NCBI GenBank assembly: GCA_027604705.1
Contig: JADHYV010000062.1
Span: 43,622-107,621, forward strand
Length of the DNA stretch: 64,000 nucleotides
Direction of reading: 5' to 3'
DNA from: Allomyces arbusculus
Lineage: Eukaryota > Blastocladiomycota > Blastocladiomycetes > Blastocladiales > Blastocladiaceae
The position numbers and the translations under genes were made by a program. Positions 1 to 64,000 of this stretch are shown one piece after another; position 1 is the first letter of the stretch; each line of letters opens with the position of its first letter. Below the pieces are notes generated by a model that saw nothing but the letters and a program-made list of their open reading frames with translations, was not told where the DNA came from and did no database searches.

Positions 1-1488
1 GGACTGCGAGACGTTGCGCGCTGGTGGACTGCAGCACGTGGACTTGGCGTGACTGCCTCGCACCAACATGCATCCACATCTCGCGCACGCGACCGTGAGG
101 CGTCGTCTCTGCCGGCTCGCGGCCAGCCAGAGCTGTTTTCGTTGCTGAGCTGGCTCATGGCCACTTTGCACGGCTGACACGGCTCACATCAAAGACGGTT
201 ACGCATGGTCCCCGGCTGCCCTGCCTCCGTGATTGACGCACCTGAACGTCAAGAATTCGGACAGTTTTTTCAACGTGGTTCTGCAGTCGACAACTGGTTC
301 ATTTGGCTGATCGAATTCACGGCGCTGACGCATGCGCTCGAGTTTGCGACTCTTGTTTGCTTGGCGCAACTTCCGACGCTCGAGATTCTTGCTGTACGCA
401 CCTGGACCAGAAGTAATTGGAGTCGGCAAGATGATGCAACAAACACAGGCGGGAGCATGCTCTCAACCAAAGTTTTCCCTCGGCTCCTGACGCTCAAGAC
501 CTCTCCCAAGGCGTTGGCCCTGCTGGCTCGCGTGACACAGACGCTTGTTCACAGAGCCCACGTCGTGCTCCCAATTGCTTCTCTGTCGCCACAAGAGTTC
601 ATGCTTCCATTAATGCCAGCCCTTGTCAACCTCTCCCTGGTTCTGGAAGAGGCGGGCCAATTTGATTATGCTAGGCTCTGTGTTTTGGACAGTCATGCTT
701 GGGTGGGAGGCACAGTTTTCCGAAACTCTGGTCATGAACGATCAAGACAGTGACTGAGTGGCCCTTGGGACTGGCTCGCCATGGCTTGTGCATTGACATC
801 GTGTCAATCTTTGCCTGGGACGAGCTTTCCATATCCCCACAACTGGTTTCGCTCCCAATTCTGCGTCGGGTGCAAACGTAGCGCCGATTCGCGCAAGTGG
901 CAAATCGAAACTTGAACTGAGTATGCTGACTGGTGGTGCTTTGGCCGTGAAAATTCTGACGCTGCCCGCCAACGTTTACTTGTTGGGATCAGCAATGCTG
1001 TCCATGACCCGTGCTCCCGCACTTCGCAATGTGCGGTTTGAGCTACTCACGTCATTCCGCTTGTCGCACTCACGGACATTCAGCACGGCCTCTAGCTTTC
1101 ATTCTCGGACATCCGGGCACGCTCCTGACCAGCGTCGATCTCGGGTTGTTGGTCGTCGGCACTCGACAGCGCGATCGGCGCCACGTGGCGACTGATTTGC
1201 CAATCATGACGGCAATGCAAAATGCAACTGATTGGGCAACTGATTCGGTGCGGCAGTGGTAGCTTCACAAGACCGGCCAATCGAAGTTCTGTCGCGGAGG
1301 TCAGGGAAATCTGATTGGCATTCGGCAGAGTGGCAGGCATCAAATGACAAACATGAGGCACCAGCGTAAGTGACCATGATTGTGATTGATGTGATGTTTC
1401 AATCGATATTCTGGTGCAAAAACTTGCTAGAGCTCAAATTTATTTTCAAGAGCATATCAAGAAGAGCTTAAAGACGAGACGTGCTGCG
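1..1488. other. Left-edge region without a confident gene
   Basis: No ORF here shows a recognisable domain or the GC3 bias of the real genes. A minus-strand ORF at 199..429 (76 codons) encodes a very basic segment (NLERRKLRQANKSRKLERMRQRR) that could be a remnant or part of an exon, but nothing extends it. A plus-strand ORF at 205..753 overlaps it and has no recognisable feature. The stretch is best read as intergenic or decayed DNA upstream of the left window edge. Confidence 0.4.
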
Positions 1489-3294
1489 TCAACGTTCATA
1501 AGAGCGCTCCCACGACGAAAGCATTTCGACGATTCGCGGCCCAATCTCGGCGACGGGCACGCGGCGCTGCTCCATGGTATCGCGATGCCGCACCGTGACC
1601 ATGCGGTCAGTCAGCGACTGCTGATCGACCGTCACGCACACGGGCACGCCAACCTCATCAGCCTGTTGGTACCGCTTGCCGACAGTCCCGCGCGTCTCGA
1701 CCTGCGCCGTGATCAGCGGCCCAAACCCGGACCTCGACGGGGCCATGAGTGCCTTGTAAACGTCGTGCGCAATCTTGGTCAGGTCTGGGTTGTTGCCGAC
1801 GATCGGGAGCACATGTACCGTCGTGGGTGCGAGTGACGGGTGCAAACGCATCACCCCACGGCCCACAGTTTCCTTGGCCGGTGCCGACCCCGCCGACACG
1901 GCGCCCGACGGCGCCACCTGGTCAAACGCATCGTAGAGGAACGCGAGTACAGCGCGCGACAGGCCCGCCGACGACTCGATCACGTAGGGTGTGTACTTTT
2001 GCTGCGGCCCGCCGGGCGTTTCGGGCTCTTTGGGTAGGGTGCGGTCGTGCACGGTAAACGACGCGCCCGAGGCGCGCGCGTGGCACTGCAGGTCGTAGTC
2101 GGTTCGGTTGGCAACGCCTTCGAGCTCGCCCCAGCCCCATGGGAACAGGTACTCGACGTCGTAGCACCCTTCCGCATAGTGCGCAAGCTCCTTGGGCTCG
2201 TGCTCACGTAGCCGGAATTCGTCGGGGTGTGCGGCCAGCGACTGCCACCATCCGAAGCGCTTGTCGCGCCACTGCATGTGCGCGGCAGGCGCGTCCCACG
2301 GAGCCACAAAGTACTGCAGCTCGAGCTGCTCAAACTCGAGGCCGCGGAACAAGAAGTGCTCGGGCCGGATCTCGTTGCGGAATGACTTGCCGGCCTGCGC
2401 AATGCCAAATGGTGGTACGAGGTTGAGCGTCTTGACCATGTGCGGGAGCGCGGCATAGACGCCCTGCGCCGTCTCGGGGCGCAAATAAACGGTGGTTGCG
2501 TCGAGTGTCTGGTCAACGGTAGCGCGGATCGTGGCCGCATTGCTGTTCGTGTCAGCGCGCATGGTCACGTCAATGATTTGGTCGATTGGGTCGCGCGTGT
2601 CGGCAAACGACTTGAACAGCAGGTTGAAGGGTCGTGGCGCCGTCAGGAACGGATTGTTGCTGGTCGGATTCACGTAGCCGCGGTACTCGACACGCAATGC
2701 GGCAAGATCGGCCGTGGTCGCGTCTTCGGGCACAAGGTCCATGTACCCGACGGCATCGTAGAGCCCCTCGGGCGTCGTTTCCGAGATTTGTGGTTCCGTC
2801 AGGTGGCGAACGTGCACGAGCACCGTCTGTGCCTTGCGCTCGACACGCGCGCCTGGTGCAAGAACAGTACGAATCGTGTGTGCCCATGCTTCAGCCGTGG
2901 GCCGATCTGGTGCCGTCAACGTCACAATGCAACCGTCTTGCCCGTCTGGGGCAGGCTTGGTCTCGAGCGGAGCAGCCTTGTCGGCGCGGAACCGCGCGCC
3001 TGAGAGCCGGTCATCGACGAGCAAATCAGCAAAATTGGCGACATGGCCACTGGCCTTGAGCACGGCAGCAGGCGTCAGGATCGGCGACTCGAATCCCTTG
3101 ATTTCCGGGTGGGCATGCACGACGGAGCGCCACCAGTGTCGCTCAATGTTCTTCTTTAATTCGAGCGCGAGCGGTCCAAGGTCGTAGGCACCGCGCAGGC
3201 CGCCGTAAATGGCTGCTGATGGGAACAAGTATCCGCGGCGCTTGAAGACGTCAACAGCCGCACGTTGGGCGGCTGCTCGGCAGGTCGAGGCCAT
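1489..3294 (-). CDS. GRS1: Glycine--tRNA ligase, bacterial-type alpha2 class II
   Basis: Charges tRNA-Gly with glycine. Single exon, 601 aa. Residues 22-34 (YLFPSAAIYGGLR) and 81-106 (ASGHV to RFRADK) match the class IIa GlyRS start; YLRPETAQG lies at 270-278, motif 2 (SFRNEIRP) at 304-311, motif 3 near SSAGLSR, and a C-terminal anticodon-binding domain starts near VMRLHP. The segments FRGLEFEQLELQYFV, YLFPWGWGELEGVANRTDYDL and RHRDTMEQRRVP read like bacterial alpha2 GlyRS rather than the eukaryotic cytosolic enzyme, and the WHEP domain and long eukaryotic insertions are missing. A replacement insert occupies about 107-205. The first Met gives a short N-terminus; a mitochondrial or dual location is inferred, not shown. 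Divergent from the K+ channel gene. Confidence 0.92.
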   Translation of the reverse strand: MASTCRAAAQRAAVDVFKRRGYLFPSAAIYGGLRGAYDLGPLALELKKNIERHWWRSVVHAHPEIKGFESPILTPAAVLKASGHVANFADLLVDDRLSGARFRADKAAPLETKPAPDGQDGCIVTLTAPDRPTAEAWAHTIRTVLAPGARVERKAQTVLVHVRHLTEPQISETTPEGLYDAVGYMDLVPEDATTADLAALRVEYRGYVNPTSNNPFLTAPRPFNLLFKSFADTRDPIDQIIDVTMRADTNSNAATIRATVDQTLDATTVYLRPETAQGVYAALPHMVKTLNLVPPFGIAQAGKSFRNEIRPEHFLFRGLEFEQLELQYFVAPWDAPAAHMQWRDKRFGWWQSLAAHPDEFRLREHEPKELAHYAEGCYDVEYLFPWGWGELEGVANRTDYDLQCHARASGASFTVHDRTLPKEPETPGGPQQKYTPYVIESSAGLSRAVLAFLYDAFDQVAPSGAVSAGSAPAKETVGRGVMRLHPSLAPTTVHVLPIVGNNPDLTKIAHDVYKALMAPSRSGFGPLITAQVETRGTVGKRYQQADEVGVPVCVTVDQQSLTDRMVTVRHRDTMEQRRVPVAEIGPRIVEMLSSWERSYER

Positions 3295-3732
3295 GGTTGG
3301 GGTTGGGTCGGGGTCGTTCTCGTGTGCGTTCGGCTAATGGTTGGAGAAATGGCCGTCCCGCCTTGGTGCAATCGTTGGCAAACAGCGATCATGGTGCGGT
3401 GGATGCGGTAGAGAGCGGTAAGAAGGGATCACGACTTGTCACACTGGCCCCACCGTCGCGTCTCGCTCTGCTTGTGGCAACGGTGCAACGCTGTGCAATG
3501 GTTCGATTTTTCAATTTATCGATATTTGGCTGGTGCTGTTGCCAACTTCGCCAGCTCCCGTCGCGATCGTACTCCCCAACTCTCAGCTTCGACCACGGTT
3601 GGACCACGCTCACGACGCTTAGCTGCTGGCACCAGGCGCCCGCAAAGCGCAGGCTGATCCCGGTTATCCCGCTCGATCGCGCCTCGAGGCGGTCTTGTTG
3701 CTGCAACTCGTTCACCTCCACCTCTCCTGACC
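3295..3732. other. Shared upstream region of GlyRS and K+ channel genes
   Basis: 438 bp between two divergent start codons. No clear TATA box was seen. It presumably holds both promoters and 5' UTRs. Confidence 0.5.
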
Positions 3733-6109
3733 ATGGCCTCGAGCTCGCCCACCTTGCTCCACCGCACTGGCCAGACCGCTCCCGACGATGTTCAGCATGT
3801 CGGCTCCGAAATGAACTTGCTCGCCGACCAGGACTCGTCGCTCAGTAGCAGCCACTCGACTGTCGTCGCGCCCGCTCCCGCACCGCCAAGGATGCCGTCG
3901 CCCGGCTCCAGTATTGCGAGGGAGCCGGCCGCAAGCGATCTTGCAAATACGTCACGGCGTTCCGGTTTCCGTCCGTTTGTTGATACGTCGCAAAAGGGCA
4001 TCGCTCGCGACCAGGCCGTTGGCGACAAGCCGGGCGCCCCGCTCAACGCTGCACATGCCCTGCACTCACGCCAAGGATTCAAGCAGCCGCAGTCGGCCAT
4101 GGACGGCCGCCGCTCGACCGACGACTTGCCCATGCCGGCCTCGCCGCGGCACCGAGGTGGTTCGCGACTGCCCTACGAACCGCTGAACGTGGACGACGCA
4201 GAACGATACTCGCCCGACCGCGCGGGGCTGGCAGCCTTTAGCGTGATGCCAAACCTCGGCGAGTGGTCGCAGTGGCCATCTCGGTTTGCGTGGGACGGCG
4301 AGGTTTGTCGTCGTCTTCGACTGAAAAGTGGAATACAACGACATTTGACTGAATCTCGACTTGATTTCGTTGGGCAACCATAGATGCCGTGGACAACACG
4401 CCTGTACTTGCTCTTGGAGGATCCTTCGAGTTCACGCGAGGTAAGTGCATCATCGTGCCCACAACACCCGCGCACACTATCTGACGGTCCCTTGAAACTA
4501 GGCACTCGCCGTGTCCATCGTTGTCACGTTCATGATCGTCTTTGCTGCGACCGTCGTGACCATTGAAACGATCCCGGCACTCTACCTCGAAGGCAACGAT
4601 CTGTGGTCAATTCGGCAAGGCCTCGAAATCTTCATCATCGTCTTCTTCACCTTCGAGTACCTGCTGCGGCTCGCCGCACGCGCTGACTCGTGGGCATCAG
4701 CATGGCAATTCATTAAATCCCCGCTTGGCATCATCGATCTGCTCGCGATCGTCCCCTACTACGTCGAACTCGCTTCGCCGCATGCCGCACGGCCCGTGAC
4801 AATTGGCGAGTCCCCTGCCGACGCGGCCGCGGCGCACATGTCCTACGTGTTCCGCATCACGATCTTGAAAGTGTTTCGGCTGTTCCGCGTCTTCCGCGTT
4901 TTCAAGCACTCGTCGCTCATCCAGCTGTCGATTGAAGTGCTGATTATTGCGCTTAAGCGCTCGCTCGATGCTCTGTCGGCGCTTTTGTTCTTCACGCTCA
5001 TGATCATTCTTCTCTTCTCGACACTGCTCTACTATGCCGAGCGCGGCACCTGGGATCCGGCCGCACGTGGGTTTCTCGATATTCATGGTCGTCCGAGTCG
5101 ATTTGATTCGATTCCGGCCGCGTGCTGGTTTGTGATTGTCACGTTGACGACGACAGGTGCGTCTTGCTTTTCCTGGCGCCCGTGGGCAAGTCCTTCGTCC
5201 CTGCTAACGGCTTCGTCCCGGGCTCGAACATAGGTTACGGTGATATGGTACGCTGAAGTGCAGGGAACAGAGAAGTGCGACGGTTTTCCGCTAACGGTTT
5301 CCTGATAACGGGCAGGTCCCACAAACTTTTGTCGGCAAGCTGATAGCGTTCCCGGCCATGATGTGCGGAATTTTGGTACGCCAATCTGTCTTCTGGTAAT
5401 TTCCGCGCCGATGTGATCGTTCACGTTGCTTGCTGTGCTGCTTTCTAGATTATCGCGCTGCCGTCGATCATTGTTGGCCGCAACTTCACGATCGTGTGGG
5501 AATTTATGAAGGCACAGCGCGACCAGCTACAGCTCGAGGTGCGTGCTCACTTTGCTCATGTTGTTCTACGCCACGTTCCGCAACTCACTAGTGCCCACGA
5601 TACAGCACGACTACCAAGCTGTCCCGGGCCACGACGACACCGCGCTTCAAAACACCTCCGGCTCGCCCGCTGTCGTCCCCACCGCCCCCGCCGCGCACAC
5701 CGGCGACACGCCGACCGTCCTGGGCATGGGCTCGCCACACCTGGCCCCACGACCCGCGACGGCAACGCCGCAACTTGCAGCCGAAGCACTACCAAGCGCG
5801 TCCCTTTTCGACGACCCGTTCAGTCTCGGTGCGGGTGCGGCGTCCTCGCGGCACCTGCTCCCGCGCGACACCAAGCAGCTCGTGCGGTACGTGGCCGCGC
5901 TCGCGCACACGATGCAGGTCCAGCACGTGCAGTTTAACGAGGCGCTGTCCGTGTTGCGTGAACGGCTCGAGATTGAGGATTTGGTAGCGGCAAGTCGGGC
6001 TGGAGGTGCAGGTCCAGGTACGGGCGCCGCGGGTGGACTAGGACCGGGATCGGCAGTGGAGCCTGGGGTGGGAGGTGCGATTCCGACCGGGTCGCTGCCG
6101 CGCTCATGA
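3733..6109 (+). CDS. Voltage-gated potassium channel, Shaker/Kv type
   Basis: Six-transmembrane K+ channel of the plasma or vacuolar membrane, 649 aa in seven exons: 3733..4302, 4384..4440, 4502..5156, 5234..5247, 5316..5375, 5449..5538, 5606..6109. The N-terminal ~190 residues are low-complexity with no T1 domain seen. LYLLLEDPSSS precedes S1, as in Kv channels. S4 (about 326-345) has K/R at every third residue (KVFRLFRVFRVFK). The pore ends TLTTTGYGDM, the K+ filter; S6 follows (MMCGILIIALPSIIVGRNF). The filter GYGDM spans a 14-nt exon (5234..5247). The C-terminal tail is Pro/Ala/Gly-rich with a short helical stretch near VAALAHTMQVQH. All junctions keep frame (1950 nt). Family assignment is strong; subunit partners are unknown. 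Confidence 0.93.
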
Positions 6110-7331
6110 AAAGTCGGAGTGATGGGCGATGCTCGCTGATAGACATTCATTTTATCGGTCTTTTTGATCTCCGCCCGCAAAGTTCAGTGTCTGCAGGGGG
6201 GTCGGACGTGTGTCCTGCCTGGATCTGGGCGATCCAGTCTGGAGCTTGCACTGGGTTGACCAGCCCACCTCACGTCGTCGGCTGCATGCGCCCACCCTCT
6301 AGCTCGGACACGTTTTTCGAACAGAGCCGCCGATGGTATCTATTACTTGCCCGTTACCAAGTCTGCGGACCTTCTGGCGAGTTCCATGAGAAGCAACGGC
6401 AAGACAGCAGCACTCTCAGCAAGGCAACCGGACCCGCAGGTTAGTTGTTCATGTCCAGACTCCTGCAGGCCGCCGATTCAGTCGCACAAACAAGCCCGCA
6501 CGTGCGGTCAATGGCCACGAACGTGGGAGCACTAGACCTCAAAATGGTGACTCTCGGCCTGCCCGGCAACCCAAGCCGGCGTGGACGAGAACGTGGAGGA
6601 GCAAACCGTCTCCGTGCGAGACGCGTCCAAATATCATCTTGTCAGGTGCACTGCCTGACTTATCTTGATGGGTGTGGCAGTAATGAACAGAAACGTTTTG
6701 CAAATTTGGCGCAACCACGTTTTCCAACAGGTGGCGCACACTGCGCCTGCTTGCGCCGAACCACAAGCACCGCCTTGAAACAAAACACGTTTGTTCGCCG
6801 ACCATGTCATCCAGTCAAACTGATGGCCCACCGACAGGCAACACGCTTGTAGCATCCACGAGGGATGATCTGTTGGTTGCACACGGCCATCCCTTGCTTT
6901 GGCAACGACGCCGCGACTTCGCCCGATGCGCTGCATCCGCTCGTGCTTACGCCGGCCTTGATCATTTCCTGAGGCGATATCGCATCTGCCGGGTTACTTG
7001 CCGGCCACTGAAATGAACTGAAATCATGTCGGCGCTGGTCGGGACGGCAGCCAACATGTTCTGACTGTCGAACAACGTCACGGCCGCCCGGTCCGCGCGT
7101 GAACGCTGCCAAGCTGTTGCTCTCCTCCGCGCGGTCCTATAAAGTGGTCGACGACCCGCGCATTCGACCAGTTTATTCACCCTCGTCCTCGACTTGCACT
7201 TGCGCGCGGGCCCGGCCGTTCTCGACCACTGCGACCGCTCTTCTGGCTCAACCCATCGTGCCGACCGTTACCCGCTTGTGCTCTCGTTTCTCGACCATCG
7301 CTCGCGCTCACATCAACCACCACTGTCGACC
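6110..7331. other. Intergenic region between K+ channel and phosphate transporter
   Basis: 1.2 kb with only short ORFs lacking coding bias. It holds the K+ channel 3' end and the transporter promoter. Nothing else is recognised. Confidence 0.6.
7138..7143 (+). promoter_or_regulatory. TATA box upstream of phosphate transporter
   Basis: TATAAA lies about 190 bp before the start codon at 7332, in a pyrimidine-rich upstream region. Assigned by position and sequence only. Confidence 0.45.
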
Positions 7332-9501
7332 ATGGCTGCCGAGTTTTCACGGCTGGACCAGCAGCGGTTCAACCGCTTCAACCTCAAGACGATTCTTGTA
7401 TCGGGCATTGGCTTCTTTACCGATGCGTTCGACGTGAGTATTTGCTGACCACCGACCACATCCGGCCGCCGTGATTTCGCAATGATGCTGTGAGCTGACG
7501 ACCAATTCCCGCGCCTCTGCAGATTTTCGTCATCAACCTCGCGATTCCGATGATTGCCTTCGTGTGGTACTTCAAGGAGAGCAGCGATATTGGCAAGGCC
7601 AACCACATGCCCAAGGTCGAGTCGGGTCTGCTCAAGGCATCAACACAAGTCGGCACATTTGTCGGCCAGCTGCTTTTCGGGTTCCTGTCCGACAAACTCG
7701 GTCGCAAGTCGATGTACGGCCTGGTGCTCGCGTACGTGTCGCTGCTTTCCTTGCTTCACGGGCGACGTCGGAACGGCGCGCTCCCACCTCGCCAGCGCTT
7801 CTGAAAACCAAACTGACCATGTGGAAAAAATTCCCTACGCGAACGCGAACAGCATCATGATTTTTTCGACCATCAACACGGCGCTCGTCGCCCCAACCAA
7901 GGCGTTCTCGATTGGCGCGATTCTGATTCTGTGGCGGTTGGTGTTGGGCGTCGGGATCGGTGGAGATTACCCCATCTCAGCCGTGATCACGTCCGAGTTC
8001 GCGTCCAAACACAACCGCGGTCTCATGGTCGCGGCTGTGTTCGCAATGCAGGGGCTCGGCATCATGGTCGCGTCGCTGTGCGCGATTATCGTTATGGCCG
8101 CGTTCAAGCCCACGCTCGTGCCGGACAACGAGGGCTCGGTCTACGTCTCGGCGCTCGACTCGGTGTGGCGCCTGCTATTTTTCCTCGGCATCGTTCCGGC
8201 CTGCATGGCGGTCTACTGGCGTCTCCAAGTGCGTACAGGGCGGCGGCGTTGAAGGCTGGCGATGAGCGGAACTGACTCAGTATGTTGCTTTGCTTCTAGA
8301 TCCCCGAAACCCCCCGTTTCACGGCTGTCGCTCGCGGCGATGTCGAGAAGGCCATGGCCGACCTGCACAAGGTCGTGAACGAGGGCAGCGACGATATCCA
8401 ACTCGCCCCAGCCTCGTCGTCGGCCGAAGCACCCGTGAGCCAGATTCGCGCGCCGCTCGACGCGTCGATCTCGCTCGAGGACAAGTACTCGTTCCTGACG
8501 TTTGGCCAGCTGTTTGGCAACTGGAAGAACGGCAAGATTCTGTTTGCAACGGCCGCGTGTTGGTTCCTGCTCGACGTCGGCTTCTACGGCGTCCAGCTGA
8601 ACCAGTCGGAGATTGTCAAGTACCTCGGCTACGGTGGCGGTCATACGGTACGATTTTGTGCTTCTCAACACGATTCACGGGACGGTTTATGTGAGGGTGT
8701 TCGAGATCACAGCCGTTTCTGACCTCAACTGACCACTCGTTCCCCAACCCAGGCCTACGAGTTCTTCTGGAACAACTGCCTCGGCAACCTGATTCTCTCG
8801 CTTTGCGGCACCGTTCCCGGATACTGGATTACTGTGTTCACGATCGAGAAGCTCGGCCGCACGCGCATCCAGCTCTTGGGCTTCGCCGCCCTCACGGTTA
8901 TCTTCATCGTGCTCACGATTTTCTGGGAGTCGATGAAGGGCACGACTGCCTTCTTCGCTCTCTTTTTGCTGGGAAATCTCTTTTTCAACTTGTCGGTGTT
9001 TTCCTTTCTTTATCTGCGCCGTTTCTCCCTACTCGCTTGACTTGTGGTACTGACCGGTTTCCGACACTTCCCAACCCATCTAGCGGCCCGAACACGACCA
9101 CGTTCATTCTCCCCGCCGAGCTGTTCCCGACCAAGTTCCGGTCGACGTGCCACGGTATTTCGGCCGCTGCGGGCAAGATGGGCGCGATCATTGCCGCGTT
9201 TGGGTTTGATCAGGTTCGTATCCCTCCACGCTGTGCTGCTCCGACCAGCTCTAAACCACGCGACATGAAAACTGATCTTCAAATCTCTCTTCTCCACCAG
9301 ATTCGTGGCGATCACGGCGAGGGCATGCAATTGATCCTCGGCATCTTCTCCGGGTGCATGGCGTTGGGTCTGATCTGCACTTTCTTGATTCCCGAGACCA
9401 AGGGCAAGACGCTCGAGGAGCTGTCAGCATCCTTCTACTCGCAGGAAGTCGTGTCCAAATTCCCGCCGCCGCCGGACCACGAGCCCAAGGGCAAGATCTG
9501 A
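7332..9501 (+). CDS. PHO84: Inorganic phosphate:H+ symporter, Pho84-like MFS
   Basis: Plasma-membrane phosphate importer, 534 aa, seven exons: 7332..7433, 7523..7731, 7853..8228, 8300..8647, 8753..8991, 9084..9213, 9301..9501. After splicing the frame is continuous (1605 nt). Diagnostic segments: GFFTDAFD in TM1, GFLSDKLGRKSMYG in the TM2-3 loop, GVGIGGDYPISAVITSE (PHS family signature), the central hydrophilic loop with PETPRFT, NFGPNTTTFILPAELFPT in TM8-9 and PETKGKTLEE at the C-terminus. Yeast Pho84 is somewhat longer (587 aa). A TATAAA lies about 190 bp upstream. Its last exon and 3' flank are duplicated in inverted orientation about 0.4 kb downstream. Confidence 0.95.
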
Positions 9502-9923
9502 TCTTGCGGTTGCCAGTTGCATTAGCGCTCGCTGAGGAGTCGCTCGCAGCGCGCTTAGAGTGCGTCACGCGCTCGACTTTACCCATTTTTGATCTTTGGT
9601 TTTTTCGCATTGTTACTTTGTCGTTTTGTTGTGGTCTTTGTTCATGTTGTAGGCGCGGGGAGTCCCAGTGCGGCGGCTTCCGGCCTCATCAATTTGGTGT
9701 GCTTGAATTTAGACATTGGTTCGTGACCAAAAACGTTTGCAGCGTTTTTCACCCATCTGCTCAGGTCAGCCTTGCTTACATGCCTCTGTCTGCACTTTCG
9801 ATCATGAGGACATGGCCCATACTCGAGTATAGAGCGTTTCGCGCCCCTCACTTCCATGAGAGCGTAGCATGGGCGTGAGTTTAGAGAGGCAAACAAGGAC
9901 GCATGAGCCGAGAAAATGGTTGG

Positions 9924-10137
9924 GCGCTGCGAGCGACTGCTCAGCGAGCGCTAATGCAACCGGCAGCCGCAAGATCAGATCTTGCCCTTGGGCTCGTGGT
10001 CCGGCGGCGGCGGGAATTTGGACACGACTTCCTGCGAGTAGAAGGACGCTGACAGCTCCTCGAGCGTCTTGCCATTGATCTGGGGAAATAAGAAAGTGCA
10101 AACCAGACCCAACGCCATTCACCCGGAGAAGATGCCT
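9924..10137 (-). pseudogene. Inverted partial copy of the phosphate transporter 3' end
   Basis: On the minus strand this ~214-bp block repeats 9340..9554 (last coding exon plus ~50 bp of 3' flank) with high identity by eye. It ends in the same KGKIC-terminus and stop codon, then the same 3' UTR bases. The Cys codon of the source (SGCMA) is TGA here, and the ETKGK region has changed, so it cannot encode the transporter end. Its sequence resemblance extends past the stop codon, which argues for DNA duplication rather than capture of a processed coding piece. Confidence 0.85.
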
Positions 10138-11129
10138 CCCAAGTTTCCACCGACAACCCTGCACCAACGGCCAGAATCGGTTCCCGCGTCTCTTTGTTTA
10201 GCGTTGCGAGCGCCGTGTCGGCTTATGATCTGATGTGTCGACAGGACTGAAGACTGTCCACCCACATCACCAGTGGCTCCAGTTCGAAAGGACGAGGAAA
10301 GATTCAGAAACGATGGGTAGTATGTGCTGCAGTCTTGCATCCTGCTGTGTAGAACCGCTGTCATTTGCCACTTTTTTCCCGCGCACGAAAAGCCACACCA
10401 TCGCGGCTGTGCCGGAGCAATTTGAGGACAAAAATATTAGCGAGTGAGAACTAACAGCAAATAGTTGTGAGGAGCAACACACTCCGTTGTCGAATGCAAC
10501 GCCCAAAACAAGGCAACCAGTTTTGGGTTCATGATCACCAGCCATGTCATGCCATGGAACACAAGGGTTGCACACGATCATGAGCGGCCGCTGACCTTCA
10601 ACCGAACTGTAAAGTCATTGTTTTTTACTCGTCAATCATGGGCAACGAGAATATTCTATGGGTGTTGTTTATGAAACTTTGGCCATGTCGGCTCCTTGCA
10701 TGCCACTGACGCTTTGCATCTGTTCTGCACATGTTCATGGAGCAAGGGGAACTGCTCATGCTCTCCTTGCCTTCATCGCAGCGATCACCGGCGTCTTCAT
10801 CCTCAGCTCGGGAAGAACAAGATGATGAGAGCTTGGCATGGTCTGCTGTGCATACAGCAACCCTCTGTCGTCATTCATGGTCTGGCCAGGACTCGTTCGC
10901 TTGTCCCATGCCTGATTAATCATGATCTCGGTGGGATCACGAAACACAACATCTCGTTGCGTGCGATTGAAAAACCATGATTGCGCGCGCGACCCCATGC
11001 GCTGTCGCGGTCCCGCCCTCAATTAACGCAGTCTGTCAGTCAGTTACATGTAGCATCTATCCTGGCTATTGCAATCGACAGCTGGTCTTTAGAGCGCGCC
11101 ACTCATCTACGACAAGACGATTTCGAGAT
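10138..11129. other. Intergenic, mostly AT-richer DNA
   Basis: About 1 kb with short ORFs on both strands and no recognisable domain. It may contain further, more diverged sequence beyond the inverted transporter copy, since the minus frame continues open for a while (GNLGGIFSG), but this is not assignable. Confidence 0.5.
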
Positions 11130-11666
11130 CAGACGACTCCACCACCGCTTCCACCGTATCCTCTTCGGGCGCCTCTACCACGAACTCGTCAACCCTCGAA
11201 CTTCTCGCCCTCCTCGCGCTCCTGCTCGACTCGACCCCCAACCACCTCCTCCACGGCCTTTGTCAGCTGCGACGTTCAACTCTTCAAGCGCCTCTTCGGG
11301 CAGAGAGCCCGTCAGTCCTCAACGACGTGCGTGCGCTCGGCCGCTTGCCCGGTCGACGGGAAACGGCAGTAACGTGCAGCCGTTCACGGGCGCGTTGTTT
11401 GGCAAGCCGGGCCGCCCGTCAACTTTATCGGTGGCGCGCGTCCGTTCCATGTGATTGTCGGCGGCAAGCTGAACGGCGATTTCTTGCAGGCGGGTGCTCC
11501 GCTCGGTCGGTCGTGCGACGTGCAGCACAACTGGTGCGCCAACGTCAACTCGCAGCGAGTCAAGGGTCGGTCGGTCGGGCAGTGCGACCAGCAGAACAAC
11601 GAGTGCCATGCTCCAATCGCGCAGGGCCAGGCGGCCTCGGCCAAGTTGCAGCAGGGCGGCAAGTAA
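11130..11666 (+). pseudogene. Frameshifted gene for a small Cys-containing fungal protein
   Basis: The 3' part (about 11385..11666) encodes RPFHV..., then SCDVQHNWCANVNSQ and GQCDQQNNEC before a stop. This matches a family of small, probably secreted fungal proteins (QPFTGALGG ... RPF ... SCDxQHNxCA ... CDxQNxxC), some misnamed ribosomal protein S17. The expected preceding segment NVQPFTGALFGKPG is in the +1 frame and the rest in another, with no room for an intron near 11400, so at least one frameshift is present. Upstream Ser/Thr-rich coding is spread over several frames and no start or signal peptide can be fixed. A sequencing error cannot be excluded. Confidence 0.5.
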
Positions 11667-11761
11667 GGAGTGTTACGGGCGTCGTGATTATCGTTGATCG
11701 TTTTGTTTGATGTTGTTCATGATTTGGAGCAGGCCGGTGCTGCCTTGCTAGGAGGCCTCGA

Positions 11762-11965
11762 CAAACCCAGGTCTCGACTGGGTCTCAAGTAGGTCCAGGT
11801 CAGGTCTGCTGACCCCGACCTGACACCTCCTGTTTCAGCCAGGCAGGTCCAGGGTCCAGGTCTAGCCAGCGCAGCCCGGGTCCAGGTCGGGGTCTGGGTC
11901 GGGTCTGGCCCGGGTTCGGGTCGGGTTCGGGGCGGGTCCAGGGCAGGTCCGGGGCAGCTCAGGTC
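11762..11965. repeat. Degenerate GGTCCAGG/GGGTC low-complexity block
   Basis: About 200 bp of imperfect short units (GGTCCAGGTC, GGGTCTGG, GGGTCGGGTT) without a strict period. It lies between the frameshifted gene and the membrane-protein gene. No coding potential seen. Confidence 0.75.
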
Positions 11966-12813
11966 TGCAGCCGGCGAGCGAAAAAACCTTTCACTAGAAA
12001 TGAAGTCTCTGAACTAAGACCAATATCCAGGAAAACGGCTATTCATAATTGTTTGAACCACGGCCGCAGAATCGCGACAGAGACAGGGCACATAGCAACC
12101 AGATCATGCAAGAAAACAATTTTCTGTCTCTCCTTCAATTACATGATGGAAGCAGACCCCAAGCGAACCCCGAACCGGGGCGGAGACCTGACCCAGGTTT
12201 GTCTCGCCCAACTTGCTGGTGTGGCCGATGATGGAGCAAGGAAAAAGAAGCACAAATGAGGCAGAATGCCCCGTATTTTCGCTGCAATGCATCAAAATAC
12301 CGCTGCAATGACCTCATTTCCGCCTTGGCAACACTGCGGCAACCCATGACCGTGTCACATGGGCACGTCAGTCGCATGGCCGTTCGAGAATCGTTCGAGA
12401 ACCGTCCCATGCGGCTCTCGATCCGGCCGTGTGCGGCAGTGATGGAAGGGCCTCGAACGCGACTTCGGCGCAGGTGCTGGGGCTTGACGTTCGATGATTG
12501 GTTGCTGGAAGGATGAGTGCCATGCGCAAGTCGCGCTTGTCCCACGGCGCCCAAACGAGCCCAAACGCCAAACGCCATCGTCTGTTTTCCAGAGCCTGCT
12601 TCTTCGATTATAAATATCCTGGGGCACCCCCGTCTTCGCGTCTTCTTCCACGGCAAGCACGACCCTGGGAACCATCCAGAGCAACATCATCGACAACGGT
12701 CAATCCATTTCGTGGCGGCGTTCTCCTGTCGACAACGCCGACGCCGATTTTGCCAAAGCACACTTGCACCGGTTTTGCACCCCAACTCGCGACCACGACC
12801 ACCACCAAGTTTT
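11966..12813. other. Upstream region of the single-pass membrane protein gene
   Basis: About 850 bp with no supported gene; the downstream ORF stays open upstream of its start only because no stop occurs. Contains a TATAAATA at 12609..12616. Confidence 0.5.
12609..12616 (+). promoter_or_regulatory. TATA box upstream of membrane protein gene
   Basis: TATAAATA about 200 bp before the ATG at 12814, the same spacing as in the phosphate transporter gene. Confidence 0.45.
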
Positions 12814-14520
12814 ATGGCGACCGCAGCAGCAGGAGCGCCACCAGCGCCAGCACCCGCCCTCATTGACCTGTCCACGGGCCAGGCCGCGCGCGCGACCGCC
12901 CTGTTCCCGTTCCCAGCCAACGACACCATCCCAGCACCGCGACTGTGCCTCGTCGAGGGCAATGCGCTGTTTTCCACCTGTTCACCCGACACGGCCGCGG
13001 CCAACCGCTACGAGGCATGCCTTTCCGCTGCGTGCCCCGACGAGGCGCACGACTTGGCCGCAGCCATTTCTGCACGCACGTCGCGCGGCGATACGCGCCA
13101 GGACCGCACGAGTTTACTTGCCGCAACACGGCGCGAACTCTGCGGCATGTTCCGGTGCCCTGCCGAGTACCTCGCGCGCGGGACGCTGTGCGTGCCGTTG
13201 GCTGACCAGACTGTGCTGGGACGCGGGTTTGCGCTCGACCAGAGGCCAAATGTCACTGTGTCTGGAGCCGACCACGACGCCGTGGACCGTGCATGGACGC
13301 AGTACCGCTCAACCGTTGACAAGTGGAATGCGACCGCGCCGGCCGCACGACTCTCGGGGACGGACCCCAGGCTCGGTATTTGCACGATGGGCGCCCCCGC
13401 CGGGTGGCCGTGCCGCGACGGCAGTACCGACGCGTTCGGCGCCATTTTCCCGGGGAATATCCCCGCGCTTGCCGCCAACGCGACGAGTCCGTTCCAGCTC
13501 GCCGACGCCCTGTCGGTGACCGATTCGCAGACGTTCATCTACAAAGAGCCGCCATCCGGCGGGTCGACCATCACGGCAAACCCGGCCAACGTCTACTCGC
13601 CCGTCTCGTGCATCTTGCGCACCGTCTACCCGGCCAAGCTTCCGGGCGACACGTGCGCGACCTCCATGGACTGCATGATGGGCCGGTGCGAGGCGCCGCC
13701 CGCGGCCGGGTCCGCGCCGTCGCGGTGCTCGGACGTGCTGGTTCTGAAATCGGCCGACACTAAAGTGCCCGCACATATTAGCACCGACCCGGGCACGGAC
13801 CCGACGGCATCGGCTGCACGCGACGCGCACGTCGCGTCGTCCACGTCCATGACCGTGCAGGCGATTGTCTTGACTGTGGTGCTGGTCGTGCTCATTGCCG
13901 GACTCGCCGTGGGCCGCGTCTGGCACGTGCGCGCGCGCGACCGCGCCCTGCAAAAGCGGCGCAAGTTGCTGGGGTTGCCGCCAATGCCGATGCGCAACCA
14001 TTACCGGACCCCGCCACAGCCGCGCGTCGTCGACCATCTGGCCGCACCGTCGACGATCATTTCGTCGAGCCCGTCGGCCAAAGTCACGCCCGACGCGGCA
14101 AGTAAGCCCGTGGTCGGACTCTCTGATTTCACGTCGCCGCCGGTCTTGCTCACGCTCGACCAGATCAGTGTCGAGGACGACGACCCAGCGGCCGCGGCGT
14201 TGCGTGGACACTCGCACCAGGTGGCGGTCCTCGCGCACGACGAGAACCGGACGGCCGAGGATGACGATACGGTGGTCGTCGAGCTGCCCGAGTGTTGCTT
14301 GGCCGCCGCCGCGATGCAGGGTGGGGTCTCGGCGCTGCTTCACCACGTCGAGATTGACCACTACGACGACCCAGAGTATGTGCGTGAAGTGCAGCAAATG
14401 GTCGTCGAGTACGGGCACGTTATGATCGTCGAGGTCGAGAATGACGACCTAGTCGTCGAGGAAGAGCTGGATTTTGATAACAGCGAGGGGTCCGGGAAGA
14501 GTGGGGCACGACGGCCGTGA
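12814..14520 (+). CDS. Single-pass membrane protein with Cys-containing ectodomain
   Basis: Intronless, 568 aa, family not recognised. The N-terminal ~340 residues hold about 17 cysteines and several N-x-S/T sites, consistent with a lumenal or extracellular domain. Near 350 a strongly hydrophobic helix (AIVLTVVLVVLIAGLAV) is followed by basic residues (HVRARDRALQKRRK), giving a type I-like topology. The cytoplasmic tail (~200 aa) is acidic and contains LPECCLAAAAMQGG. The start at 12814 (ATG, MATAAAG) was chosen because a TATA box lies 200 bp upstream and the upstream in-frame extension has no protein-like features. No classical signal peptide is visible, so the topology is inferred. Confidence 0.75.
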   Translation: MATAAAGAPPAPAPALIDLSTGQAARATALFPFPANDTIPAPRLCLVEGNALFSTCSPDTAAANRYEACLSAACPDEAHDLAAAISARTSRGDTRQDRTSLLAATRRELCGMFRCPAEYLARGTLCVPLADQTVLGRGFALDQRPNVTVSGADHDAVDRAWTQYRSTVDKWNATAPAARLSGTDPRLGICTMGAPAGWPCRDGSTDAFGAIFPGNIPALAANATSPFQLADALSVTDSQTFIYKEPPSGGSTITANPANVYSPVSCILRTVYPAKLPGDTCATSMDCMMGRCEAPPAAGSAPSRCSDVLVLKSADTKVPAHISTDPGTDPTASAARDAHVASSTSMTVQAIVLTVVLVVLIAGLAVGRVWHVRARDRALQKRRKLLGLPPMPMRNHYRTPPQPRVVDHLAAPSTIISSSPSAKVTPDAASKPVVGLSDFTSPPVLLTLDQISVEDDDPAAAALRGHSHQVAVLAHDENRTAEDDDTVVVELPECCLAAAAMQGGVSALLHHVEIDHYDDPEYVREVQQMVVEYGHVMIVEVENDDLVVEEELDFDNSEGSGKSGARRP

Positions 14521-14754
14521 TCGTGTCAATGGTCGTCTCGTTTGCTTCGTTGCGTTGATACCCCCCTCTTTCTCGATTCCTCGTTGCAGCCGTGTACATT
14601 ATTCTCTTTCTCGCTCGCTCTGTTCATTTTTTTGGGCTGTCGGGGTCGTAAGCGCGACCCGCGAGATCAAGGCGCACCATTGTCGTCGTCAGCAAAAATA
14701 CACGCGCCTTCAATTTTTTGCTGTCAACTCAATGAATTCTCAATCCGTCCGCTT

Positions 14755-15568
14755 TCACTCGCGGAACACGGGCGGTCGGTGAATCCGGTTGCGCTGAATC
14801 CGCACAAACAGCCAATCCACGGCATCGCGCACCCCCGACCCAGTCAGTGCCACACACGGCAAGACTTTCGAATCGCGTGCGCCCAACTGCACGGCAATCG
14901 GGTTGAAGACTTCCTTGATTTCCTCGACGCGCAGGCACCCGGGCACATCCTGCTTGTTGGCGAGCATCAGGATCGGCAGACCTTCGAGCGCGTCGCTTGT
15001 CACAACGCGATCTACAGTCCACGTACGGCAGGTCAGTCGGACTCTCGCACGGCCTGAAAGGCGGCGCGTGCAAACGCACCAAACGTGGACTTAACCGTTT
15101 CGAGCCGTGCGACGTCGGTCGAGTCGACGACAAAGATCACGGCGTGAGCCTCGGCATAGTATTTTTCCCAAATCGAGTGCAGCTCGAGTTGCCCGCCGAG
15201 GTCCCAAAAGTTGACGTGCACCTTGTCGAGGCTAATCTTGCCAACTGGGAAGAGTGAGCCCGCCGCGAACACGCCGTCGGAGAGGGGAGAGAAAGTACGG
15301 ACTGTTCAGGCCAATCGTCGGTGCAATCTTTTCTGGCGGCAGGCCCTGCACGCCCGTGAAGATGCTCTTGATGCGCTCGAGCAGGGTCTAGACGAGCGCC
15401 TCCATTTGCGCGCAAGTCAGATCCTTGAGCACTGAATGGTTTGCGTGCGTGCACCGACACAGTGGATGTACTCACCGTCTTGCCGGCATTGTCGAGCCCG
15501 ATGATGATCACGTAGTACTCTTCCTTGCGCGTCCAGTGCCGATACAGGCCCGACAAGAGCGTGTACAT
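14755..15568 (-). CDS. ARL3: Arl3/ARFRP1-type small GTPase
   Basis: ARF-family GTPase acting at the trans-Golgi in vesicle traffic in known members. 199 aa, four exons (minus): 15568..15476, 15387..15303, 15244..15080, 15011..14755. The N-terminus MYTLLSGLYR is characteristic of ARFRP1/Arl3, which is N-acetylated and not myristoylated. G1 GLDNAGKT, G2 region PTIGLN, G3 WDLGGQ, G4 NKQD and G5 near CVALTG are all present. Length equals the human protein within two residues. Splicing restores GLN-I-GKISLDK and KSTF-D-RVVTSD. An unspliced reading hits stops. Tail-to-tail with the upstream membrane-protein gene, 234 bp apart. Confidence 0.93.
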
Positions 15569-17103
15569 GGTGATCGAGATGGGCGGGTTCGAGAGCGTGG
15601 CCACGAACGCGCCGTTTGTAACTTGGATGCCGGACTTGCTACCAGGTGACCGTCGGCGATCAAGGCTCGCAGCTCGAAGCGTTGTCAAGTTTGAACGAGA
15701 TTGCCGAACAATCCAATGCGGCAAGTTGGTATTGATCAAGTTGCAGTCGACTGGACGGTTTGGAAAGCGGCCACCACAACGGTTTTATCGCGCCTGCCGG
15801 CCAGGACAGCGGTAACACACATGTTTGGAAGCTGGCCAAAACCCAAGTGCGTACGATTAGATGCCAGTGCACATGTCTGCGTCCGATTATGTTGGAATTG
15901 GCGTGTTTGAAGTGGTCCAAGAAATGACAGCACGGCAAGAAATGCTCTTATGCTCTGATTTGTTTCAGGCATTCGGTCGTGCCATGACCATCGTTGCCCT
16001 GCCGCTGGTGCACTGCAAACTTCAAAACGCAAGAATGACACTCTTCCGCTGGGTGATATGCATGCGAGGGCAATAAATAAACCATTTCCACAGTTTTTGG
16101 CGCGCGACCCCCCCCCAAATCATGCACCAAACCGCATCGACGGCCAATATCGTGACTCGAGCCGAAACCGTGGATTTTACTGTGTATGCATCGCTGATGC
16201 ATTGATTGTTACCGTCAACTGCCCTTGCGGCCTTCGAAATCATTGACAGCCATTATCAGTCCTTGGACCTGGGCATTTGCATGGCGAACAGATGGCCACA
16301 CACCAGGGGTTATAATGAAAGTGGAGATGGCGGTGGCACTTGAGAAGGAACTAACTTTCCAACGCCGACAAATCGGGAGGGTACTGGCGACAGCGACGAA
16401 GGACCAGGAGCGAACAGGAAGGATGTCACGAATGGACTTGGGCGCAAGGTGGCGATGGCTCTGGTACTTGCCAGAGGTAACCATCTTCTGCGCATCGTTA
16501 AGACGGGAGAAAAAGGAAAAGGGTGGCGTGACAACTTGAATTAGGGGCCATGGTTTCATTCATCGCTCCAATTAGTCCTGCCATGAAATGGCACACTTCC
16601 GACGTGTCTCTTTCGGAACATCGTGCACGCAGTCATGTCCAAAGTGTTCAAAGTGTTCAAGTCTTGCATTATCATGACTTTCCCCGTTGATGTAGTGCAG
16701 TGGCAGAGCAGCGACTGGAGCGTCGTCGCTCGCTTTAAAAACGTGATTCTGGTCGTCACCAAATTGGGCACATATTATTTCAAAGGTTGATTGCATCAAA
16801 CCAGCATTTTCTCACTGCGTGTAGAACCATGACTGCTTCATGCAGTCGGTCTGCCACGCTCTGTTATCCGCTTCACCCCCGCCCATCCTGGCCCCGATCG
16901 GCTGATTTTGCCCTGGTTTGAGGTACGTTGACGTTTGATCAGGCAAGAGCATGATGAACGCACATCTGACATGCAGGATTGATTATCCATAGCTCGAAAG
17001 AACCAGCATCTATGAATTGCTACAGATTGACCCCGCCAACGTCGACCACCCCGCTGCTTATCGTGAAAACAGACCCGGCCATTCGGGAAATAGGTTAATT
17101 CAC
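15569..17103. other. Intergenic, AT-richer DNA
   Basis: About 1.5 kb of short ORFs on both strands without coding bias or recognisable motifs. It may include further exons of the uncertain gene at 17104..17302. Confidence 0.45.
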
Positions 17104-17302
17104 CTTCAATTTTTGATGCTTGGCGCATTTTGAGGATCTCGTCGACATTTTTCAAGCGCTCAAGCTGGGCTATGGTCCTGTGTTTTGTTTTAAGCTTAGG
17201 TCGCTTGCCACTCTGGACTTACGCTTTTTCTGTCCCTCTTTGCGCTGGAAGTAGACATTCGGCTCTTGCCGGGCCTTGAATTCAACTCGGATGCCAAAAC
17301 AG
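17104..17302 (-). CDS. Possible exons of an unrecognised gene
   Basis: Two minus-strand segments read like protein and are bounded by good splice signals. Segment 17302..17223 follows TTTCAG and ends at GTAAGT; it encodes RVEFKARQEPNVYFQRKEG. Segment 17169..17104 follows CCATAG and ends at GTGAAT; it encodes LERLKNVDEILKMRQASKI. The intron between is 53 nt and joins them in frame. No start, stop or family is known. The opposite strand has an Ala/Lys-rich ORF (17266..17466) that could be the real one instead. Confidence 0.25.
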
Positions 17303-17466
17303 CTGAAAGCAAGGCTCTTGCTCGGCAGTTGGCACGCGCCAAGAAGGCGGCAGCAAAACGCCAAGAAAAGCAAGCTAAGATTTCGAACGATAACAATGCA
17401 GTCGAACTTGCTGAGATCGTGGCGGCCGTGACGCTGGCAGATTCCCCGTCAAACGACGAGAACTAG

Positions 17467-17991
17467 CGTCGTAACCTGCGCGATATCGCGGGCAAATCGG
17501 CCGTGGTCGCTGGTCAGGAATGGAGATGGAATGTAATGGGTAGGCGGTCAAGATCTGCAGAAGTGCGAAATCCTCGCCTTGGATGATTTGCTGAAATCGA
17601 TTTGCTTGCTTTGACGCGTCTTTTCGTGGACTAATCCGCACCAATGGCTATCCGTCCCGCAAACCTCTGCGATGGTGCGTGCGACGAGGTGTCGCAGTCA
17701 CTGTTAACACGATTGAAACCTTCAAGTCAAAGAAATGCAAGAAACGGCATCCATATTCCAATTCAGACCATCCTGCCACCATCACAACCCCGCTGCATGT
17801 GCGCAAACTTCGATATGCAAAAATGACACCCGTCCACCGGGTGGATAAGCACGGGAGGGCAAATATGAGACCATCTTTGCGGTCCATGGCGCAAGACCCC
17901 CTCCCGAAACCCCGCACCAAGCAGCGGCCGATCACGCGACCAGCCCCAAAATCGCGTCGGTACGCGGCTCACGCCCTTGAACGGTTTTTTG
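17467..17991. other. Intergenic region downstream of the Gln-rich gene
   Basis: 525 bp with nothing recognised. Confidence 0.5.
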
Positions 17992-19044
17992 TTAGATCGC
18001 GTGGTACTCAGGCACGCCACCAGCAAACTGCGCCTGGTGCTGCGACTGCGCCATGGATGCGTCGGGCGTCCACGCAAATTGGTCCTGGGCCTAGGATAGT
18101 GCAAACGGACACGCGGTGTCAGTGTTTCGCCCGCGGTGCGTTGGTTTGAGGGCGGAGACGACGCACCTGCGACTGCACCATGGCACCATGGTCGCCAAAA
18201 CCCGCCTGGTGCTGTGCTTGCGACTGCGCCATGGCGCTGTGGTCGAAGCCCGTCTGGAACTGGCTCTGGTTCTGGGCCTACAGTGCCGTGACAACGAGAG
18301 TGAGTCGGGCAAACCGATACGTCTCAATCCAACGGCCACAAGCGCACCTGCGACGCGAAACTATCGCCATTGAAACTCGTCTGCACTTGACTCTGCGCCT
18401 GCGCGCCGCCGCCGTTCTCGCCGCCGTTCATTTGCATTTGGAATTGCATCTATGACCGGCACGACACTGGTTAGTCATCATTCTCGCGTTTCTCACCCCG
18501 ACGCGCGCTGCAAAGAGTACCGTCTGCGAGTAATGGCCGTCGTTGTAGGTCGACTGGAACTGCGTTTGCGACTGGAACCCGTGCTCATTCATTTGGAACT
18601 GGTTCTGCGCTTGCGACGAGGCGCCGTGGTCGCCGGTACCCACTTGGAACTGCGTCTGCGACTGCGACGCGACACCGTGGTCACCTGGCGCGAGCTGGCC
18701 CTGAGTCTGCGATTGTGTCGCGGTCCCGTCGGCGTTGATCGTCTGGTACTGGCTCTGGAGGGGGGGGGGGGGTGGTTGTCAGGAAACGGAACGGGTGCGG
18801 ATCGAAACGGGGTTGTCAGGCGTGTGAGCGGGGACGGACCTGCGCCTGCGACTGCTGCGCCTGCTGCGCGGCCTGGGCCCCGTTGGCGTGGCCAAACGAC
18901 GACTGGAACTACATTTTGTCCCACGGTCCAACCTTGGCGTCAGTGGTGGTGGCCAACGACCAGAAAAGCAAGCAACCCGACGGTTCATACCTGAGTCTGG
19001 CTCTGGATAACGTCCGGGACGTGGATCGGGACACAGGCGGCCAT
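17992..19044 (-). CDS. Gln-rich repeat protein built from exon cassettes
   Basis: 222 aa in six exons (minus): 19044..18991, 18908..18840, 18754..18521, 18449..18348, 18277..18167, 18090..17992. Every intron is phase 0, and most exons start with AQ, SQ or MQ and end with SQ, so exons are interchangeable cassettes. Repeated motifs are QSQTQFQ, QAQNQFQ, GDHGA and SMAQSQ. The protein lacks hydrophobic segments, is rich in Q, S, G and A, and ends EYHAI. Such composition is known from prion-like or phase-separating proteins; function here is unknown. A TATATAAG lies about 100 bp upstream. The polypyrimidine tract of intron 2 is a 13-base C run. Confidence 0.8.
18760..18772 (+). repeat. G13 homopolymer (C13 tract of an intron acceptor)
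   Basis: Thirteen G on the plus strand; on the coding (minus) strand it is the pyrimidine tract just before the CCAG acceptor of exon 3 of the Gln-rich gene. Confidence 0.9.
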
Positions 19045-20170
19045 GGTGGAAGTGGGTCGGAGGTGTTTGTGCAAAAATCGACGGGGAGAGCAAGTGCCCG
19101 CTGGACGGTTGTCTCGTCGAGAACGGCGGCGCGGCCGCAGCTTATATAGGCACGCCACGGGGGAGACGCGGACGCGCGGGGCCGGTAAGACAGGCAGGCG
19201 TGCCGTCTCGAGCACATCGCGCTTTTGGCTGCATCGGGAAACGGACCGCTGCCGGATAAGGACGCGCACACGGGCGTGAGTGAGATGGACGGCACTGGGC
19301 GCGAGCTGGCGCAGCGCGCACGCAGCACGCACATAGGCAGGTGAGGGGCAGGCGCGCGAGCAGGGAAGCTGACGCGGAAACGGAAGCAAGCGTCACACGC
19401 GCCCAGAAACGGCCGCCACCGACCAGGGCCGGTGTCGTGCGGCGTGCATGCGTGCCTCGGCTCTGTTTCGATTCGTGTCTCCGCACCCTCGCCCGGCTGC
19501 TTCCTTGCAATGGGCGAAGCCTCCTTGGATCCGGTGCCCGCGCCTCGGGCGGACTGGATTGCGGCGGCGCGGGGATCGCTGCGCGCCGCGTCGCTGCCGT
19601 CGCGCATCGGTTGTGCCGCGCGCGCAGAGAGCACTTCACCACCCGGCCGCATGGGGCGCGGAGCATGTGCCGCGACAAGGACGCGTCGAGCTGGTGTTTG
19701 CTTGTTGCGCGAGGATCTCACGCTGGCGCAGTCGTCGGCCGGGTCTAAGTTGGTCGCGATCGATGCGGCGAGCGAGGCGCACCCACGGCAATGGCGGCTG
19801 GTTGGATTGCAGCATGTCGTGCGCGGGCGCGTCTCGTCTGGTCCATGGCGGTTGTGGGGCGTGATCGACGAAGGGTGGAGCAGCAGACAGGTTTGGCCGA
19901 GGTACAGTCCCAGCCGGGCACAGCCGCACTGGGCTGCGTCGAAGAGATGTGCGCCTGAGCACCGACCGGCTCGCATCAGCGCGCACCAGCGAGGCCCGCT
20001 CATCCGCGCAGCTTGGACTGCTGGCGGTTCCCAGAACTGATCGAGGAACAAAGGCGGTGCGCGCGGGGAGGACTTTCCTCGAAAACGAGCAGGGAAGCAA
20101 GCATTCAATCTATTGATCTCGAGCCGCAAGCGGCGTCGCCAAAAATGGACATTTTGGTACCGAAATTGAT
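19045..20170. other. GC-rich intergenic region
   Basis: About 1.1 kb between the start of the Gln-rich gene and the 3' end of the LRR gene. Long frames occur on both strands from GC bias alone; none has protein-like features. Confidence 0.5.
19141..19148 (-). promoter_or_regulatory. TATA box of the Gln-rich gene
   Basis: TATATAAG on the minus strand, about 97 bp upstream of the ATG at 19044. Confidence 0.5.
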
Positions 20171-22014
20171 CTAGCGCGGCCCCTCTGCCGTGCGCCGTGC
20201 CTCGGTCGGCAAGTACAGCGGCCCGTCGTCCACATGCACGATCCGCGTCCCAGCAGCCGCACTCCTCTCCGTCGTCGGCAAATACAGCACCGATTCCCGG
20301 GTCTTCCCCGCCTGCGCAAGCTCCTGCGGCGGCGGCTGCGGGGCGGACGGCGGCAGCGTGAGCACGTCGTGCACGTATGCCGCCGGTGTTGCATTGGTCG
20401 TATACTGCGGCGGTGGCCCGATCGCGGGCGGACCCGCCTTGAGTTCTGCCTCCTCGGCCGCGGCCTTGGCCTTTTGCCGGCGCGAGAGCACGTGGACGAC
20501 GACAAACGACCCGAGCACAAAAAGGACCGACGCCGCAGCGATCCCGGCGATCGCGGCGGTACTGAGCCCAGACGGGTTCCCGGGATCGCTCGATGCGGCG
20601 ACCGTGCCGGACGACGACGATGAGGTTGGGCTTGGGGTGGCCGCCGCGGCACGTTGTGCAGCCAGGTCCTCGGGACTGCCGCAGACAGGGAGCTTGTCGC
20701 CGAGTCCACCAGGGACGAGGCAAATGTAGTCGGTTTCCATGGCGCCGCCCGCGCGGCACGTGAACTTGTTCGAGTCGGGACCGTCGGCGGCGACGAGGCC
20801 GCAGTCGCGCATGAACGTCTTGGTCAGGTCCGGTACGGCGCCCACGAGCTTGTTGTTCTCGAGGTGGCTATATAATGGGTGAGGAGGGGTCAAGCAGGGT
20901 GACGGATGGAGATGGACGCGCCCAAATTCACACGCACAGTTTGACCAAATTGACGAGGTTATTGAAGCCTGCTGGGATCGTGCCGTTGAACGCGTTGTTG
21001 TTGAAGATGCTGCTCGGGAAGGTGAGCAGACAAGGTCAGGAAAGTCAGGAGCGCATCGATCAGACTTTCCACTTAACGTACAATTCACGCACGCGCGAGA
21101 TCTCGCCTAAGCATTTGGGCAATGGGCCTGACAGGTTGTTGTGGTGGAGAGAGCTGGCAATAGAGAGCACAATCAGATTCTGCACACTGAAATAGGATGC
21201 GTTGCATTTACGTACAATGACCAGGCGTTGCGCATCTTGCACATGGATGGCGGAATGGGCCCCGAAAACGAATTCTGAGAAAAATCGCTGGAGGAGCGCA
21301 ATCAGACCAAGATAGTGAGCAAACAACCAACCAAGTGGACACATCTTAAGAAACCATACAGTCGCTCGAGGTAAAACGGCGTGTCAAGCACGTCCGGAAT
21401 CGTGCCGGAAAACTGATTGTTGGCAATGTTTCTGGAAATCTCACAAGAGAGCGTCAATCCAAGCGAGTACGCATCGACGAGCAGTCGATTCGACAAGGCG
21501 CACAGCAACTCGATGGACTTGAGCCCGAGAAAAAAATCTTGGCCCAACGTCCCCGAAATCTTGTTGTTGGACAGGTCTCTGGGCGATAAGAATGGATCAA
21601 ACATGAGTACGACACGCACGTCGGCAGATCCAGCCAGGGCGAGACCACACGCACACTTCCTTGAGTTCCGTCAGCTTCGTCAAGGCCGACGCCGGGAACG
21701 GTGCCGAAATGCCCCTGCTCGTTAGGTTTCTGTGCGCGGCAGCAGGGTCCCGAGCGTCAGTCTGCGAGTCGCGCAAACGGCGAGTGGGACATCGCGTACA
21801 CCACGGTCACTCGGTCCGACTCGCACTTGATGCCGGCCCACGGCATCGTGCAGCAGCTGGTCGCGTCGGCGCCGGTAGCCGCTTTCGCCGAGACGGGCTG
21901 CCAGCCCGTGGAATTGCCGCGCCATGTCGGCCCGGACAGGACCGAGTACAGGTTGCGCAGCGCGGTGCAGTCGGCTTGCGTTCCGGCCGAATTGTCGGAT
22001 GAGCTGCTGGACAT
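20171..22014 (-). CDS. Leucine-rich-repeat single-pass membrane protein
   Basis: 449 aa, eight exons (minus): 22014..21800, 21729..21655, 21578..21504, 21431..21360, 21287..21216, 21153..21082, 21009..20938, 20867..20171. The N-terminal cap has the LRRNT pattern (DCTALRNLYSVL, CCTMPWAGIKC). Repeats follow the plant-like consensus LxxLDLSxNxFSGxIP, e.g. VDLSNNKISGTL, LNIANNQFSGTIP, LDFSQNSFSGPIP, LHLENNKLVGAVP. Each internal exon is 72 or 75 nt, one repeat, and all introns are phase 2. Then a Cys-containing cap, a Ser/Thr linker, a transmembrane helix (AAIAGIAAASVLFVLGSFVVV) and a ~100-aa tail without kinase domain. MSSSSSD gives no signal peptide; a missed 5' exon is possible. Confidence 0.88.
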
Positions 22015-22357
22015 GGCGGTGATAGTCGTGGGTGTGGCGGAAGTGGTCGCGGCGGTGGCGGCACGCGGTCTAGGCGCGGTCTAGGTCGCACGTCGAGCAC
22101 GAGCACGATGCTGGCAGTATTGTCCACCGTGATACAGCCGCCGGTCGTTGATGCCTCGTCGTGGTTGACAAGTTCGAGATGCTCTTGGTCGCGCACCATG
22201 GATCGTCTGGCGCCAAAAAGCATGAAGTCGCATGCTGCGGGGTGCACGTGCGTGGCGACGTCGCCGTGCCATCGACTCACTCGATTCGCCTCAGAGCGCG
22301 ACCTGCCGTTGGTGTGCGGCGGCAAGTCGAGAACTTCAGCGCACCACAGCCAACAAA
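22015..22357. other. Shared upstream region of LRR and acidic-tail genes
   Basis: 343 bp between divergent starts. Open frames here give Arg- and Pro-rich peptides; a signal-peptide exon for the LRR protein was looked for and not found. Confidence 0.45.
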
Positions 22358-23696
22358 ATGGACGACCCAATGCACTCCAGTACCGACGGCGACGCGCCAG
22401 CCCGTGTCGCACCGCGCGCGCCCGTCGTTGCCGCCGAATTGCATGTTACCCGGTCCAGCGCCGAGCCTGTCATCGAGGTTCTGCAAGTCGGCGACCTGGC
22501 CATGCTCGGGCGGCAAGGGTCGACAGTCGCGGGCCGTGCGGCAGACCGTGTTCAGCGCGCACTGCTCGACCAGGCCGACCGCGTGTCAGTGGATCTTGGG
22601 GTGCCCAAGGTGCAATCGCAAATTTCGCGTAGACATTGTCGGTATTGTCGATGCGTCGCGCCACGGGGTGGAGAGCGCTGTCTTGCGATCTCTGATGTCG
22701 GTTTTGGGACTGGATTTTGTAGTGGCTGTAACGGTCCGGGACGACGGTGTTTTACTTGAGCTGGTGCGGGGTCCCATACCTCGACCACGACGGGATTCAC
22801 AACAGTTCCACCACACCCAGTCTCACCTCACGCCACGGTAGCACGGCAGCAACGCGTCCTACTGGCGCCCCGTCGCATCGCGCGCTCCGTCCGACGCGTC
22901 CCCGTCCTCCTCGGCCTCCTGGACGCAGGTCCCAAAAGCCGCGGTCGGCGGGATTCTCGTACGATCCGCGTCGTTTGAGGTGGCCCTGATCCGCGTCATG
23001 ACCACGGACCCAGTGACCAAGTCCAAGGCGCACACGCCCGCATGCATGGTGGCCGTGCGAGTCCTCTACGACGCGAGTGCCACCCAAGCGACGACGGTTG
23101 CCGTCAAGCGCGAGTGGGAGGACGAGGAGATAGATGAGGCCAAGATCTTGCCGCCGCCCAACGCCGGGTCGCAGTGTACGTGTATTCCACCGGGCTTTTC
23201 GTTTGAGGGGCGAAACCAGTTGCTTATGTCTGGTTTCACCGTGATAGATTCGGGCCCGATCGTCACCAAGTCGCGCGAGAACCCGTGGGCCGCAAACCGC
23301 GTAACCAAGCGCGCGCGCGGTGCACCCTCTACCCGCCCTGGTGCAGCCGCTGCCACCGCGGCTGGCGACAGCGTCGCACCGCGCGAGCCCGTGCACAATA
23401 TGCAGCCCAACATGGCACGGATGATGACGATGCACGCACCGCTCGTAGGCCCCGTCGAGGTGGATGACGAGGATGACGAGGAGCGGCAAGGGACCGACTA
23501 CGAGAATGACGAGGACGACGGGCAGCCGGCCGACGAGGAAGAAGAGGACGAGGAGGACGAGGACGAGGCGTTTTGGCGCGATAAGGACCCGCTCACGTAC
23601 GACGTGTCGAGCGAGTCGTCGCTCTTGTCCGAGGGGACCGATGAGGACAAGCCGGTGGCGCCGTCGTGGCGCAACGTGAAGGTAGAGATGGTGTGA
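22358..23696 (+). CDS. Unrecognised protein with acidic C-terminal tail
   Basis: Proposed exons 22358..22547 (or ending 22535), 22633..22763, 22842..23696, about 391 aa. Exon 2 encodes IVGIVDASRHGVESAVL in frame with exon 3; both intron lengths (85 or 97, and 78 nt) and phases agree. The central part has no recognised domain. The C-terminal ~90 residues are dominated by D and E (DDEDDEERQ, DEEEEDEEDED), followed by FWRDKDPLTYDVSSESS. Acidic tails of this type occur in nuclear and histone-binding proteins, but there is no direct evidence of that here. The donor of intron 1 is uncertain. A long minus-strand ORF over the same region is taken as antisense shadow. Confidence 0.55.
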
Positions 23697-23859
23697 GTCG
23701 ATTACGACTAACACTGGATACAGAGGGGGGAAAGAAATCGAATTCAAGGTGTCGAAAACGAACGGTATCAGAAACGAGAGCCAAAAAATGAAGCGACGCC
23801 CGTCACGGGCCAAAACTGTGGGCATCTACCTCGCAAAAATAATCAAGACGACGACACTT

Positions 23860-25887
23860 CTATGCGCAGACGGCACCGGCCGTCTCCAGCTTCGCGGTCC
23901 CGTCGTCGGGCCTTGCTTCCGCGGCTGGGAGAGCCAAGGTCCACCGTGTATTTGCGCTTTTGACGCTGGCCACTTTTCGTGGGCCGTTGCCGTCGAGCGG
24001 GCCGCCGACGGCGACTTTGGACGCATCAATCGTCGGAGCCGCCAAGTCGACGCGGCACCCGGCCTCAACAGCGGCAACACGGATTGCTTCCGCGGACCGC
24101 GCAACCACGGCCGACTGTGCGACCAGCATCGCCGGGATGGGCGTACCCGCAGCCGTCGCTGTGGCCACGGACCGGATGGGCCCCATCGCGTCGAGCGTCG
24201 CAGACCGCGCTGACACGGCACCGACCACGATTGCGCCTGCAGGTGCGGACTTCTTCCCCGCACCTGGTGGAGGCAACGGCGGAAGTCGCGCACCCGCATC
24301 TTTGCTTGCGGTCGTCGTCGACAGCACCAGATCCCCACTCGCGCGAACGAGCGCCGCGTCAATTGCGCCCGGCGCGTCGATTGTCACGTCCACGTCGTGC
24401 GCTTGCACCGCGCCACCGACTACGAGCGAGGTACCGCCGCGCACGGCCACGGCCAGCGTGCCCTGCGCGCGCACGTCGCGGCGACACACAACGTGGCCCC
24501 CATTGGCCGCGAGTGTCACGGTGGGTCCACCGGCCGACAAGGTGTCGTTGCACGAGATCCCGCCTCGAGCAGTCTGTAGGATGCACGCGCCGCCAACGAT
24601 CGCAGCGCCCGCGAAGGTAATCGACCCGGATTCGCGCGCAACGACGGCGAGGTTGTCGGTCACGGCGAGTTCCGGGCCGGCGAGATCAATCTCGCCGTGC
24701 GACGTGGTCACGGCGAGGGACCGCGCGCGCACGACGCCAGAGACCTTCACGCTGCCGGTATGACGGACCTGCATGTCGGCCGCGGCGTGTGGCGCGTCGA
24801 GTTCACCAATCGTAATCGGCCCGTCATTGGCGGTGACAGCAATCGTCGACCCGCGCGTATCCGCGACAAGTCGGTGCACGGCAATCTCGCCCGCCGCCGT
24901 CGTCTCGAGCGTCGCGCGCCTCGCAACCTGAATCGCCGGCCCGGCCCCGTTCGCCGCGGCGACAATGTTCCCACCTGCGGTTGTGCGCCATGTGAGGTCG
25001 TCGGCCGAAACGTGCGCTCCCGCAACTGCAATCGTGCCGGCCGCTGTGACCCAATGCATATGGTGTGCGTGCAAGTCTGGGACCACGCTCGCGACATGCA
25101 CGCCGCGGTCGGTCGCGACCGTGAGCGTATCCAGCCGCACAGCTGCACTCGCAAGTGCCGCGGCCGGGTCGGTTGGGTCGGCCACGGGCAAGTCGACGAC
25201 CACGTCAATCCACGTCTTGACTTTGGCCGCGGGAAAGCGTGCTGGGTCCGACAGGATGGAGACGATCAGCGTCAAGTGCTGTGCGTCCTCGAGATACTCG
25301 ACGGTCACGCGTGTGCCGGCAACGAGGCGCTTGGCGTTGGACCGCACGCGCACGTGCCATGCGGCGTGGCCGGGACTTGCGGCAAGGTCGTTCGGGTCGC
25401 GCGCAAACTCAGCGTTGGCGCGTTCCTCGAATGTCGGAATGGTCGCAGCAGGGAAGGGGTCGCCCGGTGCAGGCCAGGCGGGCCAGAAGGAGGTCGAGCG
25501 CGAGGACGTCGACGACGTGGCCGACGAGACCGAGTACATGGACGCGGCCGACATGCGATTTGCCGCGTCAAAGCTTGTTGCTGTGGATGCGTCCGCGGGC
25601 GGCGTGTCGGCGCTGGAGCTTGTTGCTGTTGGGGACAGGGCGCGCAGGAGCACGAGTCCTGCACAGTGCCGGTCGCGCAGGGCGAGCACATCTGGTGGCA
25701 GGGCGGCCGCAGCGTGCGAGAAATCGTCATCGTCGTGCACGACGCGGACCGACAGACTGGCGACGTTGGCGTGCGTGCCGTGCTCGATCTTGTCGTGGAG
25801 CAGGCGGTGCGGCTTGATGCGTCGGCGCGATTGGAGGATGGCAGGCGCGGCCGCAGGGCCCAGCTCAGTGCTGGCGGCAGCGCCCAT
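23860..25887 (-). CDS. Predicted beta-solenoid repeat protein with N-myristoylation signal
   Basis: Intronless, 675 aa from the ATG at 25887. This start gives MGAAASTEL, which fits the N-myristoylation rule (G2, S6); an in-frame ATG 66 bp upstream (25953) would bury it. Residues ~250-600 are short repeats of the type TTAxGxIxVxxxxA, alternating beta strands and Gly turns (GSIKVSG, SGSITFAGA, GHVVCRRDVRAQG), as in DUF4097-like adhesin folds and beta-helices. An N-terminal part is Ser/Ala-rich. No transmembrane helix. Function unknown; a lipid-anchored structural or scaffold role is an inference. The opposite-strand ORF (24697..26157) is Arg-rich and lacks features. Confidence 0.65.
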   Translation of the reverse strand: MGAAASTELGPAAAPAILQSRRRIKPHRLLHDKIEHGTHANVASLSVRVVHDDDDFSHAAAALPPDVLALRDRHCAGLVLLRALSPTATSSSADTPPADASTATSFDAANRMSAASMYSVSSATSSTSSRSTSFWPAWPAPGDPFPAATIPTFEERANAEFARDPNDLAASPGHAAWHVRVRSNAKRLVAGTRVTVEYLEDAQHLTLIVSILSDPARFPAAKVKTWIDVVVDLPVADPTDPAAALASAAVRLDTLTVATDRGVHVASVVPDLHAHHMHWVTAAGTIAVAGAHVSADDLTWRTTAGGNIVAAANGAGPAIQVARRATLETTAAGEIAVHRLVADTRGSTIAVTANDGPITIGELDAPHAAADMQVRHTGSVKVSGVVRARSLAVTTSHGEIDLAGPELAVTDNLAVVARESGSITFAGAAIVGGACILQTARGGISCNDTLSAGGPTVTLAANGGHVVCRRDVRAQGTLAVAVRGGTSLVVGGAVQAHDVDVTIDAPGAIDAALVRASGDLVLSTTTASKDAGARLPPLPPPGAGKKSAPAGAIVVGAVSARSATLDAMGPIRSVATATAAGTPIPAMLVAQSAVVARSAEAIRVAAVEAGCRVDLAAPTIDASKVAVGGPLDGNGPRKVASVKSANTRWTLALPAAEARPDDGTAKLETAGAVCA

Positions 25888-26901
25888 GGCGACGGTCGTG
25901 AACGCGGGGAAGAGGGTGGAGAAGCTCGGCGGATCAGCAAAGCTGCTCGTCAAGGGCGCGTTGGGCGCGCGTTAGTTCTGGTGGAGGGTGGAGGGAGGGC
26001 CGAGACTGGTGGAGGAGCAACAGGTGGCAAGAACATTTCCAAGCAAGCAGCTGGTGCAAAGTTGCGACTGCAGGATCGCTGTTGGAATGTGGCGCGGTCA
26101 CGTCCGCGCACGTGGGTGGCGCAAGTGGCGGAACCATCAAACTTTACGCCGCGATAAATTGTTCATACGCCAGCCCTGTTCCACTGTGGACAGAGACATT
26201 GGCAGCCATGATCACCAAGCTTATCAAATGGCAGTCAGCCATATTTGGCGGCCATCCAACCCAGGTCACTCCAACGACGCCTTGATGCCAGGATCTCGGG
26301 TGGAGAACACTGCCCCATGATTGACTCGTTGAAAGTCGACCTTGGATTATGAGAGAGCCAGAAATTACCAGAACGCTTCTTATGCTTCAATCGTTCAGGC
26401 CCAGTCACTGCATTGGAGGCCGATCAGCAGGTTGCAAGTCTTGGTCATTTCCTCAAGGTCGCCAGTTCAATTCTGGCTAGCGACGCTAATTAAACCCAGG
26501 GACCCAAGTGGGACGATGGCGAGTATGGCGTGGGCGAGCTCCCCTTGGTGGTTTTCGTTCGTCTTCGTCCGTATTCTTCGCTGTTGGTGGAGGCTGCCCA
26601 GTGCCTACCGCAAGACGAAATCAGTGACTCCGTCGCGCGTGGTCGCTGCCTTGAGCACCGTTGCTCGTGCCCCGACTCGATGTCGACATGCGCATCTCCC
26701 GCTTAGCGACCACGATCCGCGCCCAACTGCGTGCACTCGGCTGCTTGCCAACGCGCCATCGCATCAACGACCCAGCGCGACGCCCGGTCGGCGACTGATC
26801 GAGTTCCACGCCAGCAACCACCACGAACGGCAAATTGCTGAGTTCAGTCCAGCTGTCAAGGCAATTTGTTCACGCAATACAACAACAAGACCGTCTTCGC
26901 C
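25888..26901. other. Intergenic region upstream of two divergent genes
   Basis: 1.0 kb between the start of the beta-solenoid gene (minus) and the F-box gene (plus). Includes a T-arm-like element near 26460 that does not extend into a full tRNA. No other feature seen. Confidence 0.5.
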
Positions 26902-29900
26902 ATGGAACCAAGGCTCTCTTCGGCGCGTGCCGTGCCGCCCAATGCGCCGTGCCGCCGTGCCGCGCTCATCGACCTGCCCATGGAGCTGCTCGTCATGATC
27001 CTGCGCGCCCTGACGCGCAACGACCGCGTGCAGCTGCTCGCCACGTGTCGAAAGATGCAGAGCATTGTGCAGCCCGTTCTTGCGCAGCGCCGCGTGCTCT
27101 TCTTCTCATCACTCCCCGTCATGATCTGGCAGCTTGCCAGTTTGCCGTGGGCATGCCCCGCCGACACGCCCATGTACCCGCTGCCCGTCGTGCTCAAGTC
27201 GGCAAATTCACCCGACCTAGTCCCGAACAACCGCGTGCTCCGTGAGCTCGTGCTCGTCGCCGACGTGCGCAGCCGCACCGTCAACAACGCCTACCGCCCT
27301 GTTTCCATGGTGCCAGGACGCGACCCACGCGGCGCCGAACCGGCCGTGCGCCCCGCCTACGGCCCGCTCACGGCCGTCAACGGCACGCAAAACCAGATTT
27401 TGCTCGACGATCTCGCCACGCTCACTGCGGTCGCCACGGCCGTCTTCCCCAAACTCGCGCAGCTCAAGTCGGTGCGCGCGCTCGCCGTCGGGCCCGAACC
27501 GAGCCACGACGACCACCCGCCCGGCCCACCGTGCCCAATCACGCAAGTCGCCTACTACAACGGCAAGCAACTTGGTCCCGTGCCCATGGGTAACAATGTG
27601 CCGATGTGGGTTCAGTCTGCGACCGACGTGCTGCTCACGCACTTGCCCTCTACCACGGCACACTTGTCTCTGCGGTGCACGTTTCCGACCACTTACCTCC
27701 TGGCCCCTGCGCACCGTGCACCCGCGTCGCACCCACTCGCCGAGACGACGAGACTCGAACTCGCGCCGCTCGATCCAATCCCGTCCACGCTCTTGAACCC
27801 CCGCACCCTCCTGGCCGTGTTCCCGCACCTGCAGGCGCTCTACCTACACCTACCGACCCTCCTAGCCAGCCACTTCCAGGCGCTCACGGAACTCGCGCAA
27901 TTGCGCGAATTGGTGGTTACGGGCGGGATGGCCGATACGGCGTTGGCTGGGTTCAGTGCGCTCGCCGACGTGATCAACGCGGAACCCGATACGGCAAACG
28001 TGGAGACGATGCTGCGGCTCGAGTCACTGCGGCTCGACGTCAAGGTGATGCACCGCGACGCGCCCACGGCATCGCGCATTCTCGCCTGGTTTATGCGCCG
28101 CGTGCGCACGCGCGTGATGCGGTTTTGTGGGTGTTTTTCACTGCCGATGCCGTGCGTCGATATGGGCGTGGAAGCACTCACGCTGCAGAGCGTCAAGGTC
28201 GCGGTACATAAACACTCTCCACCCCCATTCTCTTCTCTTCCCGCGCAGAGACTGATTCCTTCCTACAACCTGAAAGCCGCGGGACATCCCCGACCAGTCC
28301 ACGCTCCGCTCCCTGCACATCCAAAACTGCCGGCTGCTCTTCGAGTACCGGCACAACGACACCGAGGACGACGATAACCTCGACGCCGACCCGCCCCCTA
28401 CGCGGCGCCTCGCGCCCCGGTTCTCGTCCCTCGATACCCTGACCATGCGCGTCGTCGACGACCACTGGCGTGTGCTGCCGCACTTGCTCGACAGCGTCGC
28501 GCCGACCGTCCGCACCGTCGTTCTTTCCGGCATGCTGGCCGTGACCGACGCGACCGTCGCCACCCTGGTCCTCGCAGCGCCGAAACTCGCGAACATCACC
28601 GTCACGCACTGCCCGAACGTCGACCACCACTTGGGCCGCATGTTTGCTGCCACCGCGCGCGCGCGGCGAATCAACGTGACCGTCGACTGGAACACGTTTG
28701 CGAAACACCCGTTCACGTGGCTCGCGGAACCGAACGACCGGCCGAATTGGGGGCCGCGGTACGCGGTCCCCGCGACACGGCACACGCGCAGGGGATCGGC
28801 GGCGGCACTCGTCCAAGGGCACAGGTTGTTGCCGGGATTGACGGTCGTTCCCGAACGGTTTTTGGGGCCGGAGCAGAAACACGCGTGGGCGGCGGCGCGG
28901 TCGCCGTGGGCGATGGCCTCGACGGTGGCTGGGGAGGATGGTGGGGTGTTGGTGGACGCGCATGGTAGTGAGCGGCAGTGGCCGGAAATGCGCGAGATGC
29001 AGGGGGGCGGCACCGAGGGGGGTGGGGGTGGGGAGACGGATGAGGATGACGAAGACGAGGAAGATGACGGGGAGGAGGACGAGGACGGGTTCGGGTTCGG
29101 CAGCGACGACGAGGACGACGAAGGGGAGCCCGGGTGGTGGTCCGGCGACGACGAGGAGGACGACGACGACGAGGACGATGATGACGGGCACGATGGCGGC
29201 GGTGGCGGTGTGGTCTTCGAGTTCGGAGTGGACGCGGACGACGGCGAGCACCACCATCATGCGCCGCATCTGCCGTGGGGCACGATGCCCGATTTCACGG
29301 ACGACGACGACGGGTACGGCGACGACGAGGACGACGACGAGAGTGGGACCGGGTCAAGTTATAGCGCGCCGGACGAGATGCTGTTCGCGTTTGGGTCGGA
29401 CGACGAGGGCGACGGGGACGGGGACGGGGACGGTGACGGGGACGGGACGAGCGAGCTCAGCGACCTGAGCGATCACGGGTACGGATTCGATTATGGATCC
29501 GATCCTGGGTCGGACGAGGCCGAGCACAGCGGGTCCGACGACGGTGGCGGTGGCGGCGGGGCAGGAGACGACGACGAGATGGACGAAGGTTGGTAGCGTG
29601 TGGTCTAGTATATTGCTGGGCTCCTGTGTGATATCCGTTGTCTTTGTTATGATTTATCTCACACAGCCTTGCACTCCGTTGATAGACCCGCTGCACGACG
29701 ACCACGATCCCGTGAGCGACGGCGACGGCTCTGTGCCCGGTGCGTGGTCGGACCACAACGGCGCGCATGGGGATGCGGATCACGACGATGACGACGACGA
29801 CGACGACGAGTGGACGACCAAATCGTCGGACGTGCCAGAATGGTGGGAGTATCACGACACGCCGTCGCCGAATGGGGGTATTGGCGGCGGTGAGGGTGAT

Positions 29901-30038
29901 TGGGACGACGCCTTGTCGCACGACGATCACGAGTGGGCCGGCGACGGCGACGGTGAGGGGATGGGGTTCGGCTGGCACGACACGGTGCCGAGCCCCGCGC
30001 ACGATGGAGAGCGGATGGAGGAAGACGCTTGGTATTGA
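26902..30038 (+). CDS. F-box protein with very acidic C-terminal tail
   Basis: Likely substrate adaptor of an SCF ubiquitin ligase. Residues ~14-60 (IDLPMELLVMILRAL, LLATCRKMQSIVQPVL) fit the F-box that binds Skp1. Leucine-rich, LRR-like strands follow up to ~600 (RELVVTGG, LRSLHIQNC, RTVVLSGM). Exons 26902..28203, 28277..29588 and 29686..30038 give 988 aa. The last ~350 residues are mostly D, E, G and H. If the last intron (29589..29685, donor GTTGGT) is retained, a stop follows at 29594 and the protein ends at 873 aa; splicing instead continues in frame into another acidic segment ending DAWY. The first intron donor was set at GTACAT (28204). Confidence 0.78.
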
Positions 30039-30338
30039 GGCCGTGTGCACGCGCAGCGTGCCAGAATGACGGGTTCCAGGGAGCGAAAAATCATGTACAT
30101 AATTCATTCGCGTGTCTGATATCTACCAAGTGTTGGAGCGACGGGGCAAAGCATCGGTAGTGGGGAAGCGTAGGGGTAGGTGCGTGGGGGGGGGGGGGGG
30201 GGGGCAAGTCTAGCTGGCAAAAATGAATGGGAAGCGGGGACAAAAAAGGTACGTTCAAAAATGTCCAAAGCACAACGCCGGTGCAGGCAACCCAGTGAAA
30301 GAAAAAAAAAATCAGCTCCACCCGTTCATGACGTTCGC
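30039..30338. other. Convergent intergenic region with poly-G
   Basis: 300 bp between two convergent genes, presumably their 3' UTRs and terminators; it includes a 19-base G run. Confidence 0.6.
30186..30204 (+). repeat. G19 homopolymer
   Basis: Nineteen G in a row between two convergent genes; length may be unreliable in sequencing. Confidence 0.9.
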
Positions 30339-33300
30339 TCACTCTTTCGTCTTCTTTCCCCTCGCCATCCCCGTGGCCGTCACAACGCCCGCACCCCCCT
30401 TGGTCCCGCCCCTTGTCGGATCCGCCAATGACCCCAATCCGATCCGCGCCAAGAACGACTTGTGCTTCTTCTTAGGCTTGATCGGCACCAGCTCGGCCGC
30501 GGTCGCCGTCGGCCGGTCCTTGGTCCCATCGATCACGGCGCCAAGTGAGGACACCGATGTGGCCGCAGACGCCGGACGCGATGAGGGCGGCGGAGGCGGT
30601 GGGAGTGGCGCCATTAGCAGTGACGCGGGTCGCGGCGACGCCATGCCCGATGCAGGACGCGACGTGGGAGGTGGGAGCAGCGTGCTGAACCGGCGGCCGT
30701 CCTTAGGCGGGACTGGCGGGGACAGCACGGCGGCGGGAGCAGCACCTGGGCCGAGGAGGCTACTACCGGGCGGGAGGGTCGCGAATGGCGGGTACACGCA
30801 GCTGGCCGAGGTGCGTGGCGATGCGCTCGGCGCGGTACGTGGCGACAAACTCGGCGCCGTCCTTGGCGACAAGCTCGGTGCTGTCCGTGGGGACATACTC
30901 GCTGCGGTCCGCGGGGACATACTCGCGACAGTCCTCGGCGACCGCGCGGCGCCCACGTTATCCTTTGGCGGGACTGGTGGCGGCGTGCCCAGTTCGCGCG
31001 CGAGCTCGACAATGTACGGGAACGACGAAAGAGGTGGGACTGGTGGAACGGGCGGAGTCGGCTCCATCGGCAGCGGCGACGTCGAGATGCGCGGGACACC
31101 GCCGTCATCATCGTTGATGCTGTCGAGCGAGACGGCCTCGTCGGCCGGAATAGGGTTCGCGGCTTCGTCGAGAACCGAGACGACGGGGGCCGCGGTGTGT
31201 GGCGGCGAGTCAGGCGCCATGTGAATCCGCAGCGGCGACCGCTCGCGCGCGGCCTTACCGGATCCCGGTTGTGGGCGGGTGAGCGAGGAGGAGGACGAAG
31301 AGTGCATCGACGAGCTCGATCCGGTGGGGGATTCGGTAAGCTGTACACGCGATCCGGTGGGTGGATTGCGGGACGAGGAGGAGGAGCCGGTCGATGCAAT
31401 GGATGCGACCGACGGGTTCCGCTTGGTCGTTGACGTGGAAACACGGCGGAAGACGGGCGCGACGGCGGATGATGGGGTTGGTTTGGCGGTGCTTGACGAG
31501 GCCGACGGCTTGGTGACGCTGGATGACGACGCAGGCTTGGAGGGGACTGGTTTCGCGGCAGCGGACGCAACAGGCTTAGGCGCCGGTTTGGGCGTCGATC
31601 CGTTCGTCGTTGGCGCGCGCACCGACCCGCGGCGTAGGGATGCAATGGAACCGCGGCGCGTCAAGGATGACGTCGGGCTCGTCTCGCTGGCGACGGCGGC
31701 CGGCAATCGACGCGCCACGACCGGCGACGGCTGGCTGGTAGTAGTACTCTTGGTCGACGGGCGTCGCGCGAGTGACGATGTCGCCGCTGCTGGTTTCTCG
31801 GACGCTGCAGTTTTTGGTGGCGCTGTTGCTGCTGCGGCCGCAGATGCACGGACCGCCGACGATGACCGCGGCCCCGAAATCCCCGAGTCGGTGCGTGCAC
31901 GCACGGGTGCGCGGGAGAGCGATTTGGACCGGCCAGGCGTCCCGGGTTTCGGAGGCGTGGCGGGTTCCTGCGGATTCGGCGAGGTAGACACAGACCGGCG
32001 CGACGAAGGGTTACCGGGCGCGAGTCGAGAGGGGGTCCGCGTCTGTGGCGTCGGCTGCGTGGATGCCGGGACGGGTGTGGACCGACCAAACGCGACGGTC
32101 GTGGCCGCCATTGACCGCCGCGCAAGCGTCTTGTCGTGGGTCGTTTGCGCCGCAGATGTTGTCGTGGGCGGTTTCCTTGACGTGGCGGCTGCGGTGGTGC
32201 CCGTCGTCTTGGACGCGGGAACCGGCGGAACGGGCTTACTCGTGTTTGGCTTGGTCATGCTCGTCGACGCCAAAGCCGCCGGCTGCCGCTTGGGCGACGG
32301 CGCTGCGGGAGCCGTTGCCACCGCGACCGTCCGCCGTCGCGCGGCGGCACTTCCCACCGCACTCGCCGCCGCCTTCCCCGACCCCGTCGACTTATTCGAC
32401 CCAATCGACGCCGACGACGACGTGACTTCCGCATACATAGACCGCACGCGCGGTTTCCGCACGGCCGGTGTGACCAAATCATCGTCCTTGTCTACCATCC
32501 GCTGCATATCCTCTTGTGTGAGCCCGACCAGCGACACGGGTCGCGGTGCTATCAATCCCGCGGCACTCGTGCTCCCACCGCCCATCCCGCCATACTCGCG
32601 CAAGAACTCGCGCACGGGCACGTGGCACCGCGTGGCCATGTGTTCGAGGAACGCGCGCCAGGCGCCAGATGTCGCGTAGACGCCGCGCGGTGGGGTCAGT
32701 GCAATTTGCGGCCAGCGGGATGCTAGGAAGGTGCACGCATCGTCGGCGAGGTCGCCGAGGGTGCCCAGCCGGTGGTGCCGCGCAGCGTGAATTTCGCCGG
32801 CGGGGTAGTCGTTTTCGTCGTTCTCGTCATCCTCTTCGTCCTCGCGGCCGTCGGTATCGGACTCGCTCGCGTTCTTGGGCGTGCCCGCGCGCGACTGGCA
32901 TAGCGTGAACAAGTTGAACGCGAGCAATACGATATTGCCGTCATGGAATTGTGGGACGAGGTGCGCGCGCAACGTTTCAATGCGACGGGGCATATCGGCG
33001 ACGGGCGCACGGTCGATTGTGCCGAGAATGTACGGCAAGTTGCGCAACAGTTGCGGGACCAGGGCGTCGCACATGTGTGTGATCACCATGGTCAACTCAT
33101 GGAACCCAGCGCGACCCTGGATCGCGGCCAGGACCGCATCCAAGTTCATGATCCCGTCCAACAGCGCTGCACCGTTATGTTCGGCCTCGAGCAAAAACGT
33201 GCGGAAGATCGACTCCTTGATGGGTGGCGGGAAGTTCAGAAACTCGAGCGACGTCCATAACTTGGCGGGTGCGCGGCTGAACGCTGGGACCAGCTCGGCA

Positions 33301-34238
33301 CAGAGGTCCGTCGCGCCCATGTGCTCAGCAAAGAGCAGGACCGACGGGAGCGTCGCGCAGCACGACGCACACGAGCACGTGAACCCGTGCAATAGTACGC
33401 GCAGTCCCGCAATCACTGCGGCCTGCAACGCCGGCATCGCGAGAAACTGCGCGCAGTGGAACAGCTCAAACGCCTGTAATGCCGACGCGGGCGGCGTGCG
33501 GAACGCGCCCGTGTAGATAAACGTCAGGACATTGTCAAACAACGCCGGCGACCCGAACACAGCGAGCGGGAGCCGGAATCGGTGCGCGGTCGTGGTTCGT
33601 GCGAGCCCGCCGAGTCCCGCGGGGCCGAAAATCGCTTCAAAGTAAGGGGATCGCGCAGCGAGCACGAACCGATGTGCCGTGACCAGGTAGATGGGTGCAC
33701 CCGTTGTGTCCTCCACCACGAGTGTGCAGTCGGCGTCGTCGCCGTAATCGAGCAGCGATTGCATGCGCGCGGCGAGCGTGGCCGGGTCCGAGGCGCCATA
33801 GTACAGGTCCTCGAGCGTGCGGTAGAGCTCTGTTAGATCAGCGGCACCGCGCGACGTGCGCGCGTGCACGTGGACGTGGAAGAGGCCGTCGTGCGGGTCG
33901 ACGGCGCTGGCGGTCGCGAGCTGCCCAGCGAGTGGCGTGGCGAGGAACGGGTCGAGCCGGGCCGCGTCGAGCATGGCGCGGTGGCAAAGCACCTCGTCGG
34001 GATCGAGTTGTGTGTCGGCGGTGACTTCGAGTAACGTGTCAGGCGCAATGGGCTGTGATGTGGCAGTAAAAATACTTGGCATCAGAAGTACTGGTTTGAT
34101 GACAGCTTTGCGGCGCACCGCGGCGGCAGGACGCACCTCACGCAGCGCGCGCACAAGATCCCTTCCAACCGCTTGGATGGCATCGAAGTTGACGGCCGCC
34201 GGCGTGGCGGGCGCCACGGTCATTGGCGTGCTGGGCAT
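30339..34238 (-). CDS. BTB/POZ-domain protein with long Ser/Thr/Pro tail
   Basis: Intronless, 1299 aa from the ATG at 34238 (MPSTPMTV). The BTB domain lies around residues 160-330 (DCTLVVED, VTAHRFVLAARSPYFEAIF, LFDNVLTFIYTGAF), used in known proteins for dimerisation and Cullin-3 binding. A helical region follows (PPIKESIFRTFL, ADMPRRIETLRAHLVPQF) with a short acidic patch. From ~590 onward the sequence is low-complexity S, T, P, A with many SP and RxxS sites and a run of 8-aa repeats (MSPRTAxS). It ends with basic KKKHKSFLARIGLGSL. An in-frame ATG at 34487 would add 83 Arg/Pro-rich residues and is judged less likely. Confidence 0.75.
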   Translation of the reverse strand: MPSTPMTVAPATPAAVNFDAIQAVGRDLVRALREVRPAAAVRRKAVIKPVLLMPSIFTATSQPIAPDTLLEVTADTQLDPDEVLCHRAMLDAARLDPFLATPLAGQLATASAVDPHDGLFHVHVHARTSRGAADLTELYRTLEDLYYGASDPATLAARMQSLLDYGDDADCTLVVEDTTGAPIYLVTAHRFVLAARSPYFEAIFGPAGLGGLARTTTAHRFRLPLAVFGSPALFDNVLTFIYTGAFRTPPASALQAFELFHCAQFLAMPALQAAVIAGLRVLLHGFTCSCASCCATLPSVLLFAEHMGATDLCAELVPAFSRAPAKLWTSLEFLNFPPPIKESIFRTFLLEAEHNGAALLDGIMNLDAVLAAIQGRAGFHELTMVITHMCDALVPQLLRNLPYILGTIDRAPVADMPRRIETLRAHLVPQFHDGNIVLLAFNLFTLCQSRAGTPKNASESDTDGREDEEDDENDENDYPAGEIHAARHHRLGTLGDLADDACTFLASRWPQIALTPPRGVYATSGAWRAFLEHMATRCHVPVREFLREYGGMGGGSTSAAGLIAPRPVSLVGLTQEDMQRMVDKDDDLVTPAVRKPRVRSMYAEVTSSSASIGSNKSTGSGKAAASAVGSAAARRRTVAVATAPAAPSPKRQPAALASTSMTKPNTSKPVPPVPASKTTGTTAAATSRKPPTTTSAAQTTHDKTLARRSMAATTVAFGRSTPVPASTQPTPQTRTPSRLAPGNPSSRRSVSTSPNPQEPATPPKPGTPGRSKSLSRAPVRARTDSGISGPRSSSAVRASAAAAATAPPKTAASEKPAAATSSLARRPSTKSTTTSQPSPVVARRLPAAVASETSPTSSLTRRGSIASLRRGSVRAPTTNGSTPKPAPKPVASAAAKPVPSKPASSSSVTKPSASSSTAKPTPSSAVAPVFRRVSTSTTKRNPSVASIASTGSSSSSRNPPTGSRVQLTESPTGSSSSMHSSSSSSLTRPQPGSGKAARERSPLRIHMAPDSPPHTAAPVVSVLDEAANPIPADEAVSLDSINDDDGGVPRISTSPLPMEPTPPVPPVPPLSSFPYIVELARELGTPPPVPPKDNVGAARSPRTVASMSPRTAASMSPRTAPSLSPRTAPSLSPRTAPSASPRTSASCVYPPFATLPPGSSLLGPGAAPAAVLSPPVPPKDGRRFSTLLPPPTSRPASGMASPRPASLLMAPLPPPPPPSSRPASAATSVSSLGAVIDGTKDRPTATAAELVPIKPKKKHKSFLARIGLGSLADPTRGGTKGGAGVVTATGMARGKKTKE
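30811..30951 (-). repeat. 24-nt tandem repeat inside BTB gene
   Basis: Five full and one partial 24-bp unit encode MSPRTAxS-type octapeptides; units differ at several bases, so the array is not recent. Confidence 0.8.
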
Positions 34239-34796
34239 GCTTGTAGAAGAAAGCTGGTTGATCGGCGTGTGCTTGCTTGCACCTGTTACTGATCGCTTGC
34301 TGTTGGTCGCGCGCCCGTCGCGGGCGGGTCTGCGGTCACTCGGGCGAAGCTGCTGGCCATGCACTGGTCGGCACGCTGGCGAGAGGACTTGGTGGACGAG
34401 CAGCGGCGCAGCGGGGGTGGATGGTGCTTGGCGCGACCGGCGATGGCGACGTGCAGCGGCCCAGGCACTTTGCTTGGGCGGTAACATGCATTACAGCACG
34501 TGGGTCGCGTTGGCCGCCAGGCGCCAGCCTTGCGCACGCCGTTGCCGCTGGCATCTCCTTGCTGCGCCACACATTGTTAACCACGCGTGTCACGTGTGCG
34601 CTGGCGAGCCGCAGGGAAGTGGTCTTGGTGTCCCGGATCCGTGACATTGGAGAAGGAGTGACAACATGTATTTGCAACGCGATGTCCTGCGCGTGTGCCT
34701 GTATGTATAAAACACTCTACATACAATCGTGAATGAAGCGCGCCATCCACCCTCTCGCACTCGCCGCCGGCACGGCGGGCAGGCCCCACGCCTGCA
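34239..34796. other. Upstream region of BTB gene, downstream of zinc transporter
   Basis: 558 bp. Contains the BTB gene promoter and the transporter 3' end. Nothing else recognised. Confidence 0.5.
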
Positions 34797-36582
34797 TCAC
34801 GCGGCCTCGTTGGTCGAGTCGCTGCTGCAGCAGACCTGCGTGCGGCACTGCTTCGGACAGCGAAACTGACACGCGAGCCCGTGCACATCCGCCTCTGGCG
34901 CACCACCCCCCACCGCGGGCGCGCCCGACGGCGCGTCCCCCGCGGCATGCACGACACAAAACTCGGGCTGGATAGTGACCGAGTGCACGTTATGCGCGTG
35001 CATCAATTTCTTGATCTTGGCCGCAATGTCGTGATACTGGTCCGAGTCGCGCGGATTGCGGCGGCAATCGTGTTCGGGCGCCTGCGCGAGCGCAACGTGC
35101 ACTGTAGCCACATTCTTCTCGTCAGCCAGTTCCCAGACGTGCAGTTCGTGCACGCCCACGACCCCCTCGAGCGCGGCAATCTGCGCGGTCACCTTGGGCA
35201 AGTCGATTGATGCCGGCGCGACTTGCAGGAGCACGCTCGCCGCGCGCCGGACGAGCGGGACCGTCGAGGCCAGAATCAGGCCCGTGATGATCAGTGAGAC
35301 GGCCGGATCCACGTACTTGACCCACTCGGGCGCGTTTTCGCCGCTGGCACCGCCAAGTGCCCATGCGAGGCCGGCAGAAATCATGACGGCCACGGACCCG
35401 AGCGCGTCGCCCATCACGTGCAGGAACACGCCGCGCATGTTCATCCCGCTCGTCTTGGATTTGGCTGCGCCGTGATCGTCGCCGTCGGACCCAGCTCGGG
35501 CCTCTTCGTCGACGTGCGAGTGGTAAGACGGCGCCGATGGATGGTACGGCGGGAGTGTCGACGACGTGGCCGATGGTCGGTGCGGGTTGACGACGCCCAG
35601 CTCGTGCGAGTCGCAGCCGGGCACGATTTGCACGATCTTGCCCATGCGCATGACTTGCGTCTCCGTCGAGTTCGACGCGGACTGCGTGTCGGGAGTCGAC
35701 GTGGATGAGTCGAGCGGGGACAGGTTTGCGGGGGACGGGCTGGGTCGGGTCACAGCCGGCGCAGGAGCCACCGGTTTTGCAGAGTCAACGTGGAGATGCA
35801 CGTTGGCGGCCAAGTGATCGTCGCGCTCGTGCTCGTGCTCGTGGTCGTGGTCGTGGGCAGCATGATCGTGACCGCCGCCATGACTATGAGCATGTCCGTG
35901 GTCGTGACCGTGATCTGCAGAACCGTATCGTCACCGTTAGTTTGGAGCCACAAGAGCATCGCGTCGCGTCGCAAGCACGAACCGTGGAACAGGAACAGGC
36001 CAATGATGTTGACCGCGAGGCCCGCCCCGCCGACAATCAAGACTTGTCGCGGGTTCTCGACGACTAGAAAAACGAACGACCGGTCAGTCGCGAACCGGAA
36101 GCGTAATTACCGCAGCAAGCGCGCGCGTACATTTCGGCGACAGGAAACGCTCAATCGCTTCCATGAAGATAGAAAAGCATAACGCCATCAAAAACACGCC
36201 GTTGATAAGCGCGCCGACAATCTCGGCGCGTTGCCAGCCGTACGAGTAGTTTCCTTGGTGCACCGTCTGCTTGGCGAGCTACACACGAGCCGATGTAATC
36301 ACAACGCCCGTCAGCACCCGACCAACGCAAGCCCATCGCACGACCCCTCGCCACCGAACCATGTACCTTGATTGCATAGAGCGCAATGACCAGGGACAAC
36401 ACGTCCGACAACATGTGGAACGCGTCTGCGACCAGCGCGACCGACCCCGTCATGTTGCCGACGATCAGTTCGACCAAACAGAACCCACCCGTCATGAACA
36501 GCATCGACCCGATGCGCCCACGACGCGTCTTGAGCCTCTGCAGCAACGACTTGGACTTGCGGTTGCCGGTCGACGCGTCCAT
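34797..36582 (-). CDS. ZRC1: Vacuolar zinc transporter, cation diffusion facilitator (Zrc1/Cot1-like)
   Basis: Zn2+/H+ antiporter moving zinc out of the cytosol, in yeast into the vacuole. 520 aa, four exons (minus): 36582..36367, 36278..36131, 36063..35983, 35914..34797. TM2 has HMLSD and TM5 HVMGDALGS, the paired HxxxD zinc sites. SYGWQRAEIVGALINGVFL is the family TM3 region. Splicing at 35983/35914 creates a His-rich loop (HDHGHDHGHAHSHGGGHDH) between TM4 and TM5, as expected. The loop is extended by a ~110-aa low-complexity insert. The C-terminal cytosolic domain (GVVGVHELHVWEL) is present and the end is Cys-rich (CQFRCPKQC, CC). All junctions hold frame. Confidence 0.93.
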
Positions 36583-37622
36583 GGTGATCGGATTCGGCAG
36601 CGAATTGGCAGGTCTCGAGAGCGCAGTCCGCGAACGGATATGCTAGAATCGGAAACGAAATGCTTGATCTTGCGAGTTTCGCGACGAGCCGATGCAAGGG
36701 GAGCCGCGCGTTGATATGTGGCCACGTCGGAGAGAGCAAGAACGTGCAACGCCTCAGCCTGGATTGGTTCTTCAATGCGCAGCACCGGACGGCCCCCGCG
36801 AAGCACAGCTTGCAAGGTGGAGGAAGCCGGAGAAATCGTGATCGCGTCGCAGATCCCGGCGGCGGCAAAAGCGTCAGCAGCGTCGACCACGCGCGTTGGA
36901 GGTGCGAACTTGGGACCTCTTCGGCCGCCGCTGGCGGTGCACTAGCGCCAAGGGAGAGAATCACCACCGTCTCGGCCGTTGGCCACCACCATGGCCCAAG
37001 TCGAACCGCAAACCAAGCCCAGAAGACAATGGCCATGGCAAGCGTGCTTCACTCTAGCGCCACTCCCGCCCATGGCCGACGCCGCCGACCGTCACTGTTG
37101 CCGGTTGTTGCCGTGAGGACCCTCACGGTCACGAGCGTCCCAATTTTCGATTGGCAAATTGTTGCGTGCATCTACCCGACTTTTCCAACCGCGCTGCTGC
37201 TCCCTGCCTCTTCCTGCCGGCCGCAGGATGAGCAAAGTCGATAATTTCGCCATTATCCGATCGGGTTATGCTGGCTCTTCCTTGGTCGTCGCTGCCGCAG
37301 TAACGACGATGGTGGTGAAGGTGCTCGCACAGTCTCGTGAGGCTCGCATGAGGCTCACGCTCTTGGTGGATCCGGCAAAGGCGACCAACTGGTCCGGCCG
37401 AGTCGCAACGTTTTCTTGCAGCTGGTCATGACGATGAGATAGCTTGAAGATTGTCGCGAGCTCATTGTGGACGTTAAAGAAAAGTGCTGGGCGAAGAGCT
37501 TGAGTCTTGATGGATAAGGCCCATGATTTGTGGATGACTTCTTGCAGCCCGTCGGTCGTTCGGCGGGCAGCAACGACAGCGGGATTGATTCAAGCGTAAC
37601 TTGCAGCAAAACCTCGACCAAG
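36583..37622. other. Divergent upstream region of zinc transporter and DPH6
   Basis: 1.0 kb. Overlapping ORFs on both strands (e.g. 36492..36890 minus, 36718..36945 plus) look partly protein-like but neither can be joined to a start and stop with good splice sites. Confidence 0.4.
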
Positions 37623-40391
37623 ATGAAGGTCGTCGCGCTGATCAGGTATTTGATGCCATGACGGGTGAACACCAACGGTCAGCAAATGAGCCGGAGGACT
37701 TGTCAATCGAGCAGCCATCATGAAGTTCGACCGGCTTGGAATGGTCATGGACAGTCAACAGCCGCACGACGGCAGCGATCGCACAGATTCTGACGACAAG
37801 CCGTGTCATATACTGATCACATAGCGGCGGAAAGGACTCCTGCTTCAACGTGCTGCACTGCGTCGCCAATGGCCACGACGTTGTCGCGCTCGCCAACTTG
37901 CATCCAGCCGCGGACGCGGGGGGTATATGCGCCGTTCTTCTCCACCCATCGAATTGCGGTTGCAGTCGCTTATCATCGTCATCATGTGGTCACTTTAACA
38001 GACGAGCTCGACTCGCACATGTACCAGACAGTCGGGCACGATGTGATTCCTCTATACGCCAAGTGTTTCCGCAACCCGGCTATGCCCAACGATGCCGACC
38101 CGCTCGCTGCGCCCGACCTGCCCCTGTTCCGGCGCGCGATTGCAGGCGCCTCGGCCAACATTGCCATGACCTATGACCATGCTGGCGCGGCTACTGGCGA
38201 TGGCGGCAATGTAGTGGACGAGGTGGAGGACCTGTATTTGTTGCTCAAAGACGTGGTCACGACCATGCCCGAGGTCAAGGGCGTGTCAGTCGGCGCGATT
38301 CTGTCGTCGTACCAGCGCGTGCGCGTGGAGAACGTGTACGTGTTTGCTCTACTCGTGATTCGTAATCAGTGAGCTGGTCCTTCCAACACGATTCCCCCTC
38401 TTCAAACTAGGTGCCAGCGGCTCGGTTTGCAAGTCTTTGGATATCTCTGGCAGGGCAACCAGGTCGAGCTCCTGGCCAGCATGGTCAACGCCGGCATGAA
38501 CTCGATCTTGATCAAGGTCGCGGCCATGGGTACAGTGTCAAATTCTCGTGGTTCCAGCCGTGACCAATGCAGCTCATTCGCCGAGTTTGCTCTCGACAGG
38601 CCTGGACCGTCGCCATCTCGGTAAATCGCTGATGCAGTTGCAGCCGCATCTCCTGAAAATGGTACCATTCCAAGATCCATTCTCCACCCTTTGTTACGAG
38701 CCGTGCGACTTAACCGGTCCCCTCAACGCATGCAGCACACGCAATACGACCTGCACCCGTGCGGCGAAGGCGGCGAGTACGAGACCATCACGCTCGACTG
38801 CCCCGTGTTCCGCCGGCGACTGGTCGTCAAGACTGCCGAGACCATTGTTCACTCGGACGACGAGATTGCGCCCGTCCTGTACCAGAGGCTTGTTGACATG
38901 GACGTCGAGGACAAGACCGATCTCGTCCCGTACGAGCAGCTGCGCGCGGACCTGCGCGAGCAGCTGGTGTCCGACACGGTCGCGCAAATCGTTGAGGACG
39001 CGACCGACGTGACGGTTGATGCAGTCCTGACGTCTGCTGCCGTGAGCCGCGTTCGCGCTGAGGAGAAGGAGACTGTGGACCTGCCGCAGGTGAAGAGTGT
39101 CGGGAGTCTGCTGGCCGTGACGGGGATTCGTGCTCCGTCCGACGCGTCGCTCGAGGACTCGGCGCGGCACGTCATGGACCAGCTCGCGCAAGTGCTGCAG
39201 AGCCGCGAGCTTGACACGAAGCGGCACCTGGTCATGGTCACGGTCCTCGTCAAGAACATGGCCGACTTTGCGCGTGTCAATGCAATTTACGGACAGTACT
39301 TTGGCGTGAACCCGGCGGCGCGGTACGTATGTGCCAGTCGAACGATTTCGATTCCGAAAAGGCCAGGCTAACGTTGGCTGTCCTCTCGTTTCCAGCGCGT
39401 GCATCCAAGCCGTTTTGCCGTGCCAGGTCCAAGTCGACGCGCTCGCTGTCGCCCACCCCAACGTACCGCGCGACAACCTACATGTGCAGTCGATCTCGTA
39501 CTGGGCTGCGGCCAACATCGGCCCTTACTCGCAGTCGTGCACGGCCGCGAGCCACGTGCTTGTCGCGGGCCAAATCGGTCTCGTGCCCGAAACCATGGTC
39601 ATGCCAGCACTCGCGACTCCGACGGCCACATTCCAAGCGCAAGCTCACCTGTCGCTGCGACACCTGACGCGCATCTACGACGCGATCCGCGTCTCCCCTA
39701 CCCGCGACGTGGTCGCGTGCGTCGCGTACGTCTCGTCCCCTACGTGGTTCACGGCTGCGCGGCAAGTGTGGACTGTGGCAATTGACGCGCCGGTGCTTGC
39801 CGTGGCCGTCCCACGGCTTCCGCGCGACGCCCTTGTTGAGTGGGTTGCGGTCGCGCACCACCCAGAGTGGCGGAACCAGTACAATGCCGCGCATGGGCGA
39901 CTGCAGAATCCGTTGGATTCGGATGACGAGGAGGACGCGCCGATTGTCGCGGCGCGGTATGTCAAGGTGCGTGCGGCGACGACGCGGGACGGGGATGTGA
40001 CGGCGTCGCGCAACGGGACGTTGGTCACGGTCATCGCGCGTGGGAAGGTGTCGGCGCCGGTGGAGAGCGAGTGGACGGAAGCGGATGTGCGCCCGGTGCT
40101 TGCGGATTTGGTGGACGATGTCGGAGTCGCGCTTGCCAAGGTGGAGGCGGATCGAAAGCATGTGCTGAACGTGCGCGTGTTTTACTTGGCCGAGATGACG
40201 ACCGGGTTTGAGACTGGTACGTTTGTCGTTGGAGCTGCGAGCACGGGTTGGGGCGTACTGACCTGATCTTTCGTTTTTCCGTAGTCGCTCTGCGAGTCCT
40301 CGGCTCGATGGGCCCTGTCAGTTTTGTTCCGTGCACGGGCATCGAGGGCGGCGCGCATTTCGCGCTCTTCCTGCACGCCAACGTCGAGTAG
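37623..40391 (+). CDS. DPH6: Diphthine--ammonia ligase (Dph6) with C-terminal RidA-like domains
   Basis: ATP-dependent last step of diphthamide synthesis on elongation factor 2. 716 aa, eight exons: 37623..37645, 37825..37922, 38002..38335, 38411..38529, 38600..38661, 38736..39322, 39396..40216, 40285..40391. Exon 1 has only MKVVALI plus part of a Ser; joining gives VALISGGKDSCFN, the PP-loop ATP pyrophosphatase motif. SVGAILSSYQRVRVENVCQRL and CGEGGEYETITLDCP are Dph6 signatures. From ~390 two YjgF/RidA-like domains follow (NIGPYSQ, AGQIGLVP), as in the yeast protein (685 aa). Intron 1 is 179 nt, the others 68-79. Splice phases all agree (2151 nt). Confidence 0.94.
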
Positions 40392-40593
40392 CCTGCTCGG
40401 CTGGTTTTGCCTCTTACTTTCGTTCTGTGAATAGTCGTAGCTCGTATGTAGTAGCGAACAGAGGGTTTTCATTTAATTATCAATATCCAGCTCAACTCGT
40501 GAGCAAATCCCGCCACGATCTTGGGTATTTCCTTCCCTTCATCGAGCGGTGCCAACGACCGCTCCTTCTCGACACCAAACCGAGCGGCACCGA

Positions 40594-41395
40594 TTAGTGC
40601 TTGGCCGGGCTCTTCGGGCTCGCCGACCCGACCGCCTTCTTGATCGCAGCCTCGTCGAGCTTCTTGGGCGGCGTCGCCTTGCCGACACCACCCCCCACCG
40701 CCGGGATCTTGGTCGGCGACGGCGGCGTCGCAGCCTTCGCCGTCTTGGTGGGCGACGCGGGCGCCTTAGCCTTGGTCGGCGACGGCGGCGCTGACTTGAT
40801 CGGCGACCCGAGCACGGTCGGCGCGTACTTGACCGTCGGCGAGACGTGCAGGTGCAGGACGCGCTGCTTGGCGGCCGCATCGAGCTTGGCGACCTCGGTC
40901 GTGACCTGCAGCTTGGCCTGCGACCACTCGGTCTTACTTGCCTGCAGCTCCTCGAGAAGCTTAAGCTTGGCCGCCTGGCGCGTCGGCGAGTTGGCGGGGG
41001 ACGCGCGCGTCGGCGACGCCGAAGTCGCGATCTTAGTCGGCGTCTTCGGCGCCGCAGCGGAGGCCTTGCTGGCCTTGTTGGGCGACGCGGGCGCCTTGGT
41101 GGGCGATTTGGGCGCCGAGGAACTGGCCTTGGCCTTGTCTGGTACGTGGACGAGGGTGGTCAGCATCGAAGCGACCAGGATGCATTCCGGCTGCAGTCGC
41201 AGCCCTGCATGAGTGCTCTCGCGAGGAGCGCAAAAGCAAATGCGCCGATGTCGCGACGGCAGCAGCTCGAAGTCATCGGCGCGCGAGTTTCCTGCAGCCG
41301 CGGGCATGGGAACTGGGATACCAACCGGTCGTGTAGGGCGACGCGGCGTCAGCCGCCTTCTGACGCAGGTTGTAGGACGACTTCTGAACGGGCAT
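40594..41395 (-). CDS. Basic protein with S/T-P-x-K repeats
   Basis: 204 aa, two exons (minus): 41395..41326 and 41138..40594, intron 187 nt, phase 1. The N-terminus is MPVQKSSYNLRQKAADAA. The rest holds about a dozen copies of SPTK, SPNK, SPTR, SPIK or TPTK in Ala/Pro-rich linkers, interrupted by a helical, Lys/Gln/Glu-rich segment (KLKLLEELQASKTEWSQAK, VAKLDAAAKQ). S/T-P-K-K-like motifs are known from linker histones and other DNA minor-groove binders and are CDK sites. A chromatin or cytoskeletal role is only inferred. TATAAG lies ~95 bp upstream. Confidence 0.75.
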
Positions 41396-42531
41396 GGTGG
41401 TGCTGATGGTTGCTTTTGGTAGGTTGCGGGAGCGAATGCGTGTGCTTCGACTGGAGAGTCGGGATGAGCTAGCGGGGGGATGTGCGCTCTTATAGGGGCA
41501 GCGTTGTGGAACCCCCATTTCGACGTGGTCTGACCAGCATTCCAGCACGCGTTCCCGCGACCCCATTCGCTGTTCACCATCCGCTCTTCGCAGCGCTCAG
41601 GGTTCTCGAGGCATTGTATATTTGAATTTGAATTCTCATTGGAGCAGCATGCGGCAGGTAATTTTGTGGGGCGGGCGCCTCAATGACCGGTCGGCCGCGA
41701 ACTGATCCTTCTCCTCTTCCCGAGCGCTCGTCCGTAAACCACGGTAAGCAGGCGATGCGGGACAGAGATCCCTCTCTTCATGCCCGTGCGGAGTGATCAC
41801 GGCGAACAGAACAGAACGCCTGCAGCCGGCCGTCAGAAGCGCGCGCCGGGGTCGATGGCGGACGGCGTGAAGGGTGGGTGTGACCTCGAGAGACGCGTCG
41901 TGCAGCGCACGTGTGGACTGAGAGACACCGGTTGCACCCAGCAACGTCTCGGCGTGGCCCCACATGACGTGATCAACGCAGATAAAGTGCACCACCTCCA
42001 CCACCATCCTTTCGAAATCATCCTCTCGTCTGCTTCCACTCTGAAGCGAGTTTGTTATTGCTGTCTTTGGCCCTGACGACATGTCGTTGCCCGATCTGCC
42101 AAGGAAGACAAGATTTATCCGCGCTACCGAATGCACCATGTGGATAACGATAAATAATGGTTGAATTTCTTCGGCTGAGGTGTGATCGCCTACGACGTGA
42201 TGTGTTGCTATTTTTTCTTCCTGTCTCGATGCGGAACCCATGTGATGGTACTTTGTAATTTGCGATTGAGATGCGGCCCGAGACCGTCACATGCCTGGTG
42301 ATCAACATGGCTCGGTGTCCGCCCTGAGAACAACTTTTCGCTGAAGGGTTCATTGTTGCTGGCTTTATTCTTCTGTGTCTGTCGCTCTGCAAGTCACACG
42401 CGCTGGGTGATTTCCGAGAGCGAGGCGTGGTAGTTCTCGACGAAAAATGGCACTAATAGCAAAGGAGACGGGGGAATATATGTCACACTAATGGTTACAT
42501 CGACAAACGCACGCAACGGCAGGCACGGGCA
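41396..42531. other. Intergenic region
   Basis: 1.1 kb between the S-P-T-K gene start and the GUK1 3' end. Short ORFs only; no recognised feature beyond the TATA-like element near 41490. Confidence 0.55.
41489..41494 (-). promoter_or_regulatory. TATA-like element of S-P-T-K gene
   Basis: TATAAG on the minus strand, about 95 bp upstream of the ATG at 41395. Confidence 0.4.
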
Positions 42532-43437
42532 TCACACCTGGTAGTGCTGCTTGATCCATGCCGTGAGCTTGGCGTAGGCCTCATCAATGTTGTCGTTGAC
42601 AATCACGTAGTCGTGCGCACCCGTGGCCGCATACTCGAGCTCGGCTTTTGCCGCCGCCAATCGATCGGCTAGCGTCTCGGCCGACTCAGTGCCGCGGCCC
42701 TTGAGTCGCGCTTCGAGCACCTCGAGCGACGGCGGCTGCACAAACACGTAGCGCGCGTTCAGGTTCGTGTTCTTGACGATCTTGACGCCCTGCATGTCGA
42801 CTAGTGGCAAAGGGGAGTGTACGCGCGAGTCAGGGACCGTGCCGAGAGCGTCGATTCACCTTGCAATGCGCCAGCGGGAGCGTACTGTCGAGGATGCAAA
42901 TCTTGCCCTGCTCCACGACCTGCTTGACGGCCTGCACCGACGACCCGTAGAGGTTCTTCGAATACTCGGCCCACTCAATGAACGCATGCTGCGCAATCAA
43001 GTCCTGGAATTTGTCGCGCGTCGTAAAGTAGTAGCTGACACCATCGACCTCGCCGTCACGCGGCTTGCGTGTCGTATCTAATTCAATCGATCCGGGTCGC
43101 CCGTCAGCGCGATCGACTTCGGCTCGATCCTCGATTCGCGGTGCGTACGCGACACGCTGAACCCAAACACGCCGGGGTACTCCTTGAACAGCCGCGTCAG
43201 GAGCGTCGACTTGCCAGCGCCCGAGGGGCCCGACAGGACCAGAGGGCGCGTGTTGTCCTTGACGATGGCGGCAGCGGGCGGCATGGCGGTCGACATGCTT
43301 GCAGATGGTGCTCGCAGCGGACAGGCGCGGATCGGGAGGGCTGGGTGGAGCACGGGCACGGCAGCAACAAGCGGGAGAGCGCGTGGTGCGAGTGCAGCAA
43401 GTGGCCTTGGGGCACGCGATGCGAAAGCAGAGAACAT
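42532..43437 (-). CDS. GUK1: Guanylate kinase
   Basis: Phosphorylates GMP to GDP. Three exons (minus): 43437..43149, 43077..42886, 42800..42532. P-loop [11 protein letters not shown]; splicing creates [21 protein letters not shown], the GMP-binding signature, and [14 protein letters not shown]. The C-terminal lid and end ([15 protein letters not shown]) are intact. Two starts are possible: 43437 ([12 protein letters not shown], 249 aa) adds 47 residues rich in R, A, L and P and without acidic residues, typical of a mitochondrial presequence; 43296 (MSTAMPPAA, 202 aa) gives a cytosolic enzyme close to yeast length (187 aa). Divergent from KAE1, 299 bp between the outer starts. Confidence 0.95.
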
Positions 43438-43736
43438 TGCTGTGCAAAATGTGCGGCATGCCGCTTGCCGCCGCGTGGCCAAATTTTTGCTGATTTGCCT
43501 CAGGAAAATGAATAAATGTTTGCCAGCGTGATCAGTGACGTGGACAGAAAGAATCGTTGTGCAAGCCGAAGAAACGTCGTTGTCGAACCTCCACCGCGTC
43601 GTCAAGCACGATCCAACGAAAAAACGACTCGCAGCAGCAACGGCTTTTGGCGTTCATCATCTTGCCCACTCGTGTTCGTGCGCCGACCGCCCAAGATCAG
43701 ACTTGTCACGCACCGAATTCCACCTCGGACTCGACC
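43438..43736. promoter_or_regulatory. Bidirectional GUK1/KAE1 upstream region
   Basis: 299 bp between divergent starts; presumably holds both promoters. No TATA box was seen on either strand. Confidence 0.45.
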
Positions 43737-45091
43737 ATGACGCGCATCGCTCTTGGCCTCGAGGGCTCGGCCAACAAGATTGGTGTCGGGATCATGCGGC
43801 ACTCGGACGACGGATCCATCCAAGAAGTACTCGCCAATGTGCGGCACACGTACATCACGCCGCCCGGCACGGGCTTTCTGCCCAAGGACACGGCCGTGCA
43901 CCACCGCGAGTGGATTTTGCCGCTGATCCAGCAGGCGCTCAAGGACGCCAAGATCACGCCCAAGGATATCGATGTGATTTGCTACACGAAAGGTGGCTGT
44001 GATATTTGGACCAGACGCGATCACGATTGCGACGGGCGCAAGGACTGACCTCGGAATATCGCTAGGATTCTAGGGCCCGGCATGGGCCCGCCGCTGCAGT
44101 CGGTCGCCGTCGTGGCGCGCACCCTGTCGCTGCAGTGGAAGAAGCCGATTTACGGCGTCAACCACTGCATTGGCCGTGCGTTACATTGTGCTCCACTGGT
44201 ATCCTCGATGTGTCTCTGCAGCTGATGTGCGCTTGCTTGATGCGAGTAGATATCGAAATGGGCCGGCAAATCACGGGTGCGACCAACCCGGTCATTCTCT
44301 ACGTGAGCGGGGGCAATACGCAAGTGATCGCCTACTCGCATCACCGATACCGCATCTTTGGCGAGACGATTGATATCGCTGTTGGCAACTGTCTCGACCG
44401 GTTCGCGCGCATCATCAACCTTCCCAACGAGCCGGCGCCTGGGTACAACATCGAGCAGTACGCTAAGCGGTACGTGCTTGTTATCACCGCAACGGGCGAA
44501 GGCCGTCGACTGATCAATCCGCGCCGCGTTTCCAGAGGAAAGACGCTCATCGACCTCCCCTACTCGGTCAAGGGCATGGACATGTCGTTTTCCGGGATCC
44601 TGTCGTTCCTCGAGCAGCTCGTCGCGCAGAACACGGTCGTCGAGGCATCTGACCTGCCGAACCACGCGACCCCGACCCCGACCGCAGCATCCGCCAAGTC
44701 CACCGGGAAAAAGGGCAAGAAGCGGCCGGCGGCCCCGACGCCGCGCATCTACACCAAGGAAGACCTGTGCTTCTCGCTGCAAGAAACGGTATTTGCCATG
44801 CTTGTCGAGACGACCGAGCGCGCCATGGCGCACGTCGGGTCCGACCAGGTGCTGGTCGTGGGCGGTGTCGGGTGCAACGAGCGGCTCCAGGCAATGATGG
44901 CCGATATGTGCACGCAGCGCAATGCCACGTGCTTTGCGACCGATGAGCGGTTCTGTATTGATAACGGGATTATGATTGCGCAGGCCGGGTTGTGCATGCT
45001 CGCGGGCGCGTCGCCGCCGCTCGAAATGCACCAGACCACGGTCACGCAGCGGTTCCGGACCGACGCCGTGTATGTGAGCTGGCGCGAGTGA
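43737..45091 (+). CDS. KAE1: tRNA N6-threonylcarbamoyltransferase Kae1 (KEOPS subunit)
   Basis: Catalytic subunit for t6A formation at A37 of ANN-decoding tRNAs. 377 aa, four exons: 43737..43992, 44074..44175, 44250..44469, 44536..45091. Signatures: [24 protein letters not shown], the metal-binding NHCIGHIEMGR (HxxxH completed across intron 2), [12 protein letters not shown], and [12 protein letters not shown] near the C-terminus with [13 protein letters not shown]. Between [10 protein letters not shown] and [12 protein letters not shown] there is a low-complexity Thr/Ala/Lys insert ([12 protein letters not shown]) of about 35 residues that most Kae1 proteins lack. Lacks a mitochondrial presequence, so cytosolic/nuclear Kae1 rather than Qri7. 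Confidence 0.95.
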
Positions 45092-45759
45092 AAGTGATGG
45101 GTGGTTGGTGGTGCTGGGACAGAATAAAAAACATGGTTTTGCTAATTGCCTCTTTCGCGTCCATCACGCGGCCGTGAAAGCTCCACGAGCAACGAGGCTT
45201 CGTTGTGGTTTGCTTCATGTCTTGCAAATCGTGTTCGGGACGGTTTTACACCCCTCCCGCACGCACGCGGTCTTGACTTGTTACGCAAAACGCCAATCAT
45301 CCGCACTCACCTCTGGTTGCCGATAGTTGGCCTTGCCCGATGATCAATCTCACGCGTTCAAGTACAATGACGTCCATCAGTTGTCGTGCCCGCTTTCACT
45401 TCCCATCGACAGGCCGAACCGATCAAACTGCCTCAGGTGTCGGTTTGAAACCAAAAGCACAGTGGTGTAGAATTCATTGCGCCCGTGTTGAGGTTGACCC
45501 TTGGCTTTGATGTGATCAGGCTCATTCGCTGATACTGTTCAGGAATTTGACGACGCTCGTGTAAAGGTTTGCCAGTCTTCGACTCCAGAGCCTGCCAGAA
45601 TCTCGAATACTTTCTCTCAGAGGCGGCCAGGGCGGCCAGGTCTTTCACAGCTATAGCGCCCTTTTCTCTCGCCAATCCAATTTCAACCGCGCCATCCTCA
45701 ACTCAGTGCAATGCTGGGCGCCATCGACGACGGAACCGTGGCGTGCACATCAACGCCGG
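45092..45759. other. Intergenic region
   Basis: About 670 bp of AT-richer DNA with no supported feature. Confidence 0.5.
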
Positions 45760-46768
45760 CGGAGAGCGTCGACTCCCCGCGGCCCAAGCCTTCCTCGATT
45801 CTTGCACGACAGTTACAAGCAATACAAGCAGGACACCAACCAGCTCGCCGAATGGCTCATCACGAAGGGGAAATCGGTCGGATTCGACTTGCTCTCGCCG
45901 CCAACAATGCATGTTATTACGACCCGGACTGGGATATCACAGATTGGGCGCTGAAGAAGCATTTCCTGCACCACATCGAACTCATGAAGGTCATGGCCAA
46001 AGAAGCCGTCGCCTATGCACAGCATCTGACCGTCAAGCAGCACTTGCTTGTCAACGTTTTCCTCGAGGCTCGGTCCTACATGGCGATCATGTTCGACGAT
46101 CGTCATTTTGCTCACCAGAGCGTGACGCCGCTGCCACGCTCTTCGTGCCTCATTTTTGTATCCAACAAGCTGTCGAGGACCTGGTGATCGCGGACGCTGT
46201 CTCGCCCATGCGGCTCACGGGCAATGACGCCAATTTTGTGGGCCAGTTGCTGCGGCCCATTATTGACAAGCTTGCGCTGAAACCTGTGGTGGGTACAGCG
46301 TTGAGGCAAGGCGAACACCTCGAGCTGACGGCGCTTCTTTCCTTTGTTGCCGAGGTCGTGAACAGTGAGTACGACTTGCTGCAGTGTGATTTGTTGTGCC
46401 TGAATGGAAGTGTGCTAAAAGTGTTTCTCCAAGTGACCATAACACACATGGAAACGTTGATCAAGGAGTTTGGCATAGGGACTTTGTTGAAATGCTCCAG
46501 TCAGATAACACGCGAAGATTGGTTTCATCATCGAGGGTTGCCATGGACCCTGGTTGCAGTCGTGGTGGGTCATTCGCGGTGGGGCTGTCTTTCCAGGAAT
46601 GGTGTCCCCGAACTGGCAGCTTTGGCATCGAGGCATTGGCCAAAGTCCGCAAGCATTTGTGCGTTTGAAGCACCTGCGTCCTGGTTTATGTTGTCCCTGT
46701 TAATTTGCTTATTTGAGATGTTGTTGGGGAATGTTTGTGCGATTGTCCTACGTAGTTGTCGCATTTGA
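45760..46768 (+). pseudogene. Frameshifted remnant of a DUF6604-like gene
   Basis: Protein-like sequence runs through three frames. Frame 1 near 45800-45900 encodes RFLHDSYKQYKQDTNQLAEWL, which resembles the start of the fungal DUF6604 domain (xYRQYKxDTxxxxxWL). Frame 3 continues with DWDITDWALKKHFLHHIELM to about 46125. Frame 2 continues from ~46140 (LFVPHFCIQQAVEDLVIADA, LLSFVAEVVNSEYDLLQCDLL). No introns fit the frame changes, so at least two frameshifts are present. Codon use is less GC3-biased than in intact neighbours. The DUF6604 match rests on one motif and is tentative. Confidence 0.45.
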
Positions 46769-47751
46769 TTGAACGGTCAGGTGCGACCCACGAATTCCTC
46801 ATCTCACAAATAGCGCTGTTCCTGTGCTCTCTCGTTGTTTGAAGCCAGCATGAACGCACAGCGCAGCGCCGGGGCGCTTGGCAACAGTCACTTTGATCAG
46901 TTGCAAACGCTGGTGAGTCTGTTTGCTCGTGAGTTAGCTGCATGTTGGGTGCATGTCCGTCTCAGCCTTGATCTTGGTGATGCATGCTTGAAGTGCATTG
47001 CACGTCCACTTTTTCATTCTCTCATCAGGCTGGCAAGGTCGGTGAAATGGCCAACACTGAGATCCAATCACCAAGGAAGCCCGATTTACTTTGGTCCTCT
47101 TGTGTGCAGTGCAAGAGCATGACTTTTTGACCCCTGTTCACTCGTAATGATGAGGGCCGGAAAACATATCAAGTGTTGCAAATTCACAACTTAATCTCCA
47201 ATGCGTCCCCGCAAAATCATGATGCTGAAAACGCCCGTGAAGATACCGACCAGCAGCAGGATGCGCTTAAATCTGACAATGAGAACGTTGATTGTCCTCT
47301 TCACAGTATGCATGCACGACCTCAACACAAAAAGGAACTTGTGGACATATCGTGTCAAATCTGCCACTGCTGGCACCTCAACCACCTCATAAACGCTGAG
47401 GCTCGACGAGCTCGATAGGTTATGTGCCGCCCACGAGTATTTCTTTCATCTTGTGACAATTCGAGTTTACGTGCGTAATACGTGGGTCGATTACCACACT
47501 CTTTCTGGACACATTCTCGACCAAACTTCTCCGCTACACAGATACGCGCCAGTGGAAGTTACCTCTCATTTTGCGACACAAATCTTCCTTGATATTCACC
47601 ATGACCTGCGTGGTCATGTCGTGCGCGGTGAGCAATCGCTGTGAGTCGTGCGTGAAGGCCTTGATTCTGCTCTTGATGATGCCGAGAGCACCAACGTTCA
47701 CCATTATCGATCCCTTCCTTGGGACATCCCATCTATTAAATACCTGCGCGC
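46769..47751. other. AT-richer DNA between two gene remnants
   Basis: About 1 kb with no recognisable coding. It may separate two halves of one decayed gene. Confidence 0.4.
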
Positions 47752-48860
47752 GTGCTTGTCGAATCGGTTCAAACGGTGGATAAGGATGCACCCGACGTAT
47801 ACCGCATGTTCCGGTTGAACCCATGGCTTTGCAGTCACGTCGAGTTTGCAATGCGCCAGTTGGCTATGGACGCGACGTTTCGGACGGGACGCCGTGGCGT
47901 GCGCTCGCTTTGGCTGGCCAGTTGTACGAATCATGTCGCCAGTACGGCGGCGCCAATGGGATTGATTTTGCGTGGGCCGACACGGACCAGTTGATGTCGC
48001 TGTATGGCGCGGACCAGTTTTTTATGGGCGTGTCCCTGACTCGGCCGACGAATATTTCAAGGCGCATCAACGGATGCTTGGTGTCACACTCATGGAGTCT
48101 CTTCCTTTTGTGTCTGACAACAACACTCGGCCACCGCAGTCGGCTCGGATGTCACCCATCAAATGTCGGCGCAATGCGCTCATTCACTGGCTCAAGACGG
48201 GGTCCTACACGTCGGTCTTGTTCCGCGACCGGCGCAATCAGGACCGAACAACGGCCAAAGTAGAGGAATTGTCGACGAACGTCATTGCGACCGTGAACCG
48301 GGCCGCTTGGGACATTGCCACTGCCGGTACGATTGCCTCGGTGCAACTGGACGGTACACTCGCGAACTTCTCTGGCCGTCCGCTTGTTAAACAAGTTTAG
48401 GAGCTCCGCCGCTGCGCGCGCCACGAATGTTTTAATGGCACTCCAGTCCTGCCCATTCGACTCCTGGCTTTTGTCCACTGAAGAACACGACCTGCTCCGT
48501 TTTGATGTGCTCGGACTCCATGTGCGGTGCGTCGCTCTGATCCAGACGCTGACTGTTCACCACAAGGACATGCTGTTCGCAAATAACGAAGCGACAAGGT
48601 GCCGGGCGAAGCGAAAGAAGACTAGCGACTCAGATGGGGACGACGATGACGCGATTGACATGGTTGCCTCGCTTCTGCTCCGAGATTGGTGGCTCGCGAA
48701 TCAGCTTGGGATTTCCCGGCCTGCTCTGCATGACGTGGCAGAGTGGTTGGCAACATGGGTAGCCGAGCAGGGCGCCAAGTCCATTGCGGCTCTTGACGAG
48801 CTGCGTAGGGTTGATCTGGAGGGCGCCAAGATGACGGTGCATATCGCGCAGCGAGATTGA
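47752..48860 (+). pseudogene. Second multiply frameshifted gene remnant
   Basis: Protein-like segments occupy successive frames with no intron signals between: LCSHVEFAMRQLAMDA (47830s), WRALALAGQLYESCRQYGG to DQFFMGV (47890-48030), then DSADEYFKAHQRMLGVTLME through VKVEELSTNV-like sequence to a stop at 48400, then ALQSCPFDSWLLSTEEHDLL to VHIAQRD ending 48860. The last part includes an acidic stretch (DSDGDDDDA). At least three frame changes. No family recognised; its position and style suggest it may be the 3' portion of the gene at 45.8-46.8 kb. Confidence 0.4.
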
Positions 48861-50037
48861 GTCTGATGCCACCATGGTTGTTGCGGTTTTCAACGTGTTG
48901 AAATGTGTCAATTGTCATGTACTGTGCTCTGGGCTTTTTGCCAATTTTGTCTTCCAATCTATCGGACCGCTATGTTGAGCCTTGTGCCGTTTTCCCGCCT
49001 GTTTTGGCGAGATCGATGCACCCCCATGGACGCATGCTTACTCAGAGTGATCCGCTGCACACTCAACGCACCCCCGAATCCCGTCCCGCGACGGATCCGG
49101 GCAACTGCAGCTGGTACGCATCGGGTGGGGCCTGCATGATATACTGTTCGGATTTCAGGTCGCTTTGCGGCAGGCCGCGTTCCTGTGAGGAGGTACCGAG
49201 GGGAAGGTTGCCCATGTCGCCAGCAAGTCTGCTGTCGCTGTCAGCGCGAGAATGAAACGTCACAGCCGGCTTCAACGCTGTGCCGGGGCGAAAGCTGATT
49301 GTCTGGTTTACAAACGTGAGCTTGCTTTCGCCGCTACATAACTGGCAACTGGTAAGCAAATGCTGTGCATGTCATCGTCGATCTCCGCACCCTCTCCGCC
49401 GCTTGTTTCCGTCACGAAAGCCATCGTCGTGGGGTGGGGCTTCTCCTGCTGTGAACACGGTTGAGATGCGCGCCCGAATGCAAAATATTAACTTGGCAAT
49501 ATATTGAGAAGAGCAGAAGCGCTGCACGAGCCGCCCCTATTGTCTGACGGGGCTATGGCCGTCAGCCACTCGTTTTCCTAACTCACGCTCTCCTAATGAT
49601 AAAATAGGGTCCGGGCGCTATAAATGCAGCTGGTCGGCGTTTGGTCGAGGCATTCATTTCTGTTGCCTGCTGTTTCGAGGCGACAAAATAGATCTTTCAT
49701 CTGCAGCGACGGCAACAAACACGACATTCGTGAGCGCCACGCTGACCAGTGCTTCCCAGATCCCAGAAAACAGATTAGAGAAAACGGTTGTATTGCGTGA
49801 TGCTTTCGGTGAGGGACAAGGAGGAATAGAAACTAGAATAGTGCAGAAGAAATGCTGCTCGCAAAGAGCAGCCTAGAAACAAACATCAACTCGCGCGCAA
49901 ACCAGCACATCCGTAGAACGCACACCTCCGACCAGCCAACCAACCAACCAATTATCCATCCAACCAACCTTCTTTCGCCCACCCCTCGCATGCGATCACC
50001 TTGTGCGTCGATGCGCCGCGATTGCCTCGACCGAGAA
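48861..50037. other. AT-richer intergenic region
   Basis: 1.2 kb. A TATAAA occurs at 49619..49624 but no supported gene follows it on that strand. No other feature. Confidence 0.5.
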
Positions 50038-51131
50038 CTAGGCGACCGGCAAGACGAGCAGTGCCACAAAGAAGAGCGCGAGCGCCGCGGCCTTGCTCGA
50101 CACGGCCGTCGACGCCGTCTTGGGCGCGGCCGACTTGCCCGCCGGATCGAGCGGCTCATTCGAGTGCGTGGTGGGCTCCGGCCCGTGCGGCCCCGACGAT
50201 GAAGGGGTCGACGCCGCTGGCAGCGGCGCGGCCAGGCACGGCGCCGATTGACCCGAGTTGTTGTTAGCGTCGAGCGGCGTCGACGTGTCGAGATTCTGCT
50301 GGCGCCGGCACTGCAGCGACGCCTGGTCGGACGACGGCGACAGGCACCCGAGCACCGTCAGCGCCGACGCGCCGGGCGCCGGCGGGGGCACTTGGAATGG
50401 CCCAGTCATACACGTCGAGTTGAGATTCGGGACTAGAAATGCGCGGGTAGAGAAAGTGGGTCAGAATTAGTGCATGGACATGCAAGACGCGAGCACATGC
50501 GCGTAGAGCAAGAAACAAACGTACTGTGGCACGACGGCGCCTGCACGGGCGCGTTGAGCTCGTCGGCGCTGCACGCCCACCCGCCCGTCAGCTGGAGGCA
50601 CCCGAGCACGCTGAGCGCCGACCCGCCTGTGGTCGTCGTCGGCGGCGAGAACATGCTGCAGACTGGCGAGCTCGAATCGGCAAACTGGACATTGGGCACG
50701 ACGGCCGCGCCCGCACCGGGAGCACCACCACCGGCAGCAGCGCCGGCACCTTGGCCACCGGCAGGACCATTTTGACCGCCGGCAGGACCGCCAGGAGGAC
50801 CGCCGAGAGGGCCATTTTGACCGCCTGGAGCACCGCCTTGACCACCAGGACCGGCACCTTGACCACCAGGACCGGCACCTTGACCACCGGGACCGCCAAA
50901 CGCGCCGCCCTGCGCACCGCCGACAATACCACCGGGAGCACCGCCGGCACCGGGCGGACCAGGAGGGCGAGCCGCAGCGCCGGGACCGCCAAATGCGCCG
51001 GGACCGGGACCTTGACCAATCGGACCTTGACCGCCGAGACCGCCAGGACCGCCAGGACCGCCGGGAATGGGACCAGCACCGCCACCGACTGCGGGGACGC
51101 CCGCGCCAGCACCACCGGGAACAGCGGCCAT
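50038..51131 (-). CDS. Gly-rich protein with duplicated Cys motif and GPI-like C-terminus
   Basis: 333 aa, two exons (minus): 51131..50525 and 50432..50038, intron 92 nt. Residues ~1-150 are G, P, Q, A repeats, including GGQGAGP heptads (21-nt unit). Two related Cys segments follow: VCSMFSPPTTTTGGSALSVL-GCL and TCMTGPFQVPPPAPGASALTVL-GCL, split by the intron. A Ser/Thr/Pro stalk leads to a terminal hydrophobic helix (AAALALFFVALLVLPVA) after small residues, as in GPI-anchored proteins. However MAAVPGG is not a signal peptide; an upstream in-frame hydrophobic stretch (LVLVPLLSPSI) could belong to one. Cell-wall or surface location is inferred. Confidence 0.72.
50838..50898 (-). repeat. 21-nt tandem repeat in Gly-rich gene
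   Basis: Nearly identical 21-bp units (two full plus a partial) encode GGQGAGP heptads. Confidence 0.8.
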
Positions 51132-53732
51132 AATGCTTGGAGAGAGAAGTGGTACGAGGACGAGTCGCGCGCGCGCGCGTGGGCGTGCGTGGATGAGCTG
51201 GAGTTGCCGCGGTCGGGGACGACAACGAGGAAGTTGCACGTCGTGTCGTGTCACGCGTAGACGAGATCAGCGCGGCCTTGAGTTGAGGTCGCCGGGCCGG
51301 GCGTCGTCGAGCGAGAGCGTGAGCGTGAGCGTGAGCGTCGTCGAAGCGCGTTGCAGAGCCGCGTTGTCGACGAGAGTGTTGCGCGTCGCCGAGGTGCGCT
51401 GCAGAGCGAGGGCTGGCCGCGGGTCGCGCAGGCTCTTGTACTCAGGCGCCGCGTCGCTCCGCGCACGCGCGTGGCGAGGCCTGCCGCATGCGGAGTCGGC
51501 GATGCGCGCGACCGATCCGGCCGCAAGCGACCAAGTGGGAAGGAGTGAGCGCGCTGGGCCAAAATGGACGTGGGCAAAGCGCGCGCAAGGGGCAGGAGCC
51601 AGCAGGCGGGCCAAGGTGCGCGGGCACTTGCGTCCCGACGCGGTCCGCTCGCGCCAAGCCCAAGCGCGTCGTCGTCTCGGGCCACGGCGCGGGAACGCAC
51701 ATGGCTCCCGCCGTCGCGCGTGCAATCCGTCTGGGATGATCGGTGCTGCAGCAAAAGCATGCGCGGCCCGAGTGCGGCCCGCTTGCGCGCGCCAGCTCCA
51801 AGTCGCGCGAGCGAGCCGATGGCGTGAACACGGCAAAAATGGATCTTTGCCTTCTTGCCACTGTCTGCACCACGGCCTACCTGCCCGCCCGCTGGATAAC
51901 AGCGGCAGGCACCACGCCGACAAGACGGTCGCGCTCGTTGGGGGCGCCCGGTTTTTCATCACACCGCGTGAAATGGGTCCCGAATATGGCCGTTCATGCT
52001 GTCGCCGGGCTCGGTTCGCGCTTAAGAACTCTTGGGTGCAATCCGCTAGCCGCGATATCGCCTTGCACACAGTTACCACCAGCACTGCGGTGCTTGGAGA
52101 TGTTATTCGCATCACCACGAGCCAGCACGCGAATGATGATCACATATTATGGATTCAGACTCGAAGATGACATTGCGATGAGTTGGCCCCACAAACTGGC
52201 GTTTTATGACGGGTTGAAGCATCAGCATCAGCCGCAGCGAATGCTGCTGCAGTTTGGCGTCACAGCGCGTTGGTCGAGTCGCCTTCGACCGGTGTTGGAC
52301 CGGCGTCGGAGTCGTGGCGGCCAGCCAGACAAGGGAGCGTGGGTGAAAGGGGCCAGCGACAAATGGAGAAGTGCGTACGTGTGCGACGTTTGATCGCGTC
52401 GGCCTGTCGGTCAAAATGATCACGGCGAGCTTTGCCAGCTGACAATCTCGTGGTCACACGCGAGCACACTGCACTGAAATAAGTCCTCCGGCAAATGTGG
52501 TAGCTGACAACGTGCGATACATCTTTGCCGATCCTCGCTCATACTCGCCGCATGCAAATCAGGCCAGTTCTGGCACGCATGGCAAAGGTGTGCGTTGTGA
52601 GCGCCTTCTGCTTTGGGTGCAACGCGAGGACAACAGTTGGTCGTTTCCAGCTGCAAAGAATGCAAAGACGCCGAATTACTCTGGGCCTGTGATATTGGAT
52701 GGAAGTGGGCCATGGCCACGGGAAACAAATTGTGGACCAGCATTGAGCGAGAATGGCGGGCCCGGCGTTTCGAGTTCTCCTTTCCTCAACACCGGTATTG
52801 TGAGACCTGACATGTTCCTCGGCAATTCTCGCCCAAATGCCCGAGCGCCCCAGAAGCGATCATAGCCCACCGACTTCCCGACATGCCCGCCTCAATCTTA
52901 CTGCTCCTCCGCAATGCTCATCTCCGTCCAGCCTGACCGACCACCATCGGCATGACTCCCATGTCCCTTTTTCCATCCATTCCTCATTGCCTGTCACGGC
53001 GCGGCGGGGCCGCGATCTCCATGTTCTCCACCCTCGAATGCACGTCCAAAACCACATCATCGTCCTGCGGGATGTCATTCTCTGAGCGCCGGTTGCGATT
53101 CGCATGGGCATTCTCGTACGGGAGAGCGCGGCAGCACAGAGGCGACCCCTTGCTTGCAAGATGCACCTTGCGTTGCTGATCATCTTGGTTGTCTCCTCTT
53201 GCAATGCGCGCGGATGACAACACGTTTTGACGGACGGTGAGGACGATGGGCAAGACCGTGGGTGGTGTTCACGTTTATCTTGGAGCACGCAGCAACAGGG
53301 TTGGAAGCATGAGCGAAACATCGAAGCTCGGCTCGGCTCTGTTGGTTGTTGTTCTCCAACGTCAAGTTTTCAACGTTTCTGGTGGCTGGAGTGGGGTTGC
53401 GACTCGTTGTGTTTGTGGCACGGCCGCAACCCCGCATCTTCCTCTTTAGTCTTCCTCCACATTTTTCCCTAAATTCGTCCTGGTGACCAAGCACCGCTTG
53501 TCCCTGCTCTCGAACAAACCTCTTGCCCAGCACTATCGCGTCCACTGCTCGCGGGCCGATTACGGGCACAAATGTCCGCTCCTAACGTCGGCATGCCGGC
53601 CCGTCGCTGCCGACGATGCCGGCCTCAGCGGCCTCAGCGAGGCGCGCTAATATTTAGACCGGCCCACCGGCCACATTTCTCGTTTCTCTCCACCGTCGTC
53701 GCTTCGAACGCGCTCTCGCCAGCTTTATAACT
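51132..53732. other. Long region without a supported gene
   Basis: 2.6 kb. The first ~700 bp are very GC-rich and include GAGCGT short tandem repeats near 51320; long frames there lack protein-like features. Beyond 51.9 kb the DNA is AT-richer. Near 52600-52810 one frame encodes a Cys-containing segment (SCKECKDAELL ... HRYCE) that could be a decayed zinc-finger piece. Nothing else can be supported. Confidence 0.45.
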
Positions 53733-55141
53733 ATGACCTCAACCATGTCGCCGTTCTCAGCTCGTCGCCGCATTCTTGCCATTGCCAACCATCTGCGTGC
53801 ACCGTCCTCCGGTTCCTTGTTTGCCCTCGACGATGCGCAACACAATGAGCAACCAACGACTGCGTCGTCGCCGTCGTCGCCCGCACCGATGCGCGTTTGC
53901 GTGACGGGTGCCGCTGGTACGTTTTGGGGCTTCTGGCCGGGTCGAATTCAGTGACTGACTGCGAATTCGGTGTCGGACTGCCCGCTTCCTTTCCGCTAGG
54001 TCAAATCGCCTACACGCTCCTGTTCAGCATTGCGAGCGGTCACGTCTTTGGCCCGAACCAGCCCGTTGCGCTGCAGCTGCTCGACATCCCACAGGGCGCC
54101 GAGGCCATGAACGGCGTGGCCATGGAACTGCAAGACTGCGCGCTGCCGCTCTTGTCCGGTGCGTTCCCATCTCCATGCGGCCAAATTGGACAAGATTCTC
54201 GGCGAAAACTGACCTCGATGGTGCTCTTTCCGCCAACAGAGGTCACCATGACGACCAACCCGCTCGTCGCCTTCAAGGATGTCGACTACGCCATCCTACT
54301 TGGCGCGATGCCGCGGCGCGAAGGCATGCAGCGCAAGGACCTGTTGCGCGCCAATGTCGGGATCTTCAAGGAACAGGGCGAGGCGCTCGACCGCGTGGCC
54401 AAGAAGTCCGTCAAGGTCGTGGTCGTCGGCAACCCAGCCAACACCAACGCGCTTATTTGCGCTCACTACGCGCCGTCGATTCCCGCACGCCAATTCACTG
54501 CATTGACCCGGCTCGACGAGAACCGCGCCAAGGCGCAACTCGCCTCCCGCGCGGGTGTCGCCGTCGAGAATGTCAAGAACGTGTGCATTTGGGGGAACCA
54601 CTCGAACACGCAGTTCCCGGACGTCGCGCATGGGTACATTGTCACGGGCGACCGCGAAGTGCCGGTGCCCGACTATATTGGCGATAAGGGTTACCTCGAG
54701 GGTGAGTATATCAAGACGGTCGCAATGCGCGGCGCCGCGATCATTGCCGCGCGGAAACTGTCGTCGGCCATGTCGGCGGCCAAGGCAGTTGCCGACCACG
54801 TACGCGACTGGCACCATGGCACGCCCAAAGGCGAGTTTGTCTCGATGGGCGTGATTTCCGACGGAAACATGAATGGCGTGCCCGCCGGACTGGTCTACTC
54901 GTTCCCCGTCGCGATCGACAAGAATGGCGAGTACCGGATCGTGTCGGGACTCGACGTGTCGACGTTTGCCCGTGCAAAACTCGAGGCGACGACGGCCGAG
55001 TTGCTGGAGGAGAAGCACGAGGCGTTTGACCATATTGCGCACCAGGTCGCGGCGGTGCCGGCGGCCACGGCGGCGAAGACGGCGATGCAGAGCGCGCATT
55101 CCACAGCACCTGTGCAGGGCAGCTCGGTCTCGACCAACTGA
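53733..55141 (+). CDS. MDH1: Malate dehydrogenase, cytosolic-type family
   Basis: Interconverts malate and oxaloacetate with NAD(H). Three exons: 53733..53916, 54000..54158, 54240..55141; 414 aa from 53733 or 362 aa from the ATG at 53889 (MRVCVTGAA). Rossmann motif VTGAAGQIAY is completed by splicing. [26 protein letters not shown] and the catalytic His in [13 protein letters not shown] are intact. The class is the animal/plant cytosolic and chloroplast one, not the usual fungal mitochondrial type. The longer start adds 52 residues beginning [15 protein letters not shown], Arg/Ser-rich and presequence-like, but TTATAA lies only 8 bp before it, so it may not always be in the transcript. A ~25-aa Ala/Ser tail extends the C-terminus. 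Confidence 0.94.
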
Positions 55142-55425
55142 ACGCGACCGTGGACACCGAACGGGGATCGCTTGCCCCGCATGTTCATTTTTACCCTTGG
55201 ATTGGCAGGCGTGCTTTGCTTCGCTTTGATTCTCTCGATTCCGCGTCCATTTTGTACATAGGCTGCTTGCGCTGGATATGAAGCGAACGAGGTGTTGTTT
55301 TGCCGACGATGTCCCGAAGTGCCTGACCAACATCCAACCAACGATCGTTGATTTACCAAATGGGCTCTATTTACAAACACCAGGCCGCACCCGACAGTGC
55401 CAGTCGCACGCACGCACTCCACTGC

Positions 55426-56184
55426 TCAGCTCGACGACTTGGTCTGCTTCCGCTTCTTGACCGGCTTTGCGGACCCCGTGCTCGGTGCCGGTGAAGATGC
55501 GGGCGATGGCGACGCAGATGCGGCACTAGTATGCGTCGCTGCACGCCGCTTCTTCTTGGCCGATTCTGGCCTCTTGGGCAGATTAGCCGCGGGAGAGGGC
55601 GCATCGAGAGCAGGCGAAGCAGAAGCGGATGCAGCAGGGGTAGGGGTCGCAGATGCGGGTTCCGGTGTGGATACGCTCGCTGAAGCAGCGGCAACAGCCG
55701 CGGCGGCGACCGCGGCCTTCTTGTCCTCGATGCTGTTCGCGGCCAGCGCGCCCTTGATCAAACGGCCGGCGGCACCCTGGTCGATCGTCGAGCCTAGAAT
55801 ACCCCCCCACAGCAACGGGTCAGCAGCGCTCACCACCGTCTTGAATCCTGAAAGACCCAGCGTACGCTTGTTCTTCCACTCGTCGGCCTTCTTGAGCTTC
55901 TCAAAGTAACCCTTGAGCCGGTCGAGCTGCGCCTTGATGTGGTCGGCCTTGGTATCGGCCGCGTTCACTTTCAGGTACGCGTGCAGCGCCGAGTGCAGCG
56001 TGAACGCGAGGTGCACGTGCAGTTTCGCGCGGTCGAGCGGATTCTCAATCGATGACGCGAGGTCCTCGAGCGACGGTTGGCCAGGACCCGCGAGCTGGTC
56101 CATCAGAGTTGCAAGTGACGGGACGGATTTTTGCAGCGTCGCGAGCGCCGCGTGCAGTTCCGGGTGCAACGTAGTCGATGTCAT
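55426..56184 (-). CDS. LRP1: C1D/Lrp1 (Rrp47) exosome cofactor
   Basis: Intronless, 252 aa. The N-terminal ~110 residues match the Sas10/Utp3/C1D domain: helices around LATLMDQLAGPG, LDRAKLHVHLAFTLHSALHAYLK and the conserved region QLDRLKGYFEKLKK. Known members bind Rrp6 and the nuclear exosome in rRNA and snoRNA processing. The remainder is Ala/Ser/Pro low-complexity with basic clusters (KKKRRA, KKRKQTK) as expected for RNA binding and nuclear location. Convergent with malate dehydrogenase, 284 bp apart. Confidence 0.88.
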   Translation of the reverse strand: MTSTTLHPELHAALATLQKSVPSLATLMDQLAGPGQPSLEDLASSIENPLDRAKLHVHLAFTLHSALHAYLKVNAADTKADHIKAQLDRLKGYFEKLKKADEWKNKRTLGLSGFKTVVSAADPLLWGGILGSTIDQGAAGRLIKGALAANSIEDKKAAVAAAAVAAASASVSTPEPASATPTPAASASASPALDAPSPAANLPKRPESAKKKRRAATHTSAASASPSPASSPAPSTGSAKPVKKRKQTKSSS

Positions 56185-56665
56185 GGTTACGTGATGGGTC
56201 GGCGTGGGTGGGGTGGCGGGGCCGCGTGCGCGTGAGCGAGGGCCGCAGGATGAGTAGTTGTGGGTGGTGATGCGCGGGAACGCGTCGTCAAGTCGATTGT
56301 CGTGCCGTCGCGTTGCTGGATCCAGTTCTGGAGGAGCTCATGGCGTGAGCTCAGGTCGTGTTTCGCTCATCACATGACAATACCTGACCAGTTGCCAAGG
56401 GCTCATTCACGTCTCACATCGTCTCCCAATCCTGGCCGGCTCACGACGGCTCGGCACGCCTGTCATCTCTCGCCACCCCAACCGGCGCAGCTCCCATATA
56501 CGCGTGAAGCGGCCCGTGGCCGGCGGCCCTATCGCACTGACCGATTTCCGCGATCGCCGCGACGATACCCGGTATAAATAATTGTGTATTGAACAAACTC
56601 CCACACTACGGCGCTCATCGCGCTCGCCTCGCTGGCGAGAGCGGGGCATTTTGGTGCCGGTGCAC
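56185..56665. other. Upstream region of C1D gene, downstream of H2A.X
   Basis: 481 bp. Contains a plus-strand TATAAATA near 56573 with no gene on that strand. Nothing else recognised. Confidence 0.5.
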
Positions 56666-57662
<997 letters not shown>

Positions 57663-58745
57663 GGTTGATGGAAGATTGAGTTGCGGGGAGTTGGATGGGT
57701 GAGACACAGTCGAGCTTGCGACTCGGCTGGGTGTCGTCGAAGCTGGAATGGAGAGCGGAGACGCGTGCTGTCGGTTGTCGACGTTGTGGTGGTGGTCGCA
57801 GGTCGCAGATGTGGAGTTGGCTCTGGCATTGTCGCATTTGCACAGTCACTGTATCCTGAAAGGTCTGGCATTCCACCTCCCACCGCACCCACCGCACCCT
57901 GCACACCTCGCCGTCGCACCACCATTCCCACCTCGGCGTTGGCCGCCAGCGTCGTCGTGATGATCAAGTGCTCCTCGGAAATCAATTTCGAGGGAGAGCA
58001 AAAGGCCCAAGCTTGTTGCAGCACACCCGCAACAGCACCCGGATGCCGACGTGATCTACCATCGAGCAGACGTTGCTGAATTCGCGGCTGGCTACCAACA
58101 CATGTCTCGACAAATCTCCATCTTTTCATGCGACTTCGGGCCCACACCATTTCCAGCCACCCACCCACTATCTCTTGAGTGCCCAGTCGTTGCAGCTGAC
58201 CGTTGGTGTTGCCATTTGATCCGCGACCGGGCCGTCCGTTCGTTCGGGGCGTTCAAGTGGCAGGGCGAATCCGAATTTGTCGTGGCGTCGGTTTTGTTCT
58301 CCAAGCAAGAGCCATGCTCATGCTCCGCAGCGCACGGACGGTCCCCTTATCCAATGATGAGCTGCAAGCGCCCAGTCGGCGCGCAAGAGTTGGTTGCTCG
58401 TTGGGCGACGACGCCCCTGGTCAAAATGGTTTTGTCCCCCTGTAGTTTGTCCGAAATACAAGCGCCCCTAGAAATTTTGTTCCGTGCTTTTTGCTCTTTC
58501 GATGAAGCCTCACGCCAGCGCGCCCCGTGCTGACGGTCGTCATGTTTCAGAACACGCCAGTGTTGCCAATCTACTGTGCGAGCTGGCCGAGATATAAATC
58601 AGCCTGATCCCTCACCACGACGCTCTAATGTAACCTGTTGGACGCGGCTTGCGTTGTTCTCGATTCCAACCATCGAGAGTGATTGCAAGCTGGTCAGCGC
58701 GACCAGATTTGATCGAAGACTTCGGCCGACTCGACGACCGACGCT
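57663..58745. other. Divergent upstream region of H2A.X and UNC93-like gene
   Basis: 1.1 kb with no supported gene. H2B, often divergent from H2A in fungi, is not present here. A TATAAA lies at 58593..58598. Confidence 0.55.
58593..58598 (+). promoter_or_regulatory. TATA box of UNC93-like gene
   Basis: TATAAA about 150 bp upstream of the ATG at 58746. Confidence 0.5.
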
Positions 58746-60263
58746 ATGGCTGACCCAGAGCAACACACCGCCAGCAGCAGCTCTGCGGCAGCAGCAGCTG
58801 CACCGACCGCGTCTGGATCTGCGCCGACCCCGTCGACTCCGGCAACCGAGCGGTCGGGCATGATCCGAGTCGCCGCTCTCGGTTTCGGGTGTGTATTGGC
58901 CAGTTTTGTTGATCAGTGTTCGCCATGCGTTGCCTTGCACCAATTGACACTTATGATCTGCCTCTCCATAGTTTCCTGCTCATCTTTACGGCCTTCAATG
59001 GCGCTCAGACGCTCGTCACGACCATTCATCCCGAGAATGGGTTCAACTCGCTCGCGACCATTTACCTCTGCTTCTTCCTCGGCTCGCTCCTCGCACCGTC
59101 CCTCGTCGCACGGGTCCCGCTGCGCTTTATCTTCTTTGTTTCGGCCGCGATGTATGCCCTGTTCATTGCCGGGCTCAACTGGGGCACGGCTGCCCTCTTT
59201 GTCACGTCAGCCCTTGTTGGTTTCGCTGCCGGTCCGTTTGCTTCCCATTTGCACGATTCATACTGTGCTGTCCAGAAAGAGCTGAAAACTGAGACCGTCA
59301 TCCTGCGCGTCATCATTTCCAGGCTCTATTTGGATCACGCAGGGCTTCTACGTCTCGATGGCGAGCCAAGCGTCGGGCGTGCCCATTGGCAAGCTGACAA
59401 GCGTGTTCCTCTTCATCTTCACCATCAACATGATTGCCGGCAATGCCATCAGCGCAAGCATCCTGCTCGCAGGCATCTCGTACTCGACGCTGCTCTACAT
59501 TCTTGCTATCGTCGCGGCCACAGGCGCCCTGTGCCTGCTCCTGCTGCCGCAACCAGGCCGTGCAGCAACCACTTCGAATGCGGCGCCCACCATGCCGCTC
59601 GGCGAAAAGCTTCGCATGACCATCAAGCTGTTCCCGGAAATGCCCATGCTCGCGCTGATCCCACTGATCCTGTGGAACGGGGCGCTCGGATCGCTCGCGT
59701 TTGGCAACATCCCGCGGTTCTTGCCCGAGTCTATGGTCAAGACGCGCCCCGAAATCGTGCCGCTCATCTTCATCGTCTATGGTGTCACAGGCACGCTGGC
59801 CTCACCCTTCTGGGGCCACGTCTACGACCGGTCCGGCGCGAAGCCGCTCGTTTGGGCCATGGCGATTCTCGGGACCATTACCTACGCGCTGGTCCTGGTC
59901 GTGCTTCTCGTGGTCCCAGGCCTGGCTGACGATGAGACGCTCGCGATTGCATTGTTTGCATGCGCGACAGGCGCATTGGGCGCACTCGATAACTTGACCA
60001 ACTCGCTCATCAATTTCTCGATTTCGTCGCTCTACCCGGACGAGCAAACGAACGCGGCCGCGTTTGCCGTCTACCGGCTCTGCTTTTGCGTCGGGTTTAT
60101 TCTCCTGTCGCTGCTCTCGAACACGGGTATCTGGCAAATCATTGTCGTGCTCAATGTGATTTTGTTGGGCGCGACCGTTGCAGCGTACGCGTACCTGATC
60201 AAGTACCGCCACCGCAAGGAGGCCGAGCAGACGGTCGCGGACAAGGCGGCGGGCAAGCATTGA
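58746..60263 (+). CDS. UNC93-like MFS membrane protein
   Basis: 447 aa, three exons: 58746..58888, 58972..59231, 59323..60263. After a ~38-residue Ser/Ala/Pro N-tail come about 11-12 transmembrane helices. FLLIFTAFNGAQTLVTTI, LCFFLGSLLAPSLV, and splicing to GSIWITQGFYVSMAS follow the UNC93 pattern; the C-terminal half has GTLASPFWGHVYDRSG and LYPDEQTNAAAFAVYRLCFCVGF. Animal UNC93 proteins regulate K+ channels or Toll receptors, fungal relatives are uncharacterised carriers. The end is cytosolic and Lys-rich. TATAAA lies 150 bp upstream. Confidence 0.87.
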
Positions 60264-60516
60264 AATTGGTTCTGCTCTTTGAGTCGTTGTTGGGACATTT
60301 TGTAGGTCGATTATTTTGGGTCGTGTTGTAGTTCTGTGTGTGGGGCTTGAAGAGCCCGGGATCGGAAAGCGTCCTGTTACCAGGAGTTCCAAGCCGAGAG
60401 CCGCGTTCGAAGCGCAATAGAAAGTACATGGTGCAATCTTCACGCTGTATTTGCCAAGCGAGCGACATCTACAGTTTTCCAGTCCCCATCGCAGTCTGCA
60501 TCCAGTCCAATCAACC

Positions 60517-62822
60517 TCACACAGCCGCTGTTTCTGGCGCCGCTCTGCTGCTCTCCTTCAACCCACCCATCTCGCGCTGCAGCAGCGACAAGAGCTCCTT
60601 GCGCTGCTTCGTGTCGGCACGCCGCTCATGGCGCTCGCGCAGACGCACCTTGTCGAGGTCGGCCTGCAATATCTCGCCGCGCCGCTCGGCTTCTTCGACG
60701 TGCTGCCGTAACCGCACGAGTTCCGTCTTGTAGGACGCGAGCTTGGCCTGTGCGCTCGACTTGAGCTTCGTGTAGGCGTCACGCAGCGTGGTGTACTCGG
60801 TCTTGAGCGTCGTGATTTGCTGGCACAGCTCGGACTCGGATTTCTCGAGCAGGGCCTACGTGAAAAGATCCCACTTAGAGAGCTCAAAGGAGCGAAAGTG
60901 ATGGCGAGCAGGTCAAAGAACGTGCCTTTGCCTGCGCGAGGGACTTGGCGTGCGCTTCGCGCTCCCGGGCACATCCCTGGCGTGACTCTTCCAGTTGCCG
61001 ACGGAGCTCGGCAATCCGACGACGTGATTCTTCGAGCTGCGGTCTGAGCAATTGTATGAGTCAGTCAAACCGGCGCAATTGACAGCTGTTACGTTTAAAA
61101 TACACGTACCGTGACCACGTCTCGGCCTCGCGTAGGGTCGCAAGCTCGTCGGTCGCCGTTTCGAGCTTGACCTGCAGCCGCTTGATCTCGCCCTTGAGCG
61201 TGTCCTCGGTCTCGCGGCTGCGCGACGCGGTCAGCTCATCGTCGGCCGCACGCCGGCGCAGGTCCTCGTGCTCTTCGCGGAGCTCCTCGAGCGCGTTCTT
61301 GAGCGAGGAGATGCGTTGCAGCAGGCCCTCCTTTTCGGAGAGGGACTTGGCGCGCAGGTCGTCCATGGTCGACTGCATCGAGATGATTTGCCGGCCGAGC
61401 TGGAATGCAAATGATGGACCACGTGAGTCGAAAGAAGAGACCTTGAAACGATGAAAACATCTGGAGCGTACATCTTCGTTGGCCTTGCGCAATCCTTGAA
61501 CCTCGAGCTGCTCATCAACGCCAAGGACCTGCACCCCGGAAGTCCGCTCCCCACCCGCGCTGCTCTCTGCACTCGCCGGCCAACGCCGTGCTGCCGCAAC
61601 TTCCTCGACTTGCCGTTGGGCCGCCACTAGTTCCAGCGACAGCACCTCGACTTTCCCCTCAAGCTCGCGGCGCCTCCGGTCCCACGCCGCGCGGTCGTGC
61701 GCGAGCTCAGCCTGCGCATTAAACAGCGCCGCAGCCTGGTTCTGGCCGCGCTCGTCGACGGCGCGCTTGGCCGCCGACACTTGCACCTGCATCGCCGCGA
61801 CCTGCTGAATCAGTTCGTGGTTCTTGCGCACGAGTGCCTGGTGCTCGTCGTGCGCGCGCGACAGCTTGTCGTTGGTATTGTCGCGCTCGACGCGCAGCGA
61901 TTCGGCATTCGCCTTGAATTCGAGCGCCTGGATGCTGTGTGCGCGGATCGTGGATTCGAGTTGCGTCTGCAAATCGGATTTGGCGGAGCTACATCGGGGA
62001 TGTGATGCGTAAGCGGAGCCGAACCAGTCGGGTCGAGGGCACAGCGGGGCGTACCGCAAGTCGTCGTTTTCGCCAAGGAGGTGGCTGATCTTGAGCTGGG
62101 CCTCGGACAGCTGCAGCTGCAGGTTGCGCGTCGCCTCGGCCGGCCGTGCGTTGGCTGCCGACGTGGAAGGTGTTCGTGTCAGCATTGTTCAGCATCACCC
62201 ATCGCGGAGATATCGCAAGTACCCACCAGATTTGCTCTCATCGAGCAGGTGCTCGAGGTCGCGGATCTTTTCGAGAAACTGCTTGCGCTCCTGCTGCCGC
62301 TCCATGTCCATTTCCCGTGCCTAATCAACACCATGTGGAATCATGAGTCTCCACATGCTCCTCATTCCAACCCGAACAAAACAGCGCCGTAGGTACCGTC
62401 GTCGCCAACGTCGCGCGCAACCCCTCATTCTCGCTCCTCAACTGCGCAACCACGCCTGCATGCCGGTCCACCTCGGCCTTCCACCGCGCAGCGTCGGCCC
62501 GTGCCTGCTCCTGCACCTCCTCAATTGCACGGTCACCCACATCCCTTGACCGCACAGCACTTGCCGCACGCTGCGCCTCATCGAGCTCGGCGCATTTCAG
62601 TTCCAGCTCGCGCTTCCACCGGTGCACGGTCTGCACGTGCAAGTCTTCGAGTTGCGCCTTTTCGTCGGCGAGATCGCTCAGTTGCTGCTCGGCGAGTTTC
62701 AGCGCCTGGATCGCGCGTGAACGCTCGTCGCGGAGAGATTCGATGACTTCAATCGCGGCGTGGAGGCGGTGGTGATCGCTGGCACCGGCGTCGCCGGGGT
62801 TGGGGGAGGCCGGTGGGGCCAT
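60517..62822 (-). CDS. Long coiled-coil protein
   Basis: 627 aa, seven exons (minus): 62822..62397, 62320..62227, 62154..62055, 61988..61472, 61399..61110, 61043..60926, 60855..60517. Nearly the whole length after residue ~20 is predicted coiled coil by heptad-like L/A and E/K/R/Q pattern (LHAAIEVIESLRDERSRAI, LEEREEHEDL-type stretches, LKTEYTTLRDAYTKLK). No other domain or membrane segment. Such proteins act as scaffolds of centrosome, flagellum, Golgi or cytoskeleton; no family is recognised. Three introns are multiples of three (66, 72, 66 nt) and two of these have no stop in frame. The last intron appears to use a GC donor (AAG|GCACGT). Confidence 0.82.
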
Positions 62823-63597
62823 GATGCTTGGCGCCGGGTCGGTGGGTAGTGCACGGCCTGGTGAATGCCAGCGAATTACACTGGCACACAGGTGTTGAGC
62901 GCAAATTTGAAATGCGGGAAGTTGGGCTTGAGTCTGGGCGCGATGGTGAAAATGGCGGCTCCAGATCATCACTTGCAGGTGTCGCGTTGAGCCACGCGGT
63001 GTGTGTGATGTGTGTGAGACAAGGCAGGTCCATTTCTGTCCAGCAACAAACAGCATCCGGCTGCCAAGCAGGAATGACGTTGACGTGTTCTTGGAGGAGC
63101 TGCGACGCTACTTTCGCCGACGCCCATCGTTAATGTGTTTAGGTATATTGTTAGGCGTGCACGAGCGTCTTGCAGGCAGTAAGCGACAACTTCGACCATC
63201 CAATAACGAAAAAGTTCCGCTGTCAAACCATGAGCAGCGAGCCTCAGTGAATCAAGGAGAAGGATGGTTGCGTCGCATCAAGCACCAGCATTTGGAACAA
63301 ACATAACCAGTAGCACTGGACTTTTGACGGCCCAGTATGTGCCATCACGTTGCTTGCACAGACGTGCACTGTGGGCTTCGCTCGTGAATTTGCAAGCTCC
63401 AGCCACAGGGGGATTTCATATTTCTTTGTCAAAGTTGGCCATACATCATTCATGCAATGCCGTTGACGAAGGAAATGGGGTGGAGCAATTTGGAGCAGTG
63501 GAATGCGGAGCGAAGTGGACTCATGTCGAGCGAGGGAGCGACGTGGAAGCGTGCTCGGTGTCATGCATGAGGTTTACATTGCAGCCGACATTGCTTT
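62823..63597. other. Intergenic region
   Basis: 775 bp with no supported feature. Confidence 0.5.
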
Positions 63598-64000
63598 ATG
63601 GCCAGCAACAAACATGATTTCGTGGCGCTGCTGCAACTCTTTACAATTGTTGTTCGCTGCGCTCACAGCGTAATTATTCCAACTTGCCGCAGTCTCTCAA
63701 CGCACCATGTCTGCAAATAATTGCTCTACTGACGGTCCCAACGGAGGTCAAGATCTGTCTAGATGCGACCCCAACAAGTATTGGCTCAAGGGCCCGCCTT
63801 TTTTCATCACTTTTCGAACAGGACCGCGACGTGGCTCGCGGCCTCAGTCATTTTGCTCGGCAACATACGGCGATCAAGCTTGGACTGCTCAAACCAGCTC
63901 GCCTGGTCGCACGCGGAACGCATGACAACGGCTATTTTCAATCTGTGATCAACTCTTGGCGGCGCGATGCAGGACCATGTCGCGCGGGACTCGCGGGATC
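63598..64000 (+). CDS. Open frame running off the right window edge
   Basis: From the ATG at 63598 (MASNKHDFVALLQLF) a frame stays open for 134 codons to the window end. No stop, domain or intron can be seen. Composition is ordinary, with RARLFSSLFEQDRDVARGL and ARGTHDNGYFQSVINSW in the later part. It may be the first exon of a real gene or chance; two other frames also stay open for 60-70 codons here. Confidence 0.3.

Follow-up and report, generated by a model that had tools for sequence, protein, structure and literature searches.

A 14-nt microexon carrying the selectivity-filter codons of a predicted Kv-type potassium channel gene in Allomyces arbusculus

Within a 64,000-nt stretch of the Allomyces arbusculus genome (contig JADHYV010000062.1, positions 43,622 to 107,621, forward strand; hereafter the window), a predicted potassium channel gene raises the question of how the codons for its ion-selecting residues are joined into the message, and whether that joining makes the channel subject to a switch. 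The original prediction placed the codons for GYGDM on a 14-nt exon that borrows one base from the preceding exon and lies between introns of 77 and 68 nt. When the window sequence was read base by base, each of these elements matched (Table 1), the GYGDM codons being composed of the 14-nt microexon together with one G from exon 3. A seven-exon model of the gene (3733–6109), joined at the exon boundaries listed in Table 1, translated into a 649-aa protein with zero internal stops that contains FVIVTLTTTGYGDMVPQTFVGKLIAFPAMMCGILIIALPSIIV, and the restoration of TLTTTGYGDMVPQ that had been predicted upon inclusion of the microexon was seen in the same translation. The least certain join of the model was the intron at 5539–5605, for which there were three open alternatives. 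As an internal coding exon of 14 nt with canonical splice sites (AG/exon/GT, the slash marking the splice boundary), the exon falls, on sequence alone, within the class of microexons, defined as internal coding exons of 3–30 nt with such sites. Taken together, these analyses confirm the predicted microexon gene structure as real. It was also observed that the 5′ end of the microexon (5234) reads GT, so that, once intron A is spliced out, a donor-like ACAG/GTTACG is formed anew as a consequence of the split Gly codon, a layout that we take to resemble recursive splice sites.

Table 1. Positions of the exons and introns of the Kv gene in the window (slash, splice boundary).
Feature	Position	Strand	Description
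Kv exon 1	3733..4302	+	N-terminal part; open frame from ATG; Pfam detects no T1 domain
Kv exon 2	4384..4440	+	Directly before S1, LYLLLEDPSSSRE; aligned with Kv2.1
Kv exon 3	4502..5156	+	S1–S5 and P-helix; ends in TLTTT, followed by the first G of the split Gly codon
Intron A	5157..5233	+	77 nt; donor CAG/GTGCGT, branch match CTAAC, acceptor ATAG
Microexon	5234..5247	+	14 nt, GTTACGGTGATATG; (G)GYGDM selectivity filter
Intron B	5248..5315	+	68 nt; donor ATG/GTACGC, branch match CTAAC, acceptor GCAG
Kv exon 5	5316..5375	+	60 nt, VPQTFVGKLIAFPAMMCGIL, running into S6; comparison with Kv2.1 and C27
Intron C	5376..5448	+	73 nt; donor GTACGC, acceptor CTAG; YTRAY branch match not found
Kv exon 6	5449..5538	+	Remainder of S6, IIALPSIIVGRNFTIVWEF...; comparison with Kv2.1 and C27
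Kv last exon	5606..6109	+	Cytoplasmic tail

The identity of the product was assessed by comparison with Pfam and with the sequences of solved structures. Pfam returned Ion_trans (residues 213–465, E 1.2e-30) and Ion_trans_2 (E 1.8e-11) and nothing else. The T1 tetramerisation domain, which is characteristic of animal Kv1–4 channels, was not found by Pfam in the 649-aa protein, and the gene was therefore filed as Kv-type, outside animal Kv1–4. Sequences of solved structures gave 144 matches, the best of which, among the 60 listed, were Kv2.1 (KCNB1), Kv4.2 and Kv4.3 (KCND2, KCND3), Kv1.2 (KCNA2) and Shaker. In the Kv2.1 match (E 3.9e-32) the filter aligned gap-free, with TLTTTGYGDM pairing with TMTTVGYGDI, a pairing that is possible only with the microexon included. 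Basic residues were present at every third position of S4 (KVFRLFRVFRVFK), aligned with the S4 region of Kv2.1, and a paralogue within the genome, C27, showed 33% identity (72/219) to the window channel in a match that was continuous across the filter. The predicted product is a full Kv-type six-helix pore with intact S4 charges and S6. Shaker-like K+ channels are reported from fungi, including Blastocladiomycota (PMC7678990). The fungal Shaker-like channel described there, HcSKC, is like the window gene in being of six-helix Kv-type with a G[YF]G[DE] filter, but that filter is GYGE in HcSKC and GYGD in the window gene; the likeness is one of protein features, the main text of PMC7678990 containing neither the word intron nor the word exon.

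The possible ways of splicing the filter region were then enumerated. Between the outer donor (5157) and the outer acceptor (5315), and with a minimum intron length of 30 nt, there were 22 candidate internal exons of the form AG/exon/GT; three of these kept the frame to the end, and only one of the three, the 14-nt exon, yielded GYGD. Models with a single intron, which would place the filter on a larger exon, were enumerated with donors at 5130–5315, acceptors up to 5344 and a length of at least 40 nt. Four of them stayed open, none encoded GYG, and they were rejected. Within the limits of these enumerations, the filter is restorable solely through the microexon.

Introns A and B are both GT-AG, with CTAAC located 20–30 nt ahead of the intron end. 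In Blastocladiella emersonii, according to PMC2773782, introns are mostly 60–79 nt long (range 55–333 nt), 102 of 105 are GT-AG and all have a CTAAC-like sequence; the lengths, termini and CTAAC of introns A and B fit this published pattern. Splice-site strength was compared with a rough splice model made from 27 window introns outside the Kv gene (median 81 nt, range 62–121 nt) and with a wider set of 60 introns, both of which were score-picked from unannotated sequence with a YTRAY branch match required, and which together superseded a stricter first intron finder (24 raw candidates, giving 9 introns). Relative to the 27 introns, a set that is biased to strong sites by construction and may contain false introns, the donor of intron A scored at least as high as all 27 and its acceptor lay at the 15th percentile, and the donor and acceptor of intron B both scored below all 27. 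In the 60-intron set, to which the same bias and the same possibility of false introns apply, the donor of intron B was at the 43rd percentile, with the branch and acceptor of both introns at the 3rd to 8th percentile. The published preference for CTAAC was not reproduced in the 27-intron set, where the branch match was CTGAC in 18 introns and CTAAC in one. When the comparison was made with 11 introns that were placed by protein homology or lie within the Kv gene (5539–5605 being less certain), the donor of intron B ranked sixth and its acceptor was tied for eighth to ninth; its donor sequence, GTACGC, is present in five of the 11, intron B included. Folding gave no sign of strong RNA structure around the microexon: 192 of 200 shuffles folded equally well or better (z +1.57).

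Intron positions were also read in paralogous channels. A search of the genome (25.9 Mb in 197 contigs; G+C of the window, 60%) gave at least nine matches to Ion_trans_2 and at least 40 to Ion_trans; the genome-wide Ion_trans_2 search missed the window gene, which was not among the nine. The filter region was read in six GYG genes of six-helix type, namely the window gene, C27 (L021), C33 (L025), C26 (L022), C35 (L023) and C16 (L031). In C27 an intron lies inside the second Gly codon (GG/A), followed by DITPKT, and in C33 an intron lies within the third codon ahead of the first Gly (AC/A ACG ACG GGG TAC). In C26 and C35, which are close copies of each other, an intron is found exactly at the position of intron A (ACG G/GC TAC GGT GAC). 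The codons of C16 (TTTGYGH; G000:C16:24000-26800) are uninterrupted, and His replaces the usual Asp after GYG. Overall, in five of the six genes an intron interrupts the filter codons or lies no more than three codons from them, at three distinct positions besides that of intron B, which was seen only in the window gene among the paralogues read. In animals, Kv4 genes have an intron near the filter.

C26 and C35 are K+ channel genes of the CNBD type, the cyclic-nucleotide-binding domain scoring above the cut-off in the C26 piece and slightly below it in the C35 piece, and their intron interrupts the codon at a phase identical to that of intron A (TTT G/GY GD). Unlike the window gene, which has both introns, they are without a second filter intron or a microexon, and the filter opens a long exon. 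Four other loci (L004, L037, L038 and L039) carry GYGD or GFGD uninterrupted at the filter, and L005 reads TTISYD. A pattern search, to which intron-split filters are invisible, gave no other convincing GYG-type filter in 3.5 kb of the window, L021–L040 and L004–L006. For relatives in viral contigs, eight stretches fitted a pattern and none was confirmed.

Several further observations were made while reading these loci. After an upstream intron, L033 (G000:C33:49000-51500) and L034 (G000:C5:274000-277000) have PGYADL and PGYGIF, respectively, in place of GYGD; by eye, both resemble CNBD channels. A long G run is present at ~1530–1550 of L022 (G000:C26), apparently in intronic sequence of the CNBD channel gene. 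The cation-channel gene stretches L024 (G000:C42) and L026 (G000:C14) have near-identical translations over a long range, reflecting either recent duplication or a sequence duplicated in the assembly.

We consider it probable that the filter codons of the Kv gene are carried on a constitutively included 14-nt microexon between two ordinary short introns. The microexon would be the remainder left between the neighbouring introns A and B, 14 coding bases apart, and the spliceosome would work by intron definition, pairing the two splice sites of each short intron. Since pairing would occur across the short introns, the microexon itself would need no recognition and would be kept by default. Such pairing of splice sites across short introns was reportedly described for Schizosaccharomyces pombe by Romfo et al. 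in 2000, a study that is cited among fungal microexon work in PMC11121469. A review (PMC8624252) states that the efficiency of intron-definition splicing depends on the length of the intron and not on that of the exon. Intron B would have been gained after intron A, given that A is common to the CNBD genes and that B was seen only in the window gene. Two introns lying next to each other are the most likely origin of the microexon; an independent (parallel) gain of A in the Kv and CNBD genes is possible. For this organism we infer constitutive inclusion, intron definition and the later addition of B, whereas in S. pombe intron definition was reportedly tested by experiment.

The consequences of missplicing were computed from predicted transcripts. 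Skipping of the microexon shifts the frame. The shifted frame stays open for 160 residues beyond the P-helix and terminates within the last exon, at codon 588 of 645, with the stop 332 nt downstream of the final junction; this reading frame bears out the earlier expectation that skipping removes the filter and shifts the frame. The skipped product would be a predicted subunit with S1–S5 and without the filter or S6, and its message could escape junction-dependent decay, if the fungus uses such decay. A direct splice from the donor of intron A to the acceptor of intron B (159 nt, within the B. emersonii range given in PMC2773782) is possible, because the sites of B scored below all 27 model introns and the donor of A was the strongest.

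These predictions bear on the idea of a regulated switch, in which stage or stress would control inclusion versus skipping of the microexon and the frame-shifted subunit could be inert or could poison mixed tetramers. Its strongest point, itself a prediction, is that junction-dependent decay would spare a message with its stop in the last exon. The contrast between the strong outer donor and an inner donor below the 27 model introns points the same way, as does the publication of a functional, glucose-responsive fungal microexon, Xlr2 (PMC11121469). However, the donor of intron B is mid-ranked in the 11-intron set, strong RNA structure is lacking around the microexon, and the length of 14 nt is not divisible by three, whereas microexon lengths usually are (PMC11121469). 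Moreover, the fact that the phase of intron A is common to two K+ channel genes without a microexon suggests an ordinary intron history and not a purpose-built switch. We therefore regard regulation of this kind as unlikely. It is also quite unlikely that a built-in switch exists in which the strong outer donor is joined, at some life stage or under stress, to the far acceptor to give a stable mRNA, with the filterless subunit co-assembling with intact subunits and silencing them. If a switch did operate, the fungus would tune its K+ conductance through one microexon. Matches to SRRM_C, an animal-type microexon enhancer domain, and to FF domains were absent from the genome, and control genomes were likewise without match (0 of 14 for SRRM_C), so the absence carries no weight. 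Of the proposal that channel activity is directly dependent on one splice decision, the gene structure and the effect of skipping hold, but the dependence goes further than the evidence: two introns need removal, and the claim overreaches because both are of ordinary short form and strong RNA structure was not found.

Intron retention would act differently in the predicted transcripts. Retention of intron A places a premature stop at the TAG of A's own acceptor, 164 nt before the last junction, and retention of intron B places one at the intron's third codon, 209 nt before that junction. Both are compatible with a stress-linked loss in which splicing failure under cadmium or heat would leave A or B in the message and truncate the channel before S6. 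In B. emersonii under cadmium or heat, retention was recorded in 181 of 6,350 stress ESTs versus 45 of 23,350 normal ESTs (PMC2773782). However, the same source describes the inhibition as probably random over introns, which implies nothing specific to the microexon, and the location of both stops ahead of the last junction makes decay likely. As an account of this exon, stress-linked retention is very unlikely, and it can be compatible with constitutive inclusion. An assembly error, or a decaying gene with an unused filter exon, is hardly credible in the face of a 649-aa frame that is stop-free across all seven exons, the preserved S4 charges and S6, and canonical splice dinucleotides.

Other features were noted in the window and the wider genome. 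A 614-aa open frame at window 1492–3333 (−), which we take to be a glycyl-tRNA synthetase, contains an anticodon-binding domain (E 8.6e-15), together with a match to the class II tRNA synthetase core below the cut-off. An inverted repeat at window 9340–9552 and 9924–10136 has 213-nt arms that are 94% complementary and lie 371 nt apart; here the apparent 3′ end of a neighbouring transporter gene, with a Sugar_tr match upstream, is repeated in reverse orientation. The Rfam C/D-box snoRNA snoU36a was matched at window 42097–42182 (+) with 50.2 bits. Elsewhere in the genome, microbial rhodopsin matches were found at C7:515350-516000 and C15:369892-370536, in both cases with guanylyl cyclase matches within ~250 bases after the rhodopsin on the same strand. 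At C7 a single 633-aa open frame contains both rhodopsin and cyclase sequence, and the best matches of the cyclase piece were solved nucleotide cyclases, including, among those listed, two entries for a bacterio-rhodopsin/guanylyl cyclase 1 fusion protein. Rhodopsin/guanylyl cyclase fusions mark the Blastocladiomycota; the two loci point to that group, in agreement with the zoospores mentioned in the original prediction.

Fungal microexons are known and few have been tested, and the Kv microexon is a further example at a notable site. According to the 2024 Trichoderma Xlr2 paper (PMC11121469), no functional microexons had earlier been described in filamentous fungi, and experimental tests of fungal microexons had previously been limited to S. 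pombe. The Xlr2 microexon of Trichoderma virens differs from the present one in that its glucose-dependent inclusion is established from RNA evidence (PMC11121469), whereas the Kv microexon is predicted from the genomic sequence. A literature search that covered few subscription papers found no paper joining potassium channel, selectivity filter and microexon, and, among the papers listed, nothing relevant to where introns lie or how splicing proceeds in K+ channel pores, or to microexons in chytrids or Blastocladiomycota.

For gene prediction, the locus serves as a warning, as an exon of 14 nt can readily be overlooked, in which case the channel would appear broken or be wrongly joined. If RNA confirms the structure, this would be an unusually clear case, in an early-diverging fungus, of a microexon bearing almost all of a protein's functional core. 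Together, the sharing of intron A by Kv and CNBD genes and the near-filter introns of two more paralogues form a small natural series on introns in invariant codons.
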